Both the position numbers and the translations under genes were made by a program. A stretch of 64,000 bases of DNA, from the NCBI GenBank assembly GCA_016235445.1, contig JACRLB010000001.1, positions 62,001 to 126,000 on the forward strand. The letters are read 5' to 3'. The stretch comes from Chloroflexota bacterium. GTDB lineage: Bacteria > Chloroflexota > Anaerolineae > Anaerolineales > Villigracilaceae. Of this stretch, positions 1-64,000 are shown in pieces. The notes beneath the pieces were generated by a model that ran no database searches, had not been told where the DNA came from, and saw only the letters and a list, made by a program, of their open reading frames with translations. How positions within the stretch are numbered: position 1 is the first letter of the stretch; each line of letters starts with the position of its first letter.

Positions 1-180
1 GCGGGGGAGGGGCATGTTGTCTTTGTCCAAGGCGGGGCGGGTGAAGACCGGGGTGGTGCCTTCTGTCTTCGGAGCAGAATCAGGCGTCGGTTTAGATGGA
101 GGCGCGGGGGTTAAGTCGGCGCGAGTCTCTTCTTCGGATTTTAATAGTCGGCGTATTCTATCGTTATCTTCGTTGCTCAT
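1..180 (-). CDS. N-terminal part of a Pro-rich hypothetical protein (runs off the window)
   Basis: A minus-strand reading frame starts at ATG 180-178 and stays open for 60 codons to the window edge. The first part is charged (MSNEDNDRIRRLLKSEEE), then Pro/Thr-rich (TPAPPSKPTPDSAPKTEG). This pattern is common at the cytoplasmic N-terminus of membrane proteins in this group, before the first membrane segment, but no such segment lies in the visible part. The upstream Shine-Dalgarno is weak (AAAGG) and a 28-bp perfect palindrome lies 20 nt upstream. Function unknown. Confidence 0.6.
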   Translation of the reverse strand, partial: MSNEDNDRIRRLLKSEEETRADLTPAPPSKPTPDSAPKTEGTTPVFTRPALDKDNMPLPR

Positions 181-199
181 TTTTTGTACAACCTTTGAA

Positions 200-227
200 T
201 CCGCCAATCTTCGCGAAGATTGGCGGA
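200..227. repeat. 28-bp perfect palindrome
   Basis: TCCGCCAATCTTCG followed directly by its exact reverse complement, with no loop. It sits 20 nt upstream of the start of the gene at 180 and 7 nt from a MITE-like element whose inside contains related words (CCGCTAATCTTCGCCAATC). It could be an operator, a transcribed hairpin or a decayed end of a repeat. Confidence 0.8.
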
Positions 228-234
228 CAGGGAT

Positions 235-354
235 AGGACTTACGCAGAGTGATTTTTTTGTCCGCTAATCTTCGCCAATCCACGCGAATTTTTTAAAGGA
301 TTAGCGTAAATTCGTGGAGATTAGTGGACTCTTTCAAGGTTTTGCGTAAGTCCT
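235..354. mobile_element. MITE-like element, family 1, copy 1
   Basis: 120 bp bounded by perfect 12-bp terminal inverted repeats AGGACTTACGCA and TGCGTAAGTCCT. Further copies lie at 18449-18566 and 31453-31571. The inside forms a second long stem (CCGCTAATCT pairing with AGATTAGTGG). No coding capacity. The flanks share AGGGAT on both sides with one base of offset, a possible target duplication. It lies between the gene at 1-180 and the MaoC gene. Confidence 0.85.
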
Positions 355-361
355 GAGGGAT

Positions 362-811
362 TTATTTCGGCTTGCTCAATACCAGTAAATTCAACGTGCC
401 CTTCTGGCAGACTTCGTCATTTTGATTGCGGGCTTCGATGGATGCGATCAGTGAGCCGCCGCCGATGCGCGGCAGGGCTTTGGTTTCGGCAATGGTCAAC
501 ACGGCATGGACGGTGTCGCCGATGAAAAACGGTTTGACGAATCTCCAGCCTTCGATCTCGCGGAAGGCCAGCACCGTGCCTTCGAGCAGGCCTGTCTGCA
601 TAATCAGCCCGACAGAAATGGACATGCCCAACAAGCCATGCGCAATGCGCTGACCAAATTGAGTTTTGCTCGCGAAGGCCGCGTCGGTGTGAATCTGGTT
701 GTAATCGCCGGTCAGGCCTGCAAATGAAAAAATCGCATCTTCACTGATGGTGCGGCCTATGGTGGTTATGCTTTGTCCCACTGTAAATTCTTCAAAGTAA
801 AGTCCTGCCAT
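362..811 (-). CDS. MaoC-family dehydratase (R-specific enoyl-CoA hydratase-like)
   Basis: 149 aa, the normal length for a single hot-dog MaoC domain. The hydratase motif region is seen as GDYNQIHTDAAFA around residues 35-47, with the Asp and His of the catalytic D-x4-H pattern, followed by the overhanging segment AHGLLGMSIS. Families of this type hydrate trans-2-enoyl-CoA to (R)-3-hydroxyacyl-CoA, or related CoA esters, in the cytosol. Start supported by GAGGAG 8 nt upstream of ATG. It stands alone, divergent from the glycosidase at 1000, so the exact CoA substrate cannot be told. Confidence 0.85.
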   Translation of the reverse strand: MAGLYFEEFTVGQSITTIGRTISEDAIFSFAGLTGDYNQIHTDAAFASKTQFGQRIAHGLLGMSISVGLIMQTGLLEGTVLAFREIEGWRFVKPFFIGDTVHAVLTIAETKALPRIGGGSLIASIEARNQNDEVCQKGTLNLLVLSKPK

Positions 812-850
812 GAGTTAGTCTCCTCGTCCATTGATCTAAAATTCATTACC

Positions 851-908
851 ACGAAGGGTCACAAAGTTACACAAAGATGAATATCGGTTTTCCTTTGTGA
901 CCCTTCGT
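851..908. repeat. Inverted repeat (16-bp perfect arms)
   Basis: ACGAAGGGTCACAAAG at 851-866 is the exact reverse complement of 893-908, with 26 nt between. It lies in the divergent intergenic region between the MaoC gene and the glycosidase. Fragments of similar 'CCACAGAG/CTCTGTGG' type repeats are seen in other gaps of the window. Probably a degenerate repeated element, not an operator. Confidence 0.6.
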
Positions 909-964
909 CTCCTTTGTGGTAAAAAAATACTTTCACTCCAACTATCAAACTAAATTATACCCGT

Positions 965-992
965 TTGACCATCCACCATTCTGCTGTACAAT
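965..992 (+). promoter_or_regulatory. Promoter of the glycosidase gene, apparently leaderless
   Basis: -35 TTGACC at 965-970 and -10 TACAAT at 987-992, 16-bp spacer. The ATG of the next gene is only 7 nt beyond the -10 box, where the transcription start would be expected, and no Shine-Dalgarno sequence precedes it. Confidence 0.55.
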
Positions 993-999
993 ATGCCCC

Positions 1000-3384
1000 A
1001 TGCGCGACTGGTCATTATCTCTTGGCGACCCGCTCCACCTCACCCTGGCGGCGGATGCCCGCCTTTGCAAGCCGGATTACGTCAATGACCACATTTGGGA
1101 AGTGGAGCTTGGCAATGCCGACCCCGAACGAGCCGCCATTGCGCTCTACACAACCTTCGGCCTGCGCGCCCGCTCGATGCGTATTTTTTTGCGCTTCACC
1201 GAAGGCAGTACCACGGTTACAGACCCTAACACCTTCGTCACCAAACCGTCACTGCGGCGCTTCTACCCAAACTTCCTCACCCTTGATTTTGTTCCCCTCG
1301 AAAACCTTTTTGCAACTACAGATTTCTGGGTTCCCGAATCTCACACCATAGCCGGGCGCGTAACGCTCACTAACAAAAGCAACGCCGTCCGCCAGATCAA
1401 GCTCGAAGTCTGCGCCACCCTCGCCCCACTCGACGGCCAATCCATCATCCCCACTCAACAGCAACTCGTCAACATCCTGGCAGGACAAACCAGCGGAATC
1501 GCTCCTGTGATCTTTATGACGGGTGGCCCCAAGCACGGCCCCGGCCCGCACCCCTCGCTCCTGCTGGACCTGGAACTTGGTCCCGGTTCCACCCGCACAT
1601 TGGCCTTCGCTGAAGCCGCTCTCGACACCATCCCCGAAGCCTTTGAACTCGCCCGCAAAACCGCCGCCCGCTCCTGGCAGGCCGAACTCGCCCGCATCGA
1701 AATGCTGGATGCCTCGCAAGTCCTGGAAATCCGCACTGGTGACGTTGCCTGGGATGCCGCGCTCTCGTTCAGCCAGAAAGCCGCGCACGCCCTCTTCTTC
1801 AACGGCAATGGACATTTCCAAAATCCATCTTTCGTGACCGCCCGTCACATCGACCACGGCTTCTCGCGCAAAGGAGACGGCACCGACTACCCCCCCGCCT
1901 GGAACGGACAATTTCCGCTGGATGCGTATTATCTCTCCAGCATTTTGCACGGCGCTCCCAAGGTGACAAAAAACCTCCTGCTCAATTTCCTATCCACGCA
2001 GGATGAAGACGGCGAAGTGGATGGCAAACCCGGCATTGCAGGCCAGCGCGGGAGATTTCTCGCCGCCCCATTGCTCGCCAGCCTCGCATGGAAATATTAC
2101 CAAACCACGCAGGATGAAGTTTTTCTAGCCGATGTATTCCCGAAATTAATTAAATTCTTCTGGTCGTGGTTCTCCGGCCAGCACGACCGCAACCGCGACG
2201 GCGCGCCCGAGTGGGACAACATCCTGCAAACGGGTTTTGAAGACAACCCGCTCTTCGACGTTTGGAATCCCTGGTCGCAGGGCTTGGATATTTCACTCGT
2301 ACACAGCCCATCACTCGAAGCCATGCTGTACCGCGAAGCCCAGTCACTTGCAAAGATCGCAAAAAAACTCGGCAAGCCAGAGGAAGAGACATCACTCATT
2401 ACCGCCCAGGCTGGGACCCTCAAAACATCCATCGAAGCAAGTTGGAATCCGAACGCCAGTTTTTATTCCTACCGCGAGCGCGAAACGGGTTTGGTTTCAA
2501 CAGGCAGGGTACTTGCCAAACGCAAAGGCAACGGCAACATGCGCCCGAAGTTTGAGTCAGAGACGCCAGTGCGCCTGTTGATCGAGATTCAGACCAAAAG
2601 TCCAGGGGCGAAGCGGCCCGAAGTGGAGATCAGCGAATACTTCACCAAATCCAAAGGCGAGATCGAAACCATCCCCGGCCATCAATTCCAATGGCGCACG
2701 GGCGGGCTGGTGGCCACGAGCCAAAAAATCTACAACCGCATCGGGCGTGTCTCCGTCACTGGGCTGGATGAAAAAGACAAGATCACCGTCAGCATCATCG
2801 ACACGAACGGCGAAGACATCACGCTTGCATTGCCGCTCTGGGCCGAAGTACTCGAAAAGCAAAAAGCCTACGCAATGATCGGGCGCAACCTGATGATGGC
2901 CGAACGCTTTGACCGCCCATTTGGGATGCAGTTCCTGCCGATCTCTCCCGACCCCGAAGCTGAATCTGTTTCGATGAGCGTCAGCCTGCCTTGGAACATG
3001 CTCATCGCCGAAGGCCTGCTCGCCTACGGATTCCGCGCCGAAGCCACCCGCCTGACCGCGCATTTGATGAACGCCATCATCCAGAACTTAAAACAGAACC
3101 GCGCCTTCTATCAACGCTATCACGCTGAAAAAGGCGCAGGCATCGGCGAACGTAACTCCCTGCAAGGACTCGCCCCCGTTGGCTTGTTCATGCAAGCCCT
3201 GGGTGTGACGATTCTTTCGTCCACACGCGTGAAACTGGAAGGCAGGAATTTATTCCCCTGGCCTGTCACCGTCAAATACAAAGGCCTCACCATCGTCCGC
3301 GGCATGGAGCAGACCACAGTCACGTTTGTAAATGGAGCGAGTGTAATCGTGAAAGACGAACAGGCATGTGTGGTTGAGATGTGA
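1000..3384 (+). CDS. Six-hairpin (alpha/alpha)6 glycoside hydrolase, GH63-like
   Basis: 794 aa from the ATG at 1000 (MRDWSLSLGDP); an in-frame upstream start at 916 would add unconserved-looking residues that overlap the promoter. No signal peptide, so probably cytosolic. N-terminal beta-rich half, then an (alpha/alpha)6-type half with HIDHGFSRKGDGTDYPPAW, NGQFPLDAYYLS and GAPEWDN, which resemble the substrate-cleft segments of GH63/GH15-type glucosidases and trehalose or glucosylglycerate hydrolases. It probably trims alpha-linked glucosides. The exact GH family and substrate cannot be fixed by eye. Monocistronic; followed by a strong terminator. Confidence 0.7.
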   Translation: MRDWSLSLGDPLHLTLAADARLCKPDYVNDHIWEVELGNADPERAAIALYTTFGLRARSMRIFLRFTEGSTTVTDPNTFVTKPSLRRFYPNFLTLDFVPLENLFATTDFWVPESHTIAGRVTLTNKSNAVRQIKLEVCATLAPLDGQSIIPTQQQLVNILAGQTSGIAPVIFMTGGPKHGPGPHPSLLLDLELGPGSTRTLAFAEAALDTIPEAFELARKTAARSWQAELARIEMLDASQVLEIRTGDVAWDAALSFSQKAAHALFFNGNGHFQNPSFVTARHIDHGFSRKGDGTDYPPAWNGQFPLDAYYLSSILHGAPKVTKNLLLNFLSTQDEDGEVDGKPGIAGQRGRFLAAPLLASLAWKYYQTTQDEVFLADVFPKLIKFFWSWFSGQHDRNRDGAPEWDNILQTGFEDNPLFDVWNPWSQGLDISLVHSPSLEAMLYREAQSLAKIAKKLGKPEEETSLITAQAGTLKTSIEASWNPNASFYSYRERETGLVSTGRVLAKRKGNGNMRPKFESETPVRLLIEIQTKSPGAKRPEVEISEYFTKSKGEIETIPGHQFQWRTGGLVATSQKIYNRIGRVSVTGLDEKDKITVSIIDTNGEDITLALPLWAEVLEKQKAYAMIGRNLMMAERFDRPFGMQFLPISPDPEAESVSMSVSLPWNMLIAEGLLAYGFRAEATRLTAHLMNAIIQNLKQNRAFYQRYHAEKGAGIGERNSLQGLAPVGLFMQALGVTILSSTRVKLEGRNLFPWPVTVKYKGLTIVRGMEQTTVTFVNGASVIVKDEQACVVEM

Positions 3385-3394
3385 AACAGAAATT

Positions 3395-3429
3395 AAAAAA
3401 GTGACAGGCCTTATACCTGTCACTTTTTT
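3395..3429. terminator. Bidirectional rho-independent terminator
   Basis: A-run, GTGACAGG, short loop, CCTGTCAC, T-run. It separates the plus-strand glycosidase from the converging minus-strand gene ending at 3447 and can serve both. Confidence 0.9.
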
Positions 3430-3446
3430 GCAACATTCTATATGGG

Positions 3447-4166
3447 TTATTTCTCTATCGTGGTAATCGTAAACTCCCACAAACCGCTGATTTCGGCCTT
3501 GGCGATTTGATTCAAAAGACCTTTTGCCTTCTCTTTATCCACCGACTTGGCGTTGTCAACCAATTCAACAAAAATGCCGCTATTGTCGGTTTCTGTGCAT
3601 TTTGCCCTCAATCCGTAGGCACGTGCTTTAGGGTTGGTCTCCAGCCTTTGCTGGAATTCCTGGCACGGAGTGTACATTTCCCTTTGGGGGGCATACATTT
3701 CTATAACGGAGAATTGAATTGGGGTTGTAATATTTTCTATATCATCAATCCTATAGCGAACTAAAGCGCATCGTTCACCAAAATTTTTTCCGTCAGCCGT
3801 TTTTTCAGTGGTAAATTCAAATTCATCTGGATAGATTTCGTATGTGCTATAGAAAAGATGCCCAGGTGCTGGATACCACTCTCCGCCATCCAATGTGGTG
3901 AAGCATATTCCAATTTCTACACCGGTCTCTATAATTTTTGCCGAGGTAATCTGAACTGTAATTTCGTTTACAGTTTTGGATAATATTTCATTAGAAGGTT
4001 GTGGGGCTGGCGTGTCTGCTGGCTTGCCGAGATAAGGACCCTGTTCGCCAACCTGCGCGGCAGCTATTGTTTGTGGGCGGGAGGCGTAAAATCCAATTGC
4101 CGCCATGGCAGTCACGGTCAACAGACCAGCAACTACGAGGCCAAAGGGCATTTTATTAGATGTCAT
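3447..4166 (-). CDS. Membrane-anchored secreted protein of unknown function
   Basis: 239 aa. One N-terminal membrane segment (about residues 8-28, FGLVVAGLLTVTAMAAIGFY), then a short Pro-rich linker (KPADTPAPQPS) and an extracellular beta-rich domain with three cysteines (ICFTT, ERCALV, TPCQEF) and a fourth in RAKCTETDN, so two disulfides are possible. Its ATG follows the stop of the upstream gene by one base (TAA-T-ATG), so the two are co-translated. I recognise no family. AT-rich like the rest of the island. Confidence 0.75.
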   Translation of the reverse strand: MTSNKMPFGLVVAGLLTVTAMAAIGFYASRPQTIAAAQVGEQGPYLGKPADTPAPQPSNEILSKTVNEITVQITSAKIIETGVEIGICFTTLDGGEWYPAPGHLFYSTYEIYPDEFEFTTEKTADGKNFGERCALVRYRIDDIENITTPIQFSVIEMYAPQREMYTPCQEFQQRLETNPKARAYGLRAKCTETDNSGIFVELVDNAKSVDKEKAKGLLNQIAKAEISGLWEFTITTIEK

Positions 4167-4167
4167 A

Positions 4168-5226
4168 TTATCGAACTTCTATGGCAAGGCGGGGGGAATT
4201 GAATACAAATGCCGCTCTAACTTCCTCGTGCAAGATAGATTTATATGGATCAAATACGTACACAATTTGAATCTGATCTATTCCGGGTTTTTCAGACAAC
4301 TTAATTTCCGCATTGATAATCGCCTCTTCATTCTGATTTAAGTTAATCAGAAGCACGTTGCGATCATCTACATTAATCTGGTGAAAATTTTTAAATACAA
4401 GAAGTGCATATTCTGAAGCCATTTCTCCGTTCAAATTTGAAGCCCATATATCAAATTGATACAGTTCGCTTGTCTTACCACTGGACACATACAACTGCCG
4501 TTCTGAAGGATGGGTTGTTTCGCCTGGTTTGGGTTTCGCGGCAAACGAGACACCAAGTCCGAGGGCAACATCCCCCGGAACGGGTTCCCCTTCAATCACT
4601 TCCAAACCTTGAATTGCAGGTTTGCTTTTTCCAGATGAAATTATTTGGGCGCGACGTCCAACTACATCAACATCAAGTGCTGATCGAAAATTAGCATCCA
4701 AAGACCCATTATATGGGTCGGCAAAAGCAACGACAATTAAATCATGAACGCCCGGCGAAGTAATTGGTATTCGAATGGGTATTTCAAAATCTCCTCCGGG
4801 CAGAATATTGACTTCATGTAAAAGACCTATTTGCCCGTCCATTTCAAAGGGAATTTGTTGGTAATCCAAAATCACACTGACCAAAACAGTGGTTTTTCGG
4901 GATGTTGTTAGTATTAAAAGCGGATCGAGGGATTTTTTGTCGCCAAGGTCAATTTCCTCAGTTTGCGATCGGTATTCAGGAGGAGTCTTCCTCTCTTCAG
5001 GCCAAACAAAGCCGATTCCTATGCCTCGAGGACTACCCCACAGTGAATCTGTATGTACCTGATTGGAGAAATTGTTATGCTGAACAATATCATTAATATA
5101 GTCTTTTTCAATTGTCACTTCCGTGTGTTTTTTCAACGCTATAAATACGAAAACAACCGCACTGATTGTAAAAAAGACAGCAAAAAAGAAAATAACCGTA
5201 AATGATCTCGATTGTTTTTTTAACAT
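4168..5226 (-). CDS. Membrane-anchored secreted protein of unknown function
   Basis: 352 aa from the ATG at 5226 (MLKKQSRSF), chosen because GAAGAGAG lies about 8 nt upstream; an earlier in-frame start at 5295 would lie inside the terminator hairpin. One N-terminal membrane segment (about residues 9-31, TVIFFFAVFFTISAVVFVFI), the rest outside. Two similar halves can be seen, each ending in VHDLIVVAFADPYNGSLDA and IDQIQIVYVFDPYKSILHE, which suggests a duplicated beta-sandwich domain. Probably made together with the next gene (3447-4166). Function unknown. Confidence 0.75.
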   Translation of the reverse strand: MLKKQSRSFTVIFFFAVFFTISAVVFVFIALKKHTEVTIEKDYINDIVQHNNFSNQVHTDSLWGSPRGIGIGFVWPEERKTPPEYRSQTEEIDLGDKKSLDPLLILTTSRKTTVLVSVILDYQQIPFEMDGQIGLLHEVNILPGGDFEIPIRIPITSPGVHDLIVVAFADPYNGSLDANFRSALDVDVVGRRAQIISSGKSKPAIQGLEVIEGEPVPGDVALGLGVSFAAKPKPGETTHPSERQLYVSSGKTSELYQFDIWASNLNGEMASEYALLVFKNFHQINVDDRNVLLINLNQNEEAIINAEIKLSEKPGIDQIQIVYVFDPYKSILHEEVRAAFVFNSPRLAIEVR

Positions 5227-5247
5227 TATCTGTACTCTCTTCAAAAT

Positions 5248-5292
5248 GTTAAAAATATGCAGGCGTGTTGCGTTTTTCCTGCATATTTTCAA
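5248..5292 (-). terminator. Terminator or attenuator between two secreted-protein genes
   Basis: AAAATATGCAGG at 5252-5263 pairs with CCTGCATATTTT at 5278-5289; on the minus strand the stem is followed by TTTTTAACATTTT. It lies after the gene 5316-5885 and before 4168-5226, so it may end or weaken transcription into the next two genes. Confidence 0.75.
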
Positions 5293-5315
5293 CATTAAAT
5301 TATGGAAGGCTCGCC

Positions 5316-5885
5316 TTATGCGTTATCAGCTGTTGAAAAATTATTATCTATGTAATTATTCTTATGAAAATGGTGGTTCGATTTCGCTTTGATAAGCCGT
5401 GCTATGAGTTGGTTGAACGAAGTGGTGCAATATGCATAATTTCCTGAAAGGTGGTTCGAGCAACTGGCACGCCAATTGGCATCATTGCTTATTTTCAAGA
5501 AGCCATCTACCCAAATTTCGCCCTCCCACAAATCCGACGAACTTTGATGTCCTCCAAAGTGATCCCAGGAGCCAAAAGGTTTAGCAGGTGTTATCACAAA
5601 ATTCAACCAGGCATCTGTAGAGCCACGGCGTTTAGCCCTTCCGTTAATTAAGCCCGGTGTCATAGTTCTGGCAGTTGTATAACCAATCGCACCCGGATTA
5701 AACACCTGATATCCATATTGTCCAACAGTGCTGCCCACTGCGTTTATCTTAGTTTCCTGAAGAGTCACTACCTTGGTGTTGTATATCACGGAACCAATAT
5801 CATTTGCCCTTGCCGGGATAGTGGATGTTATTAACATCGCGAACATAGAAGATAACAGCAGGGCGAATCCAAAGTTTTTTAACAT
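5316..5885 (-). CDS. Small secreted protein of unknown function
   Basis: 189 aa. A clear signal peptide (MLKNFGFALLLSSMFAMLIT, cleavage likely after ARA at residue 27). The mature part is Gly/Asn/aromatic-rich with two cysteines (RASCSNHL, AYCTTS) that could form one disulfide, and a basic His/Asn-rich tail. Strong AGGAG 7 nt before ATG. It is the first gene behind the promoter at 5991-6019 that lies in the 3' end of a truncated luxR-type gene. Size, secretion and disulfide would fit a secreted peptide or toxin-like factor, but no family is recognised. Confidence 0.7.
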   Translation of the reverse strand: MLKNFGFALLLSSMFAMLITSTIPARANDIGSVIYNTKVVTLQETKINAVGSTVGQYGYQVFNPGAIGYTTARTMTPGLINGRAKRRGSTDAWLNFVITPAKPFGSWDHFGGHQSSSDLWEGEIWVDGFLKISNDANWRASCSNHLSGNYAYCTTSFNQLIARLIKAKSNHHFHKNNYIDNNFSTADNA

Positions 5886-5990
5886 TTTTTCTCCTTTTGC
5901 TATAGCTTGATTTTTTTAGAATTAACCTCGGGATTCTATCTTTGGTGTGTTGCCAATTTTTCACCTCCTTGCCAAATGAGTTACCCGTCG

Positions 5991-6019
5991 AGTATAGTAT
6001 TCTTGATGTTTTCATTCAA
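5991..6019 (-). promoter_or_regulatory. Promoter and leader, copy 1, in the 3' end of the truncated luxR copy
   Basis: Minus strand -35 TTGAAT (6019-6014), 17-bp spacer, -10 TATACT (5996-5991). The downstream leader contains AAGGAGG (about 5968-5962) well ahead of the real gene start. A matching arrangement with the same spacing lies at 9041-9069, and the leaders align (TAAYTCATTT..CAAGGAGG). The -35 box overlaps the stop codon of the luxR copy in both places. Confidence 0.65.
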
Positions 6020-6162
6020 TTACGGAAAACCCCACCTTTTCCCAGCCACCACAGAACAGCCTCTGTTCTTGATTTAACTCCCAGTTTTTTATAAATATTT
6101 GTCAGGTGCTTTTCTACAGTACTCAGTGCGACTCTAAGAGGTAAGTTACACGCATCATTAGA
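6016..6162 (-). pseudogene. Truncated duplicate of the small LuxR-type HTH gene
   Basis: Translating the minus strand up to the TGA at 6018-6016 gives LSTVEKHLTNIYKKLGVKSR and TEAVLWWLGKGGVFRN, nearly identical to the last 40 residues of the intact protein at 9066-9329. Upstream, homology fades (SNDACNLPLRVA against the intact SRGVCNQVLANSLQVT), a stop codon interrupts the frame, and a repeat (ACCCTGAAGGG.../...CCCTTCAGGGT) has replaced the 5' part. So only the recognition helix end and the promoter behind it were kept. Confidence 0.8.
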
Positions 6163-6170
6163 AAATTATG

Positions 6171-6241
6171 TGAAGGATACCAAACCCTGAAGGGATGACA
6201 CAAATGCCACAGCTTATAATCATTTGACCCCTTCAGGGTCT
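6171..6241. repeat. Short inverted repeat next to the truncated luxR copy
   Basis: ACCCTGAAGGG near 6184-6194 is matched by CCCTTCAGGGT near 6230-6240. It occupies the place where the 5' part of the luxR copy should be, so it may mark the breakpoint of the truncation. Confidence 0.55.
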
Positions 6242-6286
6242 TCGAGCAAATCGCGCAAGGCAAGTTATTTAACCGATTCAACCTCC

Positions 6287-7405
6287 CTATTTCCGATATT
6301 CCAATAATAAATAATCTCTCCCTATCCATTCTTTTGGCAAGCTATAGGTCTTAATAACTGTTCCATCAGCCGACACCAGCAGGACGCGACTGTTCATGCC
6401 GATTAAGAAATTATTTCCAAATGAAGAAATCATAAGCGTCTCATCAGATTCGTTTTTTAAAAAATCTTCTGGATTTATAACTGGCTGAAGCGTGGACATA
6501 TCCAACATCATTGCCGGGTAAGGCCCTTCCTGGCAACACCTCCTACTGTAATACCATATCCCATGATATTGATAGCGTCTGGTATTTTGTGTTGTATAAA
6601 TTAAAGCGTCAAAATTGGATATAGGAACTGAAAGAATATTTTTTTGTATTTGTAGTTCAAATACATTTAAAATGTTACTATCAGTGGGGAGCCAATAGAG
6701 GTGCTTAAGGTTTTGGTCGATAGTGACAAACTGCCAATTATTTCCTTGTGGTCCATTCAGCATTTTCTCCTCAATATCGCCTGAGTTAATATCGGCAAGG
6801 AACATTTTCACCTGGCTGCTTTCCTGAAGAACCCCAGATGTGCTGATAACAGCAATTTTGGAATTGTTTGCTTCAATAAAATTGAATACAGGGGCTTTAA
6901 GATCAGCAATCGTTTTTACAGAGAAATCATTTTGTACGACACTAATTTTCCCTTCTGCTGTGGCTAAAATCAACTTGCCTTGAATCGTACTCGCGAAACC
7001 TGAATTCAACCCGCCTAAAAATGAAGCAGGATCAAGGATTTGAACTTGTCCTGTCTCAAGGTTTACTTTTGCTAAATATTGTCCCGTGCCCCCACTCAAA
7101 AGTAAATAGAGGGTTAAATCTTGACCATAATAAGCAAAACCAATTTGGAGCGGGGGTTCATCAGGGTTATTGGCTATTCTGATTTGATTACCCAAATCAA
7201 TATCAGGGAAGCATTTTGGGGTATCCAAACAATTAATACGCAAAACAGAGCCGTCTAAATAAAGGGCCGTGATTGGGAAATGGTTTTGGATATCCGTAGC
7301 GGATTCACCTATACTGTTTGATTTAGCAAAAATAAAACCAATAATAGTAACAGTTAGTATGGCGGTTATCGCTAAGAAAATTATATAAAATGAGCGTTTT
7401 TTCAT
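6287..7405 (-). CDS. Membrane-anchored protein with beta-propeller-like outer domain
   Basis: 372 aa. One N-terminal membrane segment (about residues 6-28, YIIFLAITAILTVTIIGFIF), then an outer domain made of repeated beta-rich units with recurrent 'LATAEGKISVV', 'MFLADINSGDIEE', 'LDMSTLQPV', 'VLLVSADGTVIKTY' phrases, which look like blades of a propeller. A CCQEG motif and two further cysteines (INCLDTPKCF) could make disulfides. No good Shine-Dalgarno before ATG. Preceded by a terminator-like hairpin, so it may be its own unit. Function unknown. Confidence 0.7.
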   Translation of the reverse strand: MKKRSFYIIFLAITAILTVTIIGFIFAKSNSIGESATDIQNHFPITALYLDGSVLRINCLDTPKCFPDIDLGNQIRIANNPDEPPLQIGFAYYGQDLTLYLLLSGGTGQYLAKVNLETGQVQILDPASFLGGLNSGFASTIQGKLILATAEGKISVVQNDFSVKTIADLKAPVFNFIEANNSKIAVISTSGVLQESSQVKMFLADINSGDIEEKMLNGPQGNNWQFVTIDQNLKHLYWLPTDSNILNVFELQIQKNILSVPISNFDALIYTTQNTRRYQYHGIWYYSRRCCQEGPYPAMMLDMSTLQPVINPEDFLKNESDETLMISSFGNNFLIGMNSRVLLVSADGTVIKTYSLPKEWIGRDYLLLEYRK

Positions 7406-7430
7406 TGGAGCGCCTGATATGTTAAATTAA

Positions 7431-7487
7431 ATACAATGCCTTCGCCAATTTCATTTGCATCTTTGGTTTTCGACAAAGGCATTGTAT
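7431..7487 (-). terminator. Hairpin after the amidase-domain gene
   Basis: ATACAATGCCTT at 7431-7442 pairs with AAGGCATTGTAT at 7476-7487 (12 bp, long loop). On the minus strand it is followed by TTTAATTTAAC. It may end the transcript of the gene 7553-8908. Confidence 0.5.
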
Positions 7488-7552
7488 GGCTTGGTGGGTC
7501 AAAACATAAAGGAGTTTTTTTTTCAAATGAGTAGCTTTTTCAACTTCATGGC

Positions 7553-8908
7553 TTAGTGAAACAGGTTATCTTTTATATGCCAAAAATAGTTTAATCCCAT
7601 CGCCGAGGTCCACGCATAATCTTTTCTGTCATTTGTATGCCCACTAAACTTTGTTGGTGCTATTCGTGTAACTATGACGACATGTCCCGCCCCGTGATTT
7701 CTACCGCCAGCAGAATAATAACTATCGGTTATAAGATCACCTAACTGAATAGATGTATTATTATACTGAGTTGTTGCCGCCCAAGTATTATCGAGCCAAT
7801 AGAATAGTCCTTGAGGACTGGAACTGTAATCAGAAACTTTCCAAGTATATGTTCCCGGTGCAGGAGTAAATTTCCAAATAGTATCTGTTGGGAATCCGCC
7901 TTGTCGCAGAGCTTGAGAAACATAGTTTGTGCAATCATCACAGCCGGTAGTAGTCCATACAGCTTTGTAAGCCGCAAGTTGGTTATAAACGGCTGTGTTT
8001 TGAAAAATAGCACTATTGCCAGGGCATCTAAGCGTTGTATTTGATGAGTATGCTCTGTAATTAGCGGCGGATGTTCGAGCATAAGTAAAACTAGCAGCAA
8101 CGGCTGATGGAGCTGAATTACTATCTGATTTTGTGTAATCATTTAGCAATTGCTTTCCCAAGGCTTCAATCGGCATAATGTAGATAATATAATCAGGCAT
8201 CTGTGTAAAATCAGACTTTGCTCTTGCAGAATGACCATTAATCCAGTTTACGTTGTCAAATCCACTCCCGTTGTCAATTTCTTTATCAGTAAATACATCT
8301 TTGCTGAATTGTGTTTGACCATTTTTGGTATCTACAATATCAATTTTGTGCCTTATTCTAAACACCGTTTCAACGCCATTGGCAATCGAATCATTGACCG
8401 CATCAGTTGTGCTTGCAATATACCGTTCAAGGGCTTGCCTTACGTTGTCATTATTAGTATTCAATATCGCCCAACGAGCGGCGGGAATCATTGGGTAATC
8501 TTCTGAGCTATCTAAATTGGGATAACCAAACATAGTTACTGTTTCAAGGATTTCTATGTGGTATACATTTCCCGTTTTGGTCACTACGGTGTCTTCTATA
8601 TACATCTCTGATGTTATAGAAGTCAGGTTTGTGTGCAGTCCCGTGCCATAGAATTCACTATAGTAATCTCTTCGATCCTGAATTAAAGTTTCCATAGCAT
8701 TTGAATAAAAGGACTTATGTAAAGTCTTTCCTGAATTTAAATGCTGGCTATAGTCAGCCAGCATTGCCTTGACATTGTCTGGGACATTTCCAACAAGCAC
8801 AGTTTTTTGTGATTTAGCAAACGCACTAGTTAGTACCAAAACCAAGATTGTCAGTAAGAGTGTTCTTGCTTGACGCTTACTGTTAGAGGCTTTCAAATTG
8901 CGTGTCAT
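7553..8908 (-). CDS. Secreted protein with C-terminal Amidase_6-type (NlpC/P60-like) domain
   Basis: 451 aa. Signal peptide (LLLTILVLVLTSAFA, cleavage near residue 32). Middle part is alpha/beta of unknown type; the C-terminal about 190 residues match the putative amidase (Amidase_6) pattern: a helix with Ala/Tyr (ASFTYARTSAANYRAY), the Cys motif GCDDCTNYVSQALRQGG near residue 323, and the His motif GAGHVVIVT near residue 410. Such domains are Cys-His hydrolases, often acting on cell wall or proteins outside the cell. SD AGGAAGG precedes ATG. Transcribed from the promoter in the 3' end of the luxR gene (9041-9069). Confidence 0.8.
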   Translation of the reverse strand: MTRNLKASNSKRQARTLLLTILVLVLTSAFAKSQKTVLVGNVPDNVKAMLADYSQHLNSGKTLHKSFYSNAMETLIQDRRDYYSEFYGTGLHTNLTSITSEMYIEDTVVTKTGNVYHIEILETVTMFGYPNLDSSEDYPMIPAARWAILNTNNDNVRQALERYIASTTDAVNDSIANGVETVFRIRHKIDIVDTKNGQTQFSKDVFTDKEIDNGSGFDNVNWINGHSARAKSDFTQMPDYIIYIMPIEALGKQLLNDYTKSDSNSAPSAVAASFTYARTSAANYRAYSSNTTLRCPGNSAIFQNTAVYNQLAAYKAVWTTTGCDDCTNYVSQALRQGGFPTDTIWKFTPAPGTYTWKVSDYSSSPQGLFYWLDNTWAATTQYNNTSIQLGDLITDSYYSAGGRNHGAGHVVIVTRIAPTKFSGHTNDRKDYAWTSAMGLNYFWHIKDNLFH

Positions 8909-8969
8909 GGCAAACCTTCCTGATATTGTGATTTATGTGGATAGAAACAAAAACTCTTCAAGATCAAAT

Positions 8970-9008
8970 TCAATCTTTAGGATGTGTCTCTTGAAATTCA
9001 CTACACAT
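8970..9008 (-). CDS. Possible 12-aa leader peptide
   Basis: Behind the promoter at 9041-9069 a strong Shine-Dalgarno (AAGGAGG) lies 5 nt before an ATG that opens a 12-codon frame MCSEFQETHPKD, ending 61 nt before the start of the amidase-domain gene. The leader copy at about 5960-5990 keeps the same SD but has TTG and a stop after six codons. Either a translated leader peptide or just a ribosome landing site kept by duplication. Confidence 0.35.
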   Translation of the reverse strand: MCSEFQETHPKD

Positions 9009-9040
9009 AAGCGCCTCCTTGTAAAATGAATTACTAGATG

Positions 9041-9069
9041 ATTATGGCATATCCAATATTTCATTTCAA
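9041..9069 (-). promoter_or_regulatory. Promoter and leader, copy 2, in the 3' end of luxR-type gene
   Basis: Minus strand -35 TTGAAA (9069-9064), 17-bp spacer, -10 CATAAT (9046-9041). Overlaps the stop codon of the HTH gene at 9066. Drives the amidase-domain gene. Near-duplicate of 5991-6019, same spacing. Confidence 0.65.
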
Positions 9070-9329
9070 TTACGGAAAACCCCACCTTTTTCAACCCACC
9101 ATAGAACGGCTTCTGTCCTTGAGGAAACCCCTAATTTCTTGTAAATGTTCGTCAAATGCTTCTCCACAGTACTAATTGTTACTTGAAGAGAATTAGCCAG
9201 GACTTGATTACACACACCGCGAGAGAGCTGATCGAGAACTTCACATTCCCTGCAAGATAAAGTTACAGTATCCATGTTTGAATTCTTTTGTGAAAAGGAT
9301 GAGCTTGAGTTTTTTCGTTTTGCCGGCAT
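9066..9329 (-). CDS. Small LuxR-type (GerE) helix-turn-helix regulator without receiver domain
   Basis: 87 aa, about the size of a lone GerE domain. Seen: a Ser-rich N-terminus, then TLSCRECEVLDQLSRGVCNQ, the recognition region ISTVEKHLTNIYKKLGVSSR and TEAVLWWVEKGG, which follow the LuxR C-terminal pattern (L-x-x-R-E-x-E-V-L ... S-x-x-T-V-x-x-H). No receiver or ligand domain, so it may act as a stand-alone DNA-binding protein. AAGGAGG lies about 5 nt before ATG. Its own promoter (9377-9406) carries a C9/G9 tract in the spacer. It is followed by a secreted-protein gene read from a promoter inside its own 3' end, so it probably regulates these. Confidence 0.85.
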   Translation of the reverse strand: MPAKRKNSSSSFSQKNSNMDTVTLSCRECEVLDQLSRGVCNQVLANSLQVTISTVEKHLTNIYKKLGVSSRTEAVLWWVEKGGVFRN

Positions 9330-9376
9330 ATTTCCTCCTTATCGCCTTGTGTATTTGATTTTTGAAAGACAAATAC

Positions 9377-9406
9377 TTTATACCCCCCCCCTCGTGTTTT
9401 TGTCAA
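9377..9406 (-). promoter_or_regulatory. luxR-type gene promoter with a 9-bp G/C homopolymer in the spacer
   Basis: Minus strand -35 TTGACA (9406-9401) and -10 TATAAA (9382-9377), 18-bp spacer. Nine consecutive C on the plus strand (9383-9391) fill half the spacer next to the -10 box. Loss of one base would give the ideal 17-bp spacing. Homopolymers in this place cause phase variation in known promoters of other bacteria. Confidence 0.7.
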
Positions 9407-9465
9407 TAAATCTAAGTCAATTTTTTGATACGATAGCCCTACGTTTTTCTGATTGTCGAATACGT

Positions 9466-10035
9466 TTACTGCTGAATATTCCCCACCAGATCCAACTCAG
9501 GCGCGATCTTTCGCATGGCCTGAATTACATTGCCAACATGCTCCCAAACATCCACGCCAAACTCTTTGGCGGCATGTTCCATTTCTGCGCGATTGGTTCC
9601 CGCGGCAAAGGCCTTGTCTTTCCATTTCTTTTTCACCGAACTGGCTTCAAGATCATACAACGAGCGCGAGGGACGCACCAGCGCAACCGCAGTGATCAGC
9701 CCCGTCACCTCGTCACAGGCGCAGATGGCCTTGCGGCGCAGGGTCTCACGCGGCATGTTCATGTGATCGGCATGGCTCAAAATATCCTGAACGATATCCT
9801 CCGGCACGCCGCGCTCGCGCAACATGGGCGCCCCCGCCTGTGGATGCTCCTCCAGCGAGGGGTGAATCTCCCAGTCAAAATCGTGGAGCAGGCCGATCAA
9901 TCCCCACGCTTCCACATCCTCGCCAAATTTTTCGGCATAGAAACGCATGGCGGCCTCCACGCAAAGCATGTGGCGCACAAGGCCTTCATTTTTTACGAAT
10001 TCACGCACCAGGGCAAGGGCTTCATCACGGGTCAT
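9466..10035 (-). CDS. HD-domain phosphohydrolase
   Basis: 189 aa from the ATG at 10035 (MTRDEALALV). An ATG 12 nt earlier overlaps the Shine-Dalgarno GGAGA, so the second start is preferred. HD motif: RHMLCVEAAMRFYA (first His), GLLHDFDWEIHP (HD pair) and HADHMNMP further on, the usual metal ligands of HD hydrolases. Similar small HD proteins are annotated as HDIG-domain hydrolases acting on nucleotides or unknown phosphoesters. Stands alone behind the PhnD-like gene on the same strand (44-nt gap). Confidence 0.8.
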   Translation of the reverse strand: MTRDEALALVREFVKNEGLVRHMLCVEAAMRFYAEKFGEDVEAWGLIGLLHDFDWEIHPSLEEHPQAGAPMLRERGVPEDIVQDILSHADHMNMPRETLRRKAICACDEVTGLITAVALVRPSRSLYDLEASSVKKKWKDKAFAAGTNRAEMEHAAKEFGVDVWEHVGNVIQAMRKIAPELDLVGNIQQ

Positions 10036-10079
10036 TGAGTTCTCCATTGGTCTTTTATCGTGTCGCTGTGCAAGGTGAG

Positions 10080-11093
10080 TTATTTTATCAAACCAGTCAA
10101 ATCCAACCCCGAAGCCTTCACATACGCGGCAAACTCCGCATAGGCCGCGTCCTCCACGATCAGCATCTCGTCCATGCCATACAGGGTCTGGATGGCGGCC
10201 TTGCCTTCGGGCGTGAGCATCAGGTCGATGAACGCGCGCTGAATCACGCGGCGCATTTCAAAGGGCAGTGAATTTGACGTCGAAATATTCTCGTATGGGA
10301 TGATGTCAGGAATGCGCCAGACCACGATCACCTTATCCGTCACATCTGCATAATCCGCTTCAAGCGCAGGCAACTGGCGCGCATCGACGAAGGTCGCGCC
10401 GAAATCGCAGATATCATCCACGTAGACGGCGCGCACCACGCTGGGTTGACCTTCGAGAAACGCTCCGCTTCTGATCTGCGCCCCAGCCTGATTCAGCAAT
10501 CCGAGCGGCACTACATACCCTGACGGGGAGACCTCGTCACTCCAGCAGGCTTTCTTGTCGTTGAATTGTTTCAACGCAACGGCGGCTTCGGTGGTGTTTT
10601 CGTTGCGCGCTTCGTCAAAGTAGGCTGTGAAATTATTTTCGCGGTTGGCAATGATCTGCGCGCCGTAGAAGGTTTGCCCATCCCGCAGTTTTGCAAAGAT
10701 GGCCGTGACCGAATCATTGTCCCGCGCAAGCAGGTACGCATAAGGCGAAAGCGACCCGATATGCGCGTTGCCTTTGTCGAAGGCATCCACCAGCACCTGC
10801 TCGGAGGCGGGCACAACGGTTACCAGGCGGTAGCCCGTCTGCTTCTGGATGAATGCCGCGACGAGTTCACCCGCTTTGATGGCTTCGTTGCTGGGGCGCG
10901 GCGAAGGGGCCAGGGCGAGGATCAATGGATTTTGTTCAGTACCCAATTCGGGCGGGGCGAGAGGCGTTTGTGTGGGGGCAGGAGTCCCCGTAGGGGTCAG
11001 CGTGAGAATCGGTGTGGGAGTCCCCAATGTCAACTGCACTGGGAATGAACATCCAAAAATAAGCAGGGAAAATACCAATAGGACTTTTTTCAT
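10080..11093 (-). CDS. PhnD-like substrate-binding lipoprotein
   Basis: 337 aa. Lipoprotein signal (LLVFSLLIFGC, Cys at residue 15), a Pro/Thr linker (TPTPILTLTPTGTPAPTQTP), then a periplasmic binding fold like PhnD/PtxB: LILALAPSPRPSNEAIKAGE, HIGSLSPYAYLLARD, TFYGAQIIA, CWSDEVSPSGYVVP, VVWRIPDIIPYENIS. PhnD proteins bind phosphonates or phosphite for an ABC importer. No permease or ATPase gene is adjacent, so its partner must lie elsewhere, or it serves as a sensor. Divergent from the DUF4230 gene. Confidence 0.8.
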   Translation of the reverse strand: MKKVLLVFSLLIFGCSFPVQLTLGTPTPILTLTPTGTPAPTQTPLAPPELGTEQNPLILALAPSPRPSNEAIKAGELVAAFIQKQTGYRLVTVVPASEQVLVDAFDKGNAHIGSLSPYAYLLARDNDSVTAIFAKLRDGQTFYGAQIIANRENNFTAYFDEARNENTTEAAVALKQFNDKKACWSDEVSPSGYVVPLGLLNQAGAQIRSGAFLEGQPSVVRAVYVDDICDFGATFVDARQLPALEADYADVTDKVIVVWRIPDIIPYENISTSNSLPFEMRRVIQRAFIDLMLTPEGKAAIQTLYGMDEMLIVEDAAYAEFAAYVKASGLDLTGLIK

Positions 11094-11164
11094 CTTTCAA
11101 GAATGGTTGCTCACAATCATAATGATGTTGCTATAATAAGACAAGTTGTTCGGAAAGGACAAAA

Positions 11165-11839
11165 ATGAAAAATACATTTAACACGATCATGTCGATCTTG
11201 ATTCTGGCGGTGCTGGCGGCTGGTGTTTATTTTATCGTACAGACGGTGCGCGAGAGCGCCGCCGCGGCGACGGCTCCCTTCCAGCAGGTGAACCAGGCGA
11301 ATGAGGCTCTGCAGACCCAGGTCTCGCAGTTGATGAACCCCACGCCCACAATCATACCCGACCCCGTGACGTACATCAATGAGATTCGCGCGCTGGCGCG
11401 TTTGGAGACGATTCAATACAGCATCGAAAAAGTGATCACTGCCGAAGTTGGGCAGGGCACATTTGGCTTTGCATTCGGCGATAAATTATTGTTCGTGGCG
11501 CACGGCATTGTGATTGCAGGCATAGACATGGAAAAATTACAGCCCGGCGATATGCGCATGGAGAACGGCGTGTTGTATGTGCGCCTGCCCCCCACGGAGA
11601 TTTTCATCGCGACGCTCGACAACGAAAAATCCTACGTGTATGACCGCGACACAGGTTTGCTGACCAAAGGCAGTGTAGACCTTGAAACCATTGCCCGCCA
11701 GTCGGCTGAGGATGAGATCCGCAAGGCCGCGCTGGAGGATGGCATTCTCACGCAGGGTGAATTGAATGCCGAAGCCTACCTGCTCAAATTTTTCAACGCG
11801 CTGGGGTTCAAGACAGTGTTGTTCGAGGATGGTTTTTAG
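11165..11839 (+). CDS. DUF4230-family membrane-anchored protein
   Basis: 224 aa. One N-terminal membrane segment (residues 8-28), a short helix with Gln/Ala, then the DUF4230 domain: RLETIQYSIEKVITAEVGQG, GDKLLFVAHGIVIAGIDMEK, LPPTEIFIATLDNEKSYVYD. SD GGAAAGGA precedes ATG, and TATAAT at 11132-11137 gives a leader of about 25 nt. The family has no known function; members are usually exported or anchored. Followed by a terminator. Confidence 0.85.
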   Translation: MKNTFNTIMSILILAVLAAGVYFIVQTVRESAAAATAPFQQVNQANEALQTQVSQLMNPTPTIIPDPVTYINEIRALARLETIQYSIEKVITAEVGQGTFGFAFGDKLLFVAHGIVIAGIDMEKLQPGDMRMENGVLYVRLPPTEIFIATLDNEKSYVYDRDTGLLTKGSVDLETIARQSAEDEIRKAALEDGILTQGELNAEAYLLKFFNALGFKTVLFEDGF

Positions 11840-11849
11840 AAGAATTACC

Positions 11850-11889
11850 ACCGCCTCCGAAATTAATTTCGGGGGCGGTTTTTGTTTTT
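11850..11889 (+). terminator. Rho-independent terminator
   Basis: ACCGCCTCCGAAATT and its near-exact complement AATTTCGGGGGCGGT, followed by TTTTTGTTTTT. Eleven nt after the DUF4230 gene. Confidence 0.9.
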
Positions 11890-11951
11890 AAGTTGCATCC
11901 TCAGAGCATGGGCTTTTCAACCCCCATGTATTTCGACAATTTACCGTGAAG

Positions 11952-11957
11952 TATAAT
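11952..11957 (+). promoter_or_regulatory. -10 box placing a leaderless start for the acyltransferase gene
   Basis: TATAAT ends 8 nt before the ATG at 11966; no Shine-Dalgarno is present between. The -35 is poor (TTCGAC-like). Confidence 0.45.
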
Positions 11958-11965
11958 CCCCGCTC

Positions 11966-13006
11966 ATGGCTTCGCAACCGACCCAGGCACAAAAAAAAAC
12001 AACCCTTCCCTGGGTGGATTTTGTGCGCTTCCTTGCTTCGTTTCTGGTTGTCCTCGCGCATATTGAAGCATGGGGAGCAGGCCCGCACTGGGCGCAAAAA
12101 TTCTTTTATGCCATTTCGCGCAACGGCGTCCCTCTTTTTTTTCTGATCAGCGGCTACCTTTTGCTTTCCAGGCAGGAAAACCTGCAAACATTTTTCAGGA
12201 AGCGCGCCGCCCGCATCGTCATTCCCTTCCTGGTCTGGTCTATGATTTATGATATTCAAAATTCCGGGGCATTTACAGAGACCGGGGTTACCCTCGAAGC
12301 TGTGTTAAAAATGTTTCTTCGCATCTTGCGCGGACCCAGGGCCGGACATTTATGGTTTTTCTACTCGCTCATCGGCCTGTATCTCATCACCCCCATTTTG
12401 CGCATATTTGTTTCCAAGGCCCGCAACTCGGAAATCCTTTACTACATTGCGCTTTGGTTCCTTGCCATGCCCCTCCTTTTCATCGTGGAGGAATTCACGC
12501 CGCTGAAGAATGGCTTTGAAATTTATTACACCGGCGGCTACGTTGGATATTTTCTACTCGGCCACTATTTGGGGCGATTGGAGACCAAGCCGCCTCTGAC
12601 CTGGGCCGCGGCTGGTCTTTTCATAACCGGCTTTCTCTTCACCTTTGCAGTATTCTATTTCGACCTGCCCCCGCAAAATAATGAACTGGTCTTTCGCAGT
12701 TACCCCAGCCTGAATATTGTGCTGATGTCGCTGGGGGCTTTCGTTTTGATCAAGGCGGAAGGTGAAGCAATATCTGCGCGCTGGGTGGGTATTTCCAGCA
12801 ATGCAAGCAGGGCCAGCTTTGGTATTTACCTCATCCACCCCATCGTATTCGCGTGGATGTCGTTTGGTTGGGCGGCGCTTGGTTTTCGAACTGCCGCAGG
12901 AAATTCGATCCTCGTCATTCCACTCGCAACTTTGGTCAATTTTTTGCTCTCATGGATGATCGTTTCTCTTATAAGCAAAGTCCCATTTTTGCGCGAGGTT
13001 GTGTAA
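11966..13006 (+). CDS. Acyltransferase 3 family membrane protein (OafA/YrhL-like)
   Basis: 346 aa, about ten membrane segments. Typical N-terminus WVDFVRFLASFLVVLAHIEA with the catalytic-site His, then the conserved first-loop residues (RNGVPLFFLISGYLL) and ARIVIPFLVW. This family moves acetyl or other acyl groups from the cytoplasm to surface glycans or peptidoglycan. Several of the residues before the start lack a Shine-Dalgarno and a -10 box sits just upstream, pointing to a leaderless message. Ends 1 nt before the converging DUF998 gene. Confidence 0.85.
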   Translation: MASQPTQAQKKTTLPWVDFVRFLASFLVVLAHIEAWGAGPHWAQKFFYAISRNGVPLFFLISGYLLLSRQENLQTFFRKRAARIVIPFLVWSMIYDIQNSGAFTETGVTLEAVLKMFLRILRGPRAGHLWFFYSLIGLYLITPILRIFVSKARNSEILYYIALWFLAMPLLFIVEEFTPLKNGFEIYYTGGYVGYFLLGHYLGRLETKPPLTWAAAGLFITGFLFTFAVFYFDLPPQNNELVFRSYPSLNIVLMSLGAFVLIKAEGEAISARWVGISSNASRASFGIYLIHPIVFAWMSFGWAALGFRTAAGNSILVIPLATLVNFLLSWMIVSLISKVPFLREVV

Positions 13007-13007
13007 A

Positions 13008-13604
13008 TTATCCATCGTTTTTATATAACCGCAACGCCACCGCTTCATTCCACACCAGGATGGCAAGCAGGAAGACATAAAATGCCGCGCCTTTGAGCGC
13101 GAAGGCAGGAGCGGCGAGCGCCAGTGTCAGCCATGTATACAGTGAAAGATTTTTCCATTTTTCATTTTGGCGGAAGGCGAAACCGAGCACGATCATGGCG
13201 GGGAAGAGCGTGAGTCCCAGCAAAACAAATGACAGGTCGTGCAGTCGTCCATGCCAGGTGGCGGGGATGGTGTCCGCAAGCGTAGTGGGGTCTGTGGTGA
13301 ATGCCAAAGCGGCGAGGGCGAGGCCGGCAAAAACAAACAGAGTGGCGCCAACTTTGGAGGCGGGAGCAGGCTTGAGATTAAGAAAGAGGCGGGCGGCAAG
13401 CAGAGACATGAGTCCGCCACTGATGATGAAAGTCGCCGTCATCACCCATCCATATTTTCCGAGGGCCAGCCCGCTGGGCCAATCAAAGGTTGGGTCGTGG
13501 ATGGGATGCCAGCCGAGGCTTTTTAGAAAATCATATTTTACGAATGTAAGTATCGCCAAGACGCTTGCAAAAAGAACGGGGCCGATTAGCAGGATGCGTT
13601 TCAT
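13008..13604 (-). CDS. DUF998-family membrane protein
   Basis: 198 aa with about six membrane segments. DUF998 features: starts with a hydrophobic helix, a periplasmic part with HPIHDPTFDWPSGLALGKYG, then the pair of helices ending in TIPATWHGRLHDLSFVLLG, which holds the conserved H-x-x-x-H-x-x pattern of the family. Function of the family is unknown. Convergent with the acyltransferase gene. Confidence 0.75.
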   Translation of the reverse strand: MKRILLIGPVLFASVLAILTFVKYDFLKSLGWHPIHDPTFDWPSGLALGKYGWVMTATFIISGGLMSLLAARLFLNLKPAPASKVGATLFVFAGLALAALAFTTDPTTLADTIPATWHGRLHDLSFVLLGLTLFPAMIVLGFAFRQNEKWKNLSLYTWLTLALAAPAFALKGAAFYVFLLAILVWNEAVALRLYKNDG

Positions 13605-13615
13605 CCATTAATGAT

Positions 13616-13641
13616 AACAGCCCCGCAAATGCGGGGCTGTT
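13616..13641. terminator. GC-rich hairpin between RRM and DUF998 genes
   Basis: AACAGCCCCGC and GCGGGGCTGTT around a 4-nt loop, an 11-bp perfect stem. It follows the RRM gene on the minus strand and is followed by T-rich sequence on the plus strand. Confidence 0.65.
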
Positions 13642-13674
13642 GCTTTCTTGTTTGTTCAAGGCTGGAGATTTTTT

Positions 13675-13980
13675 CTAGTAGCGGTTCCGTCCGCCGCCAT
13701 CGCGATTTCTGTCGAAATTACGAGGGCGGTCTTCACGGGGTCTGGCGATATTGACGGTAATTGCGCGTCCCATGAAGTCTTGTCCATTGAACATGCTGAT
13801 GGCTTTTTGCGCTTCTTCGGAACTTGCCATTTCGACAAATCCGAAGCCTTTGGCGCGTCCTGTTGCGCGGTCTTTGATCAGAGCAACAGAGGTGACGTTA
13901 CCAGCCTGGCTGAAGTGAGCTTTGAGGTCGTCTTCAGTGGCGGCGTAGGGCAGGTTGCCTACATATAGCTTGTTTTCCAT
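13675..13980 (-). CDS. RRM-type RNA-binding protein
   Basis: 101 aa from ATG 13980 (MENKLYVGNLPYAATEDDLK), preferred to a longer frame because GGAGA lies 6 nt upstream. One RRM: RNP2 LYVGNL at residues 5-10 and RNP1 KGFGFVEM near residue 44, then an Arg/Asn/Gly-rich basic tail (RPRNFDRNRDGGGRNRY). Such short glycine-tailed RRM proteins occur in cyanobacteria, Chloroflexota and others, often cold-induced, and bind mRNA. Monocistronic with its own hairpin terminator. Confidence 0.92.
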   Translation of the reverse strand: MENKLYVGNLPYAATEDDLKAHFSQAGNVTSVALIKDRATGRAKGFGFVEMASSEEAQKAISMFNGQDFMGRAITVNIARPREDRPRNFDRNRDGGGRNRY

Positions 13981-14117
13981 CTCTTCTCCAAATGTGTCCA
14001 CGTTCCAGCCTGAACGTAGGCGAAGTTTATCATGGATTAATACAAAATGAGAAATAAAAATTGGATGAAAACAAGCCCGCTTCTTTCTGCCCTTCGACAC
14101 GGCTCGGGGCGAGGCTG

Positions 14118-14516
14118 TTACCTGCTCCACCCGCCCGGCAGACGCATCACCCCGGCATAGATCAGCAAAAGCGCGCCGAGCACGCAAAACAACGTATTGC
14201 GAAATCGGACTTTGTCTGCCGCATTTTTCCAGCGTGCAGGCAGGTGCGCGGCCACTGCGGCAATGATCATGGTGGTGGCATGTTCAATGCGGAACATGGG
14301 GAAGCCCGCGCCCGTGAAACCCGTCCAGATCATGAGGATGAGTCCAAGAGTGACTTGCAGGTCGAGCAGGCCGCTGAAGCCGGCGGCGAGGCCGCGGTCC
14401 ATGCCTTTGAATGCACTGCCGCCCAGCCAGCCAATTGCGAATTTGACAGCGGCAATCACGGCTACCAGCAGGATGAGCCAGCGCAGGTACGAGTGGACAA
14501 CGAGTAAAAGGTTCAT
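14118..14516 (-). CDS. Four-helix membrane protein, function unknown
   Basis: 132 aa with four membrane segments. A conserved N-terminal HSYLRWLIL, an internal AGFSGLLDLQVTLGLILMIW and RIEHATTMIIAAVAAHLPAR. The His residues in helices 1, 3 and 4 (HSY, EHAT, AAHL) resemble haem or copper ligands in cytochrome-b561-like small proteins, so a redox role is possible, but the family is uncharacterised. Confidence 0.7.
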   Translation of the reverse strand: MNLLLVVHSYLRWLILLVAVIAAVKFAIGWLGGSAFKGMDRGLAAGFSGLLDLQVTLGLILMIWTGFTGAGFPMFRIEHATTMIIAAVAAHLPARWKNAADKVRFRNTLFCVLGALLLIYAGVMRLPGGWSR

Positions 14517-14666
14517 GTTATTTTTTCTCCATCAAGGTTTTTATAAAATTACCGCGCAACATTTGCCTCGTGCGCGCAAATCGTGCAGTGCGACATAAAT
14601 GCCGCAGTACCGTCTTGGTGAAATTATACAGCAAGGCATCTCATCCTTTATAATTCCATTTGAAAC

Positions 14667-14769
14667 GGGTGTGGAATATTTTTTCGGCACTCCGCGTGGG
14701 ACAAGTCTCTGATTTGCCTCGCAAGTCAGAGACTTGCGCCACATTTCCGAAACTTTAGTCCACACTCCC
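14667..14769. mobile_element. MITE-like element, family 2, copy A
   Basis: 103 bp with ends GGGTGTGGA and TCCACACTCCC. The inner 94 bp (14665-14758) is nearly identical, in inverted orientation, to 36559-36652. It also contains an inner stem (AAGTCTCTGA...TCAGAGACTT). No coding capacity. Its end is 21 nt upstream of the enoyl-CoA hydratase start, so it lies in that gene's promoter area. Confidence 0.85.
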
Positions 14770-14789
14770 TCGAACCCTATGGAGAAAAA

Positions 14790-15563
14790 ATGACCTACAC
14801 AACAGTACTGACAGAAATTCGCGGGCGCGTGGGCATCGTCCAATTAAATCGTCCGCAGGCGATGAACGCCTTCAACCTTGCCATGCTTGGCGAAGTCTTC
14901 GATGCGATGGAAGCGTTCGACAAGGATGCGAACATCGGCGCCATCCTCGTGACCGGCAATGAAAAAGCCTTCGCCGCCGGGGCAGATATCAAAGAGATGG
15001 TCGAGGCGTCCTACGTGCAAATGGTCACCGAGGAACGCGTGGCAATTTGGGATCACATCCGCAAAATCCGCAAGCCGGTTATTGCCGCAGTCTCTGGCTG
15101 GGCGCTGGGCGGCGGATGCGAATTCGTGCTTTCGTGTGACATGGTGATCGCAACAGAGTCCGCCAAGTTTGGCCAGCCTGAAATCACCATCGGCGTCATC
15201 CCCGGCGCGGGCGGCACACAGCGGCTCACGCGTTTGGTGGGCAAATACCTCGCCATGGAAATGGTCATCAACAACCGCACACTCACCGCCGCCGAAGCCC
15301 TGCAATTCGGTCTCGTCAACCGCATCGTGCCCGTCGAAGGCTATCTCGATGCCGCAGTGGCCTTCGCCGAAGAGATCGCCTCGCGCGCGCCGCTGGCCGT
15401 GCGCATGGCGAAAGACGCCGTCAACGCCGCATTCGAAACCACCCTCACCGAAGGCCTCAACGTGGAGAAGCGCAACTTCTATCAGCTCTTCGCAACGGAA
15501 GACCAAAAAGAAGGCATGACAGCCTTCATCGAAAAACGCAAACCAAATTGGAAGGGAAAGTAG
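14790..15563 (+). CDS. Enoyl-CoA hydratase/isomerase (crotonase)
   Basis: 257 aa, the normal length. Oxyanion-hole segments AFAAGADIKEM (near residue 60) and ALGGGCEF (near residue 106), with the hydratase glutamates in the GGGCE and QPEITIGVIPGAGGTQR segments, the second being the classic hydratase Glu. It hydrates trans-2-enoyl-CoA to (S)-3-hydroxyacyl-CoA in beta-oxidation. SD GGAG is 6 nt before ATG. Monocistronic here. Confidence 0.93.
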   Translation: MTYTTVLTEIRGRVGIVQLNRPQAMNAFNLAMLGEVFDAMEAFDKDANIGAILVTGNEKAFAAGADIKEMVEASYVQMVTEERVAIWDHIRKIRKPVIAAVSGWALGGGCEFVLSCDMVIATESAKFGQPEITIGVIPGAGGTQRLTRLVGKYLAMEMVINNRTLTAAEALQFGLVNRIVPVEGYLDAAVAFAEEIASRAPLAVRMAKDAVNAAFETTLTEGLNVEKRNFYQLFATEDQKEGMTAFIEKRKPNWKGK

Positions 15564-15597
15564 TTGATTAGTCGAATTGCCTTTTGCTTCGACTATT

Positions 15598-15662
15598 TGA
15601 CTGATAACTGATAACTGATAACTGATAACTGATAACTGATAACTGATAACTGATAACTGATG
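15598..15662. repeat. Heptamer tandem repeat (CTGATAA)x8.6
   Basis: Eight perfect copies of CTGATAA plus a partial one (CTGATG). The seven-base unit puts a stop codon in all three plus frames. The last unit merges into the ATG of the AAC(3) gene at 15660. Copy number can change by strand slippage. Confidence 0.95.
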
Positions 15663-16436
15663 ACCGCTCTCTCCGATCTCAAAACTGGTCTTTCCAAATT
15701 GGGCCTGAGCAAACACCCAGTCATTGCCCACGCCTCCCTGCGCGCCTTCGGCTCTGTGGATGCGGAGACCATGCTCGCCGCATTAATCGATTCCACACGC
15801 GGGGTCATCATGCCAGCCTTCACCTACAAGACCATGTTGAATCCGGAAGTCGGCCCTCCTCAAAACGGCATCACCTACGGCTCGCAAACAGACTTGAACA
15901 AAATGGCCGAACCCTTCCACCCCGATATGCCCGCAGACACGTTGATGGGCGTATTGCCAGAGGTCCTTCGCAAGCGCCCCAAAGCAAAACGATCCATGCA
16001 TCCCATTCAATCCTTTGCAGGCATCCACGCAGATGCGATCATCAACGCCCAAACCATCCATGAGCCGTTTGCTCCCATCGCCGCGCTTGCCGAACAGGAT
16101 GGCTGGGTTCTTTTGCTCGGCGTGGATCATACCGTCGACACCAGCATCCATTATGGAGAGAAATTGGCGGGGCGTCTGCAATTCATCCGCTGGGCGTTGA
16201 CGCGGGATAAAGCCGTCGAATGCCCCGGCTTTCCAGGAGACTCGGAAGGCTTCAACGCCATCACCCCCGATGTGGAAAAATACACGCGCCGTGTAGAAAT
16301 CAACGGCGCGTCCGTGCAGGCAATTCACTTGAAAAGTTTACTCAAAGCAGTCGTGGAAAAAATCCACAACAACCCCTTTGCCCTGCTGTGTGGCAGGTCC
16401 GATTGTGAGAGATGCGAAGCAGTACGTTGGGGATAG
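15660..16436 (+). CDS. AAC(3)-family N-acetyltransferase
   Basis: 258 aa. Antibiotic-acetyltransferase (YokD/AAC(3)) pattern: VIAHASLRAFGSVDAETML, GVIMPAFTYKTM, FHPDMPADTLMGVLPEVLRK, SMHPIQSFAGIHAD, and the catalytic LLLGVDHTVDTSIHYGEKLA. The family acetylates aminoglycosides at N-3, but many environmental members act on other amines, so resistance is not proven. The start codon lies inside the last unit of a heptamer repeat and no Shine-Dalgarno is present. A Cys-rich C-terminus (LLCGRSDCERCEAV) is unusual. Confidence 0.85.
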   Translation: MTALSDLKTGLSKLGLSKHPVIAHASLRAFGSVDAETMLAALIDSTRGVIMPAFTYKTMLNPEVGPPQNGITYGSQTDLNKMAEPFHPDMPADTLMGVLPEVLRKRPKAKRSMHPIQSFAGIHADAIINAQTIHEPFAPIAALAEQDGWVLLLGVDHTVDTSIHYGEKLAGRLQFIRWALTRDKAVECPGFPGDSEGFNAITPDVEKYTRRVEINGASVQAIHLKSLLKAVVEKIHNNPFALLCGRSDCERCEAVRWG

Positions 16437-16485
16437 GGAATATTTCTTCATAATCGAAATGCTTCACCTAAATAATTCAACAAAA

Positions 16486-16510
16486 AGGGGCGACCCTCGC
16501 GGCCGCCCCT
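16486..16510 (-). terminator. Terminator of the AAA/R3H gene
   Basis: AGGGGCG pairs with CGCCCCT around an 11-nt loop. On the minus strand the stem is followed by TTTTTG. Located between the converging AAC(3) and AAA/R3H genes. Confidence 0.65.
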
Positions 16511-16514
16511 GCAT

Positions 16515-18119
16515 CTATTCTCTAAAAATTCTCACATGCCTTCTTGGTTCTTTTCCATACGAGTGGCTGACCAACTCGGCATTGCGCGCCATCTCGTGTT
16601 GGAGTCTGCGCACGAGGGATGTGCCTGGGGGCAGGTCTACCCAACGCTCGCCGTTGAGTACAGCGGAAATGGCTTGCTGGGTTTCACTGCGGACATCATC
16701 CATCACGTCTCGTGGATGTTGCTGTTCAGAGAGGTTGTACAAGTCGCCGAGGAATTGCTCCACCTGGGCCACGGTGTTTGCGCGCAGAACATAAATTGGC
16801 ATCCCGCGCTGTTCGGCTTCGATGACCGTTTGCTCGCGGTTGCGGTAATACGTCCGCAGGGTTACCAACACGTTGGCTTCCTCCACATCCGTCACCACCA
16901 CGGCGGGCACGCCGAGTCTCTTCGCGGCTTGCATCAGTCTATTGCGCGCCACGCCGTACGCGAACACGCGCACGGTCTGCAATTTCGTGCCGATGGTCGG
17001 AGTAACGATGACGGGCGGGTTCAAAGACTCAGAGCGTGGCGAATGCTCTTCGGAAACAGAAGCAGGCTGACGTCGAGAACGAGGCGTTTTTGAGTCCACT
17101 TTGGTAGTGGCTTTGGGTGGCGCGGGCTTCTCGATCTGAACTTGTCCCGCTTCATCATACGTGCGGATCTCAGGCGGTGTGAGCGCGTCGCGCAAAAGTG
17201 CATCCACCGCAGACATGATATCAAGATGGACTGCAAAACGTTCGCGATTTTGAATTTCGATCAGCACATCAAAAGTAGGAGGAGCGCGTCTTTCCAAAAC
17301 TGTTTTCTGGGTGCCGCGCCGACGGGCTTCTTCGTCTGACAGAGTGACCGCCTCAATGCCGCCGACGAGGTCGCTCAGCGTGGGGTTGAGCAAAAGATTT
17401 TCGAGGGTCTGGCCGTGCGCCGTGCCGATGAGTTGCACGCCGCGTTCTGCGATGGTGCGCGCGGCAAGGGCTTCGAGTTCGCGCCCGATCTCGTCAATGA
17501 CGATGACTTCGGGGTTGTGATTCTCCACGGCTTCGATCATCACCTCATGCTGTTGGGTTGGCTCACGGACTTGCATTCGGCGCGCCCTGCCAACGGCGGG
17601 GTGCGGCACGTCGCCATCACCGCCAATTTCGTTGGAGGTGTCAACAATGACAACGCGTTTGTTTTCAGCGAGGATGCGCGCGGCTTCGCGCAGAAGGGTG
17701 GTCTTGCCAACGCCGGGGCGTCCGAGAATAAGCACGGACTTGCCCGATTCGATGATGTCTTGAATGATGTCCACGGTGCCGTAAACGGCGCGCCCCACGC
17801 GGCAGGTTAAACCGACGATGGCTCCGCGCCTGTTGCGAATGGCGGAGATGCGGTGGAGCGTGCGCTCCATGCCTGCGCGGTTGTCGGTGTCGAAATCGCC
17901 GATGCGCTCGGTGATGTGGTCGATCTCGGAGCGGGTGATCTCTTTTTCGGAGAGCGTGATCTCGCCTTCCACAAATCGCGCGGCGGGCTGGCGGCCAAGG
18001 TCAATGACGACCTCGATCAGCTTGTCGCTGTTGTTGGCCTTCTCCACCGCATGGCGGATGCTGGTTGGGAGAACGCTTAGGAGCGCTTCAAGGTCGTCTG
18101 TAATTCGATGTTGGGTCAT
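16515..18119 (-). CDS. SpoIIIAA-like AAA ATPase with C-terminal R3H domain
   Basis: 534 aa. Walker [10 protein letters not shown] at residues 133-141, Walker B VIVIDEIG near 205, followed by [21 protein letters not shown]. This is the secretion-ATPase-like core shared with SpoIIIAA and plastid Ycf45. A Pro/Lys linker joins it to a C-terminal part with a receiver-like segment ([18 protein letters not shown]) and an R3H domain near the end ([19 protein letters not shown]), which binds single-stranded nucleic acid. Proteins of this layout are common in cyanobacteria and Chloroflexota; role unknown, probably RNA- or DNA-linked. No Shine-Dalgarno before ATG. Confidence 0.88.
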
Positions 18120-18385
18120 GTGTTAAGTTTCGGGTTTCAAGTGTCAGGTATCAAGTGACACGCATATTGAAAAGAGGAGGGAAGAAAGATGGTTGCGCCG
18201 CGCAATTTGCGCGGAACACGTTGCAGGGGAATTTTAGGGGAGGAAATAATTGAGCATGTTGGAGTACCGCCTGTAAAAGGGATGTCACGTTTCACGTGTC
18301 AGGCTTGCCCGCAGCCTGACATTAAATTGGCGTTACGTGCAGGGATATTATAGCAGGATGGCGGTTAACATAAAATTAAAGAGTT

Positions 18386-18407
18386 GTATTAATTTCGTGG
18401 ATTTGTC
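18386..18407. repeat. 22-bp direct repeat, left copy
   Basis: GTATTAATTTCGTGGATTTGTC, repeated exactly at 18929-18950. The two copies flank a segment holding a MITE-like element and a broken nucleotidyltransferase gene. Confidence 0.85.
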
Positions 18408-18448
18408 TGACGAATTTTCCCGCTACAAAGAGACCTGCTGAATCTATG

Positions 18449-18566
18449 AGTACCTACGCAAGACCTTGAAAGAATCCGCTAATCTATGCCAATCTGCGCG
18501 AATTTAAAAAGATTAGCGTAAATTCGTGAAGATTAGTGGACAAAAAAATCATTCTGCGTAAGTCCT
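18449..18566. mobile_element. MITE-like element, family 1, copy 2
   Basis: 118 bp. Right end TGCGTAAGTCCT is perfect; left end AGTACCTACGCA has two changes. Inverted relative to copies 1 and 3. Found 12 nt after the end of the nucleotidyltransferase remnant (minus strand). The gap 18120-18578 holds nothing else I can support apart from a short hairpin around 18299-18325 (TGTCAGGCTTGCCCGCAGCCTGACA). Confidence 0.8.
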
Positions 18567-18578
18567 GTCTGTTTTGTT

Positions 18579-18815
18579 TCAAATTGCCACTCCTTCTTTT
18601 TTAACATTGCGCAGTAACGAAAATTTATCGGTCTCCCTTTCATTTTCGCACATGAAGAGCGGGCTGACAGTGATTTCAAAATCCAGGGAAAGGTCCCCGA
18701 TCAATTGACTGATGCGGCGAATTTCAGCGGCACGGCGTTGAAAATCACTTAGAACCACGAGCACATCCAAGTCTGATCCATCCCTGTTGTCACCGGGCGC
18801 ATAGGAACCAAACAA
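18579..18815 (-). pseudogene. Remnant of a MNT-type nucleotidyltransferase gene
   Basis: The frame codes LFGSYAPGDNRDGSDLDVLV, the G-S-x(n)-D-x-D active-site motif of minimal nucleotidyltransferases (antitoxin-like partner of HEPN proteins). In-frame sequence continues upstream (LGEFRENTEKFAVYLFGSYA) to a TAA about 60 nt further on, without any ATG; only a TTG at 18815 could start it, but that would remove the first strand of the fold. So the gene seems 5'-truncated. No HEPN gene is adjacent. Confidence 0.6.
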
Positions 18816-18928
18816 ATAAACAGCGAATTTTTCTGTATTTTCGCGAAATTCACCCAGTTTGCGTAATTCAGGTTAAGCCTTTGCCATAAACTTTGTAAAA
18901 TGGTCAAGCTACTTTGAGAAAGCCGTAG

Positions 18929-18950
18929 GTATTAATTTCGTGGATTTGTC
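18929..18950. repeat. 22-bp direct repeat, right copy
   Basis: Identical to 18386-18407. Overlaps the last 2 bases of the stop codon region of the PH-like gene. Confidence 0.85.
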
Positions 18951-19773
18951 AGACCAGTTTCGTCACATACTTCCCGTGCCAGTTTCTGAGCACGAGAAAC
19001 ACAACGGGCAGGTTCGGGCCAACCCCGGAGATGCGGATGTATTTTTTATTGGTCAGGTCGATCCGCACAAAATAATTCTTGCCATTGCGCGTTTGGGTAT
19101 GATTCAAGCTGATGGATGCGATCTCATTTGCCCGCAGTGATTTTTCACTGAAGAAGTATTTGATGAACAGGGTATTGCCATCCATATTCAGGGATTTGGG
19201 CAGGGAGAAGGTTACATAGGCAATGAACAGCGCGATAATCAAAAAGAAAATCAGGGGGATAAATCCCTCGCTCGATTGAGTCAGAAGGAAAAAGCCGATT
19301 CCCAGGGTGAACAACGCAACTACAGCCAGCAGGATATAGCCGTTCCAATTTTTGGACATCTCGCCGTACTCCTGCGGGCTGAACAGGTCGGGGCGTTTGG
19401 CGCCGATAAACCCCACCACTTCTTCGTAGCCAGCCAATTGCGGACTCGGCGCAACGGTCACATCGCCATCCATGTTGTGTAGTTTGATGGCATAGCCCCT
19501 GCCTGAAACGCGGTTGACCTCGCTCCACTTTAGCGACTTCGCGCCCAAAATATTTTGGGTGGAAATTTCATCATCCGAGATCATGGTTTTTACAGTCACG
19601 GAAAACAGGGAGAACAGAAAAACAAGGGCAAACACAACTGCAATCGGCAGCATGGAAATGTAATCTCCGTCACCCCACGATACGAACAGCCCGACTGCCA
19701 GAGCGCCAAAAACCAAAAAGAGCATCACAAGTTGAAACGGTGAATGACGGTAGGTGCGCGGTTCATTGAGCAT
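18949..19773 (-). CDS. Membrane protein with bacterial PH-like domains
   Basis: 274 aa, four membrane segments in two pairs (residues about 14-55 and 146-190). Between and after them are two PH-like beta domains: VTVKTMISDDEISTQNILGA with SLKWSEVNRVS, and LNMDGNTLFIKYFFSEKSLR with ANEIASISLNHT. The pattern 'two helices then PH domain' occurs in bPH/YdbS-like proteins. Role unknown, probably at the membrane. Stands alone. Confidence 0.65.
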   Translation of the reverse strand: MLNEPRTYRHSPFQLVMLFLVFGALAVGLFVSWGDGDYISMLPIAVVFALVFLFSLFSVTVKTMISDDEISTQNILGAKSLKWSEVNRVSGRGYAIKLHNMDGDVTVAPSPQLAGYEEVVGFIGAKRPDLFSPQEYGEMSKNWNGYILLAVVALFTLGIGFFLLTQSSEGFIPLIFFLIIALFIAYVTFSLPKSLNMDGNTLFIKYFFSEKSLRANEIASISLNHTQTRNGKNYFVRIDLTNKKYIRISGVGPNLPVVFLVLRNWHGKYVTKLV

Positions 19774-20003
19774 GGTATTTTCCTCTGGCTGACTCTATCA
19801 TATTTTGGTTTTCTCCTCATCACATTTTGCGTAAAGATCAAGCCACAGAGATCACAGAGTCCGCTGAGAAAAACAAAAAGCTCATGTGTAAAGAGTGTGC
19901 ATACGGCGATGCCTTCAAAGACCGAAAATCTTAACGCGAATTTTCCGAATGTAGCGAATAACGCGAATTTTTTCGCGATATTCGCCCAATTTGCGTAACA
20001 CCG

Positions 20004-20024
20004 CACTGGCGCGCGGCGCAAGTG
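20004..20024. repeat. 21-bp repeat CACTGGCGYGCGGCGCAAGTG
   Basis: Also present with one change at 47775-47795. Partly palindromic. The gap 19774-20163 otherwise holds degenerate inverted words (CCACAGAGATCACAGAG.../...TGGTCTCTGTGG) and no gene. Confidence 0.55.
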
Positions 20025-20150
20025 TTCGCGTTAAAGGGTTTGCTCTCTTGCACAGAGTCTACACATGAGCCAAACAATAAAACTCCGTGGTCTCTGTGGC
20101 GAAAGGCTTCCCAAATCATTTTAAATCCATCATCCTCTCCTCGTATCCTG

Positions 20151-20156
20151 TATAAT
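20151..20156 (+). promoter_or_regulatory. -10 box placing a leaderless start for the DUF389 gene
   Basis: TATAAT ends 7 nt before the ATG at 20164 with only TGAAAAC between, so no Shine-Dalgarno is possible. Confidence 0.5.
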
Positions 20157-20163
20157 TGAAAAC

Positions 20164-21495
20164 ATGTCCCTGACTGAAGACCCGATCATTCCAACAGAAT
20201 CGCCATCCCGTCCGCGGGAGGAAATTCGCAATCGCCGCAGGCGCGCCACGCGCCGCTCTTCCATCCCAAGCGATGCAGAGGGACAGGCCACTCTCATCTC
20301 TGATCTTTCGCGCCGCGCTTATCCATCCTTTGAGTTATTCATCTTCTCGCTGGTCTGCGGCGCGATCCTCGGCCTCGGCTTTTTGCTCGATTCGCAAACC
20401 GTGCTTTTACTCGGCATCCTCGTCGCGCCATTGATGACCCCCTGGGTTGGATTCCTGCTCGCCATTCTGACAGGCTCGCCGCGTTTTCTTTTCGAAACGC
20501 TCATGGCATTGCTCATCAGCGCCGCGCTTGTTTTTGCAGGCGGCCTGCTCGCTGGCTTTGCGGCGCGCCTGTTCGAGAACATGGCAAACAACAATGCCTT
20601 CATCCATTCACGGCTATGGATTCCCTCACTGGTTGTGCTGGCCATCGGCGCAATCACACTGGTCGCATCCTTCGCGCGTTCAGAAGCCAAACCCTTCCTG
20701 CCCAGCGTGCTCATCGCCTATGTCTTTTACCTGCCGATCAGCGCGGGCGGTTTTGGCCTCGGCGCTGGCCTGGAGGGTGTTTGGCCGCATGGCCTGTTCG
20801 TCTTCCTCGCGCACTTTGCGCTGGCAAGCGTGTTGGGGCTAATCACGCTCTATGTATTAAGACTCCGCCCCTCGATGGGCGGCATCATTTTCAGCGCAAC
20901 CGCACTCCTGCTCTTCGCGTGGATTCTGTTCAGGATAACAGGATCAGGCTTCCCGTCGACGAAAGAGGCGATAGTGGCGGCATCCACACCCACAACTCAA
21001 CCATCCCCGCTTCCTTCTTTGACTTTGAGCCTGCCGCCAACAACAACGAGCAGTCCCCGCCCCTCGAACACTTCCGCTCCGCGTATCACCCCCACATCCG
21101 CTGGCACACAAACGGGGACGGAAGAAACGCCCACGCCCACGCCCGTGCCGCTGACGATTGAAGTGACCCTGCCCGCCACCGAAACCCCCACCATCACGCT
21201 GACCATCCCCGTCACCCCGACGTATGGAAAGGTGGCCGCAAATGAGGGCGGCGGCGCGAACCTGCGGCAAACCCCCGGCGGAACCTATGTGATGACCCTG
21301 CTCAACGGCACTCTGGTGGAGACCTTCTCTGATTTCCGCGAGGTAAACGGCGTGACGTGGGTGCATGTCTTCGTCACGGTCAACGGGAATCGAGTGGAAG
21401 GCTGGCTGTTGGAATCGGTTGTGGCGTACGCAACGCCCGCGCCAAACTTTGAGCCATCTATTACGCCGACGTTTGGTGTGACCTCATCCCCGTGA
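20164..21495 (+). CDS. DUF389-type membrane protein fused to a C-terminal SH3b domain
   Basis: 443 aa. Cytoplasmic basic N-terminus (RNRRRRATRRSS), then about six membrane segments with the DUF389 features LGILVAPLMTPWVGFLLAI and SVLIAYVFYLPISAGGFG. A long Ser/Thr/Pro linker (residues about 275-355) leads to an SH3b domain: NEGGGANLRQTPGGTYVMTL, NGTLVETFSDFREVNGVTWV, GWLLESVV. SH3b domains often bind cell wall. DUF389 itself is uncharacterised. The order suggests that the C-terminal part lies outside, anchoring the membrane domain to the envelope. Leaderless start. Confidence 0.8.
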   Translation: MSLTEDPIIPTESPSRPREEIRNRRRRATRRSSIPSDAEGQATLISDLSRRAYPSFELFIFSLVCGAILGLGFLLDSQTVLLLGILVAPLMTPWVGFLLAILTGSPRFLFETLMALLISAALVFAGGLLAGFAARLFENMANNNAFIHSRLWIPSLVVLAIGAITLVASFARSEAKPFLPSVLIAYVFYLPISAGGFGLGAGLEGVWPHGLFVFLAHFALASVLGLITLYVLRLRPSMGGIIFSATALLLFAWILFRITGSGFPSTKEAIVAASTPTTQPSPLPSLTLSLPPTTTSSPRPSNTSAPRITPTSAGTQTGTEETPTPTPVPLTIEVTLPATETPTITLTIPVTPTYGKVAANEGGGANLRQTPGGTYVMTLLNGTLVETFSDFREVNGVTWVHVFVTVNGNRVEGWLLESVVAYATPAPNFEPSITPTFGVTSSP

Positions 21496-21553
21496 TTTAC
21501 ATAATCTGGAGCGCGGGCTGAAGTCTGCGCTCCGTATGAAAAGGAAAAAATAA

Positions 21554-23017
21554 ATGCCCATTCATTTCGGCACGGACGGCTGGCGCGCCGTCATTTCAGA
21601 TAGTTTCACCTTCAGCAATTTACGCATGGTCTCGCAAGCCATAGCCGATGCAGTGGCTTCCGAGCATTGGGATGCATCCCCGTGGGATAAATCTCCAAAT
21701 GTGGATTCCAAAAAGATCGTCGTCGGCTACGATACGCGTTTTCTCTCCGACCGTTTTGCAGGGGAAGTTGCGCGTGTGCTGGCCGCAAACGGCTTCATCG
21801 TTTTGCTGGCGCAGTCCGATTCACCCACGCCCGCCATCTCGTATGCAGTGAAAAGCAATAATGCCATTGCAGGCGTGATGATCACCGCCTCACACAATGC
21901 GCCGCGTTACAACGGCGTAAAGTTGAAGGGCGCATTTGGCGGGTCGGCTCTCTCCGAGCAATGCCGCCGCGTGGAAGTGTACATCAACGACAATGAAGAG
22001 CAGGCGCGCGGCCCCAACCTGATGGATTTCAAAAAGGCGCGCGAGGCAGGGCTGATCCAGAGATTCAATCCACTGCCTGCTTATTTCGATCACCTGAGAA
22101 CACTGATCAACTCGGATATTATTGCAGACAACCCCCAACGCTTCGTGGTGGATGCCATGTACGGCTCCGGGCGCGGCGTGATCAAATCCTTTTTGCAGGG
22201 GACAGGCTGTGAGATTGCCGAGATCCGCGGTGAGATGAACCCCGGCTTCGGCGGCGTACACCCTGAACCGATTGCGAAAAATCTCGGGGCATTGGCGAGC
22301 GCGGTCAGTTCTGGTGTTGGCAACTTCGGCGTGGTGACGGACGGCGATGCCGACCGCATCGGCGCGATGGATGAACGCGGCAACTTCGTCGACCCGCACA
22401 AGATCATGGCGCTTTCGTTGAAATACCTGGTTGAGAAACGCGGCATGAGCGGCGCCGTGGTGCGGACCGTTTCCACCACGCGCATGATCGACCGCCTGGC
22501 AAAGCGTTACGGCTTGAAATTGTACGAAACGCCCGTCGGCTTCAATCATATTGCCGATTACATGATGAAGGAAGATGTGCTGATCGGCGGCGAGGAATCG
22601 GGCGGCATTTCCTTCAAGGGGCACATCCCCGAAGGCGATGGGCCCATCATGGGCTTGCTGTTGGTCGAGATGGTGGCCGAATCGAAAAAACCGCTGATCG
22701 AATTGGTGAATGACCTGCTCGAAGATGTCGGCCCGGCCCTGTACGAGCGCGTGGATTTGCGCCTCAGCCGTCCTGTGGCGAAGGCTGAAATGACGGAGTT
22801 CCTCACCCAAAAAGCGCCTGCCGAGATCGGCGGACAAAAGGTGGAAGAGATCAGCCAGCGTGACGGCGTGAAATATATTATGGCCGATGATTCATGGCTG
22901 TTGATCCGCCCATCGGGAACAGAACCCGTCCTGCGCGTGTACGCAGAGGGACGCACCCAGGAGATGGTCAAGTCTCTGTTGGGGTATGGGAAGACAGTGG
23001 CCGAGAGCGTGGTGTAG
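21554..23017 (+). CDS. pgm: Phosphoglucomutase/phosphomannomutase (alpha-D-phosphohexomutase)
   Basis: 487 aa, normal length. Phosphoserine loop TASHNAPRYNG with Ser113, metal-binding loop VTDGDADRIGA (residues about 258-268), sugar-binding loop GGEESGGIS (near 346) and phosphate-binding RPSGTEPVLRVYAE (near 457). It interconverts hexose 1- and 6-phosphates; Glc-1-P feeds GlgC (31600). SD AAAGGAAAA upstream. The precise sugar (glucose or mannose) cannot be fixed by eye; GEESGG favours the glucose-type. Confidence 0.9.
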   Translation: MPIHFGTDGWRAVISDSFTFSNLRMVSQAIADAVASEHWDASPWDKSPNVDSKKIVVGYDTRFLSDRFAGEVARVLAANGFIVLLAQSDSPTPAISYAVKSNNAIAGVMITASHNAPRYNGVKLKGAFGGSALSEQCRRVEVYINDNEEQARGPNLMDFKKAREAGLIQRFNPLPAYFDHLRTLINSDIIADNPQRFVVDAMYGSGRGVIKSFLQGTGCEIAEIRGEMNPGFGGVHPEPIAKNLGALASAVSSGVGNFGVVTDGDADRIGAMDERGNFVDPHKIMALSLKYLVEKRGMSGAVVRTVSTTRMIDRLAKRYGLKLYETPVGFNHIADYMMKEDVLIGGEESGGISFKGHIPEGDGPIMGLLLVEMVAESKKPLIELVNDLLEDVGPALYERVDLRLSRPVAKAEMTEFLTQKAPAEIGGQKVEEISQRDGVKYIMADDSWLLIRPSGTEPVLRVYAEGRTQEMVKSLLGYGKTVAESVV

Positions 23018-23022
23018 AAAAT

Positions 23023-23055
23023 AAAAAAGGACAGCGAAGCCGCTGTCCTTTTTGT
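23023..23055. terminator. Bidirectional terminator
   Basis: AAAAAGGACAGCG, 4-nt loop, CGCTGTCCTTTTT. Separates pgm from the converging LPXTG-like gene. Confidence 0.92.
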
Positions 23056-23070
23056 TTGCAGGGGAAAAAA

Positions 23071-23637
23071 CTAGCGCGTCAGGCCTGTCGAAACACGCAA
23101 TCTACGAGCCAGCAGAATTACGATCATAAAAGCGAGCGCGGCCACAACCAGCCCGGGTACGCCGTAATCGTCAATGAAACCAGTGTTGGGCAATGCCGTG
23201 GTGGTGGGGACAATTGTCAGTTGGGCGGAGGCGGCTTGTGTCAACGCGGCGCCGACGGTGGCCGTAGCGGCGGCGGGGGTGCCATCCACTGAGGAAGAGG
23301 CGCTGGGGGTCGAGGTGGAAGTGGCAACATTGACCACGGAAGTCGGTTCAGGCGTGGAGGTGGTGGTAGGCAGAATGGAAGCCTGGAAGGTGGCGGTCAA
23401 AGCTGAATTAATGAAATTGTTGGATGCCTGGGCGGTCAGGGTGGCATTGGCGGCTTCGGCCTGAGCGTTTGCAGTTCCTCGTGAACCAAACAAATACACC
23501 CCCACAAGACAGGCAATCGAGATTAATATGATCCCACCCAAAATACCGACGGCAATAAGAAAAGTGCGGTTGTTGTTTGATTCTTCGGGAAGCGGGGCTT
23601 CTTCGCCATCATCAAAATTGCTATCATCGAAAGACAT
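23071..23637 (-). CDS. Surface protein with C-terminal LPNTG sorting-like signal
   Basis: 188 aa. Acidic cytoplasmic N-terminus, a membrane segment (residues 26-50), an Ala/Thr/Ser-rich outer region with TSTPEPTSVV type linkers, and at the end LPNTGFIDDYG, a hydrophobic stretch and a positive tail ARRLR. The LPxTG-helix-Arg order is the sortase substrate layout of Gram-positive bacteria. No sortase gene lies in the window. SD AGGAG 8 nt upstream. Role unknown. Confidence 0.7.
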   Translation of the reverse strand: MSFDDSNFDDGEEAPLPEESNNNRTFLIAVGILGGIILISIACLVGVYLFGSRGTANAQAEAANATLTAQASNNFINSALTATFQASILPTTTSTPEPTSVVNVATSTSTPSASSSVDGTPAAATATVGAALTQAASAQLTIVPTTTALPNTGFIDDYGVPGLVVAALAFMIVILLARRLRVSTGLTR

Positions 23638-23775
23638 GGAACACTCTCCTGATTATTTTTCAAAGACCCTACAGGTTTCCTTTGCAATCAAAACTGCATA
23701 TTCGTTGGAGTTTTGATTGCATTTTTTTCTACTGGTTCGTAAGAAAACCTGTAGTGGTCTGCGATTGTAAGGTTA

Positions 23776-24831
23776 TTATCCCACAACTTCAAGGTTTACC
23801 AGAGGAGCAATGACCGTCTCGCCATTTTCCAGTTTCACTTCTGCGGCGGGCGCGCGCAACCCGCTCGGCAGGGAGCTCAACCCGGGTTTTACGGCAACGA
23901 TGGAACCGATCATTCCCATGAACGGCGGCCGCCTCATCCGTATCTGTAAGCCGGGGGCAAAGGTTTCCACTTCCCGCGGGGCGGGCGGGCTTGCTGAAAT
24001 GGGGAGGGGAATGATCGTCTCCGGCCTCGCGCCGCTGTATCGGTCGAACATTTCTGCGTTCACGGTTACATCGCGTTTGGCATTCGTGCTCAATAATTTG
24101 AATGCGGCAGAGTTCATCGGCAGGGAACCGAATCCATCCGTCACCATGATGGGGTAACGCATCTCGCGCGCTTTTGGCAGAAGGGACGGAAAAATACTGG
24201 AAAGGATCAACCCGCGCACGGGCAGGTCCGCGGCGGCTTCCAGGGTCTCGGCATCCTTCACCATGCCCGCCAGAATGATGGAGCCGCGCAGGCTGATATC
24301 CAATTTTCCGAGGGTCAATAGGCCGTCCGCTTTTTCAGCAATATTAACCAGCAGGCCGGAGTCGATGCGCCCATTGCCCCACACGCCCTGAATCAACGCG
24401 CCTGCGGTTTGTATCACTGCGCCGCGGTTGGCGATCACTTCGATGATTGTGCCAGGGATGCCGGCCCGCAGTTCCATTTTTGTTTCGCCGACCTCCATCA
24501 ACACCTGGCCGCCGCCCACAGCCACCACGCGTCCCTCGCGCGGCGCGCGAATGGAGCGTGGGAAAAGCCCCTTGCCCACCGCAATCTCCACGCCCGCCGC
24601 AAGCTTTTCGTCCACTTTGCATTTCACGAGACGGTCGGCGGCATTGGAAGAAATACGCAGGGTGCGCGCCACATCCAAAAGAACATGCTCGCGCGCCCAG
24701 TGGGTTTCAGCGACCACATCCATCGGGCTGACCTTTTGATTGAGGCGCACAAGCACCGTGCCCGAAACAGGCAATAGCCGTTCGCGCACGATGGAAGTGA
24801 GTCCGACAATATGGTTAACAGGCGCTTGCAT
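23776..24831 (-). CDS. Conserved operon protein, unknown function (last gene of MutL-like operon)
   Basis: 351 aa, soluble. Starts 3 nt after the stop of the MutL-like gene. Parts look like short beta barrels (KVSPMDVVAETHW, FPRSIRAPREGRVVAVGGGQ, AGIPGTIIEVIANRGAVIQT), similar to biotinyl/lipoyl-like hammerhead segments, and the rest is alpha/beta (VRGLILSSIFPSLL, MRYPIMVTDGFGSLPMN). No signal peptide. A KOW-like beta segment closes it (PFMGMIGSIVAVKPG). I recognise no named family. Tight coupling says it acts with the MutL-like protein. Confidence 0.7.
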   Translation of the reverse strand: MQAPVNHIVGLTSIVRERLLPVSGTVLVRLNQKVSPMDVVAETHWAREHVLLDVARTLRISSNAADRLVKCKVDEKLAAGVEIAVGKGLFPRSIRAPREGRVVAVGGGQVLMEVGETKMELRAGIPGTIIEVIANRGAVIQTAGALIQGVWGNGRIDSGLLVNIAEKADGLLTLGKLDISLRGSIILAGMVKDAETLEAAADLPVRGLILSSIFPSLLPKAREMRYPIMVTDGFGSLPMNSAAFKLLSTNAKRDVTVNAEMFDRYSGARPETIIPLPISASPPAPREVETFAPGLQIRMRRPPFMGMIGSIVAVKPGLSSLPSGLRAPAAEVKLENGETVIAPLVNLEVVG

Positions 24832-24834
24832 CTT

Positions 24835-26592
24835 CTACTCGCCTCCGAGGGTCCAGTTCCATTTTTTGATCAATTCACGGCGGCGCACTGCATCGGATGG
24901 AAGTTCGAGCGGACGTCCGCGCCCGTCGAAGACCACGCCTAATGCCCCGCCGCTCACTGGGATGGTGCCACTGCGGCCTGGTCCAAAGCCGACATCTGCT
25001 CCGCGCAGGCCTTGAATGCTAAGCTGGCCTGTTTCACCATTTGCCAGGGGCAGGGTTTCCAGAGTGCCATACTTTAAATCCACACGGGCTTCGGCTCCAT
25101 TTTCGTAGCTGAGTTTTGCTTTCAGGATGGGCACGCCATAACTGGCAGAGACCACCGGCGAAACGACAGTTCCCACACTGAGGAACGCGCCCGATTCGAG
25201 CACCTGCACCGGCAGGATGTTGTTCTGTGAAGCGGCGGCGCCTAAAAGGGGCAGGAGGTTATTTTGGTCGATGATGATGGTGGTCACTCCCACAGGCTGG
25301 ATCGAGTCAAGGAGCAGGAGCAGGCCGTGGCCGGGGCGTGAAGCGTCGCTCAATGCTCCGCCTCCAGCGAGGATCGGCTCGAAGAGCGGAGTCAAATTGG
25401 GTTTGAGAGAGGCGATGTTCTGCGGAAAGTCGCGCCGCGCTGATTGCATGGCAAGGTAGAGGGCTTGTCTTGCAACCGCCTGCGCCAGGGCCAGGTCTTC
25501 GCGGGTTGCGGCAATTGTGGAAGGGTAGAGGGATTTCTGGTAAAGATAATCGCGCAGTACGCCCGTGGAAATATCGAGGGACGACCAGCGCAGGATTTCT
25601 TCGAGGGATGTGTAATTGAGCAGGCCCGGCAGGTTTTCGCCGAGACCAAATTGCGGCAAAACCTTCAAGGTGGATTTGCCGTTGAAGCCCGCGGAAATTA
25701 CCGCCGCAGATACGCCGAGGTCCACGCTGAGGATGCCTTTTTTGGAGCCGTACACTTTGGCGAGGAAACGCACCATGCGCCCGGTGGCGTACCCGGTTGG
25801 GAGCATGTGTCCGCCAGACCATAGATCCAAAAGGTCCACGCCTTTGATCTGGCGCTTGCGAATGTTGATCATCATGCGCGCGAGTTCGCGTTCGGCGGGG
25901 TCAATATCTTCCGTTTCAAGGGAGGGGCGCACATTTGGGCTAAAGTGCAGGGATGTAGCCAGCTCGCCCACCAGGGTTTTGACTTCCGCTTCCATTTTTT
26001 CGTTGCCTGCAAACAAAACAGCGGGGCGTTTTTCTTCGGGCAGGAGGAAGCTGGCAAGGCCGATGGGTTCGAGTAATTTTTGAATGGACAGCGATGCGCC
26101 GCCGTCGGTGCCGCCGGTGATGACCACAAGGTCGGGCCGCAGGCGCAGGATGCTGTCTATTTGCTGGTTGGGTTTGCGCTGGTCGTTCAAGCCGATGGTA
26201 TCCACGATGCGGGTGTAGGTGGATTCTGTCAGCCTGCGCGCGCTTTCCAGCGAAACATCTTTGAGCAAACCGACAATGACCGTTTTGACAACCGCCCCAG
26301 CGGACAGGGTGACGACCAGCGCATCCACCCCGGAGCCGTTAGACTGGCTCGGCGTAATAAGGCCGCGGGAGGCATCGAGTAAAGTTTTCCCCAATACTTT
26401 TTGCAAATTCGTGATGGCGTCACGCGCGCCTTCGGCCACATCCTTGAAGGGCGCTTCGGCAGTGGTGGGCGCGGAGCCGGAAGCCACGAAACGATATTCG
26501 CCTTCGATGACGTCAAAAAAGACAGCGCGTGTATTCGCCGCGCCGACATCGATTGCGAGCAGGGAGTTACCGTCAACCAGTGAAGATGGCAT
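24835..26592 (-). CDS. MutL/GlmL-family actin-fold protein
   Basis: 585 aa. The glutamate-mutase L family pattern: phosphate-1 loop LLAIDVGAANTRAVFFD (residues 11-27), VDALVVTLSAGAVVKTVIVG, LVVITGGTDGGAS (near 156), GILSVDLGVSAAVISAG, ILAGGGALSDA (near 408). GlmL/MutL belongs to the sugar kinase/Hsp70/actin fold and in clostridia sits with glutamate mutase subunits, where it is thought to help repair or load the enzyme. No glutamate mutase or B12 enzyme is near; here it is embedded among membrane proteins, so its client is probably different. Starts 5 nt after the previous stop, without SD. Confidence 0.8.
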   Translation of the reverse strand: MPSSLVDGNSLLAIDVGAANTRAVFFDVIEGEYRFVASGSAPTTAEAPFKDVAEGARDAITNLQKVLGKTLLDASRGLITPSQSNGSGVDALVVTLSAGAVVKTVIVGLLKDVSLESARRLTESTYTRIVDTIGLNDQRKPNQQIDSILRLRPDLVVITGGTDGGASLSIQKLLEPIGLASFLLPEEKRPAVLFAGNEKMEAEVKTLVGELATSLHFSPNVRPSLETEDIDPAERELARMMINIRKRQIKGVDLLDLWSGGHMLPTGYATGRMVRFLAKVYGSKKGILSVDLGVSAAVISAGFNGKSTLKVLPQFGLGENLPGLLNYTSLEEILRWSSLDISTGVLRDYLYQKSLYPSTIAATREDLALAQAVARQALYLAMQSARRDFPQNIASLKPNLTPLFEPILAGGGALSDASRPGHGLLLLLDSIQPVGVTTIIIDQNNLLPLLGAAASQNNILPVQVLESGAFLSVGTVVSPVVSASYGVPILKAKLSYENGAEARVDLKYGTLETLPLANGETGQLSIQGLRGADVGFGPGRSGTIPVSGGALGVVFDGRGRPLELPSDAVRRRELIKKWNWTLGGE

Positions 26593-26597
26593 GATTG

Positions 26598-27290
26598 CTA
26601 AAAGTTCCCGAAGAGATTGCTGAAGAAGTTGATGATGGATGCGATGCGTTCGATCAACGCGGTGAGCGCGGCGGCATACACACCTGCGAAGATCGCGCCC
26701 AGGGTAATGCCGATGAAGATGCGCCCCACCCAGGCGGCGATTTCGATCAACCCAAAACGGCGCATGGAGCCGTCCGCTTTGGGGCTTGCGCCAAAGTGGA
26801 AATAGACCAGGGAGAAAATCGCGCCAAAGAGAACAACCAATCCATTGCCAAAGGCTTCCCCTTTGCTGATGCCCACTGCAACAGCGGCGTTCAGGTCGAA
26901 GAAATTAATCGTCGCCCCCACCTGCGGGATGAGCGTGCCCATGACCGCGCCGGCCACAATCACTGCCGCGCCTGTGCCGACCAAAAAGGCCATGGTCATG
27001 CGCGCCACGCCAGCCATGCGCGAAGAGACTTTCAATAAAATGAACAGCGAGCCAAGCAGGGGAATGGCGGCAAATATCTTTTCGTTCATCGAGCCAAACA
27101 CAAGCGGGTACGCCAGGCGCGGCACGATCACCTGCCACAAGGCAATCGCGGCCACATATCCCGCGGATACTCCCACGAAGATGTACACCGCAATTCGAAA
27201 GAGCGGATTATCTCCAATTAAATAACTGAAGATCAGAAGGGTAAATATGAAACTGATGACGCCGGTGATCAGGTCAGGCTGGAAGATCAT
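26598..27290 (-). CDS. Polytopic membrane protein of the MutL-like operon
   Basis: 230 aa with about six membrane segments and no recognisable family. Glycines are frequent in helices (VGTGAAVIVAGAVMGTL). Separated from the next gene by 5 nt and from the previous one by one codon or less. Charged cytosolic loops are few, so it may be a channel or scaffold for the zinc-ribbon protein at 27292. Confidence 0.7.
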   Translation of the reverse strand: MIFQPDLITGVISFIFTLLIFSYLIGDNPLFRIAVYIFVGVSAGYVAAIALWQVIVPRLAYPLVFGSMNEKIFAAIPLLGSLFILLKVSSRMAGVARMTMAFLVGTGAAVIVAGAVMGTLIPQVGATINFFDLNAAVAVGISKGEAFGNGLVVLFGAIFSLVYFHFGASPKADGSMRRFGLIEIAAWVGRIFIGITLGAIFAGVYAAALTALIERIASIINFFSNLFGNF

Positions 27291-27291
27291 C

Positions 27292-29784
27292 CTATTTTGC
27301 CTCCCTTGCTGAAGCGCGGTCTCGCAGGCCCAGGGCTAAATTCCATAAACCGCCGCCCAGCGCCAAAGACATGGCAAGCAACATGCCGAGGCTGTAGGCA
27401 TCCCAGTAATTTCGGGCAACGCCGGGACGGCCGGCGTTATTCTGCTCGAAGACTGCCCCGCCGTACAACCCCGCCACCACGCCATTGATCTGTTGCGAGT
27501 CAAAATATGGCTGGATCATCGGCGCGGCCTGCGCGCTGGAAATGACCACCACGGGAATTTCTCCGCGTGTCGATTCAGTTTGTTCGATCCACACACGGGC
27601 GGCATCGGCGCTGTCTGTGACCAAAACCAGGGCCGCAAATTGAGAGAGGGTTGCAACGCCTTCAAGCGGAGCGGATGCCCAGGCCGGTTGAAGAGACATA
27701 TCCAACGGGCTGGCGGCGCGCGGGTTCAATGAAAAGGCGCGGATGCCCAACTGCCCGCCGGGCAGGTAGCCCAGATTCAGGTAGGTGATCCTGTTTTCGT
27801 AGTTGTGCCCGGCCAACGGTCCGGAAATGAAGCGTTCTGTCAGAACGGAGCCTGTCTCATTCGTGGAAATAAAAGTCAAACGCGGATGTTTCAAAAGAAT
27901 CATCTGGTCAAAAAAGGGGGCGGCGGCAACTTCCATTTCTCCAACGCGGGAGGCTTCGTAGTCCATCGCCACCAGCACAGGCGCGTTTTCTGGAATGGAG
28001 CGCGCCACATTCAACGCGCCGCCAATTTCACGCGGCACACCCAAAGGCATCGAGAAGATGGGCGCGCCCACCGACAACCCGAATGTGACCGCCGCAAAAA
28101 TAACAAAGAAAAGAAACCAGCGCAGGCCGCGCGAAGCGCGCAATATCAATGAAGAATAGGATGCAATTGGAACCGGGGCTGTTTCAGCCGCAAGGATCTG
28201 CTCGAGCAATGCCGCATGTGCCTGCTGTTCATCTGTGGCTTGCAAGCGGATGGAATATGCCTTGGGTTTGCTGGTGGGTGTGAAGCCCGGCGCGGCGGGC
28301 AGAACGCCTTGCAAACCCGCCAGCGCGCCGCGAGACTCCAGGGTTTGGTCGCTCGAAAATGAGGAGAACGGCGAAGGCAGGGGCGCATCCACCGGGCGCA
28401 TGGCTTGCACCCACGAGGGCAGTTCACCGGGCGCAATTGCATCGGCATTGGTGATCGGCGTCGGGCTGGATGAAGCCGGGAGTTCCATCGCACTCGAAAG
28501 CCAGTCTGGCATTTCTGTAAACAGATTATCCGTGGCTGAGGCTTGCGAGTCGCCTGCAAAAGCGGGCGGCGCATCAAAGGGTATATCCTTTTCAAGTGCA
28601 GGCGCAGGTTCATCAGACGCGAAGGTTTCGGCGTCTTTGAAGGCGTTGAGCCAGTCCGGAGAATCAAACGAAGCTTCGGCAGGTTCAACTTCAGCGGCTG
28701 GCGTTTCCTCGGGCTGTTCAAAAATGGAAGTCTGCGGCGCGGAGGCTTTCAACCAATCGGGCAGGTCGCCCAGGGCATCTGCGTTTTTCTGCGACACAGG
28801 CGGCAGGGGCACCGTATCTTCACTGCTCGAAAGCCAGGCGGGCAACTCGCCAGTGGCAGGCATTCCAGCTTCTTCGTTTTTCAACCACTTCGGCGTTGTA
28901 TCCTGGGCGCGTTTGGCGGCGTTTTCCGCTTGATCGTTCAACCAGGCAGGCAATTCACCGGAGGATAAAGGATCAAACGCCTCCGACTCCCCCGCAGTTG
29001 ATTCTGCAAAAACGGCAGAATCAACGCTTTGAGCTTTGTCTTCGATCCCGCGCAGCCAGTCTGGCGTTTCGGGGGCTGGCGGAGGAAAGTCATTCGCTGA
29101 AGCCTCGAATGATGGGGGCTGTGCTTTCCCAGTGTCTTCATCTGCTGTAGCCATGCGGCGGAGCCAATCGGGTGTGTCATCCGCGGGGGGTGTTTTAGCG
29201 GGCTGTTCAGCAGGTTTGAAATCATCGGCGTTGCGGAACCAGTCGGTCAGTTCGTCTTTTTCATTGGCTTGCGCCTTGTTCTCTGTCAACCCCGCCAGCC
29301 ACGAGGGGGTATCCTCGTCGCTGGTTTCTTCCTGGGCAAAATCATTTTTATCGCCCAATTCAACCCGGCGCGCTTCGGATGATTCGGCCTGATTTTTTTT
29401 GGGTGTGGGTGCGGTTCCGGTAATGCTTGCAAGCCAGTCTGGCATTTCATCTTCATCCCCGTCTGAAGATTGGGATTGCAGGCCAGCCAGCAAGTCTTCG
29501 GCAGGAGCGGCAGGGCGGGTCTTGCCGGTTTTCTGTGAAGACTGCGGCACATCCTCATCTTCGTTGTTGCGCGAGGAGTCACGCGCATCCCTTAACCATT
29601 GCGGCAGGACGGGTTCAAGCTCGGCGGTGTTTTTCTTGGTTGGGGCCTGCCCGGGTCTAATGGGCGCATCCGGGCTTTTGAGAGAACCCGTGATCGGCTG
29701 TAAACGAGACTGGCAATACTGGCAAAATTCCTGGCCTGCCGGGTTGTTCTCGCCACAAACGGGGCATTTGATGCTATCTGCCAT
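27292..29784 (-). CDS. Zinc-ribbon membrane protein with 13 repeated PxWL motifs
   Basis: 830 aa. N-terminal zinc ribbon CPVCGENNPAGQEFCQYCQ (residues 7-25, two CxxC knuckles). Residues 55-480 are acidic and disordered and contain 13 copies of a short motif of the form [LMTS]-P-x-W-L (LPQWLRD, MPDWLAS, TPSWLAG, LTDWFRN, TPDWLRR, TPDWLRG, LPAWLND, TPKWLKN, LPAWLSS, LPDWLKA, SPDWLNA, MPDWLSS, LPSWVQA) spaced about 25-45 residues. Then a membrane segment (GLRWFLFFVIFAAVTFGLSV), a Rossmann-like outer domain and a C-terminal membrane segment (SLGMLLAMSLALGGGLWNLA). Start overlaps the previous stop (TAATG). Confidence 0.75.
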   Translation of the reverse strand: MADSIKCPVCGENNPAGQEFCQYCQSRLQPITGSLKSPDAPIRPGQAPTKKNTAELEPVLPQWLRDARDSSRNNEDEDVPQSSQKTGKTRPAAPAEDLLAGLQSQSSDGDEDEMPDWLASITGTAPTPKKNQAESSEARRVELGDKNDFAQEETSDEDTPSWLAGLTENKAQANEKDELTDWFRNADDFKPAEQPAKTPPADDTPDWLRRMATADEDTGKAQPPSFEASANDFPPPAPETPDWLRGIEDKAQSVDSAVFAESTAGESEAFDPLSSGELPAWLNDQAENAAKRAQDTTPKWLKNEEAGMPATGELPAWLSSSEDTVPLPPVSQKNADALGDLPDWLKASAPQTSIFEQPEETPAAEVEPAEASFDSPDWLNAFKDAETFASDEPAPALEKDIPFDAPPAFAGDSQASATDNLFTEMPDWLSSAMELPASSSPTPITNADAIAPGELPSWVQAMRPVDAPLPSPFSSFSSDQTLESRGALAGLQGVLPAAPGFTPTSKPKAYSIRLQATDEQQAHAALLEQILAAETAPVPIASYSSLILRASRGLRWFLFFVIFAAVTFGLSVGAPIFSMPLGVPREIGGALNVARSIPENAPVLVAMDYEASRVGEMEVAAAPFFDQMILLKHPRLTFISTNETGSVLTERFISGPLAGHNYENRITYLNLGYLPGGQLGIRAFSLNPRAASPLDMSLQPAWASAPLEGVATLSQFAALVLVTDSADAARVWIEQTESTRGEIPVVVISSAQAAPMIQPYFDSQQINGVVAGLYGGAVFEQNNAGRPGVARNYWDAYSLGMLLAMSLALGGGLWNLALGLRDRASAREAK

Positions 29785-30398
29785 TATGTTCCCCCGTATG
29801 GGCGGTCAACGGCAAATAAGACTCGCAGGCCAGTGGTGAGCGCGCCCAGCGCAACGCCGATCAAAATTCCGCGTGCGCCGCCGAGGGCCAGAATCTGGCT
29901 GACCCAGGGGCGGATCAATGTGCCGATCACGGGAATATCACCGAACGGTAAGGTAGCCGAGCCGAGAAAGAGCAAGGCGGCTGTCAGTAGAAAGATGATG
30001 CCCATCATGTCTGTGCGGCGGCGCAGGAGGCGGATGGCCGCATAGAGCAGGGATACGGTCAGCAAGCCCATCAACGCGGCTTCGACGGGGATGATGATGC
30101 CGTTCAAGGCGACCATTTGCATTACGTCATGCTGAGGGCGGAGGATCATGCCAAAGAAAAACGTGACAGCCAACCCGATGATAAGAAGCGCGCTGTAAGC
30201 GCTTCCTTTTTCGCCGCGGCGAATTTTGTCCATGTGAACCGAGGTCAAATTCAATATTCCCACAATCGCGGCAACGCCTGCAAGGATGATTGCCCAGTTC
30301 AATAAAAGGGTTTGCACGCCCGCCAGCGCCGGGAAGAAATAACCGCCCAATACCAGGACGCCGCTTGCAATGGCAATGAATGCGGTAATGACTCGCAT
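29784..30398 (-). CDS. Polytopic membrane protein of the MutL-like operon
   Basis: 204 aa with about six membrane segments. Overlaps its neighbours by one base on both sides (TAATG). A cytosolic loop VHMDKIRRGEKGSAYSA is conserved-looking. No named family recognised. Part of the membrane complex inferred for this operon. Confidence 0.7.
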   Translation of the reverse strand: MRVITAFIAIASGVLVLGGYFFPALAGVQTLLLNWAIILAGVAAIVGILNLTSVHMDKIRRGEKGSAYSALLIIGLAVTFFFGMILRPQHDVMQMVALNGIIIPVEAALMGLLTVSLLYAAIRLLRRRTDMMGIIFLLTAALLFLGSATLPFGDIPVIGTLIRPWVSQILALGGARGILIGVALGALTTGLRVLFAVDRPYGGT

Positions 30399-31141
30399 TA
30401 GATGGTCCCTAAAAGTTTAATGGCCGCGCCGCCGAGCATGGCAAGAATGACCAGCCAGCGTAAAACATCCTGCACGGTGAGGCTGGCGATGTGGGATGCG
30501 CCCGCGCCGAGGTAGGCGCCTGCGGCAAATAGCTCTTCGCCGATCAAGGCATCCTGTGTGTTTGCAAAGAGTACGGCTTGCCCGCTGAGGTTGTCGCTTG
30601 CTCCGATCATGGTCAGGCTTTCACGATCTGAGGCTTCGGCGAGCAGGGCGGCTTCCGGGCCAAAATGACCGAGCATAATATTGGTGGCAACTTTCTCGTT
30701 TTGAGGGATGTGCATTGCGCCGGCGGCATATCCAAAGGGAGTTAGCCCGGTAATGCGGCCTGTGGTTGGGATGTACAATTCGTCCACACCTGCGGCTTGA
30801 TAGCCGGCCTGCAAGGTGTCTTGTGTGAGCAGGCCAAGCAGGGGGTCGCCTGAGGAGGCGATGGCAGGCATGTCGCTGACGGAGGTGCGCTCTGCAATAA
30901 TGCGCAAGGTTGCCAGCCCGGCCAGCGCAGACCCTCCGCGCGCATCGAGCAGGCTTCCACGCCCAAGGGAAATATGCAGGCGTGTGCCGTCTTCCACGCT
31001 TAACCCCAACATGCGGTACAAGCGGGTGAGCGCAGGAATATCACGCAGGCGGGCGGGGGAGTTTCTTTTCCATAGGGTGATTGCACCCAAAAGAAGCGCG
31101 GCGAAGAGAATCAGAACAAGTGGAAGGAAGGTTTGGATCAT
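30398..31141 (-). CDS. Membrane-anchored protein, DUF6754-like
   Basis: 247 aa. Membrane segments at both ends (residues 4-22 and about 226-243) with a soluble central domain between them: TRLHISLGRGSLLDARGGSA, LAGLATLRIIAERT, QAAGVDELYIPTTGRITGLT, KVATNIMLGHFGPEAALLAE. This resembles the DUF6754 type found in archaea and Chloroflexota (resemblance by eye, not searched). Overlaps the first gene of the operon by 4 nt (ATGA). Confidence 0.65.
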   Translation of the reverse strand: MIQTFLPLVLILFAALLLGAITLWKRNSPARLRDIPALTRLYRMLGLSVEDGTRLHISLGRGSLLDARGGSALAGLATLRIIAERTSVSDMPAIASSGDPLLGLLTQDTLQAGYQAAGVDELYIPTTGRITGLTPFGYAAGAMHIPQNEKVATNIMLGHFGPEAALLAEASDRESLTMIGASDNLSGQAVLFANTQDALIGEELFAAGAYLGAGASHIASLTVQDVLRWLVILAMLGGAAIKLLGTI

Positions 31142-31383
31142 GGGCTTGTCTCTTCCTGCGCCAAAAAGGAGGCAAATGCGCGCGTTTCTGTTTCCTCTTC
31201 GAGCGTTTCGGCCAGCGCGTTTAGTTGATCGCTTTTTACGAAGCCACCGCTAAAATAAATCGCCTGCGCTCCAAGCAAAGCAAGAGGGCTTCCTGCTTCA
31301 AGGAACGAGGCGATCAGGTGGTTAAGTTGGTATCGGCGCAAGGACTCAGCCCAGCGCGGCCAAAATTTGCGCGGTGACTTCAT
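31138..31383 (-). CDS. Small protein, first gene of the MutL-like operon
   Basis: 81 aa, soluble, helix-rich. Basic N-terminus (MKSPRKFWPRWAESLRRYQL), acidic C-terminus (ETLEEETETRAFASFLAQEE). Ends with ATGA overlap into the next gene. A -10-like TATACT lies 10 nt before ATG (31399-31394), so the operon may start nearly leaderless. Function unknown. Confidence 0.6.
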   Translation of the reverse strand: MKSPRKFWPRWAESLRRYQLNHLIASFLEAGSPLALLGAQAIYFSGGFVKSDQLNALAETLEEETETRAFASFLAQEETSP

Positions 31384-31452
31384 AGTTAATGCGAGTATAG
31401 CATAATTTTAAGGTTGACCCGCGCGGCTTGCATGGGGAAAAGGTTACAGTTT

Positions 31453-31571
31453 AGGACTTACGCAGAATGCTTTTTTGTCCGCTACTCTACGCCAATCCAC
31501 ACGAATTTTTAAAAGGATTAGCGTACATTCGTGGAGAGTAGTGGACTCTATCAAGGTTTTGCGTAAGTCCT
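31453..31571. mobile_element. MITE-like element, family 1, copy 3
   Basis: 119 bp with perfect 12-bp ends AGGACTTACGCA / TGCGTAAGTCCT, same orientation as copy 1. One base pair of the inner stem has changed on both sides compared with copy 1 (CCGCTACTCT with AGAGTAGTGG). Lies between glgC and the MutL-like operon, about 30 nt from the end of glgC. Confidence 0.9.
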
Positions 31572-31599
31572 GAGTTGTATAAAAATTTGCGTTCCTGGG

Positions 31600-32847
31600 T
31601 CAGGGGGCAATGGTTGTACCGGGCAATAACTCTGCATCCTTGGGGATGACGACAATGCCATCGCGCACGTACCAGTTCTCGTGATCAATATCCTTGTTGC
31701 GCGGGAAGGGACGGATGGTGACATTATTTCCAATCCGTGCATTCTTATCGAGGATCGCGCCTTCGATGTAACAGTTCGCGCCAATGCCAATGGGCTGGCC
31801 TTCACGGTCGCGCTCATAATAATCCGAGCCCATCACAATGCTGTCCTTGATCACACATCCTGCGGCAATCTGACTGCGAATGCCGATGATGGAATGGGAA
31901 ATATCGGATTTAAGAATACGGCTTCCCTCGGCAATCAAAACATCGCGCAGACTGCTGTCTTCCACAATGGAGCCGGGCAAAAAGCGCGTGTCGGTGTAGA
32001 TGGGAAGTTTCGCATCGTAAAAATTAAACGGCGTTTCAGGAGTGGTGAGCGCCAGGTTGGTTTCGTAAAACGAGCGGATCGTCCCAATATCCTGCCAGTA
32101 GCCATCGAAGTCAAAACCAAAAACGGCGTGAGTATCGATTGCCTGGGGAATAATGTCACCGCCAAAATCGTCATGGTTGGGAAAATCCGTCAACAAATCC
32201 ATCAACACTTTTGTCTTGAACATGTAAATGCCCATCGAACCCAGGAACGGCCTCTGCGGATCGTCACGGCTGATAAATTTCTGTTGGATTTCCACATCCT
32301 TCGGCTTTTCGACAAAGGAGGAAATTCGCCCATCCCCTTCCCGTTTAAGGATGCCAAAGCGCGTCACCTCCTCCCTCGAAACTGGTTGCACAGCGACGGT
32401 GATATCTGCCCTGTTGCTCCAGTGAAATTCAGCCATGGCTTTGTAATCCATGCGGTAGAGATGATCACCCGCAAGGATGAGCACATGCTTGGCGCCAGTG
32501 GACAAAATCTCGAGGGTCTGCTTGCGGACGGCATCTGCCGTACCCTGATACCAGTCTGCGCTTTCGAGGGTTTGTTCCGCCGCCCAGATCTGCACCCAGC
32601 CCTGATGAAAAGCGTCAAAATTGTAGGTGCGTGTAATGTGACGATGCAGGGACACAGAGTTGAACTGTGTCAGAATCGCGATGCGAAAAATCTCTGAATT
32701 GATGCAATTGCTGATGGGAATGTCAATGAGGCGGTATTTGCCTGCGATAGGCACGGCTGGCTTGGAGCGCATCTGAGTCAGTGGATACAGGCGCGCCCCG
32801 CGCCCTCCGCCCAAAATCACCGCCAGGACATCGTTCAATGAGGGCAT
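31600..32847 (-). CDS. glgC: Glucose-1-phosphate adenylyltransferase
   Basis: 415 aa, normal length. Nucleotide loop AVILGGGRGARLYPLT (residues 9-24), KPAVPIAGKYRLIDIPISNC, LILAGDHLYRMDY, FVEKPKD, GSMGIYMF, then left-handed beta-helix repeats (SDISHSIIGIRSQIAAGCVI) and the allosteric C-terminus. It makes ADP-glucose from Glc-1-P and ATP for glycogen synthesis, downstream of pgm. SD AGGAGG 6 nt before ATG. Monocistronic. Confidence 0.95.
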   Translation of the reverse strand: MPSLNDVLAVILGGGRGARLYPLTQMRSKPAVPIAGKYRLIDIPISNCINSEIFRIAILTQFNSVSLHRHITRTYNFDAFHQGWVQIWAAEQTLESADWYQGTADAVRKQTLEILSTGAKHVLILAGDHLYRMDYKAMAEFHWSNRADITVAVQPVSREEVTRFGILKREGDGRISSFVEKPKDVEIQQKFISRDDPQRPFLGSMGIYMFKTKVLMDLLTDFPNHDDFGGDIIPQAIDTHAVFGFDFDGYWQDIGTIRSFYETNLALTTPETPFNFYDAKLPIYTDTRFLPGSIVEDSSLRDVLIAEGSRILKSDISHSIIGIRSQIAAGCVIKDSIVMGSDYYERDREGQPIGIGANCYIEGAILDKNARIGNNVTIRPFPRNKDIDHENWYVRDGIVVIPKDAELLPGTTIAP

Positions 32848-32896
32848 ACAGAGCCTCCTGGAATTTTCTTCGCATGTGCTAAAAAGCGAGATGGCC

Positions 32897-33001
32897 TTAT
32901 TTTACACCCATCATCTTGCGGATGCGATGAATTACGTACGCCACCGGGTATGCCAGCAGGATCATGAGGTCAATGGCGGCAAGGAGCAGGTAGAGTTTCA
33001 T
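32897..33001 (-). CDS. Possible 34-aa single-span membrane protein
   Basis: ATG 33001 opens a 34-codon frame: MKLYLLLAAIDLMILLAYPV, then AYVIHRIRKMMGVK. One clear membrane helix and a basic tail, the typical form of small membrane proteins. A GGAG lies about 14 nt upstream, a bit far. It lies between glgC and the tRNA gene. No other evidence. The rest of the gap 33002-33219 holds only the tRNA terminator. Confidence 0.45.
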   Translation of the reverse strand: MKLYLLLAAIDLMILLAYPVAYVIHRIRKMMGVK

Positions 33002-33129
33002 GAAGTCTGTTAAATCTCCGTAAGTATGGAAGGACTCGCTTCAGGAGGGTTTACGCTTTGGTGCGTTCCAAGTTTCTATTTTTATTGTACAGTTCAGAAA
33101 ATCCAATGTCAACGAGAACGTTTGGGTTC

Positions 33130-33171
33130 ATATAAAACTCAAACATCCTCCAGAAATGGAGGATGTTTGAG
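33130..33171 (-). terminator. Terminator of tRNA-Leu
   Basis: CTCAAACATCCTCC pairs with GGAGGATGTTTGAG; on the minus strand followed by TTTTATAT. Lies 49 nt after the tRNA 3' end. Confidence 0.85.
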
Positions 33172-33219
33172 GATGAACCCTGTAAGGTATAATACCGCTT
33201 CGGGTACGATGTTCGCCAG

Positions 33220-33302
33220 TGCCGAAGGAGGGAATCGAACCCTCATTCCCGTAGGGAACACGATTTTGAGTCGTGCGCGTCTGCCTATTCCGCCACTTCG
33301 GC
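33220..33302 (-). tRNA. tRNA-Leu (anticodon CAA)
   Basis: 83 nt. Acceptor GCCGAAG pairs with CTTCGGC, discriminator A, no encoded CCA. Anticodon stem CACGA/TCGTG with loop CTCAAAA, so anticodon CAA. Long variable arm (TTCCCTACGGGAA), as in class II tRNAs. T-arm GAGGG-TTCGATT-CCCTC. Decodes UUG. Confidence 0.97.
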
Positions 33303-33316
33303 CAATTGCGAACGCA

Positions 33317-33344
33317 AGTATACCACTCCCAGAAACAAGGTCAA
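33317..33344 (-). promoter_or_regulatory. Promoter of tRNA-Leu
   Basis: Minus strand -35 TTGACC (33344-33339), 16-bp spacer, -10 TATACT (33322-33317), about 15 nt before the mature 5' end. The -35 box abuts the start of the ychF-like gene on the other strand. Confidence 0.7.
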
Positions 33345-33345
33345 G

Positions 33346-34404
33346 ATGAAACTAGGAATCATTGGATTACCCCAATCAGGAAAGACGACAATTTTCAACG
33401 CGCTCACACGCGGCAACGCTCCCACCACTGCATCGGCGGGGCGCATCGAAGTACACCAGGCAGTAGTGGATGTTCCCGACCCGCGCGTGGACCTGCTTTC
33501 GAAAATGTTCAACCCGAAGAAGACGGTCTACACCAAGGTGACGTACGCGGATATTGCCGGGCTGGAAACTGGTTCGGCCAAGAGCGGCATTTCCGGGCAA
33601 CTGTTAAATCATCTCAACCAAATGGAAGGCTTGATCCTCGTGGTACGCGCTTTCGAGAATGACAGCGTGATGCACCCCAGCGGAAGTATTAATCCACTGC
33701 GGGATGTGGACACGATGTTGACCGAGCTTTTGCTGAACGATCTGATCGCCGTCGAACGCAAGCTGGAACGCCTGACCGATGAACGCAAAAAAGGGGGCAC
33801 AGACAAAGCCTTGAACGCGCGCCAGACAGAGTTGTTCGAGAAACTGCATAAAACGCTTTCAGATAACCAGCCCCTGCGCGGCATGGAATTTACAAATGAA
33901 GAGCAGAAGGAACTTTCAAGTTTTGGCTTGCTCACCCGTAAACCCATTCTCACTGTGTTCAACCTCGGCGAAGGCCAGCCTGCTCCCGAAGCAAAGCTCG
34001 ATCATTCATCCGTGGCGTTGATGGGTAAGCTGGAAATGGAAATCGCCCAACTCTCTGCGGAGGATGCATCCGTTTTTATGGAAGAGTATGGCATCAAGGA
34101 ACTCAGCCTAAATCGCATGATCAATTTGTCGTATGAACTGTTGAAGATACAGACCTTCTTCACGGTGGGCGAGGATGAGGTGCGCGCATGGACCACGCAT
34201 CGGGGCGCAACGGCGCAGGAATCGGCTGGGGAAATCCACACCGATCTTTCGCGCGGGTTTGTGCGGGCCGAAGTGGTGGCCTACGAAGACTTGATCAGCC
34301 TCGGGTCGATGAATGAGGCGAAGGCCAAAGGGAAGCTAAGACTCGAAGGCAAGGAATATCCTGTTAAGGATGGCGATATCATGCACGTGCGATCCAGTTT
34401 GTAA
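33346..34404 (+). CDS. ychF: YchF/Obg-like P-loop NTPase with TGS domain
   Basis: 352 aa, about the usual length (363). P-loop GLPQSGKTT at residues 7-15; switch region VTYADIAGLETGSA; the Gly-rich helical insert is short; LTVFNLGEG occupies the place of the G4 base-specificity motif, which is not NKxD, consistent with ATP preference of YchF. C-terminal DUF933/TGS: FTVGEDEVRAWTTHRGATAQ, GFVRAEVVAYEDL, DGDIMHVRSS. Ribosome-associated ATPase linked to stress. SD AAGGTCAAG before ATG; 36 nt before pepF. Confidence 0.85.
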   Translation: MKLGIIGLPQSGKTTIFNALTRGNAPTTASAGRIEVHQAVVDVPDPRVDLLSKMFNPKKTVYTKVTYADIAGLETGSAKSGISGQLLNHLNQMEGLILVVRAFENDSVMHPSGSINPLRDVDTMLTELLLNDLIAVERKLERLTDERKKGGTDKALNARQTELFEKLHKTLSDNQPLRGMEFTNEEQKELSSFGLLTRKPILTVFNLGEGQPAPEAKLDHSSVALMGKLEMEIAQLSAEDASVFMEEYGIKELSLNRMINLSYELLKIQTFFTVGEDEVRAWTTHRGATAQESAGEIHTDLSRGFVRAEVVAYEDLISLGSMNEAKAKGKLRLEGKEYPVKDGDIMHVRSSL

Positions 34405-34440
34405 AAACGTAGTGGCGACTACACATTTCAGGAGAACATC

Positions 34441-36279
34441 ATGGCATATAAACTTTCAAAATGGAGCCTGGCTGGGCTGTACCCGGGCTACGAAAGCGCG
34501 GAACTGCAAAGCGCGTTCGATATGATCGAAGAGCAGGTGACTTCGTTCGAGGGCTTGCGCAACAAACTGACGCCCGACATGCCCGCCGACCAATTTGTGG
34601 ATGTGCTGGGCGCCAGCGAAGAGACTGCGCGTGTGGCGAACAAGTTGTATTCGTTTGCGGGGTTGTCGTTTACGGCGGATACTCAAGATCAAAAGGCGCA
34701 GTCTCTGCAAAACCGGGCTCTGCAATTTTTGGCGGAGGTGGAAAACCGCACGCTGTTCTTCAGCCTGTGGTGGAAGGACCTGGATGGGGAAAACGCGAAG
34801 CGCCTGATGGAGGCTTCGGGCGATTACCGGTATTATCTCGAGGCGATGCGTTTGTACAAGCCGCACACCCTGAGCGAGGCGGAAGAGAAAATCGTCAATA
34901 TCAAAAATGTGACCGGCTCGAATGCGTTGATCAATTTGTACGACTCGATCACGAACCGCTATGCCTTCAAAATGAAGGTGAACGGAAAAGAGAAAGAGAT
35001 GACTGCGGCGGAGTTGTTTTCATTCCGCTACAGCGCAGACCCGAAGGTTCGCGCGGAGAGTTACCAGGCGCAATTCAAAGTGTTAGCCAATGACGGCCCG
35101 ATCCTTGGGCAGATGTACCAGACCCGCCTGCGCGACTGGCACAATGAGAATGTCAGTTTGCGTAAATTTGGCAGTCCGATTGCGGCGCGGAATTTGAGCA
35201 ACGACATCCCTGACGAAGCGGTGGATGCCCTGCTGGGTGTGGCGCGCAAGAATGTAAAAATCTTTCAGCGTTATTTCAAAATGAAAGCCAAATATGTTGG
35301 CATGAAGAAATTGCGCCGCTATGATATTTACGCGCCCGTGGCGCGCTCGAAGAAGACGTATTCATTCGATGAAGCCGTCCACATGGTTTTGGATGCGTTC
35401 AATGGGTTTGAGCCAAAAGTGGCGGAGCTGGCAAAGCGCGTCTTTGACGAGAGCCGCATCGACAGCGAAATCCGCAAGGGCAAAGCGGGCGGCGCGTTCT
35501 GCTGGTCTGTTCTGCCGGAGATGACGCCGTGGGTGCTGGTCAACTATCAGGGCACGGGACGCGAAGTGGCGACCCTCGCGCACGAACTCGGCCATGCGAT
35601 TCACTCGATGCTGGCGGCGCATCATGGGACGTTTACATTCCAATCGTCCCTGCCCTTGGCTGAGACCGCCTCCACTTTTGCGGAGATGGTCTTGATCGAC
35701 AAACTACTCTCGGAGGAGAAGGATGAATCGGTGCGGCGCGATATTCTCTTCAAACAAATGGATGATGCGTATGCGACCATCATGCGCCAGTCGTATTTTG
35801 CGCTGTTCGAGAAACAGGCGCATGAAATGGTGCAGAAGAACGCTTCTGCCGACGATCTCTCTGCGGCGTATCTCGAAAACCTGAAAGAGCAGTTCGGCGA
35901 TTCGCTCGAGTTGAGCGATGAGTTCAAATGGGAGTGGGTGGGCATTCCACATATCTATCACACACCATTTTATGTGTATGCCTATGCCTTCGGTCAATTG
36001 CTGGTGCTGGCTTTGTATCAGCAGTTCAAGGCGGAGGGTGAATCGTTCAAGCCGAAGTATCTCAAAATCCTTTCGGCGGGCGGTTCCGAAGCGCCGGAGA
36101 AGATTTTGAGCGAAGCGGGCATCAATATCCGCGACGCGAAGTTCTGGCAGGGCGGTTTCGATGTGCTGGAGAAACTGGTGGATGAGTTGGAGAAACTGCC
36201 GGTGGAAACGCCGAAGAAGGCTGTGAAGAAAAAAGCCATAGTGCGTAGTACGAGCAAGACGGGGAAGAAGAAAAAGTGA
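34441..36279 (+). CDS. pepF: Oligoendopeptidase F (M3 metallopeptidase)
   Basis: 612 aa, normal length plus a tail. Zinc site HELGH at residues 381-385 (LAHELGHAIHSML), third ligand Glu about 25 residues on (LAETASTFAEM). N-terminal helical M3_N region and the substrate-binding HIYHTPFYVYAYAFGQLL. Cytosolic, cuts small peptides. The last 25 residues are a Lys-rich tail (PKKAVKKKAIVRSTSKTGKK) not typical of the family, which might bind nucleic acid or membranes. SD AGGAG. Probably shares a message with ychF. Confidence 0.92.
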   Translation: MAYKLSKWSLAGLYPGYESAELQSAFDMIEEQVTSFEGLRNKLTPDMPADQFVDVLGASEETARVANKLYSFAGLSFTADTQDQKAQSLQNRALQFLAEVENRTLFFSLWWKDLDGENAKRLMEASGDYRYYLEAMRLYKPHTLSEAEEKIVNIKNVTGSNALINLYDSITNRYAFKMKVNGKEKEMTAAELFSFRYSADPKVRAESYQAQFKVLANDGPILGQMYQTRLRDWHNENVSLRKFGSPIAARNLSNDIPDEAVDALLGVARKNVKIFQRYFKMKAKYVGMKKLRRYDIYAPVARSKKTYSFDEAVHMVLDAFNGFEPKVAELAKRVFDESRIDSEIRKGKAGGAFCWSVLPEMTPWVLVNYQGTGREVATLAHELGHAIHSMLAAHHGTFTFQSSLPLAETASTFAEMVLIDKLLSEEKDESVRRDILFKQMDDAYATIMRQSYFALFEKQAHEMVQKNASADDLSAAYLENLKEQFGDSLELSDEFKWEWVGIPHIYHTPFYVYAYAFGQLLVLALYQQFKAEGESFKPKYLKILSAGGSEAPEKILSEAGINIRDAKFWQGGFDVLEKLVDELEKLPVETPKKAVKKKAIVRSTSKTGKKKK

Positions 36280-36284
36280 CGAGT

Positions 36285-36322
36285 AAAAAGATGACCCGGT
36301 GATAGCCTGGGTCATCTTTTTT
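36285..36322 (+). terminator. Terminator of pepF
   Basis: AAAAAGATGACCC, 11-nt loop, GGGTCATCTTTTTT. Confidence 0.9.
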
Positions 36323-36549
36323 AAAGATTTCGGCAGAGGGTCCGCAGAGGTTGTAGAGAAAGTTTTTCGACAAAATCTATTAATACAACGCAAGGTTGAT
36401 CGTTGCGCTGGCGTACCGTCCACGAATGAAACCACGAATACTCGAATGGGCACGCTCGTATTCGTGAATTCGTGACCCTATTCGTGGATGGTTCTCACAT
36501 GCAGAACTGAACTGCCTATTTTGCGAGTGAACTTTGCGTTGTAATACTA

Positions 36550-36650
36550 GGGTGTGATCTAAAGTTTCGGAAATGCGGCGCAAGTCTCCGACTTGCGAGG
36601 TAAATCAGAGATTTGTCCCACGCGGAGTGCCGAAAAAATATTCCACACCC
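36550..36650. mobile_element. MITE-like element, family 2, copy B, with 9-bp target duplication
   Basis: Ends GGGTGTG and CACACCC; inner 94 bp (36559-36652) matches 14665-14758 in inverted orientation. It is flanked on both sides by GTAATACTA (36541-36549 and 36651-36659), a perfect 9-bp target-site duplication, so it was inserted by a transposase, fairly recently. The rest of the gap 36323-36549 holds degenerate 'TATTCGTGAATTCGTG' type repeats and no gene. Confidence 0.88.
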
Positions 36651-36666
36651 GTAATACTATTAATGC

Positions 36667-36696
36667 TTGACAAATCCTTTTTTTTTTTGCTATAAT
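36667..36696 (+). promoter_or_regulatory. Promoter with an 11-bp T homopolymer in the spacer
   Basis: Perfect -35 TTGACA (36667-36672) and perfect -10 TATAAT (36691-36696), 18-bp spacer. Eleven consecutive T (36678-36688) in the spacer. Drives the secreted PsbP-like gene at 36770. It starts 8 nt after the target duplication of the MITE-like element. Confidence 0.85.
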
Positions 36697-36769
36697 ATGT
36701 TTAGACAATTCAACAGCGGGTATATAAGGATACCATTGCCCACAACTTTAATCTATTCAAGGAGGATTC

Positions 36770-37402
36770 ATGAACACACAAAAAAAATCACTACTCATCT
36801 CATTGCTTTTGGGGGTTGCATTGCTATTCGGAATCACGCAAAGTATTTCTGCAAATGCCAGCCAGCCTTACCAAACTCCGCCATCTCCCACACCTGAAGT
36901 TTTGGAAAATGGGTGGTATCGGTTCACAGATGAAGAGGCAGGGTATTCTTTTGATTACCCGCCAGAATTTGTATTAATTCAAACTAGCAAGAATAAGGGA
37001 AATACATACAAAATAGTCTATATCCAGTTCGTATCCCCAGAGGTGTTACAACATGGATATCAGGGAATGACTATATTTGTGGAGCCTAATCCAGAGAGTT
37101 TGCCTGTTGAAAATTTCATCCCAAAATACTACACAAAGATAACACATAAAATATTAACAACCAATTCGTTCTCTCCAACAGCAGAAGATTATCTAATGAT
37201 CGATGGGAAACAAGCTATAAAAACCACTCTAATTACATCGGGAGCACCTTCAACATTTCTATACAACATTATTTTTGTTAATAATGATAAGGCGTTTGTA
37301 GTTGGGCCATCCTTTGCAATTATGGATGATCCAGAAGACATTTCGCCACAAACAGAGGAACTTTTTTTAGAAATATTAAGCACATTTAGTTTCAGCCAAT
37401 AA
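36770..37402 (+). CDS. Secreted PsbP-like protein
   Basis: 210 aa. Signal peptide (LLISLLLGVALLFGITQSIS, cleavage near residue 29, ANA). Short Pro linker (TPPSPTPEVLENG), then a PsbP/Mog1-like fold: WYRFTDEEAGYSFDYPPEF, a strand-rich middle part, and the closing ELFLEILSTFSF. Similar domains occur in exported bacterial proteins as stress or surface proteins with no known activity. SD AAGGAGG 6 nt before ATG. It is driven by the T11 promoter. The M23 gene follows after 76 nt and probably shares the transcript. Confidence 0.7.
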   Translation: MNTQKKSLLISLLLGVALLFGITQSISANASQPYQTPPSPTPEVLENGWYRFTDEEAGYSFDYPPEFVLIQTSKNKGNTYKIVYIQFVSPEVLQHGYQGMTIFVEPNPESLPVENFIPKYYTKITHKILTTNSFSPTAEDYLMIDGKQAIKTTLITSGAPSTFLYNIIFVNNDKAFVVGPSFAIMDDPEDISPQTEELFLEILSTFSFSQ

Positions 37403-37478
37403 TTTCACAACGGCAAAGAACTTTTTTAATGTGCAGTATTTTCGCAGGGGCAATTCACTTAAAACATGGAGGAAAACT

Positions 37479-40400
37479 ATGAAGGCAATAAATATCCGTA
37501 TCATTATTTTCATAATACTGGCTATTTCTTTTGCAACTCAAAGCAGCACAAGTACCTACGCACTACTAGAGCCTCTTGAGGCTGATGTTTTCAGTCATCC
37601 ACTTGGATACCAAGATGGAGTAAATTATACAATTAGACGCAACTGGATAGATGGCATTTTGATCGAAGACACCGATTATGGGGTTAAAAATCCCGATTTA
37701 CTAGGAACCAAAATCTGTTGGGGAGACAACGTCCCTTGGAGCACTTTATATCATGCAGGGGAAGACCTGTATCATCCAGACAGCAGTCAGTCTGCAGCGG
37801 GTAAAGTAGTTACTGCAATTGCAAACGGAAGAGTAGTTGATGTTAATGATACGCTAAATTACCCCGCCGCTGCTATTGTTATCGAGCACACTTTACCGTC
37901 ACAACAAAAAGTCTACTCTGTTTACATGCATTTACTGGATGTAAATGTCCAGAGATGGGATATAGTAAGTGTTGGCACTCCACTAGGCATTGTACGGCGA
38001 AATCCCTATGAAGGAAATTACTTAGAGTTTCATCAGCAAACGTACGACAGCGATGATTCTCACATCCATTTTGAGATTCGTTATTTTCCAGATGCACGTG
38101 AAATATATTCTGGGGAACTTGCTGGCTGTAATAAAGGTGACATGGCTGGCCGAGCCTATACCCCTCCTGATATCCACCCTGACAATTTCCCTGCCCCTGG
38201 GCAAGGCTACACCGACCCAACAGACTTTATCAACAGCCATTCCGGGTCTCCAGCAACCCCAACGGTAACACCCACTGCCAGCGCTCCATCAACCTGCGCC
38301 CATTGGGATCTTGCCAGTGAATTCCGCCCTTCGCCTGATCATGAAAACCCCAACCGTGATTCGTGTGGAAACCTGGTCTGGGAGTTTCGGACAAGTTCAA
38401 GTTTAGTGCGTGACCCGCTGACTTACTCTTTGGCAGTAAAAGATAACTTTACAGCAAGTTTTCAAAATAATCCCGGCCTAAATGTATGGAGCGGCAACCC
38501 AAGTTTCTCGTGGCCATTTATTGGCTATAATGCAAATAAAGCAGATCACTTGTGGCCTCTCCATTCCATTCAAGTACATCCAAGCAACAGTCAACTTGCG
38601 ATCATTGTCTGGAAGAGCCCGATCAATGGCTACGTGTCTGTTACAGGCGAAGTCATTGATACCCATGTAGAATCTGGATGTGGCAACGGCATTGAATGGT
38701 ATATAGACAAGGAATCCACCAACCTGGCTTACGGTGGTTTCGAAAACGGCGGCAGGCAGTTGCTTGTCGGCGGCACAAATGGAACCAATTTGAATGCAGT
38801 TCCGGTCAATATTGATGAGAGGCTTTATCTCCTTATTGACCCAAAAGGGGTTGATTATTGCGATACTACTCAGGTAAATCTTTTCATTGATGCGACAAGC
38901 GCACCCGCTACGCCAACGCCTCTTAATGGGCCAACGTCCACCGCTCTGCCTCCCAATTTCACGCCTCCGCCAACAACACCGGCGATTCCAACTGCAACTC
39001 CGCCTCCGCCACAGCCGACCACCGGCTCTGGTCGTCGTTGTACGTTGATAAATCTATTGGGATTGCTTGCCGATCAGACGACAAACGCAAATCATGTGGC
39101 ATCTCTTAACATATTGCCATTCATTCAACAAGCAGCATTTGACATCCAGTTATTCTATCGGGTAGAAGATGAAATCCTGAGTCAAACCCCGCAAGGCCAA
39201 CACTATATTGACCTGTATTATGGGCATGGTGCGGAACTCACAGAATTATTGACAAACAATGTGGAGTTGAGGGATGAAGCAGTTGCTACCCTCCAACTTT
39301 GGGAACCCAACCTGCAGGCACTGGTAGATGGGGAAGGCGGCAGTGCCCCCATCACCAGCGGGCAGGTGCAGGCCGTACAAACTTTCCTGGATCACCTGTA
39401 TTCAATGGGAAGCCCCGAATTGCGCCAGACTATTGACGATGAGCGGATCGTAAAACCGCTCGAACAGACTATCGGCCTGCCCATGAATCAGGCGTCGGTA
39501 TATCTTGTTGATCATCAGGGACCGCCCACCGCCACTCCAACCGAGACATCCACGCCGACATTAACGCCCACGAATACAGCTACACTCACGCCTACGGACA
39601 TCCCAGCCAATTTCGTTTTTGCCAATGGCTTCGAGAGCGGGAACTTCTCTGCCTGGGACTGGACAACCACAGATGGAGGCGACCTTTCAGTCTCGGCACA
39701 ATCTGCGGCAGTTGGAAGCTATGGCATGTCTGCCTTCTTCGATGATGGCAATGATCTGGTTGTATATGACAATACTCCCAACAATGAAAAGCATTACAGC
39801 GCGCGTTTCTATTTTGACCCGAACTCGATGCAAATGATCTCGGAGGAGGGGTTTTATCTGCTTGGCTTAACCTCCGATGCAGTCGGCTGGTCAGCCTGTA
39901 TCTACTTCGAACAACAAGGGGAGTATTACAGCCTGGGTCTATGCGGGAAAAATGATGCGGGCACATGGCTTAAGAGCGATGCGACCCTGATTACCGATGA
40001 CTGGCAGGCTGTGGAAATAGAATGGCAGGCCGCCAGCGCTCCCGCCGCGAACGATGGAACTATCAAGTTATGGATTGGCGATCAGCTCGTTCGCAGTATC
40101 GAAAACATCGATAGCGATAACCAATCCATCACTTCGACTATGTGGGGACCCAACGCTGACACCTTTGCCGCCAGCGGCACGATGTATTTTGACGCCTTCG
40201 CTTCGTACAAGGGCGACCATATTGGGCTTGACCCCAACGGGCCTGCGGTTTCCCCCGCGCCTGCCCGCCCCGACCTGATGTTTGCAGATACCTTTGAAAG
40301 CGGCGATCTCTCTCATTGGAATTTGAACCTCTCCACGCTGGATGGAGGCGATTTATCCGCTTCGGCGCTCGCAGCGCACCAAAGCAATTTCGGCCTGCAG

Positions 40401-40907
40401 GCTCTGATCGACGATCTGGTCAAAATCAAATTACTGGAGACTTCGCCGGTGGATGAGACCGAATACCATGCCAGGTTCTACTTCCATCCCAATTCGATCA
40501 GCATGAGTTCCGGCAGTTCACATTTCATTTTCGAGGGCGCGAAGACTTCCTCCAGCAACGATGTCTTTGGCCTGGAACTGTTTTACGAAAGCGGCGCATA
40601 TAAATTGCGCCCGCGCCTGTTGAAAGACTCGTATTCAAATGCCTATGGCAGTAAATACACCCTCAGCAACAACTGGCATGTGGTGGAAATCGAGTGGCAT
40701 GTCTCAACCGCGCCCGGCGCAAATAATGGTTTCCTCTCGTTGTGGATCGATGATGTGCTGATGGGAACGATCTCCAATGTGGATAATGATACACACCGAT
40801 TGGATCAGGTAATGTTGGGCGTTACCGAAGGAGTGGACTCAACCACCTCCGGCTCGATGCTTTTCGACCAGTTCGAATCGCGCCGCAATACTCATATCGG
40901 ACCCTAG
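37479..40907 (+). CDS. Large secreted M23 (LytM-type) peptidase with two C-terminal jelly-roll domains
   Basis: 1142 aa from ATG 37479 (MKAINIRI), supported by GGAGG 6 nt upstream; an earlier start at 37431 lacks SD. Signal peptide (IIIFIILAISFATQSSTSTYA). M23 domain with the zinc ligands LYHAGEDLYHP (about residue 92), YSVYMHLLDV and SHIHFEIRYF (about 197). Then a Pro/Thr linker, a second beta domain, a PTPT linker, a helical domain (LINLLGLLADQTTNANHVAS), another linker and two related domains starting FANGFESGNFSAWDW and FADTFESGDLSHWNL, with LamG-like 'TTDGGDLSVS' repeats. Likely a cell-wall hydrolase with binding modules. Confidence 0.85.
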   Translation: MKAINIRIIIFIILAISFATQSSTSTYALLEPLEADVFSHPLGYQDGVNYTIRRNWIDGILIEDTDYGVKNPDLLGTKICWGDNVPWSTLYHAGEDLYHPDSSQSAAGKVVTAIANGRVVDVNDTLNYPAAAIVIEHTLPSQQKVYSVYMHLLDVNVQRWDIVSVGTPLGIVRRNPYEGNYLEFHQQTYDSDDSHIHFEIRYFPDAREIYSGELAGCNKGDMAGRAYTPPDIHPDNFPAPGQGYTDPTDFINSHSGSPATPTVTPTASAPSTCAHWDLASEFRPSPDHENPNRDSCGNLVWEFRTSSSLVRDPLTYSLAVKDNFTASFQNNPGLNVWSGNPSFSWPFIGYNANKADHLWPLHSIQVHPSNSQLAIIVWKSPINGYVSVTGEVIDTHVESGCGNGIEWYIDKESTNLAYGGFENGGRQLLVGGTNGTNLNAVPVNIDERLYLLIDPKGVDYCDTTQVNLFIDATSAPATPTPLNGPTSTALPPNFTPPPTTPAIPTATPPPPQPTTGSGRRCTLINLLGLLADQTTNANHVASLNILPFIQQAAFDIQLFYRVEDEILSQTPQGQHYIDLYYGHGAELTELLTNNVELRDEAVATLQLWEPNLQALVDGEGGSAPITSGQVQAVQTFLDHLYSMGSPELRQTIDDERIVKPLEQTIGLPMNQASVYLVDHQGPPTATPTETSTPTLTPTNTATLTPTDIPANFVFANGFESGNFSAWDWTTTDGGDLSVSAQSAAVGSYGMSAFFDDGNDLVVYDNTPNNEKHYSARFYFDPNSMQMISEEGFYLLGLTSDAVGWSACIYFEQQGEYYSLGLCGKNDAGTWLKSDATLITDDWQAVEIEWQAASAPAANDGTIKLWIGDQLVRSIENIDSDNQSITSTMWGPNADTFAASGTMYFDAFASYKGDHIGLDPNGPAVSPAPARPDLMFADTFESGDLSHWNLNLSTLDGGDLSASALAAHQSNFGLQALIDDLVKIKLLETSPVDETEYHARFYFHPNSISMSSGSSHFIFEGAKTSSSNDVFGLELFYESGAYKLRPRLLKDSYSNAYGSKYTLSNNWHVVEIEWHVSTAPGANNGFLSLWIDDVLMGTISNVDNDTHRLDQVMLGVTEGVDSTTSGSMLFDQFESRRNTHIGP

Positions 40908-40943
40908 CACTGATAGTACTTCCCCGCCTGCCCCGTAATTGAC

Positions 40944-40976
40944 AAAAAATCCTCCGAGTTGTCTCGGAGGATTTTT
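40944..40976. terminator. Bidirectional terminator
   Basis: AAAAAATCCTCCGAG, 4-nt loop, CTCGGAGGATTTTT. Separates the M23 gene from the converging lipoprotein genes. Confidence 0.92.
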
Positions 40977-40977
40977 A

Positions 40978-41616
40978 TCAGTTCACGATAATTGTCAGAT
41001 TCATGGGGCAGAGCCTGGTTTTTCCAATGAATATGCGCCAGGACGTGGAGTAGGTTCCCGAAGCTGACGGGGCCTGCATTTTCACTACAAATTCGATGGT
41101 TCCGCCGGAAGGCACGGAGGCCGCGAGATCATAGATGGCGGTCTGGTGGAATTTATCGCCCTTGTAATAGCGATAGTCCGAATTGCTTGCATCCCAGCCT
41201 TTGGTGCCGATATTTGCCACCTGCCAGCGCGCTTCGAAAGTAGCCATCCTTAAGACAGGAGTGTTATCTTGCGGGGTTTGCGAAAGAATCTGGCAATCGT
41301 ATTCCACCCCGGAATTGCTGGTTGGGGCCAGCGTGGGCGGCTGGGTGCTGGTTGGCAGGATAAAAATGAAGGTGGGTGTGGCCGTGCCGGTGGATGTAAA
41401 TGTGGGGCGGGGGGTGAGCGTGGGTGTGAATGTGGGGGGCATCATCAACGCGGTGTGTGTGGCCGCCGCGTTTGCCGTTTGCACAATCGCCGTATTGAGT
41501 GAATTCGGGTCGAAAGTGGGCAGGGGCGTGGATGCAGGCGCAAGGGTCGGCACACAAGCCAGCATGATGAGTGTGGCCGCCAAAAACGAGAAAATTCTGT
41601 GGTTGCGCCGAATCAT
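40978..41616 (-). CDS. Lipoprotein with NBR1-like Ig domain
   Basis: 212 aa. Lipobox LIMLAC (Cys near residue 20), Pro/Thr-rich linker (TFTPTLTPRPTFTSTGTATP), then one Ig-like domain of the NBR1/FW type: ARWQVANIGTKGWDASNSDY, VPSGGTIEFVVKMQAPSASG, TYSTSWRIF. The NIGTKxW signature is typical. Two cysteines (YDCQIL, RLCPM) probably bridge. In bacteria such domains are surface binding modules. Paralogue of the next gene (16-nt gap). Confidence 0.8.
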   Translation of the reverse strand: MIRRNHRIFSFLAATLIMLACVPTLAPASTPLPTFDPNSLNTAIVQTANAAATHTALMMPPTFTPTLTPRPTFTSTGTATPTFIFILPTSTQPPTLAPTSNSGVEYDCQILSQTPQDNTPVLRMATFEARWQVANIGTKGWDASNSDYRYYKGDKFHQTAIYDLAASVPSGGTIEFVVKMQAPSASGTYSTSWRIFIGKTRLCPMNLTIIVN

Positions 41617-41632
41617 GGTTGTCCCTGAATTC

Positions 41633-42247
41633 TTATTTCACATTAATGGCCGTGTATGGAAAGCACATCGGGCCGTCCACCGCCCAGGTCATCACGTAAA
41701 AACCTTTTTTATCCGGGGCAACTGCATCTAGGTTCATGACGTAGGTGTCGTTCGGTTTCATCTGGACCGGGATTTCGAAGCGGGTGGTGGTCGCCATTTT
41801 CGAGCCGCTGTAATATTTAACATCGACCCCGGCGGGCCATGTTTTTGTGCCGATATTGACAATGGTCCACTTGATATCGAATTTGGCGCCTTTGTTGAAC
41901 TCGGTATTGTCAAAGGGTTTTCGGCTGATCGCGTTACAGGCATACTCTGCCTGCTGGGAGGGGCGGCGCGTGGATGTGGGGTTGATCGGCGGAAGAGTGA
42001 TGATTGGAATGACCGGCGTGAAGGTGAAGGTTGGGAAGGCCGCGGGCGTTTCGGTTGGCGTCTGCGTTGCTTCCTCCACCGTGGTTGGCGTGGAGGATGG
42101 GGTTTGCGCGATCACGGTTTGTTCCGCTTCGCGGGTCTGCGCTACGGCTGTATTGACCATCGATTCCAGTTCCTGCGGGTTTTGGGCCGGCAAACAGGCA
42201 GTCACCAAAAATACAAGGGCAGTCAGAATAATCATTGTTTTACGCAT
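41633..42247 (-). CDS. Lipoprotein with NBR1-like Ig domain (paralogue)
   Basis: 204 aa. Lipobox LVFLVTAC (Cys near residue 18), helix (NPQELESMVNTAVAQTREAE), Thr/Pro linker, NBR1-like Ig domain FDIKWTIVNIGTKTWPAGVD, MKPNDTYVMNLDAVAPDKKG, FYVMTWAVDG. Same layout as 40978-41616, so a tandem duplication. SD GGAG before ATG. Preceded by a terminator hairpin of the upstream kamA gene. Confidence 0.8.
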   Translation of the reverse strand: MRKTMIILTALVFLVTACLPAQNPQELESMVNTAVAQTREAEQTVIAQTPSSTPTTVEEATQTPTETPAAFPTFTFTPVIPIITLPPINPTSTRRPSQQAEYACNAISRKPFDNTEFNKGAKFDIKWTIVNIGTKTWPAGVDVKYYSGSKMATTTRFEIPVQMKPNDTYVMNLDAVAPDKKGFYVMTWAVDGPMCFPYTAINVK

Positions 42248-42263
42248 CGTGTTCTCCTTTATG

Positions 42264-42332
42264 AAAAAGACCCGGCAGGCTGTTCAGGCAGATTCCAGAT
42301 GGGAAGCCTCCCTGGAACCTGCCGCGTCTTTT
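42264..42332 (-). terminator. Terminator between kamA and the lipoprotein genes
   Basis: On the minus strand AAAAGACGCGGCAGG pairs with CCTGCCGGGTCTTTTT, with one mismatch and a long inner region, ending in a T-run just before the SD of the lipoprotein gene. Confidence 0.6.
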
Positions 42333-42348
42333 AATGTATTAGTTAGAA

Positions 42349-42488
42349 CTTACGCAGTAGGGGCAATATCATACCCTTGTGGTATCCATCCGCATTTTTA
42401 GGAAACTTTTGGCACAGGGCGACCCTTTCTTATAAGACTGGCGTACGGGTATGCTTTGTCGGGTCGCCCCTACGGAATATCGCGTAAG
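42349..42488. mobile_element. MITE-like element with nested inverted repeats
   Basis: 140 bp. Outer ends CTTACGC / GCGTAAG, next GTAGGGGC / GCCCCTAC, inner GGGCGACCC / GGGTCGCCC. The outermost word equals the inner part of the family 1 ends (ACTTACGCA), so it may use the same transposase, but the inside is different. Lies 15 nt after kamA. Confidence 0.7.
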
Positions 42489-42502
42489 ATGAATGTATTT
42501 GT

Positions 42503-43828
42503 TTAGTCTGTATCGCCGGAGCCGATACCCAGCGGCTTCCACTTGCTCTCATCTTTCAGGCGGTGCTGAATGCCGTGGCGATTGTGCAGTTCATCGAATC
42601 CTTCGGGTTTGATGAACATCTCTTCGCCATCCAACAAGGCGGTGAGACCAGACTGCCCAGGCTCCGGGCGTTTGATGCCTTTGAACTTGGCGGCATCGGC
42701 TGGGACATAATCCGTAGGTTCTTCATAAGTGGTGACGTAGCCTTCGTAGTTGCGCAAAATAACCTTGTGATCCGACATGCTCAGCAAATAGTTCGGCATG
42801 ACTGGAATTTTTCCGCCGCCGCCAGGTGCGTCTATTATATACTGTGGCACGGCATATCCGGAGGTGTGTCCGCGCAGGCCTTCCATGATCTCGATGCCTT
42901 TGGCAACGGGGGTGCGGAAGTGTCCCGCGCCTTCCACCAGGTCGCATTGATAAAGGTAGTATGGACGCACGCGAATGCGTACCAGGTCTTGCACCAGTTT
43001 GCGCTGGATGTGGACATTGTCATTCACGCCGGCCAGCAAAACGGACTGGTTGCCCAGCGGGATGCCCGCACGGGTAAGACGGTCTGTGGCTTCGGCAAGT
43101 TCCTTCGTAATCTCATTCGAGTGGTTGACGTGAATGTTCAGCCAGAGCGGGTGGAATTTTGCGAGCAGGTCGCACAGTTCCTGGGTGATGCGCATGGGCA
43201 TGAAGACCGGCACCCGCGAACCGATGCGGACAATCTCGATGTGCGGAATCTCGCGCAGGCGGGTGAGCAATTCCTCCAACACTTTGGGAGCCAGCACGAG
43301 CGGGTCGCCGCCGGAGAGCAGTACGTCGCGCACCTGCGGTGTGTTCTTGAGGTATTCGATCTGCATCTCGAATTCCTGGCGGTTGAAGGTTTGGCCGGGG
43401 TCGCCGACGATGCGCGAGCGTGTGCAATATCGGCAGTACGAGGCGCACTGAGTCGTTACCAGCATAAGCACTCTGTCAGGATACCGGTGAACCAGCCCCG
43501 GCACGGGAGAGTGGCGGTCTTCTGCCAGCGAGTCCTCCATCATGGCGGTGAAGGCGTTCAATTCCTCCGCAACGGGGATGATCTGCTTGCGGGTGGGGTC
43601 GTGCGGGTCGTCGGGGTCGATCAACGAAATAAAGTAGGGCGTTACATCCACACGGAAGAGACCCTGGGTTTGCAGGGCTTTCTTTTCCGAGTCGGTGAGT
43701 TTGAGAACTTTTTCGATATCCTCCACGCTGTTCAAGCGGTGGCTTAACTGCCAGCGCCAATCGTTCCATTTTTCATCGGGAACGTCGGCGTACACGGGGG
43801 CGCGTTTTGATACGAAAGACATAGTCAT
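42503..43828 (-). CDS. kamA: Lysine 2,3-aminomutase family radical SAM enzyme
   Basis: 441 aa from ATG 43828 (MTMSFVSKRAP), supported by GGAGG 8 nt upstream; longer frames lack this. Radical SAM cluster CASYCRYC (Cys128, 132, 135), HRYPDRVLMLVTTQ, LLSGGDPLVLAPK, the PLP-lysine region and DAPGGGGKIPVMPNYLLS near the end. It uses SAM and PLP to move the alpha-amino group of lysine to C3, making beta-lysine for lysine fermentation or osmolyte (N-acetyl-beta-lysine) synthesis. Related glutamate 2,3-aminomutases look alike. No other lysine-fermentation gene is near. Confidence 0.9.
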   Translation of the reverse strand: MTMSFVSKRAPVYADVPDEKWNDWRWQLSHRLNSVEDIEKVLKLTDSEKKALQTQGLFRVDVTPYFISLIDPDDPHDPTRKQIIPVAEELNAFTAMMEDSLAEDRHSPVPGLVHRYPDRVLMLVTTQCASYCRYCTRSRIVGDPGQTFNRQEFEMQIEYLKNTPQVRDVLLSGGDPLVLAPKVLEELLTRLREIPHIEIVRIGSRVPVFMPMRITQELCDLLAKFHPLWLNIHVNHSNEITKELAEATDRLTRAGIPLGNQSVLLAGVNDNVHIQRKLVQDLVRIRVRPYYLYQCDLVEGAGHFRTPVAKGIEIMEGLRGHTSGYAVPQYIIDAPGGGGKIPVMPNYLLSMSDHKVILRNYEGYVTTYEEPTDYVPADAAKFKGIKRPEPGQSGLTALLDGEEMFIKPEGFDELHNRHGIQHRLKDESKWKPLGIGSGDTD

Positions 43829-44018
43829 GGGTTTTTCCTCCGAATTAAAAGTTAGGTTGACAATAAAAAGCGGCTCAACTAAAACAGTGGAGGGTCGTGG
43901 TCTGGACGAAAAAAACCTGCGAACATTGGGTACACGCTTAACATTGTAAAAGCAAACGGAACGCGGGTCAATGCGGCTGTTTTTCGAGAGTACAATTGGG
44001 GCAAAAAAGGAGAAAAAT

Positions 44019-44915
44019 ATGGCAGTGGATGGTAACCACGGTTTTTGGGGAGACCTGCATCGGCCTGACCTCGGCCCCGCGCAAACCGATTTCAGCGTGA
44101 TCGGAATCCCATTTGATGGGCTTGCCAGCGCGCGCAAAGGCGCGGCTCTTGCTCCCGAGCGCCTGCGTTATTGGTCCAGGCATTTGACTCCCTTTAGCGA
44201 AGACCGCACGCGCTTGAAAGAGTTGACCATCTGCGACCTGGGTGATATCCCAGTTACCAACCCCCAAACCGATTTCAACATGGTCCGTCAGCGCGTGGCA
44301 ACCCTGCCCAATATGCCGATTTTGCTCGGCGGCGACCATTCGGTGACGATCCCCATTTTGCAGGGACAGCGCGAACGCTACAAGGATTTGCGCCTCGGCG
44401 TGCTGTGGGTGGACGCCCACCCCGACCTGTGCGATTTCTTCGACGGCTCGCGTCTCTCGCACGCCAACACCATGCGCCGCGCCTTGGAATTCGGCATCGA
44501 GCCGCATGACGTTTGCATGGTGGGTCTGCGTTCGTGGGAAGAGCAGGAAATTGACATCATCGAAAACGGCGGCGTGCATGTGTACACCGCCGCAGACGTA
44601 GCCGAACGCGGCATGAGAAATGTGGCCGACAGCGTCCGCAACATTCTCAACGACTGCGACGCCGTTCACATTTCACTGGACATTGACTGTCTCGATCCAT
44701 CCGTTGCGCCGGGCACGGGCATTCCCGAATTCGGCGGGCTGACCTCGCGGGATGTGCTGACGCTCATCAAATCCACGCAGGACTTGTCCCTCGTTGGCCT
44801 GGACGTGGTCGAAATTGCGCCGCCGCTCGACCCATCCGAATCCACTGTTTTCGCGGGCTTGAAGATCATCATGGAATATATCGCCGTCATAGCGCGTCAG
44901 AGACACAAAGGATAA
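44019..44915 (+). CDS. speB: Agmatinase-family ureohydrolase
   Basis: 298 aa from ATG 44019 (MAVDGNHGF), with GGAG 6 nt upstream. Manganese ligands: GGDHSVT, WVDAHPDLCDFF (D-A-H-x-D) and SLDIDCLDPSVAPG (D-x-D). Normal agmatinase length. It splits agmatine into putrescine and urea; arginase, guanidinobutyrase or formiminoglutamase activity cannot be excluded. Divergent from kamA, 5 nt before the GNAT gene. Confidence 0.85.
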   Translation: MAVDGNHGFWGDLHRPDLGPAQTDFSVIGIPFDGLASARKGAALAPERLRYWSRHLTPFSEDRTRLKELTICDLGDIPVTNPQTDFNMVRQRVATLPNMPILLGGDHSVTIPILQGQRERYKDLRLGVLWVDAHPDLCDFFDGSRLSHANTMRRALEFGIEPHDVCMVGLRSWEEQEIDIIENGGVHVYTAADVAERGMRNVADSVRNILNDCDAVHISLDIDCLDPSVAPGTGIPEFGGLTSRDVLTLIKSTQDLSLVGLDVVEIAPPLDPSESTVFAGLKIIMEYIAVIARQRHKG

Positions 44916-44919
44916 CGAC

Positions 44920-45204
44920 GTGCAAACCAAAGACATCAAGGTCATTCAAAACCAACAGCAAAAACGCTTCGAGATACAAATCGATTCACACACCGCCGAG
45001 TTGACGTATTACCAAAACGGGAACGCCATCATTTTCACCCACACCGGCGTACCGCCCGCCCTGGAAGGACAAGGCATCGCAAGCCTGCTTGTAAAAACAG
45101 GCTTGCAATACGCCAGAGACAACAACCTGAAAGTGCAACCCCTTTGCTGGTTCGTCAGCAGATATATTGACCGCCACCCCGAATTTCAGAACCTTGTTGG
45201 GTAG
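44920..45204 (+). CDS. Small GNAT-type N-acetyltransferase (YjdJ-like)
   Basis: 94 aa, GTG start with AAAGGA about 7 nt upstream. Pattern of the short GCN5-like family: AELTYYQNGNAIIFTHTGVP, acetyl-CoA loop LEGQGIASLLVKTGLQYARD, CWFVSRYIDRHPEFQ at the end. Such proteins accept acetyl groups on small amines or are annotated without function. Translationally close to speB (4-nt gap), which suggests polyamine acetylation, as an inference. Confidence 0.8.
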   Translation: MQTKDIKVIQNQQQKRFEIQIDSHTAELTYYQNGNAIIFTHTGVPPALEGQGIASLLVKTGLQYARDNNLKVQPLCWFVSRYIDRHPEFQNLVG

Positions 45205-45217
45205 GTAGACAACGCGC

Positions 45218-45287
45218 CCTCGCCCTACCCTCTCCCGAAGGGAGAGGGGACTCCCTTCCCCTTCGGGGGAAGGGCGGGGGATGAGGG
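45218..45287. repeat. REP-like GC-rich palindromic repeat
   Basis: Nested inverted words: CCCTCTCCC-GAA-GGGAGAGGG and CTTCCCC-TTC-GGGGGAAG within CCCTCGCCC.../...GGGCGGGGG. Widespread type of repeat in bacterial gaps. Located after the GNAT gene. Confidence 0.75.
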
Positions 45288-45327
45288 AGAGAAGCCATCT
45301 TCACAGATGGCTTCTCTTTCTATTTTT
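45288..45327. terminator. Bidirectional terminator
   Basis: AGAGAAGCCATCT, 4-nt loop, AGATGGCTTCTCT, followed by TTCTATTTTT on the plus strand. Closes both the GNAT gene and the 16-kb energy cluster. Confidence 0.9.
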
Positions 45328-45799
45328 CAACCTGCATCTTTTGCTCAAGCAGATCCAGCACAAACTTTGCCGCCAGCGGAACAGCCTCCGCAATCGGCGG
45401 CGAGAGGTCCTCGCTGAAATCATGCACGCGTTTTGTGGCAACGCCCACCACCATCACTTCATCAGGCAGTATCGCGCCCAGCGACCTCCCCATCTCGATC
45501 GCGTTTTGCAGAGACGTATCGTGCGCGCTGGTCGTGTGAAACGCAGAATAATTCGGCAGGTCTTCCAGCTTCAAAATCAATATCGAACCGAGCGGCTCAT
45601 CCAACGCAAACGCATCGATCAAGACCGCAAAGGGGTAGCCAATCAAATGTTCCATCAGGCTGATGCCGCCCAGCGAAAGGCATTCAACATCCACATGCGA
45701 ATCGGGGGAAAGTTGTTTCTTCACCTCCTCCGCGACTCTCCAGCCAACGCCGTCATCGCCGAGGATTGGATTACCGAGTCCGATCACCAAAGTTTTCAT
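45320..45799 (-). CDS. [NiFe]-hydrogenase maturation protease
   Basis: 159 aa, usual size. Hallmarks: VIGLGNPILGDDGVGWRVAE (with the Ni-binding Glu/Asp region, here D16), VLIDAFALDEPLGS (Asp) and TSAHDTSLQNAI (His). It removes the C-terminal peptide of the large subunit after nickel insertion. Last gene of the cluster, 43 nt after mvhA. Confidence 0.92.
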   Translation of the reverse strand: MKTLVIGLGNPILGDDGVGWRVAEEVKKQLSPDSHVDVECLSLGGISLMEHLIGYPFAVLIDAFALDEPLGSILILKLEDLPNYSAFHTTSAHDTSLQNAIEMGRSLGAILPDEVMVVGVATKRVHDFSEDLSPPIAEAVPLAAKFVLDLLEQKMQVEK

Positions 45800-45842
45800 T
45801 GGATAAAGTTCCGCTTCCTTCCACGCCTTTGCCTGATTCTGT

Positions 45843-47309
45843 TTAACAAAACTGTTTCAACACCTCAACAGGATTCCCGTCCGCGTCCCGAATGGTGATC
45901 TCCAAAGGCATCTGCCCCGGCAGGGAATGGGTTGCACACCCAAAGCAAGGGTCGTAGGCACGGAAGGCCATCTCGACCATGTTGAGCAAACCTTCATTCA
46001 CAACGCCGTCTTTGATGAGACTCGCCGCCGCCTTGTTCGTGGACATTTGGATCGGCGCATAATTGTTGGTGGTGCCAACGATGAGATTCACTTTGGTAAC
46101 GACGCCCCGTTCATCGGTCCAGTAATGATGCGTGAGCGTCCCGCGCGGCGCCTCGACGATGCCGATCCCCTCCGTTGGGATTTGAGTCGGCTTGCTGTGA
46201 ATATTCGGAGATGTGATCTCCGGGTCAGTCACCAATTCCATCCAGCGTTCGGCGGCGTACAGCAATTCGATCAGCCGCGCCCAATGCGTGGCAAGGCGCT
46301 GATGCACAGGCTTGCCGCCGAGGGTGGCATAGAATTTTTCGTATTCTGCCTGCGCGCGAAGCGTGGCCATGCCATCGGATGCGTTCAGGCGCGAGAGCGG
46401 GGTTGCCATGTACACGCCCGAATCTTCGCCGTCCACAAAACCTTTCCAGCCGACCTTCTTGAGATACGGGAATTTGAGATAGGTCCACGGCTCGACGTGT
46501 TCGGCGATATGCTCGGCATAATCCTTTGGCGCGTACTTGACGAACTCTTTTCCGTTCGGGTCCACCACGCGCACTTTGCCGTCATAGAAATTGACCTTGT
46601 TGTTCTCGTCCACCATGCCCATGTAATGGGTGCGGTGTGTGTACACATCGCCGAGGATGAGATCGACATATGCCTTGTTGCCGAGCACAATGTCGTTGAA
46701 AATCTTGAGGCTGAATTGAGCGAAATCCACCGCCCAGCGCCCCATCTCTTCGATCTCTTTGCGCTGATCTTCGGTGATGCCCTTGGTCATTCCGCCGGGG
46801 ATGGAGGTACATGGATGCACCTTGCGCCCGCCGATCATCTCCACCACAGTATGCCCATACTTGCGCATCTGAATCACCTTGCCGCCGATTTCCAATCCCA
46901 CTTTATGGATCACGCCGAGGATGTTTCTTTCGGCAACGGGCGCATCGGGTCCCATCACAAAATCGGGGCCGCCCAGCGCGTAGAAGTGCGTGGTGTGGTC
47001 GGTGCAATAGAACGCGGAGTACAGCAACTCGCGCAACATCTTCGCCGTGCGCGGCGGGTCAACTTTATAGACCATGTCTGCGGCTTTGGAGGCCGCCATG
47101 TGATGCGCTTCGGGGCAGACCCCGCAGATGCGGTTGGTGAGAAGCGGCATCTCCTCGATCGGGCGGCCGACACAGAAGCGTTCAAAGCCGCGCAGTTCGG
47201 GAATCTGGAAATACGAGTTGGCGACATTCCCCTTATCATCAAGAAATATCTCGATCTTGCCGTGGCCTTCGAGGCGGGTAATGGGGTCAATGCTTATTCG
47301 TTGGGTCAT
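45843..47309 (-). CDS. mvhA: [NiFe]-hydrogenase large subunit, MvhA-type (group 3)
   Basis: 488 aa from ATG 47309 (MTQRISIDPITRLEGHGKIE), with AAGGAG upstream; a frame 19 codons longer encodes only the GAAGGAT-type repeat. Nickel ligands CGVC (Cys62, Cys65) and DPCFGCATH (Cys455, Cys458, His461); the 27 residues after His461 are the peptide to be removed. Paired with MvhG and MvhD, it oxidises H2 and feeds electrons to HdrABC for flavin-based bifurcation in the cytosol. Confidence 0.93.
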   Translation of the reverse strand: MTQRISIDPITRLEGHGKIEIFLDDKGNVANSYFQIPELRGFERFCVGRPIEEMPLLTNRICGVCPEAHHMAASKAADMVYKVDPPRTAKMLRELLYSAFYCTDHTTHFYALGGPDFVMGPDAPVAERNILGVIHKVGLEIGGKVIQMRKYGHTVVEMIGGRKVHPCTSIPGGMTKGITEDQRKEIEEMGRWAVDFAQFSLKIFNDIVLGNKAYVDLILGDVYTHRTHYMGMVDENNKVNFYDGKVRVVDPNGKEFVKYAPKDYAEHIAEHVEPWTYLKFPYLKKVGWKGFVDGEDSGVYMATPLSRLNASDGMATLRAQAEYEKFYATLGGKPVHQRLATHWARLIELLYAAERWMELVTDPEITSPNIHSKPTQIPTEGIGIVEAPRGTLTHHYWTDERGVVTKVNLIVGTTNNYAPIQMSTNKAAASLIKDGVVNEGLLNMVEMAFRAYDPCFGCATHSLPGQMPLEITIRDADGNPVEVLKQFC

Positions 47310-47338
47310 AGGAACTCCTTTAGGAAAGGATGAATTGT

Positions 47339-47355
47339 GAAGGATGAAGGATGAA
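47339..47355. repeat. GAAGGAT heptamer repeat and left arm of a 27-bp inverted repeat
   Basis: GAAGGATGAAGGATGAA upstream of mvhA. The segment 47346-47372 is the exact reverse complement of 47741-47767, flanking the small gene 47409-47660. Confidence 0.85.
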
Positions 47356-47408
47356 AACAAGAACAAAGGAATTTTGACTTTTGCAATTCATCCTTCAGCC
47401 TTTTCTTT

Positions 47409-47660
47409 TTACTTTTCCAGCGGCGAGGTATCGTTGTGCAATTCCTTGATGAAGTGCGCCCGCGCCTGCACCTCTTCCATTTTGAGCGAAGCGTACTGCG
47501 AGGCTTCCTTCATCAACTTTTCGACAACGTCGGCTGGCAGTTTTTTTAGGTCTTCGTGCGAATAACCCTTCTCGTGAAGATACTCTTCGATCAGGGCTTT
47601 TTCCAAAAGCGCGTTGCGGTCTTCAATGGGTTCGGCTTTTTCAGTTTGTTTCGTAGTCAT
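47409..47660 (-). CDS. Small helical protein between mvhG and mvhA, unknown
   Basis: 83 aa from ATG 47660 (MTTKQTEKAEPIEDRN). Soluble, helix-rich, charged, no cysteine, so not an Fe-S protein: LLEKALIEEYLHEKGYSHED, LKKLPADVVEKLMKEASQYA. It sits between two hydrogenase subunit genes, so it may be an accessory or assembly protein. Flanked by a perfect 27-bp inverted repeat. No family recognised. Confidence 0.6.
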   Translation of the reverse strand: MTTKQTEKAEPIEDRNALLEKALIEEYLHEKGYSHEDLKKLPADVVEKLMKEASQYASLKMEEVQARAHFIKELHNDTSPLEK

Positions 47661-47690
47661 GTCAGCCTCATTTAGGAAAGGGTGAAGGTA

Positions 47691-47714
47691 GAAGGATGAA
47701 GGATGAAGGATGAA
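47691..47714. repeat. GAAGGAT heptamer tandem repeat
   Basis: Three units of GAAGGAT plus GAA. Same family at 47339-47355, 48817-48883 (both orientations) and inside the oleC-like gene (62088-62112). Confidence 0.85.
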
Positions 47715-47740
47715 AAAAACATCGCTTCGCAAAACTTCTG

Positions 47741-47767
47741 ATTCCTTTGTTCTTGTTTTCATCCTTC
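47741..47767. repeat. Right arm of the 27-bp inverted repeat
   Basis: Exact reverse complement of 47346-47372. Includes one heptamer unit plus a stretch (AACAAGAACAAAGGAAT on the other strand) that is not a simple repeat. Followed by the 21-bp CACTGGCGTGCGGCGCAAGTG repeat at 47775-47795. Confidence 0.9.
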
Positions 47768-47806
47768 ACACCTGCACTGGCGTGCGGCGCAAGTGTCCTT
47801 CTGCCT

Positions 47807-48796
47807 TCATCCTTTTATCCAGGCTTCTCTGTTTGCTTTGAGTAACGACCCCGCGAGATTGAAGCGATACACCTGCCCGGTTGGGTCGGGGATGCCGTCG
47901 AGAATGCGATCAATTTCTTCGGGCGTGGTCGCATCAACCACGGATGCAAATGCTGTGATCAGCCGCGCGCCGTAATCCATCACACCCTCGGCAGGGCCGT
48001 AACAGCCGATGCACTGCGCCCCCGCCTGCGGACAGCGCGCGTTGCATCCACTGCGGGTGGCGGGACCATTGCATGGCACGCCCTGTTCAAGAATGCAGAG
48101 GGTTGGGTCAACGGGGGCAATGTCTTGAATACGCGTAAATTCTTTGATCAATTTCACATTCCGCGCGCGCGGACATTCGTCACACACGGTTGAATCTCCA
48201 ACGCCAATGGTTGCGCCTTTCGGCGGCAGTTCCGCTTCGCCTTTGACAACTTTGATGACGAGATCAATCACCGCCGCGATCTGATGACTCTCCGGCGGAC
48301 AACCCGGCATAAAGTAATCCACATCCACAACCTGTTCGAGCGGACGCACGACTTTTGCCAGTGTTGGAATATGCAATTCGCCTTCGGGCACATCAAAGGA
48401 TGTACGCGGATAGATGCCATGCGGATTATCTGTTGTGATGGTGTTGAACGCCGTGTGGACAATATCACCCACTGGGCTAAGATTCGCCAGTCCGGGGATA
48501 CATCCCTCACAGGCGCAGGAACCAAACGCCACCAGCAGCTTCGATTTCTGCCGCAGAAGTTTGGCGAGGCGCTCATTCTCGTCGTTGCGGATACTGCCGT
48601 TGAAGAGGGTAAGCAAAATAGAGCCGTCTTCCATGGCTTCCACATCTTTATACTTTGCGTCCATTGCCACAGGCCAGAAGACGACATCGAAGTTCGCGTC
48701 CACATCCAGGATTTTTTCATGGGTGTTCAATACCGCGATCTCACAACCGCCGCATGAGGCCGCCCAGTACATTGCGAATTTCGGTTTTGCGGTCAT
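47807..48796 (-). CDS. mvhG: [NiFe]-hydrogenase small subunit, MvhG-type
   Basis: 329 aa. Proximal cluster ligands AASCGGCEIAV (Cys15, Cys18), GSCACEGCIPG and MPGCPPES; distal and medial cluster cysteines CDECPRARN, LCILEQGVPCNGPAT, GCNARCPQAGAQCIGCYGPA. No Tat signal, so cytosolic, as in group 3. Passes electrons from MvhA to MvhD. Overlaps mvhD by 4 nt. Confidence 0.93.
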   Translation of the reverse strand: MTAKPKFAMYWAASCGGCEIAVLNTHEKILDVDANFDVVFWPVAMDAKYKDVEAMEDGSILLTLFNGSIRNDENERLAKLLRQKSKLLVAFGSCACEGCIPGLANLSPVGDIVHTAFNTITTDNPHGIYPRTSFDVPEGELHIPTLAKVVRPLEQVVDVDYFMPGCPPESHQIAAVIDLVIKVVKGEAELPPKGATIGVGDSTVCDECPRARNVKLIKEFTRIQDIAPVDPTLCILEQGVPCNGPATRSGCNARCPQAGAQCIGCYGPAEGVMDYGARLITAFASVVDATTPEEIDRILDGIPDPTGQVYRFNLAGSLLKANREAWIKG

Positions 48797-49299
48797 GCTG
48801 ACACCTCCTCTCCAAAGGATGAAGGATGAGTGATGAAGGATGAGTCTTCATCCTTTATCCTTCCTCCTTCATCCTTTTCTTCTCCCTTTCCCCAACCAAG
48901 CGGCCCCAACTTGCGGATCTCTTCCACAAACGCAGTGGTCTCTGCCGCAAATTTTGCCCCTTCCGCCGCGCTGGCCCAAACGAGTTTCACGCGTTCGGGT
49001 TCAATGCCCAAGCCTGCGAGCACCCGTCGGAGCAGGTGGAAGCGGCGCAGGGCTTTGTAGTTTTGTTCGATGTAATGACATTCGCCGGGGTGACAGCCCG
49101 TGATCATCACCCCGTCTGCTCCTCCTGAAAGGGCACGCAGGACAAAGGTCGGGTCGAGGCGGCCCGAACACATCATGCGGATGAGCCGCACGTTCGGCGC
49201 ATACTTCATGCGTGCCGTGCCAGCCAAATCCGCCGCGCGATAACTGCACCAGTTGCAGGTAAAGCCGATGATTGTTGGTTCAAAATTATTGTCGGTCAT
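48793..49299 (-). CDS. mvhD: Methyl-viologen-reducing hydrogenase delta subunit (MvhD/FlpD)
   Basis: 168 aa. [2Fe-2S] cysteines CNWCSYRAADLAG (residues 15-27), MMCSGRLDP and GCHPGECHY. It links the hydrogenase to HdrA. The last 30 residues (GGRIKDEDSSFITHPSSFGE) are not part of the family; they are the translation of GAAGGAT-type repeats at 48817-48883 that invade the 3' end. The stop overlaps the mvhG start. Confidence 0.92.
   Translation of the reverse strand: MTDNNFEPTIIGFTCNWCSYRAADLAGTARMKYAPNVRLIRMMCSGRLDPTFVLRALSGGADGVMITGCHPGECHYIEQNYKALRRFHLLRRVLAGLGIEPERVKLVWASAAEGAKFAAETTAFVEEIRKLGPLGWGKGEEKDEGGRIKDEDSSFITHPSSFGEEVSA
48817..48883. repeat. GAAGGAT-type repeats inside the 3' end of mvhD
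   Basis: AAGGATGAAGGATGA on one side and TCATCCTTTATCCTTCCTCC on the other form a long imperfect inverted repeat, in frame, coding the odd C-terminus of MvhD. Confidence 0.8.
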
Positions 49300-49347
49300 A
49301 GTCGTCTCCAGTCGAGTAAGTGGTAATTACCATTTACCAATTACTAA

Positions 49348-51351
49348 TTAGACTCGCGCTTCTTCAAGATTCCTCAACAACAGCCCGTCAATCTGCGCGA
49401 TGATCTGCGCGTCGCTGAAGCCTGTGCCGCTGATCGCGCCCGCCGGGCAAGCCGCCACGCAGGTGCCGCATCCCTGACACAGCGCGGGATTGATCGAAGA
49501 AACCTTGTCGTCTTCGATGAATGAAATCGCGTTGAACGGGCACAAGCCATTGCAAATGCGACAGCCGGAACACTGGGTTTCATTGATGCTTGCCTTGATC
49601 GGTTCGAGCGCGATGACACCCTGTTGAATCTTGCCCAGCACGCGCGCCGCCGCCGCCGCGCCTTGCGCCACACTGGCGGGGATGTCTTTGGGGCCTTGCA
49701 CACAACCAGCGATGTAGATGCCCTCCGTCATGGTAGCCACCGGGTCCAGTTTCGGATGTTTCTCGGTGTACCATCCGCTCGCGCCGCACGCAATGCCAAA
49801 CAGTTTTCCGACTTCCTTGGCATCCTGGCGCGGCTCAATCCCTGCGGAGAGGATCACCATATCCACCGGAATGCGGCGCTGTTTACCAATCAACGTATCT
49901 TCCACCTGAACGATGAGTTTGCCTTCCTCTTCAGGCAGGCGCGCCGCGTCGGTGATCTCCGCCACTTTGCCGCGGATGAAGTGTCCGCCTTCTTCAAGCA
50001 CGCGCTTATAAAATTCTTCATAGTCTTTGGCGGGAGTGCGGATGTCAATGTAGCAGTTGTAAACTTCCGCGCCGGTGCGTTCCATCACCAGGTGGGCGAA
50101 TTTCAGACTCTGCATACAGCAAATGCTGGAGCAGTACTTGTTGTAGTTTTCATCGCGGCTCCCCACACAATGGACAACGACCACAGATTTTGGCGTGGTC
50201 TTCATGTCGCGCAGAACAACCTTGCCTTCGGTGGGACCGGCCGCGTTGCACATGCGTTCAAACTCGATGCTGGTAAATACATTCGGCAGTTTTCCATACC
50301 CGTACTGCGGAATGCGCGTTGTGTCGAACAAATCGTATCCCGTAGCCAGAATGATATTGCCCGCCTGGACTTCCAGAATCTCATCCTTTTGTTCAAAGTT
50401 GATCGAGTTCGGTTCCGTGGGGCAGAAAAGCTGGCAGGCTTTGCATTTGCCATTTTTGAAATAGGTGCAGTTCTCGACATCCATCACCGGGTATTTTGGC
50501 ACAGCCTGCGCGAACGGCCTGTAGATGGCCTTGCGAACACCCAGACCCGCTTCGAACACATCGTCAACCACTTTCTTCGGGCATTTCTCCCAGCAGATGC
50601 CACAGCCGGTGCATGAATCCGTGTTGACGTAGCTGGCTTTCTTGCGAATGGTCGCTGTGAAATTGCCTACGAAGCCATCCACTTTCTCAACCTCGCTCCA
50701 GGTGAGCAGGGTGATATTTGGATGCGACCCGATTTCAACCATCTTCGGCGTCAGGATGCACGCGGCACAATCCAACGTTGGGAAGGTTTTGTCAAATTGA
50801 GCCATGTGCCCGCCGATGGATGGTTCACGCTCCACCAGGCAGACGTGATAACCCGCGTCGGCAATCTCAAGCGCCGCCTGAATACCGGCGATGCCGCCGC
50901 CGACGACCAGCGTATCCGCATGAATCGGGACGCGAATCGGTTCAAGCGCTTCGTTATGCAAAACACGCTCGACGCCGCCAGAGATGACAGCCTTAGACTT
51001 CTCAGTGGCCGCAACTTTATCCGTGTGAACCCAGGAGACCTGCTCGCGGATCGAAACCATTTCACACAGGTAGGGATTCAAGCCGGCGTTTTTACAAGCC
51101 GTTCGAAAAGTTTTTTCGTGCAAGTGGGGCGAGCAGGCCGCGACGATGACCCGCGTCAATCCAAGTTCTTTGATATCGTTCTCGACCAATTCCTGACCGA
51201 GACTGGAACACATGAACTTGTATTCACGGCCAATCACCACGCCGCGATGTTTCAAGTGTTCCGCGGCCCATTCAGCGACACCTTTCACATCCACCGTCCC
51301 GGCGATGTTCGTGCCGCAATGACAGACATATACGCCAATTTTTTCAGTCAT
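49348..51351 (-). CDS. hdrA: Heterodisulfide reductase subunit A (flavin-bifurcating)
   Basis: 667 aa from ATG 51351 (MTEKIGVYVCHCGTNIAGTV), GGAG upstream. N-terminal Fe-S domain (CHCG, CSPHLHEKTF), FAD-binding VVGGGIAGIQAALEIADAGY, HdrA insert with DCAACILTPKMVEIG, ferredoxin clusters CTGCGICWEKCP, and at the end CSGCRICNGLCP and CQGCGTCVAACP. This FAD is the bifurcation site in methanogens; it splits electrons of H2 between ferredoxin (low potential) and HdrB (high potential). Confidence 0.93.
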   Translation of the reverse strand: MTEKIGVYVCHCGTNIAGTVDVKGVAEWAAEHLKHRGVVIGREYKFMCSSLGQELVENDIKELGLTRVIVAACSPHLHEKTFRTACKNAGLNPYLCEMVSIREQVSWVHTDKVAATEKSKAVISGGVERVLHNEALEPIRVPIHADTLVVGGGIAGIQAALEIADAGYHVCLVEREPSIGGHMAQFDKTFPTLDCAACILTPKMVEIGSHPNITLLTWSEVEKVDGFVGNFTATIRKKASYVNTDSCTGCGICWEKCPKKVVDDVFEAGLGVRKAIYRPFAQAVPKYPVMDVENCTYFKNGKCKACQLFCPTEPNSINFEQKDEILEVQAGNIILATGYDLFDTTRIPQYGYGKLPNVFTSIEFERMCNAAGPTEGKVVLRDMKTTPKSVVVVHCVGSRDENYNKYCSSICCMQSLKFAHLVMERTGAEVYNCYIDIRTPAKDYEEFYKRVLEEGGHFIRGKVAEITDAARLPEEEGKLIVQVEDTLIGKQRRIPVDMVILSAGIEPRQDAKEVGKLFGIACGASGWYTEKHPKLDPVATMTEGIYIAGCVQGPKDIPASVAQGAAAAARVLGKIQQGVIALEPIKASINETQCSGCRICNGLCPFNAISFIEDDKVSSINPALCQGCGTCVAACPAGAISGTGFSDAQIIAQIDGLLLRNLEEARV

Positions 51352-51361
51352 AGTTTTTCTC

Positions 51362-52234
51362 CTAGTAAGCAAAAGCAAGCGCTGGTTCCCCGGACACCAC
51401 TTCCTTGCCAATGCCCAGTTTTGCGGGTTTGATTCCGAGCGCCACGCCCATGAGTTGTGTGAAGTACATCACGGGGATGGAATACTGCGTGCCGAACTCA
51501 CGGTTGACCTGATTCTGATATACCTCCAGGTTGACATTGCACATCGGGCAGGTGGTCGCAATCACATCGGCCTTGCGATTCACGGCATCCTGAAGAAGGA
51601 TGTGAACCATATCCAATGCGGCTTTTCGATTCGTGACGATCAGGGAACCGCCACAGCAACGGGTCTTGGATGGATAATCCACCGCTTCCGCTCCCAAAGC
51701 CGACAGTAGGTTCTCAAAAAATTGAGGATTTTCTACGTTTTGGTTTTCCTTCCGCGGCCGCAAAAGCTGACAGCCATAATAGGGCGCAACGCGCAAACCT
51801 TTCAACGGATGGGTGACCTTTTTCCCAATTTCATCCAACCCCACATCCTCGATGAATACTTCGATGAGATGGCGTACCGTCATCGTTCCATTGATATGCA
51901 GGTTGTCTGCTTCGAGGGCATAGTTGATATGTTCAGCCAGGTCGGGGTCTTTTTTCAGGTAGGCATTCGTGAAATAAGCATTCTTGTAACAGGCGCTGCA
52001 CGGCGCAACGAAATCGCTGAGTCCGTCTTTTTCTGCCAGAGCCAGATTGCGGGCAACCAGTGTATGCGCCAGCAGTTCATCCACAGGGAAGTAGGCCGTC
52101 GCGCCACAGCAATTCCAATCCTTGATCTCCTTGAGTTCCACTCCCAATGTCTGCGCGACTTCAAGCGTCGAGAGGTTATAGCTCGTTGCCATGCTTTCAA
52201 GGGAACAGCCGGGATAATATGCATATTGCTTCAT
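51362..52234 (-). CDS. hdrB: Heterodisulfide reductase subunit B
   Basis: 290 aa. Two CCG motifs that hold the non-cubane [4Fe-4S] clusters: NCCGATAYF (Cys42-43) with CSACYKNAYF, and KTRCCGGSLIV (about residue 195) with CPMCNVNLEVYQ. In methanogens this is the CoM-S-S-CoB reducing site. No CoM/CoB synthesis is expected here, so the high-potential acceptor is unknown. Overlaps hdrC by 4 nt. Confidence 0.93.
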   Translation of the reverse strand: MKQYAYYPGCSLESMATSYNLSTLEVAQTLGVELKEIKDWNCCGATAYFPVDELLAHTLVARNLALAEKDGLSDFVAPCSACYKNAYFTNAYLKKDPDLAEHINYALEADNLHINGTMTVRHLIEVFIEDVGLDEIGKKVTHPLKGLRVAPYYGCQLLRPRKENQNVENPQFFENLLSALGAEAVDYPSKTRCCGGSLIVTNRKAALDMVHILLQDAVNRKADVIATTCPMCNVNLEVYQNQVNREFGTQYSIPVMYFTQLMGVALGIKPAKLGIGKEVVSGEPALAFAY

Positions 52235-52794
52235 GTCGGCTCTCCTATTGGGATGATTCTCCGCACCATGTTTCTGAATTTTTTCAATCCTTTGATCTTC
52301 TTTGGCAGAAGAGGCAGTCTTCCCTTCAACATCAACCCGGTGGCGGTCTGCATTTCTTGAACGAGACCGCGCGGCCCATTCTTGAAGATATAGGTGGGCG
52401 CAAGCAGAGGCTCATAGGACCTGCCGGAGTCCACGATCATCTTGACGAAACTCTGCGCGAATACGGGACCGATCAAACCCTCTTGATGCTCGCCCTTCCA
52501 CATGGAATAGCGTTTCAGGGCATACATCATGTCTGCGATGTCGATCCCGGCCGGACAGCGCACGGTGCAATGGTAGCAGGAGGCGCAAGACCAGAAGGTA
52601 TTGCTGGCCAGCACCTCATCCTTGTAGCCGGCGTTGATCAGCCCAATAATTGTCCGCGGCGTATGATCCATGAACTCAGCCGCCGGGCAGGTGCCTGAAC
52701 AAGTGCCGCATTGCAGGCAGTCTGTGATCGGGTTCCCGTGACTTGCGTACATCACGTTCGCGATTTCTTCGCTGAAAGACATTTCAATATCCAT
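52231..52794 (-). CDS. hdrC: Heterodisulfide reductase subunit C
   Basis: 187 aa from ATG 52794 (MDIEMSFSEEIANVMYASHG): the six codons before it are the SD (GGAGGAG). Two ferredoxin-like clusters CLQCGTCSGTCP and CASCYHCTVRCP carry electrons from HdrA to HdrB. Basic C-terminus (KKIKGLKKFRNMVRR). Follows the receiver gene by 14 nt. Confidence 0.92.
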   Translation of the reverse strand: MDIEMSFSEEIANVMYASHGNPITDCLQCGTCSGTCPAAEFMDHTPRTIIGLINAGYKDEVLASNTFWSCASCYHCTVRCPAGIDIADMMYALKRYSMWKGEHQEGLIGPVFAQSFVKMIVDSGRSYEPLLAPTYIFKNGPRGLVQEMQTATGLMLKGRLPLLPKKIKGLKKFRNMVRRIIPIGEPT

Positions 52795-52808
52795 GAATTC
52801 TCCTCCTT

Positions 52809-53228
52809 TCATCCTGGGACTTTCTGTTTTTTCTCTTCCGCCAGGGCCAGCAGTGAACTGACCTTTTCCAGCAGAAGTTTCGGCTCCACCGGTTTTTCAA
52901 CCAGTTCATCGGTCTCGACAAAGTGAGGATGAACGGATTGGCCGGGGAAGAGAAAAGCGATCTGTTCGCGCAGGCCGGTGATGATCAATACCGGCATCTC
53001 CTTGAGTTTCGGATCCTTTCTGATCTTGCGCGCCAAAGCGACGCCTTCCGCACCACGCCCCATCATGATGTCGAGCAGGAGCAGGTCGTAGCGCCCGGCC
53101 TGCAAAGCCTGAAACCCATCCTTGGGGTTGTGGGCCACGTCCACGCTGTAGTCTGCTTTCTCAAGAATGGACTTTATCCCTGCAACAAAATCAGGATCGT
53201 CGTCAATCATCATTATTTTGGTATTCAT
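52809..53228 (-). CDS. Single-domain response regulator (receiver)
   Basis: 139 aa. CheY-like: acidic pair IDDDPDF, phosphoacceptor Asp in DLLLLDIMMGRGAEGV (near residue 53), Thr in LIITGLR and Lys in LVEKPVEPK. No output domain, so it works by protein contact or as a phosphate relay. Directly upstream of hdrC and downstream of the two kinases, so it probably is their partner and may regulate or sense the Hdr complex. Confidence 0.88.
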   Translation of the reverse strand: MNTKIMMIDDDPDFVAGIKSILEKADYSVDVAHNPKDGFQALQAGRYDLLLLDIMMGRGAEGVALARKIRKDPKLKEMPVLIITGLREQIAFLFPGQSVHPHFVETDELVEKPVEPKLLLEKVSSLLALAEEKKQKVPG

Positions 53229-53269
53229 CGGATGTCTCCTTTAATCATGATTCCATATTCTCTACCGTT

Positions 53270-53369
53270 CGTCATTGCGAGCCGCCGCTCTTGTACTTCG
53301 GCGGCGAAGCAATCTCCATCGCGCGCGGGATTGCTTCGGGCAAAGAACAAGTGCGCCCTCGCAATGACG
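53270..53369. repeat. 100-bp palindromic element between the regulator genes
   Basis: Outer ends CGTCATTGCGA / TCGCAATGACG (11 bp, perfect) and inner GAAGCAATC / GATTGCTTC. It fills the gap between the receiver gene and the second kinase, inside the operon. Elements with these words (CGTCATTGCGAG...GAAGCAATC) are widespread in many bacterial genomes. Confidence 0.85.
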
Positions 53370-53385
53370 GAGCAAGGCAAGTAAT

Positions 53386-54495
53386 TCAAGCATGTTCAGG
53401 CACTTTCAACGCCGGGAGACGGATCGTAAACGTACTCCCTTTGCCCGGTTCACTTTCCACCGAGATTGCTCCATGATGCGCCTCGACGATGCGGCGTGTG
53501 ATGGCTAAACCGATGCCACTGCCTTTCTCGACAGCCTGACCGGACTTGCCGCTATAAAAATCATTGAAGATGTACGGCAGGTCTTCCTTGGATATGCCAA
53601 TACCGCTGTCAATGACGGATATCAAAACGTCGTTTTCGTCTTCTTCCACATTCAAGTGGATTTGGCTTCCGCTTCGTGAAAATTTGACCGCATTGTTGAG
53701 AAGATTTACCAGAGTTTCAACCAGCGTGCCTTCATCGCCATTGACAGGTTTTAGCGGCTCTGCGATGGATGGGACGATTTCAATATCCTTTCGTGTGGCA
53801 TGAGTCTGAACCGTTTCAACGGCTTTGGACACCACGGAGGCAATCGAAGTGGGCTGAAAGGTTTCCTGAATCTTGTTCACATCCACAGACAGCGCTCTCA
53901 GCCAGGTGAGGATCATTTTGATGAGATCGCCGATGCCGGTCTGCATCCGCTCGAAGCGATTCTTCTGTTCATCTGTGAGTTGATTCGACAATTCGTCCAC
54001 CAGCACAAACAGATTCTGCTGAACCGCGCCAAGCGGCGCTTTGAGTTCATGGGAAACGATTGCGGCAAATTGCTCGCGCAGCATCTCTTTCTCTTTGCGC
54101 AGGGTGACGGTCTCGAGGATCAATCTTCTCTTTTCCAGGCCTCGCCGCGCGATCAAACGCAGTTCATCCGGGGTGAAAGGCTTCGGGAGGAAATCGTAGG
54201 CGCCTTTCTTCATGGCTTCAACCGCCGAAGTGACGGTGGCATAACCGGTAATCACAATCGCCACCATGTTGGGGTCAAAATCATGGATTCCCTCGAGCAC
54301 TTCAAGCCCGGAGATGCCCGGCATTTTCAGGTCAACAAAGACCAGGTCGGGGATAAACTCCTTGAGCAGTTGCAGGCCCAAGGTCCCGTTTGAGGCGGTG
54401 ACGATTTGGATGTCGCCGCCCGCCAGAATCTGGGTGCATGAATCCAGGACTATTTCTTCATCATCAATGATGAGCAATTTCGATCTCTGGTTCAT
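53386..54495 (-). CDS. Receiver-histidine kinase hybrid protein
   Basis: 369 aa. N-terminal receiver with IDDEEIVLD and DLVFVDLKMPGISG (Asp near residue 55), K in FLPKPFTPD; then a short coiled linker, HisKA with AAIVSHELKAPLGAVQ (His near 149) and HATPase with LLNNAVKFS, VIDSGIGIS and GSGIGLAITRRI. No membrane segment, so cytosolic. A receiver in front of a kinase suggests that it takes phosphate from the kinase encoded just upstream, with which it overlaps by 32 nt. SD GAGGAA lies within that gene. Confidence 0.9.
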   Translation of the reverse strand: MNQRSKLLIIDDEEIVLDSCTQILAGGDIQIVTASNGTLGLQLLKEFIPDLVFVDLKMPGISGLEVLEGIHDFDPNMVAIVITGYATVTSAVEAMKKGAYDFLPKPFTPDELRLIARRGLEKRRLILETVTLRKEKEMLREQFAAIVSHELKAPLGAVQQNLFVLVDELSNQLTDEQKNRFERMQTGIGDLIKMILTWLRALSVDVNKIQETFQPTSIASVVSKAVETVQTHATRKDIEIVPSIAEPLKPVNGDEGTLVETLVNLLNNAVKFSRSGSQIHLNVEEDENDVLISVIDSGIGISKEDLPYIFNDFYSGKSGQAVEKGSGIGLAITRRIVEAHHGAISVESEPGKGSTFTIRLPALKVPEHA

Positions 54496-56464
54496 TCTCT
54501 GGTTCCTCCATGATCCCGTTCAACGGCAGTCGCACAACAAATGTGGTTCCTTTGCCAACCTCGCTTTCGACAGAAATGACGCCCTTGTGGCTTTTGATAA
54601 TTCCATAACTGATTGCCAGCCCCAACCCTGTTCCATGCCCGATATCCTTTGTGGTGAAAAAAGGCTCGAATAATTTATTCATATTCTCTTCGCTGATGCC
54701 GTGACCCGTGTCGGTGAATTCCACTTCAACAACCCTGTCGTCCGGGTCGAGGCGGGTCGCGAGGGTCAGTTTTCCGCCATCGTTCATCGCTTCGGCGGCG
54801 TTGATGATCAGATTCATGAAGACGCGCTCGATCTGCGAATGGTCAATCACAACCAGGGGCAGGTTATCCTGATAGTTTTCAACGATCTCGATGTTGTGGA
54901 AGGCGGCCTGATTTTCCATGAGCGAGATACATCCCCGCATAATGGCGTTGATATTGCCCAGGGTTTTCTCCGGCTCTCTCTGGCGCGAAAAATCCAGCAA
55001 ACCGCGAATGATTTCCTTGCAGCGATCAGCCTGCCCGGCGATTTTTTCCATTGAGATTCTCGTTGAATCATCGCAGGGACCTTTTTCAAGGAGCAGGTGA
55101 GAATAGGTGACGATACCCGTCAGCGGATTATTCAATTCGTGCGCCACGTTCGCCGCCAACTGACCGACAATTGCCAGCTTTTCAGACTCCATGATCTTTT
55201 TCGTGGCGAACTCCTTCAATTGCTCATCCCTCTTCTTCAATGCCCGCGCCATGGCATTGAAAGAACTCGCCAGGTATTCCATTTCATCGCCGCTTCTGAT
55301 ATCCACCCGCGCATCCAGATTGCCCTCGGCTAATGCCCTGGAGGTGGAAACCAGTTTACGGATCGGGATCAAGATTTGCAGGGAGATAAGATAGGAAACC
55401 GCCAGGGTAATCAGCACTCCAAGGAGCGTAATGGTCAGGAAGGTGTATACGGTTTGCTGTCTGATGTCAATATATTTTTTCTCCAGCACGCCGACATACA
55501 AAATGCCAATCACTTTGTCATTGATGTCTTTGATGGGTTCATAGGCTGTGATGTACCAGTCGTTCACTACGTACGCGCGTCCGATCCATTGCTTCCCCTG
55601 AATGAAGACCTGGTTGTATACATCCTCCGCAATGCGCGTGCCGGTTGCCCTCGAGCCATCCTCGTTTGGCACATTGGTCGAGATGCGGACGTCGTCTTCG
55701 AAGATCGTTGCCGTGCCGATGTCCTTGCCCTCATACTCCACATCATGATAGACGGTTTGTTTTATCTTATCTACGACTTCATGGTTTCTGTTTAGCAGGA
55801 TTCCGCCGTACAACACGCCAACCAAATGATGCTGAGAGTCAAAAACGGGGCTGGCGGCTTTCAACATCATGCCAGCCGTCTGTTCAGTCTCCGCTCTGTA
55901 ACGCGCGTGAGGCGTATCAATGAATTTGAAATATGCCTGTTCAGCCAAAATAGGCGACTCCATCATCAAGTCATTCTCAGAGACGAGGGTCGTCGAGGAA
56001 AGCGATTTCATTTTTTGGATGACCATTGCAACCAGCGGATCGTGACTCTGATTGTCGCCAATCACGCCAGGGTTGCTCGTGCGCAGGAGCACGTTGCCGT
56101 GCTGGTCGGTGAGCGTCAAGACATCGAGTCCTTCATCCTCTTTTACCCTTGTCAATTCGGCAGTGACCTGCTCGCTGTTCCCGGAAAAATAAGCGTCCAT
56201 CAAAAAGAACCTGTCGGCTGTCAGGTGAACGACGGTATCTATATGAGCCAGTTTGCTCAAATAGATTTCACGTCCCGTATTCAAATCGTTGCGCACCTTC
56301 TCCTGCGCTTCCGCGACGATGCGGTCGCTGATGATGCGGACTCCGAAGACCATAAAGACAACACTGATGATGGCAATCACCAGCAACAGACTCAGGATCA
56401 CCTTGACCGTGATCGGCATGGTCATGCCGTGCCTGCGTTGCAATGGTCTAAAAAAATCTTTCAT
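54464..56464 (-). CDS. Membrane sensor histidine kinase (Cache-HAMP-HisKA-HATPase)
   Basis: 666 aa from ATG 56464 (MKDFFRPLQRRHG); the longer frame lacks an SD. TM1 at residues about 18-41 (VKVILSLLLVIAIISVVFMV), an outer Cache-type region of about 260 residues (YEGKDIGTATIFEDDVRIST, GRAYVVNDWYITAYEPIKD), TM2 (FLTITLLGVLITLAVSYLIS), HAMP, HisKA AANVAHELNNPLTGI, and HATPase NLIINAAEAM, DTGHGISEE, GTGLGLAISYGI. Cache domains bind small metabolites. It probably senses an external compound and controls the energy cluster in which it lies. Confidence 0.92.
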   Translation of the reverse strand: MKDFFRPLQRRHGMTMPITVKVILSLLLVIAIISVVFMVFGVRIISDRIVAEAQEKVRNDLNTGREIYLSKLAHIDTVVHLTADRFFLMDAYFSGNSEQVTAELTRVKEDEGLDVLTLTDQHGNVLLRTSNPGVIGDNQSHDPLVAMVIQKMKSLSSTTLVSENDLMMESPILAEQAYFKFIDTPHARYRAETEQTAGMMLKAASPVFDSQHHLVGVLYGGILLNRNHEVVDKIKQTVYHDVEYEGKDIGTATIFEDDVRISTNVPNEDGSRATGTRIAEDVYNQVFIQGKQWIGRAYVVNDWYITAYEPIKDINDKVIGILYVGVLEKKYIDIRQQTVYTFLTITLLGVLITLAVSYLISLQILIPIRKLVSTSRALAEGNLDARVDIRSGDEMEYLASSFNAMARALKKRDEQLKEFATKKIMESEKLAIVGQLAANVAHELNNPLTGIVTYSHLLLEKGPCDDSTRISMEKIAGQADRCKEIIRGLLDFSRQREPEKTLGNINAIMRGCISLMENQAAFHNIEIVENYQDNLPLVVIDHSQIERVFMNLIINAAEAMNDGGKLTLATRLDPDDRVVEVEFTDTGHGISEENMNKLFEPFFTTKDIGHGTGLGLAISYGIIKSHKGVISVESEVGKGTTFVVRLPLNGIMEEPENEPEIEIAHH

Positions 56465-56481
56465 GGATGACCTTCGATAAT

Positions 56482-58485
56482 TTACATTTGCTCGCGGACA
56501 GTCTCTTTGCATAACTCTAAAGCTTCGCTCACCAATTCAATTAAATCCTTGACAACGATCTTCCCTTCCAGCCCCGCAGTTTTGACAGCATCGCGGAACA
56601 TGACCAAATCTTTTGGACAAGTCGTCACCAATGTGGATATGCCTGACATTCCAGCCGCTTCTCTGACGCGGCTTTCCGCGGGTCTCTCTTTAACTTCGGG
56701 TTGTTCCTCCATCCAAATTTTTCCGCCGCCCGCGCCACAGCAAAAAGCCCTGTCGCCGTGACGTGGCATCTCGATCAGCTCACAGCCGAGGGCGCGGATG
56801 ACGCGGCGCGGCGCATCGTAAATTCCGTTGTAACGTCCCAGATAACACGGGTCGTGATAGGTAACTTTGTAACCCAGCTTTTTATTGAATTGCAGTTTGC
56901 CTGATGCGATCAACTGATCGAGCAACTCGGTGTAATGCAGAACGGCATGATGATTTCCGTTTGCAGGATATTCATTTTTGAGCGTGTTGTAGGTGTGCGG
57001 GTCGGTGGTGATGATGGTGTTGTATTTGCATTTGTCCATCGCCGCGCTGTTCTTCTCTGCCAGCGACTCGAACAATCCTTCTTCACCCACGCGGCGGATG
57101 TCGTTGCCCGCGTTGCGTTCGGCATCGTACAGGATGCCAAAATCAAGGTCAGCTTTCTGGAACACTTGCGCCGTCTTGCGCGTGATGTCGGAAAACATAA
57201 CGTGATACGAAGCATAGTCGCCGACGAACCACAGATACTCGACCGCTTCCTTGCGCGCATCCTTGATGACAGGCTGGATGGGCTGTGTCCATTTCGCCCG
57301 CATCCGTTCAGACTGACCGAACGAGTTGCCATAGCGTCCGAGATTTGCCAGAGTCTTTTGCAACAGCGCGTCCACCTCGCCTTCGTTGACAAGGTAGCGG
57401 CGCATGTCAACGATCAGCGGAATGCGCTCGATAAACAGCGGACATTCCTGATCGCAGGCGTAGCAGGTTGTGCAAGCCCACAGCGTAGACGGAGCTACAG
57501 CATCGCCGATCAGTGATCGGGTCGGGAGAGAGGCGGAAGAGTAATCCTTCAAATGATCGCGCAGACTCATCATCAGCAGTTTGGGTGAGAGAGGTTCTCC
57601 GCTTGCAAAGGCAGGGCACATATCCTGGCAACGCCCGCATTCGGTGCAGGTGTAGAAATCCAGCATCTGCCGCCAGCGGAATTGCTCCACTTGCTTGACG
57701 CCGACCTGACCCTCGAATTCCGGCGCGGCGGGCAATCGTCCGCGCGGCTCGAGGTTGCGCAACAGGATAGCGGGAATCGAAGTGACGATATGAAAATGTT
57801 TGCCTTCGGGCAGTTCAGTCAGGAACAGCAACACAACGCCCAGATGAATCCAATACGCGGTTTCTTCGATGATCGTTTGGGTTGCGGGGTTGAGTCCGGC
57901 GAAGAGTCCACCGATGAGGGTAGAGACCGGCCTGTAACGCTGAAGCAGGTCATCGTTAAGATTGATGCGGATGCCATTCGTCACAGCCAGCGTGAGCATA
58001 ATGGTGAAGATGAACATCAGCACCATCAAGCCCTGGCTTTTGTGACTGCCCTTGTATCGTTCGGGGTTGACAATTAAACGCAGATATAAATCATAGAGGA
58101 TCGCGAGCGCGACACACAAAATGAATAAGTCCTGGAGCAATGCCAGCGGTCCGAAATTTCCGATCAGCGGTAGAACAAAGTGAGGGTTGGTGTAAGCCAG
58201 CAACCCTTCAAGAATGGCTTGCAGGATGGTCAGCGAAAGAGTTAGGAATCCCCAAAAGACGAAGAAGTGCGCGATGCCCGGCGCTTTGAAGCGGAACAGG
58301 CGAAGTTGTGCGGCAACATAGACAATCAGTCCCTTGATGCGCTCGCCCCATCCCCCAAAAGCAGGCGTGGATTGTCCGCGCCGCAGTCCCTGCAACGCGA
58401 GATAACACCGCCAGCCAAAGACACCAAAAGAAGCCAGCAGGGCAATCAACACCAGAATGGACTTGACCGCATCGTACGGCATCAT
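56482..58485 (-). CDS. FadF-like membrane Fe-S oxidoreductase (NarI-type cytochrome b + HdrD-type)
   Basis: 667 aa. N-terminal part with about six membrane segments like NarI/DsrM cytochrome b (histidines in APGIAHFFVFWGFL and AYWIHLGVVLLFL), then ferredoxin clusters CTECGRCQDMCP and CTTCYACDQECP, and a CCG domain YHDPCYLGRYNGIYDAPRR with DRAFCCGAGGGKIW. Its first CCG half has lost the cysteines (AGNDIRRVGEEGLFES). Proteins like this pass electrons from Etf to the quinone pool (EtfAB:quinone oxidoreductase). Overlaps etfA by 4 nt. Confidence 0.88.
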   Translation of the reverse strand: MMPYDAVKSILVLIALLASFGVFGWRCYLALQGLRRGQSTPAFGGWGERIKGLIVYVAAQLRLFRFKAPGIAHFFVFWGFLTLSLTILQAILEGLLAYTNPHFVLPLIGNFGPLALLQDLFILCVALAILYDLYLRLIVNPERYKGSHKSQGLMVLMFIFTIMLTLAVTNGIRINLNDDLLQRYRPVSTLIGGLFAGLNPATQTIIEETAYWIHLGVVLLFLTELPEGKHFHIVTSIPAILLRNLEPRGRLPAAPEFEGQVGVKQVEQFRWRQMLDFYTCTECGRCQDMCPAFASGEPLSPKLLMMSLRDHLKDYSSASLPTRSLIGDAVAPSTLWACTTCYACDQECPLFIERIPLIVDMRRYLVNEGEVDALLQKTLANLGRYGNSFGQSERMRAKWTQPIQPVIKDARKEAVEYLWFVGDYASYHVMFSDITRKTAQVFQKADLDFGILYDAERNAGNDIRRVGEEGLFESLAEKNSAAMDKCKYNTIITTDPHTYNTLKNEYPANGNHHAVLHYTELLDQLIASGKLQFNKKLGYKVTYHDPCYLGRYNGIYDAPRRVIRALGCELIEMPRHGDRAFCCGAGGGKIWMEEQPEVKERPAESRVREAAGMSGISTLVTTCPKDLVMFRDAVKTAGLEGKIVVKDLIELVSEALELCKETVREQM

Positions 58486-59450
58486 CTTATCCCTTGGGTT
58501 TCCTTCACCTTCGCAATCAACACTTCAAAGAGGTCGAACATATCAATGACAGCGCCATAACGGGCAATGTCGAAGATCGGCGCGGCGGGGTCGGTGTTGA
58601 TGGCAATGATCATTTCACTACCCATAATCGCTTCGGCATGTTCGGGCGCGCCGCTGATGCCCAGCGTAAGATAAACCTTGGGCTTGACCGTCTTGCCCGA
58701 TTTCCCCACCAGCCGCGAAGTTGGCATCCAGCCCTGATCCACGACCGGGCGCGAAGCGGATACCACGCCCCCTAATGCCTTCGCCAATTCTTCCGCCAGT
58801 TCAAGATTGTCCTGAGTTTGGATTCCGCGCCCCACCGAGACCAGGATCGGCTCCTTGGAAATATCCACATCACCGGCTTCCGCTTCGATATATTGCTTCA
58901 AGGTGACGCGCAGATCATCGAGGGCTGGCGCATCCATTTTGATGATTTCTGGCGTTTTGCCGCTTTGACCCTCTTCCGGCTTATAGCCGCCGGGGATCAT
59001 GGTCAACAAAGTAGTTACCTCAGGCAAGTCGCTTTCAACCATGATCTTGCCGCCGCAAATTTGGCTGATCGGTCTGCCGTCCGCGCTGAAACGCTGACAC
59101 GAACTGATCAGCGGCAGGTTCAAGCGGGCAGATAAAACACCGGACAAATCCGCGCCGATGGATGAACTCGCAAATAAAACTGCGCGCGGTTCTTTCTCAG
59201 CAATCAAACCAGCCAGCGTTTTTTGATAGGCATCTGAAGTGAATTCAGCGAGCGCGGGATGATCCACAACCAATACTTTATCGGCGGACATATTATTGAC
59301 AAGGCTCTGCACGTTATGCCCCAACAACACAGCGACAACTTCCCCGCCAGTCTTTTGGGCTAAAGCGCGCGCGCCCCCCAGCATGATGTAGGAAATATCC
59401 GCCGCCTGACCCCGCAGATGCTCAATGACCACGTAAATATCCTGGTTCAT
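58482..59450 (-). CDS. etfA: Electron transfer flavoprotein alpha subunit
   Basis: 322 aa from ATG 59450 (MNQDIYVVIEHLRGQAADIS). Typical EtfA: SADKVLVVDHPALAEF, LFASSSIGADLSGVLSARLN, and the FAD-binding C-terminal half LVSVGRGIQTQDNLELAEEL, SRPVVDQGWMPTSRLVGKSG, YLTLGISGAPEHAEAI, ININTDPAAPIFD-like IAINTDPAAPIFDIARYG. With EtfB it carries electrons from acyl-CoA dehydrogenases or bifurcating enzymes. Confidence 0.93.
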   Translation of the reverse strand: MNQDIYVVIEHLRGQAADISYIMLGGARALAQKTGGEVVAVLLGHNVQSLVNNMSADKVLVVDHPALAEFTSDAYQKTLAGLIAEKEPRAVLFASSSIGADLSGVLSARLNLPLISSCQRFSADGRPISQICGGKIMVESDLPEVTTLLTMIPGGYKPEEGQSGKTPEIIKMDAPALDDLRVTLKQYIEAEAGDVDISKEPILVSVGRGIQTQDNLELAEELAKALGGVVSASRPVVDQGWMPTSRLVGKSGKTVKPKVYLTLGISGAPEHAEAIMGSEMIIAINTDPAAPIFDIARYGAVIDMFDLFEVLIAKVKETQGIR

Positions 59451-59463
59451 TATGCGCCTCCTC

Positions 59464-60228
59464 TCACAGCACGCCGATTTCTTTGAAGATATCAAGGAGT
59501 CTTGTGGTGACTTCTTCTGCGCTCCCTTCGATCATTTCGGCTCTCGTCCCCGCCTCTGGCTTGAACATGCGGCGAATCGTCGAGCCGCCGCTGAGGTCTG
59601 ATTCAGCCAATGTCCGCACTTCGATGGTTGCCGTCTTCATTGCCTGCCGCACCTTGGCGACGGCAATGTAACGCGGAGGTTGCTCTGCCGCTTGAATGCC
59701 AAGGACAGCCGGCAATTTGATTTCCATCTCGGCGACCAACCCGCCGGGGTATTCTTTGCGCGTTATCACTTTTCCATCCGCTACTTTCACACCGGACACA
59801 TAGCCAACGTAAGGCATGTCCAAATATTCAGCCAGCAAAGGTCCGAGTGACCCGTCCAGGTCGGTATTGGCTTGCACGCCCGTCAGGATCAAATCTGGTT
59901 GAAGTTCTTTCAAGGCTGAGGTAACCGCCCGCGCCATGGCATGATTATTCGCCTTCCCCTGAAAATCACCCGTGAGTTTGATTAACCGATCCGCGCCTTT
60001 GGATGCGGCGGTATAAAGCACATCTTCCACCCCCTCGATATCCGGGCCGAGGATACTTACCTGCGCCCCGCCGCGTTCTTTCAGCAAAATAGCCTGCTCG
60101 ATGGCATGGTCATCGAACTCATTGATGATCAGGCGCAGAAAATCCATATTCAAGGCTGTTCCGTTCCCGTCAATTTCGAGTTCTTCCACCAGGTCGGGAA
60201 CAAGTTTGAAGAGGGCAACGATGTTCAT
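59464..60228 (-). CDS. etfB: Electron transfer flavoprotein beta subunit
   Basis: 254 aa. MNIVALFKLVPDLVEELEID, INEFDDHAIEQAILLKE, LTGVQANTDLDGSLGPLLAE (the region that in NAD-linked bifurcating Etfs holds the second flavin, in others AMP), and YVGYVSGVK. 26 nt after the HdrD-like gene and 13 nt before etfA, so one unit. Whether it bifurcates cannot be told by eye. Confidence 0.92.
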   Translation of the reverse strand: MNIVALFKLVPDLVEELEIDGNGTALNMDFLRLIINEFDDHAIEQAILLKERGGAQVSILGPDIEGVEDVLYTAASKGADRLIKLTGDFQGKANNHAMARAVTSALKELQPDLILTGVQANTDLDGSLGPLLAEYLDMPYVGYVSGVKVADGKVITRKEYPGGLVAEMEIKLPAVLGIQAAEQPPRYIAVAKVRQAMKTATIEVRTLAESDLSGGSTIRRMFKPEAGTRAEMIEGSAEEVTTRLLDIFKEIGVL

Positions 60229-60253
60229 GTGTTACCTCCGCTTCTTGATCGTA

Positions 60254-61474
60254 CTATCCAAGCGACTCGGCGAGCAGTTCGGCAATATCCTTCACGATCA
60301 ACGGTCCGCTTCCATTCAGGGATTTGACCGCATCCTCGAAGCGCGGCGTCTCATACGGGCAAGCCACCGCCAGGATGCTCGCGCCGCTGGTCACTGCCTC
60401 ACGAACCCGCCAATCTGACATACGCACATGCGCCTTTTCCCATTGAAAACCGTCCAGCCACATGCCTCCGCCCCCGCCGCCGCAACAGAGACTGTTGGCA
60501 TGGTTGTGCGCCATTTCCACCAACTCCACGCCGGGGATGGCTTCCAATAACGCGCGCGGCTGATCGAAGATTCCATTGGCGCGCCCCAGATAACACGGGT
60601 CGTGATATGTGACTTTGGCTTTCACTTCATGCTTCAACAGCGGCGTGAGCTGTTCGAGATGTTCGACCAGATACTCGGTGAAGTGTTGAACCGGGTAGGA
60701 AATCCCCAGCCGTGGATATTCATTTTTAATGGCGTTGTACGCGTGCGGGTCTGTCGTAATAATCCTGTTGAATTGATACTTGCTGAACACTTTCCCGTTC
60801 TTCTCCGCCAACATTTCAAACAGACCGCGTTCACCCGCCAGCCGTTGTGAATCGCCGTCGCTGGATTCATCGGGACCCAGAATGCCAAAATCCACGCCCA
60901 GCGCGTTGAGGACTTTAGCCAGCGCCTTCGTGGTGGATTGAACACGCGGATGATAGGATGGATAATCGCCAACGAACCAGAGCACATCCACCGGCTGTTT
61001 GACCTTCCCCATTATTTTGACTTCAGGTTGGATGCCGTTCGCCCAGTCCGCCCGCTTGCGCGGAGATTCACCCTGAGGGTTGCCATATCGCTGGGAGTTT
61101 GCCAGCGCAGTTTGAAGTTCCGCGGGAACGTTGCCAGCCAGAAGCAACTCCTCTTTAACGCTGGTCATCAAACCAAACGTAAGCGGAATCTTTGACGGGC
61201 AAACCGCAGTGCAGGCATAGCAGGAAACACACATCCAGACCGTGTCGGTTTCCAGCACTTTATTGAATCTGTCCGCGCGCAACATGGCAATCAGTCTGCT
61301 GGGTGGGTAGGTCATCAAATAGCCGAATGGACAAATCCCACTGCAATTCCCACACTCCAGGCAAAGCCTTAACTGCTCGCCATTCGGCGCAGCCGCAAGC
61401 ACTTTCTCGTAAAAGGAAATATCATCTTCGCGCGTCGATCCCGCTCGAACACTTTCATCTGTCATCTGGGGCAT
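60254..61474 (-). CDS. Soluble HdrD-like Fe-S oxidoreductase with CCG domain
   Basis: 406 aa from ATG 61474 (MPQMTDESVRAGSTREDDIS), chosen because GGAGG lies 5 nt upstream; a start 10 codons earlier would cover the SD. Ferredoxin clusters CLECGNCSGICP and CVSCYACTAVCP; a CCG domain YHDPCYLGRANGIFDQPRA with NSLCCGGGGGGMWLD. Like its FadF-like paralogue it lacks the cysteines of the first CCG half (DGDSQRLAGERGLFEM). First gene of the cluster. Probably an electron carrier between Etf and other partners. Confidence 0.88.
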   Translation of the reverse strand: MPQMTDESVRAGSTREDDISFYEKVLAAAPNGEQLRLCLECGNCSGICPFGYLMTYPPSRLIAMLRADRFNKVLETDTVWMCVSCYACTAVCPSKIPLTFGLMTSVKEELLLAGNVPAELQTALANSQRYGNPQGESPRKRADWANGIQPEVKIMGKVKQPVDVLWFVGDYPSYHPRVQSTTKALAKVLNALGVDFGILGPDESSDGDSQRLAGERGLFEMLAEKNGKVFSKYQFNRIITTDPHAYNAIKNEYPRLGISYPVQHFTEYLVEHLEQLTPLLKHEVKAKVTYHDPCYLGRANGIFDQPRALLEAIPGVELVEMAHNHANSLCCGGGGGGMWLDGFQWEKAHVRMSDWRVREAVTSGASILAVACPYETPRFEDAVKSLNGSGPLIVKDIAELLAESLG

Positions 61475-61619
61475 GTAAGCCTCCGTGCCACAACCAAACC
61501 ACACCAGTTGCTGCTCGGTCTAACCGAAGTCATCCATTCGCAGTAAAGATGAAACACCCCCACAAATCAGAGTAGTGAAATTCATCACAACTCCAAGTAA
61601 CAAACATAACAGCCCAAAC

Positions 61620-61649
61620 CTGACAAACATCCCAAGAAACAGCTACAAT
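61620..61649 (+). promoter_or_regulatory. Promoter of the oleC-like gene, leaderless
   Basis: -35 CTGACA (61620-61625), 18-bp spacer, -10 TACAAT (61644-61649). The ATG is at 61657, seven nt after the -10 box, and no SD is present. The gap 61475-61656 holds this promoter and, presumably, that of the energy cluster on the other strand, which I cannot locate. Confidence 0.6.
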
Positions 61650-61656
61650 TTCAATC

Positions 61657-63261
61657 ATGCATCTCTTCGCCAAATTTGAACAAACCGCCCTCACCCATCC
61701 CCACAAACCCGCCTTCATTTATTTTGACAAGAACGACTGGAAGACTCTCACCTACGCCCAACTTCTTGACCAAACCCACCGCTTCCTTCGTGGACTTTCA
61801 GCCTGCCCGCTGACCCCCGGCATGTCCGCCGCTGTAATGACTCCCCCCAGCGCCGAGTTCTTCCCCTTCGCCCTCGCCCTGCTCAAATTCGGCATCATCC
61901 CCATTATCCTCGACCCCGCCATCGGCCTGAAAAAAGTCGGCCAGATACTCAAAGAATCCCAACCCGATATTTTCATCGGCAACACGCTCACGCATTTACT
62001 TCGAATTGTTTTTGGATGGGGTAGAAATTCCATAAAGCACAACCTCTCGATTCAATCTGTCAAAAGTCGAAAGTCGAATGTCAACCACTTCATCCTCCAT
62101 CCTTCATCCTTCATCCCTGCCCCTCCCGCCGCCATCATCTACACCTCCGGCAGTACCGGCCTCCCCAAAGGCGCCATCTACACCCACTCCAACCTCGCCG
62201 CCCAACTGGATTTGCTCCAAAACACCTTTGGCATCTCGCAGGATGAAATTGACCTGCCCGCCTTCCCCCTCTACGCGCTGATCGACCTCCTGCTCGGCGT
62301 CACATCGGTTATTCCAGATATCACCTTCCCCATCCCCGCCAAAACCGACCCTGCAAAAGTGATTCGGGCAATTCAGCAATTCAGCGTGACAAATATGTTC
62401 GCCTCGCCTGTGGTATTGGATATTCTCGCCTCCTTCTGGAGTCCAGCAGCTTGCTGCTGGCGGGAGCGAGCTCCCGCACTCCAGAGTCTCAAACGCATCA
62501 TCACCGCAGGCGCGCCCGCCACCATTCCCTTGCAGGAGAATTTCAGAAACCTGCTCGACGACCACACCAACCTCTTCGGCATTTACGGCGCGACGGAATC
62601 CCTGCCCATCGCCAAAGTGGAAAGCCGCGAGATATTCTCTTTAAAAGAAAAGACCGAATCAGGCGCGGGGATTTGCCTCGGCAAGCCCATCAAAGGGGTG
62701 GCTGTGCGAATCATCCGAATCAGCGATGCGGCGATTCAGGAGTGGCAGGAGTCGCTCTCAGTGGAATCAAATGTCGTTGGCGAGATCACAGTTCAAAGCG
62801 CGGCCACGACGCGGGCGTACGTAGGTCAAATTGGCAATTTGACCTACAAAATTAAACTTGGCGATGACATCATCCACCGCACGGGAGATGTGGGCTACTT
62901 CGATGAAGCAGGCCGCCTCTGGTATTGCGGACGCAAATCGCACCGCGTCATCACAAAAGAAGAAGTTTTATTTACCGAACAAATCGAAAACATCTTCAAC
63001 GCGCATCCGCAAGTAAAGCGAACTGCGCTGGTGGGCGTGAACAGCGAGCCCGTCTTGTGGGTGGAATTGGAAAAGCATGTTCGCGCAAATAAAGATAAAA
63101 TCAGGCAGGCTTTAATGGCGCTGTCACAACATCACCCGCAGGCTTCAAAGATCAAGGAATTTTTATTCATGAAAAAATTTCCAACCGACGTACGCCACAA
63201 CTCCAAAATCATCCGCGAACAACTTGCGGCTCAGGCAAACAAACGAATCTCCAGTCTCTAA
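61657..63261 (+). CDS. oleC: OleC-like AMP-dependent synthetase (beta-lactone synthetase type)
   Basis: 534 aa. Adenylation motifs: P-loop IIYTSGSTGLPKGAIYTH (near residue 167), LPAFPLYALIDLLLGVTSVI and PAKTDPAKVIRAIQ typical of OleC, IYGATESLPIA, HRTGDVGYFDEAGRLWYCGR with KSHRVI, and the final Lys region HNSKIIREQLA. OleC makes beta-lactones from 2-alkyl-3-hydroxyacids for long-chain olefin synthesis. The protein holds three stretches coded by inserted repeats (residues about 133-157, 261-275 and 389-397). Followed after 36 nt by the oleD-like gene. Confidence 0.88.
   Translation: MHLFAKFEQTALTHPHKPAFIYFDKNDWKTLTYAQLLDQTHRFLRGLSACPLTPGMSAAVMTPPSAEFFPFALALLKFGIIPIILDPAIGLKKVGQILKESQPDIFIGNTLTHLLRIVFGWGRNSIKHNLSIQSVKSRKSNVNHFILHPSSFIPAPPAAIIYTSGSTGLPKGAIYTHSNLAAQLDLLQNTFGISQDEIDLPAFPLYALIDLLLGVTSVIPDITFPIPAKTDPAKVIRAIQQFSVTNMFASPVVLDILASFWSPAACCWRERAPALQSLKRIITAGAPATIPLQENFRNLLDDHTNLFGIYGATESLPIAKVESREIFSLKEKTESGAGICLGKPIKGVAVRIIRISDAAIQEWQESLSVESNVVGEITVQSAATTRAYVGQIGNLTYKIKLGDDIIHRTGDVGYFDEAGRLWYCGRKSHRVITKEEVLFTEQIENIFNAHPQVKRTALVGVNSEPVLWVELEKHVRANKDKIRQALMALSQHHPQASKIKEFLFMKKFPTDVRHNSKIIREQLAAQANKRISSL
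62059..62112. repeat. Heptamer-type repeats inside oleC-like gene
   Basis: AAAGTCGAAAGTCGAATGTC followed by CATCCTCCATCCTTCATCC. In frame, coding SRKSNVNHFILHPSSF, in the linker before the P-loop motif. Same repeat families as in gaps of the hydrogenase genes. Confidence 0.85.
62438..62482. repeat. 45-bp nested palindrome inserted in oleC-like gene
   Basis: GGAGT, then CCAGCAGC-TT-GCTGCTGG, then CGGGAGC-GA-GCTCCCG, then ACTCC, so two hairpins enclosed by a third stem. Length 45 = 15 codons, so the frame is kept. Codes about WSPAACCWRERAPALQ. Confidence 0.92.
62821..62847. repeat. 27-bp palindrome inserted in oleC-like gene
   Basis: GTAGGTCAAATT-GGC-AATTTGACCTAC: 12-bp perfect arms. 27 bp = 9 codons, exactly on codon borders, coding VGQIGNLTY between TTRAY and KIKLGDD. 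Confidence 0.95.
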
Positions 63262-63297
63262 TCTCCAATCTCTCATCCTCTCCTTCTCAAACCTTCC

Positions 63298-64000
63298 ATG
63301 AAATCATTAATCACCGGCGCAACAGGTTTCCTCGGCGGCGCACTCACCCGCCGCTTGCACAACATGGGCTGGGATGTCACCGCCCTCGGACGCAACGCAT
63401 CCAAACTCGATCAACTCGAAAGTGAAGGCATTCGCACACATCAACTGGACTTAAAAGATAAACCTGGCATGGCCGCCGCCTGCAAAAATCAGGAGATCGT
63501 TTTTCACTGCGCGGCGCTCCCCTCACCCTGGGGAAATTTTGAAGCGTTCTATCAGGCCAATGTCATCGGCACGCGCAATGTGATTCATGCCTGCGAAGAA
63601 AACAAAGTGAAACGGCTCGTGTATGTTTCCACGCCGAGTCTTTATTTCGATTACAAATCCAAAATCAACGTGAAGGAAACAGATGAACTTCCCGAACCCG
63701 TCAGCAATTATGCCGCCACCAAACTGCTGGCCGAGGAGGAAATTGATAAAGCGTTTGCAAACGGACTCGCCGCCATTGCCATTCGTCCGCGTGCGATTTT
63801 CGGGCCTGGCGACACAGTTATTTTTCCGAGGTTGATCCCGCGCCTGCAATCGGGCAGGCTTCCCATTTTAGGCGGCGGCGAAAACATCGTTGACCTGACC
63901 TACATCGAAAACGTGGTGGACGCGCTTTTGCTGTGCGCCGAATCGCCAGCCAGCACGCTTGGCAAAAAATACAATATCTCGAACGGTGAGCCTGTCAAAA
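63298..64000 (+). CDS. oleD: OleD-like NAD(P)-dependent epimerase/dehydrogenase (partial)
   Basis: 234 codons from ATG 63298 to the window edge. SDR-extended type: LITGATGFLGGALTRRL (nucleotide-binding GxxGxxG), VFHCAALPSPWGNFEAFYQA, VYVSTPSLYFDYKS, and the catalytic YAATK (SNYAATKLLAEEE), then RPRAIFGPGDTVIFPRLIPR and VDLTYIENVVDALLL. Like 3-beta-HSD/OleD, which reduces the 2-alkyl-3-ketoacid made by OleA; its product is the OleC substrate. Lies 36 nt after oleC, no SD. Confidence 0.82.
   Translation, partial: MKSLITGATGFLGGALTRRLHNMGWDVTALGRNASKLDQLESEGIRTHQLDLKDKPGMAAACKNQEIVFHCAALPSPWGNFEAFYQANVIGTRNVIHACEENKVKRLVYVSTPSLYFDYKSKINVKETDELPEPVSNYAATKLLAEEEIDKAFANGLAAIAIRPRAIFGPGDTVIFPRLIPRLQSGRLPILGGGENIVDLTYIENVVDALLLCAESPASTLGKKYNISNGEPVK

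Follow-up and report, generated by a model that had tools for sequence, protein, structure and literature searches.

Probable capture of dispersed REP-like palindromes, often by overwriting of codons, in an oleC-like gene and other genes of a Chloroflexota bacterium

Two families of dispersed palindromes, here called P1 and P2, lie in frame within an oleC-like gene of a Chloroflexota bacterium (assembly GCA_016235445.1) and recur in further genes of its genome. Their presence changes the length of some host genes and leaves that of others unaltered, and the two arms of P1 co-vary at sites shared with related genomes. We consider it probable that genes have captured these REP-like palindromes, in many cases with native codons overwritten, and that the arms were homogenised afterwards. 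The window, the whole stretch of DNA analysed, comprises 64,000 nucleotides of contig JACRLB010000001.1, and the features discussed are located in Table 1. The original prediction had placed three different repeat types in frame in this one gene, and all three are present and in frame, with P1 bounded exactly by codon borders.

Table 1. Positions, within the window, of the repeats, their host gene and the adjoining gene
Feature	Position	Strand	Basis
oleC-like adenylating enzyme gene, 534 aa, host of all the repeats	61657..63261	+	Open reading frame, profile matches
Heptamer array 1, AAAGTCG type, first part of the linker before the TSGSTG motif	62059..62082	+	Sequence
Heptamer array 2, CTTCATC, 4.1 copies	62088..62116	+	Tandem Repeats Finder
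P2, 51 nt, TCTGGAGT, two inner hairpins and ACTCCAGA, in frame	62435..62485	+	Coordinates, predicted fold
P1, perfect 27-bp palindrome GTAGGTCAAATTGGCAATTTGACCTAC, read VGQIGNLTY, supplanting about 10 native codons	62821..62847	+	
Heptamer array AATCTCC, spanning the stop codon of the oleC-like gene	63246..63277	+	Tandem Repeats Finder
oleD-like reductase gene, downstream, truncated where the window ends, given as context	63298..63999	+	NCBIfam oxyalk_red_OleD

The translated oleC-like protein matches the Pfam AMP-binding profile at 165.5 bits and NCBIfam PRK09274 (fatty acid CoA ligase family) at 537.8 bits, above the cut-off of 478, and does not reach the two NCBIfam equivalog cut-offs for olefin beta-lactone synthetase (471.5 against 900 bits and 459.7 against 850 bits). 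The gene is called oleC-like because the OleC equivalog cut-offs are missed, PRK09274 is passed and an oleD-like gene adjoins; the partial product of the latter scores 209.2 bits against oxyalk_red_OleD (cut-off 580). As predicted, the motifs YTSGSTGLPKG, GIYGATES, HRTGD and GRKSHRV, which we take to be the core motifs of an adenylating enzyme, are intact in the translation. With the element codons excluded, comparison with the nearest orthologue gave a dN of 0.126 and a dS of 0.813, which shows that the frame is a genuine gene subject to purifying selection. In 23 family genomes OleC-like sequences were matched at an identity of at least 35%, and 20 of these orthologues were aligned. Upstream, minus-strand genes at 56482-61504 resemble, from their translations, electron-transfer flavoprotein subunits and iron-sulfur (CCG-type) proteins.

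The heptamer repeats, previously delimited as 62059-62112, are indeed present, and they form two mutually unrelated arrays with the limits given in Table 1. The linker segment that holds them occurs in all 21 OleC sequences, and other heptamers fill it in 9 of the 20 relatives. A periodicity of seven bases before the TSGSTG motif (shuffle P < 0.01) was found in 10 of the 21, our own included (lag-7 periodicity 0.55, shuffle P 0.000), with units that differ from genome to genome. AAAGTCG was considered as a dispersed family and rejected, its 5 forward and 4 reverse matches genome-wide showing no enrichment over the control (7 and 3). The heptamer stretch is a slippage-prone hypervariable linker and not a captured element. 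The CTTCATC unit or its complement also occurs at 47678, 48815 and 48846 of the window, which contains further heptamer arrays, ACTGATA (8.9 copies, 15600-15661) and AAGGATG (5.3 copies, 47678-47714), and AAGGATG and CTTCATC arrays stand side by side at 48815-48876.

P2 had been described as a nested palindrome of 45 bp (62438-62482); it is real, and its true extent is the 51 nt of Table 1. It is predicted to fold into three stems, an outer one enclosing two inner hairpins (-32.2 kcal/mol). The pattern of its ends matches the genome 26 times in forward and 22 times in reverse orientation, where the control gave 2 and 0 matches; in total 29 places are marked, three of which (C15:16866, C30:4432 and C41:101359) were dropped by eye as unstructured, leaving 26. 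While the ends are constant, the inner stems vary freely, with 22 distinct stem ends among the 26 copies. Length depends on location: a length of 54 nt, a class picked out after inspection of the data, is found in 5 of the 8 genic copies and in none of the 18 others (Fisher p 0.00085), and the length is divisible by three in 6 of the 8 genic and 5 of the 18 other copies (p 0.038). Copies lying 5' of the first Met in open frames (L075, L079, L084, L103 and L104) were not counted as genic in these comparisons, and most of them fall in the other group. We read these lengths as frame selection on genic P2 and count them as support for capture of the palindromes by genes.

In the oleC-like gene, P2 appears to sit in a loop of variable length; the segment bearing it measures 78 nt, against 57-63 nt in most relatives and up to 96 nt. 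P2 in its own form is absent from the 20 aligned OleC relatives. The loop of one relative (L009) contains a P2-like half element, a half hairpin, and that of another (L013, from G076) an unrelated palindrome with a strong predicted hairpin (-25.7 kcal/mol), and this loop, too, is a place of turnover. The placement of all the OleC segments in loops is likewise suggested by sequence comparison. None of the 20 aligned orthologues carries the residues VGQIGNLTY or WSPAACCWRERAP, from unrelated codons or otherwise.

P1 of the oleC-like gene pairs at 13 of 13 positions. Its family has 22 sites in the 4.13-Mb genome at up to 3 mismatches, the reversed control having none, and several variants change at matching places of both arms (T-A, A-T and G-C at positions 6/22). 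A scan of 84,980 species genomes (GTDB contigs), which may omit records near our own genome, returned exact P1 in 21 stretches; the 10 MAGs to which these belong all bear the name Chloroflexi, Anaerolineales or Anaerolineaceae in their titles. Six intergenic copies (L035, L036, L037, L038, L040 and L004) share, by eye, common flanks (gcaaggt before and atgtacggaggc after, or the complement), so these copies lie inside a longer repeat.

The search of other genes of this genome that the original prediction called for showed that both families recur there. Counting P1 variants, P1 and P2 lie in frame within 14 different Pfam-supported genes, seven with P1 and eight with P2. The P1 genes encode OleC, an amidohydrolase, RsmI, a TrmA-like methyltransferase (MTase), PheT, acetyl-CoA synthetase (Acs) and shikimate kinase-DHQ synthase (SKI-DHQ synthase). 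P2 lies in genes for OleC, APH_6 kinase, ADH, Oxidored_FMN (OYE-like), FAD-oxidase_C, ADDB_N, S9 peptidase and DUF2298, and in two frames (L076 and L080) with no Pfam match. One palindrome family thus occurs in frame across several unrelated conserved genes, as expected of elements that behave like those of Rickettsia. Most of the remaining copies lie outside Pfam-supported genes or in 5' extensions of frames. P1 was also seen in histidine kinase, GlyS and glycosyltransferase copies (L065, L067, L069/L209 and L196), and the alignment of the kinase to solved structures is gapped nearby. The idea that P1 is confined to a single reading frame, suggested by frame 0 in all 7 of our own genes, was abandoned, since locus L073 differs. 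At L073 (2-1144, a named MAG), P1 is read in another frame (RSNCQFDL) inside an open frame of 381 aa. In another named MAG, of the Anaerolineaceae, a GlyS-like frame (L063, 3360-6389) contains two P1 palindromes and an extra VGQISNLS stretch.

The original prediction treated the segments as insertions by which the protein had grown, and as a general account this does not hold. In OleC, VGQIGNLTY stands in place of about 10 residues of the IQREDADRIS type in relatives, so that 10 codons become 9; the P1 segment measures 78 nt, whereas among the 19 anchored relatives it spans 81 nt in 16 and 84 nt in 3. P1 and the heptamer linker are accordingly not extra, and of the three segments P2 alone lies in one longer than that of most relatives. 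In RsmI, the TrmA-like MTase and the amidohydrolase, nine codons are overwritten with zero change of length. There is no gap across P1 relative to 18, 14 and 12 congeners, respectively (the MTase set counts one genome twice), and the solved structures 9pzg and 5hw4 (RsmI), 1uwv, 5xj1 and 5zq0 (MTase) and 3hpa and 7ww2 (amidohydrolase) align over P1 without a gap; 3ls9 shows a one-residue gap there against the amidohydrolase. From these gap-free alignments it follows that the native length predates the palindrome in these three genes.

Other genes show a net insertion relative to their orthologues. P1 adds nine codons to Acs, relative to the 16 of 22 congeners without the insert, and leaves a nine-residue gap against 8rpk; in PheT it adds six relative to the common form. 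P2 adds 15 codons to ADH compared with G115, and 10 to the OYE-like gene compared with the 7 compact relatives among 12. Because the gains in ADH and the OYE-like gene fall short of the length of P2, this element also replaces sequence. P2-like sequence was found in 6 of 10 ADH congeners. The P2 segment of the FAD-oxidase gene (81 nt) lies inside the 66-90 nt range of its relatives; in the FAD-oxidase of G114 (L170), the loop that houses P2 in our gene reads LESFPLSHRERAGVRE, from a CCCCTCTCTCACAGGGAGAGGG-type repeat. In DHQ synthase, our own form and that of G071, the sole congener with a different-looking stretch, differ by about 8 codons, ours being the shorter.

An absence of length change could conceal an insertion followed by trimming. 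One alternative is a clean insertion in the style of the Rickettsia elements, after which neighbouring codons were deleted under selection for protein length, with the zero-length cases as two-step events. The apparent clean gain of 27 nt in Acs, the P2 gains in ADH and the OYE-like gene and the frequent 54-nt length of genic P2 copies fit such a course. However, in three of the seven P1 genes the length between the tightly conserved flanks has not changed by a single codon and OleC has lost one codon, and trimming of exactly 27 nt each time is implausible without an intermediate, of which none was seen. We regard this alternative as rather unlikely.

The arms of the palindrome differ between genomes at the same codons. 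Congeners carry palindromes with other arms at our own P1 codons in the MTase (G114 and G100, 11 of 13 pairs), RsmI (G008, G100, G113 and G116, 11 of 13), DHQ synthase (G100, 13 of 13; G104, 12 of 13) and Acs (G100, 13 of 13; G102, G104 and G114, 11 of 13). In PheT, only our own sequence and that of G114 reach 11 pairs or more, the latter with 13 of 13 and shifted by 9 nt. The Acs palindromes of G100 and of G104 are each the sole match of their arm type in their genome, and hence a sister copy present today is an unlikely source for them. With our own row omitted, the covariation score of the P1 site exceeded those of all other windows of the respective alignments for the MTase (367 of 367), RsmI (334 of 334) and DHQ synthase (285 of 285). 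Mean pairing was less exclusive, being reached by 8 of 367, 0 of 334 and 1 of 285 windows, respectively. The amidohydrolase site showed no covariation once our own row was omitted, its score being matched by 9 of 292 windows. Across six genes, at least 11 of 13 pairs were formed by 13 of 117 congener site sequences, each scored as the best of 25 offsets, compared with 0 of 36,066 other windows, which were scored singly; at least 10 pairs were formed by 18 of 117 and 10 of 36,066.

Chance quasi-palindromes arising from protein constraint and codon bias would be expected above all in RsmI, whose QIANL codons are self-complementary. The native RsmI residues QIANLPY already give a near-palindrome, unpaired native relatives still read xxQVxxLPY, and random synonymous codons for the same peptides yield about 7 of 13 pairs, so part of the RsmI pairing signal may be protein constraint. 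The observed 11 to 13 pairs nevertheless exceed the synonymous null: for ten chosen palindromic rows, P ranged from 0/20,000 to 0.016 (about 0.02), and the observed pairing was reached in 0 of 20,000 random draws for RsmI of G024 and for PheT of G114. OleC, Acs and PheT, moreover, have no native match, and we judge an origin by chance very improbable. A wider RsmI survey used nine-codon segments taken at a fixed distance before the TLIFLES-type motif. Among the best 30 loci of 57 matching family genomes, at least 10 pairs were formed in 11; eight of these 11 are among the 25 loci outside the genus and fall in five genera; RsmI of G058 and of G024 both pair at 13 of 13 positions with arms that differ.

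Arm covariation at several sites, and stems of P1 and P2 that vary freely while pairing persists (as in the 22 stem ends among 26 P2 copies), could also mean that a hairpin or DNA-binding site is selected at these places, the arms co-varying for the function of the structure and not through a mutational process. We find this improbable: 104 of the 117 congener site sequences form fewer than 11 of 13 pairs, the host genes have nothing evident in common, and the palindromes pile up in certain genomes (G100, G114, G104 and our own) and not in certain genes. These four genomes lie apart on the concatenated tree, and the scattered appearance of the sites rests on this weakly supported tree (14 of 27 values below 70). 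Genomes with more palindromic sites also have more other P1 copies (Spearman 0.40, p 0.03; Pearson 0.67, permutation p 0.003); this correlation covers 29 congeners, without G101, and uses counts entered by hand and uncorrected for relatedness.

An assembly or binning artefact of metagenome-assembled genomes is hardly credible. Our genome consists of 55 contigs, and assemblers may be misled by short repeats. On the other hand, repeats of 27 to 51 nt are below read length, the frames remain open, and the same sites recur in other genomes, some of which are in one or two contigs (G008, G054, G058 and G114).

The reading we favour, capture with subsequent homogenisation, would run as follows. P1 and P2 are families of dispersed palindromes, REP-like in kind, of this Anaerolineales lineage; they also enter genes, and they are probably mobilised by a Y1 (RAYT-like) transposase. 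Capture would not be a clean insertion: the target stretch would be lost and the palindrome would take over its place, presumably in a template-directed manner through replication template switching or repair synthesis. The net length change ranges from about -8 to +9 codons and is often exactly zero. Survival would be limited to products that stay in frame and are tolerated by the protein. P1 and P2 would be two captures that survived in OleC, beside a linker independently built of slipping heptamers. The arms would be homogenised rather than selected, staying complementary as the sequence shifts, most likely by template switching between arms or by conversion from other copies.

Six Y1_Tnp profile matches were found in our genome. 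The Y1-transposase gene at L192 is flanked on both sides by GTAG palindromes (1398-1428 and 2087-2117) in a REPtron-like arrangement; the pair consists of GTAGCGCAAATTGTCAATTTGCGCTAC and a second GTAG palindrome, which lies inside the open frame, upstream of the domain. A P2-like element stands just upstream of the Y1_Tnp locus L193, and neither P1 nor P2 was found near the other four of the six loci.

A more specific proposal is tentatively advanced as a possibility, namely that the P1-type palindrome spreads by substitution. Where the family is abundant, it may have overwritten the same codons of RsmI, DHQ synthase, the MTase and Acs repeatedly and independently in different genera, in some cases without net insertion. 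The targets are P1-like beforehand, RsmI most of all, where the native QIANL codons form the 15-nt core CAAATTGCCAATTTG; due to this resemblance, rsmI may be a magnet or the birthplace of the P1 family.

Intragenic bacterial repeats are usually described as lengthening insertions, and here one family also swaps native codons in place; it does so at matching codons in relatives, where the two arms change in step. Such a process would give a route for nine adjacent residues of a housekeeping enzyme to change at once, and tests for convergent evolution or positive selection would be led astray by it. In-frame palindromes may thus be a recurrent source of sudden protein changes, and the entry of REPs and Rickettsia elements into genes becomes testable by comparison of close strains.

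Intragenic REPs and Rickettsia palindromic elements (RPE) are already known; the new part is recurrent length-neutral overwriting, and no report of palindromes overwriting codons in Chloroflexota was found among the open-licence papers listed. GTAG/CGTC REPs are small dispersed palindromes, mostly intergenic, with some in frame within conserved genes (Di Nocera et al. 2013, PMC3733652). They are reported in Chloroflexi, with intragenic REPs also in Rickettsia, and are linked to Y1 (RAYT) transposases; some genes are struck twice, and recB of X. campestris and X. oryzae is hit at about the same site (PMC3733652). P1 agrees with the definition given there of a dispersed palindrome of 20-40 bp (27 bp, 22 sites, control 0). 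The GTAG tag of such a REP stays unpaired at one end, whereas both ends of P1 are paired, GTAG with CTAC, and the gene copies of REPs are described as insertions; length-neutral replacement and co-varying arms at shared codons, seen here, were not found in the available part of that source (PMC3733652). P2 ends in CTGGAGT/ACTCCAG and not in GTAG. Its two inverted hairpins between complementary ends resemble a head-to-head REP pair, as in REP dimers or BIMEs, from which it differs in these ends and in inner stems that are free to vary.

Template switching creates RNA hairpins (PMC8794818), and in yeast coding DNA it makes the arms of inverted repeats identical through multinucleotide, length-neutral and recurrent changes (PMC8604942). 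The yeast homogenisation is local and is not tied to a dispersed family, whereas the palindrome described here also belongs with a family found across the genome. Perfect inverted repeats of up to 284 bp are kept inside functional coding sequence in the mitochondria of Nematomorpha (PMC6649704). P1 and P2 are similarly retained within functional coding DNA, although the Nematomorpha palindromes are much longer and mitochondrial, and the abstract makes no mention of a dispersed family. The likeness to Rickettsia drawn by the original prediction is borne out in that palindromes of more than one type lie in frame in a single gene of a Chloroflexota bacterium, where the segments holding them differ from orthologue to orthologue, and in that both families recur in other genes of the genome. 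The RPE are fused in frame into conserved protein genes, are tolerated there and measure 105-146 bp (PMC2229807). P1 and P2 are likewise in-frame palindromes in conserved genes that the protein tolerates, and they differ from the RPE in their lengths of 27 and 51 bp, in the phylum, in overwriting and in belonging to several families.
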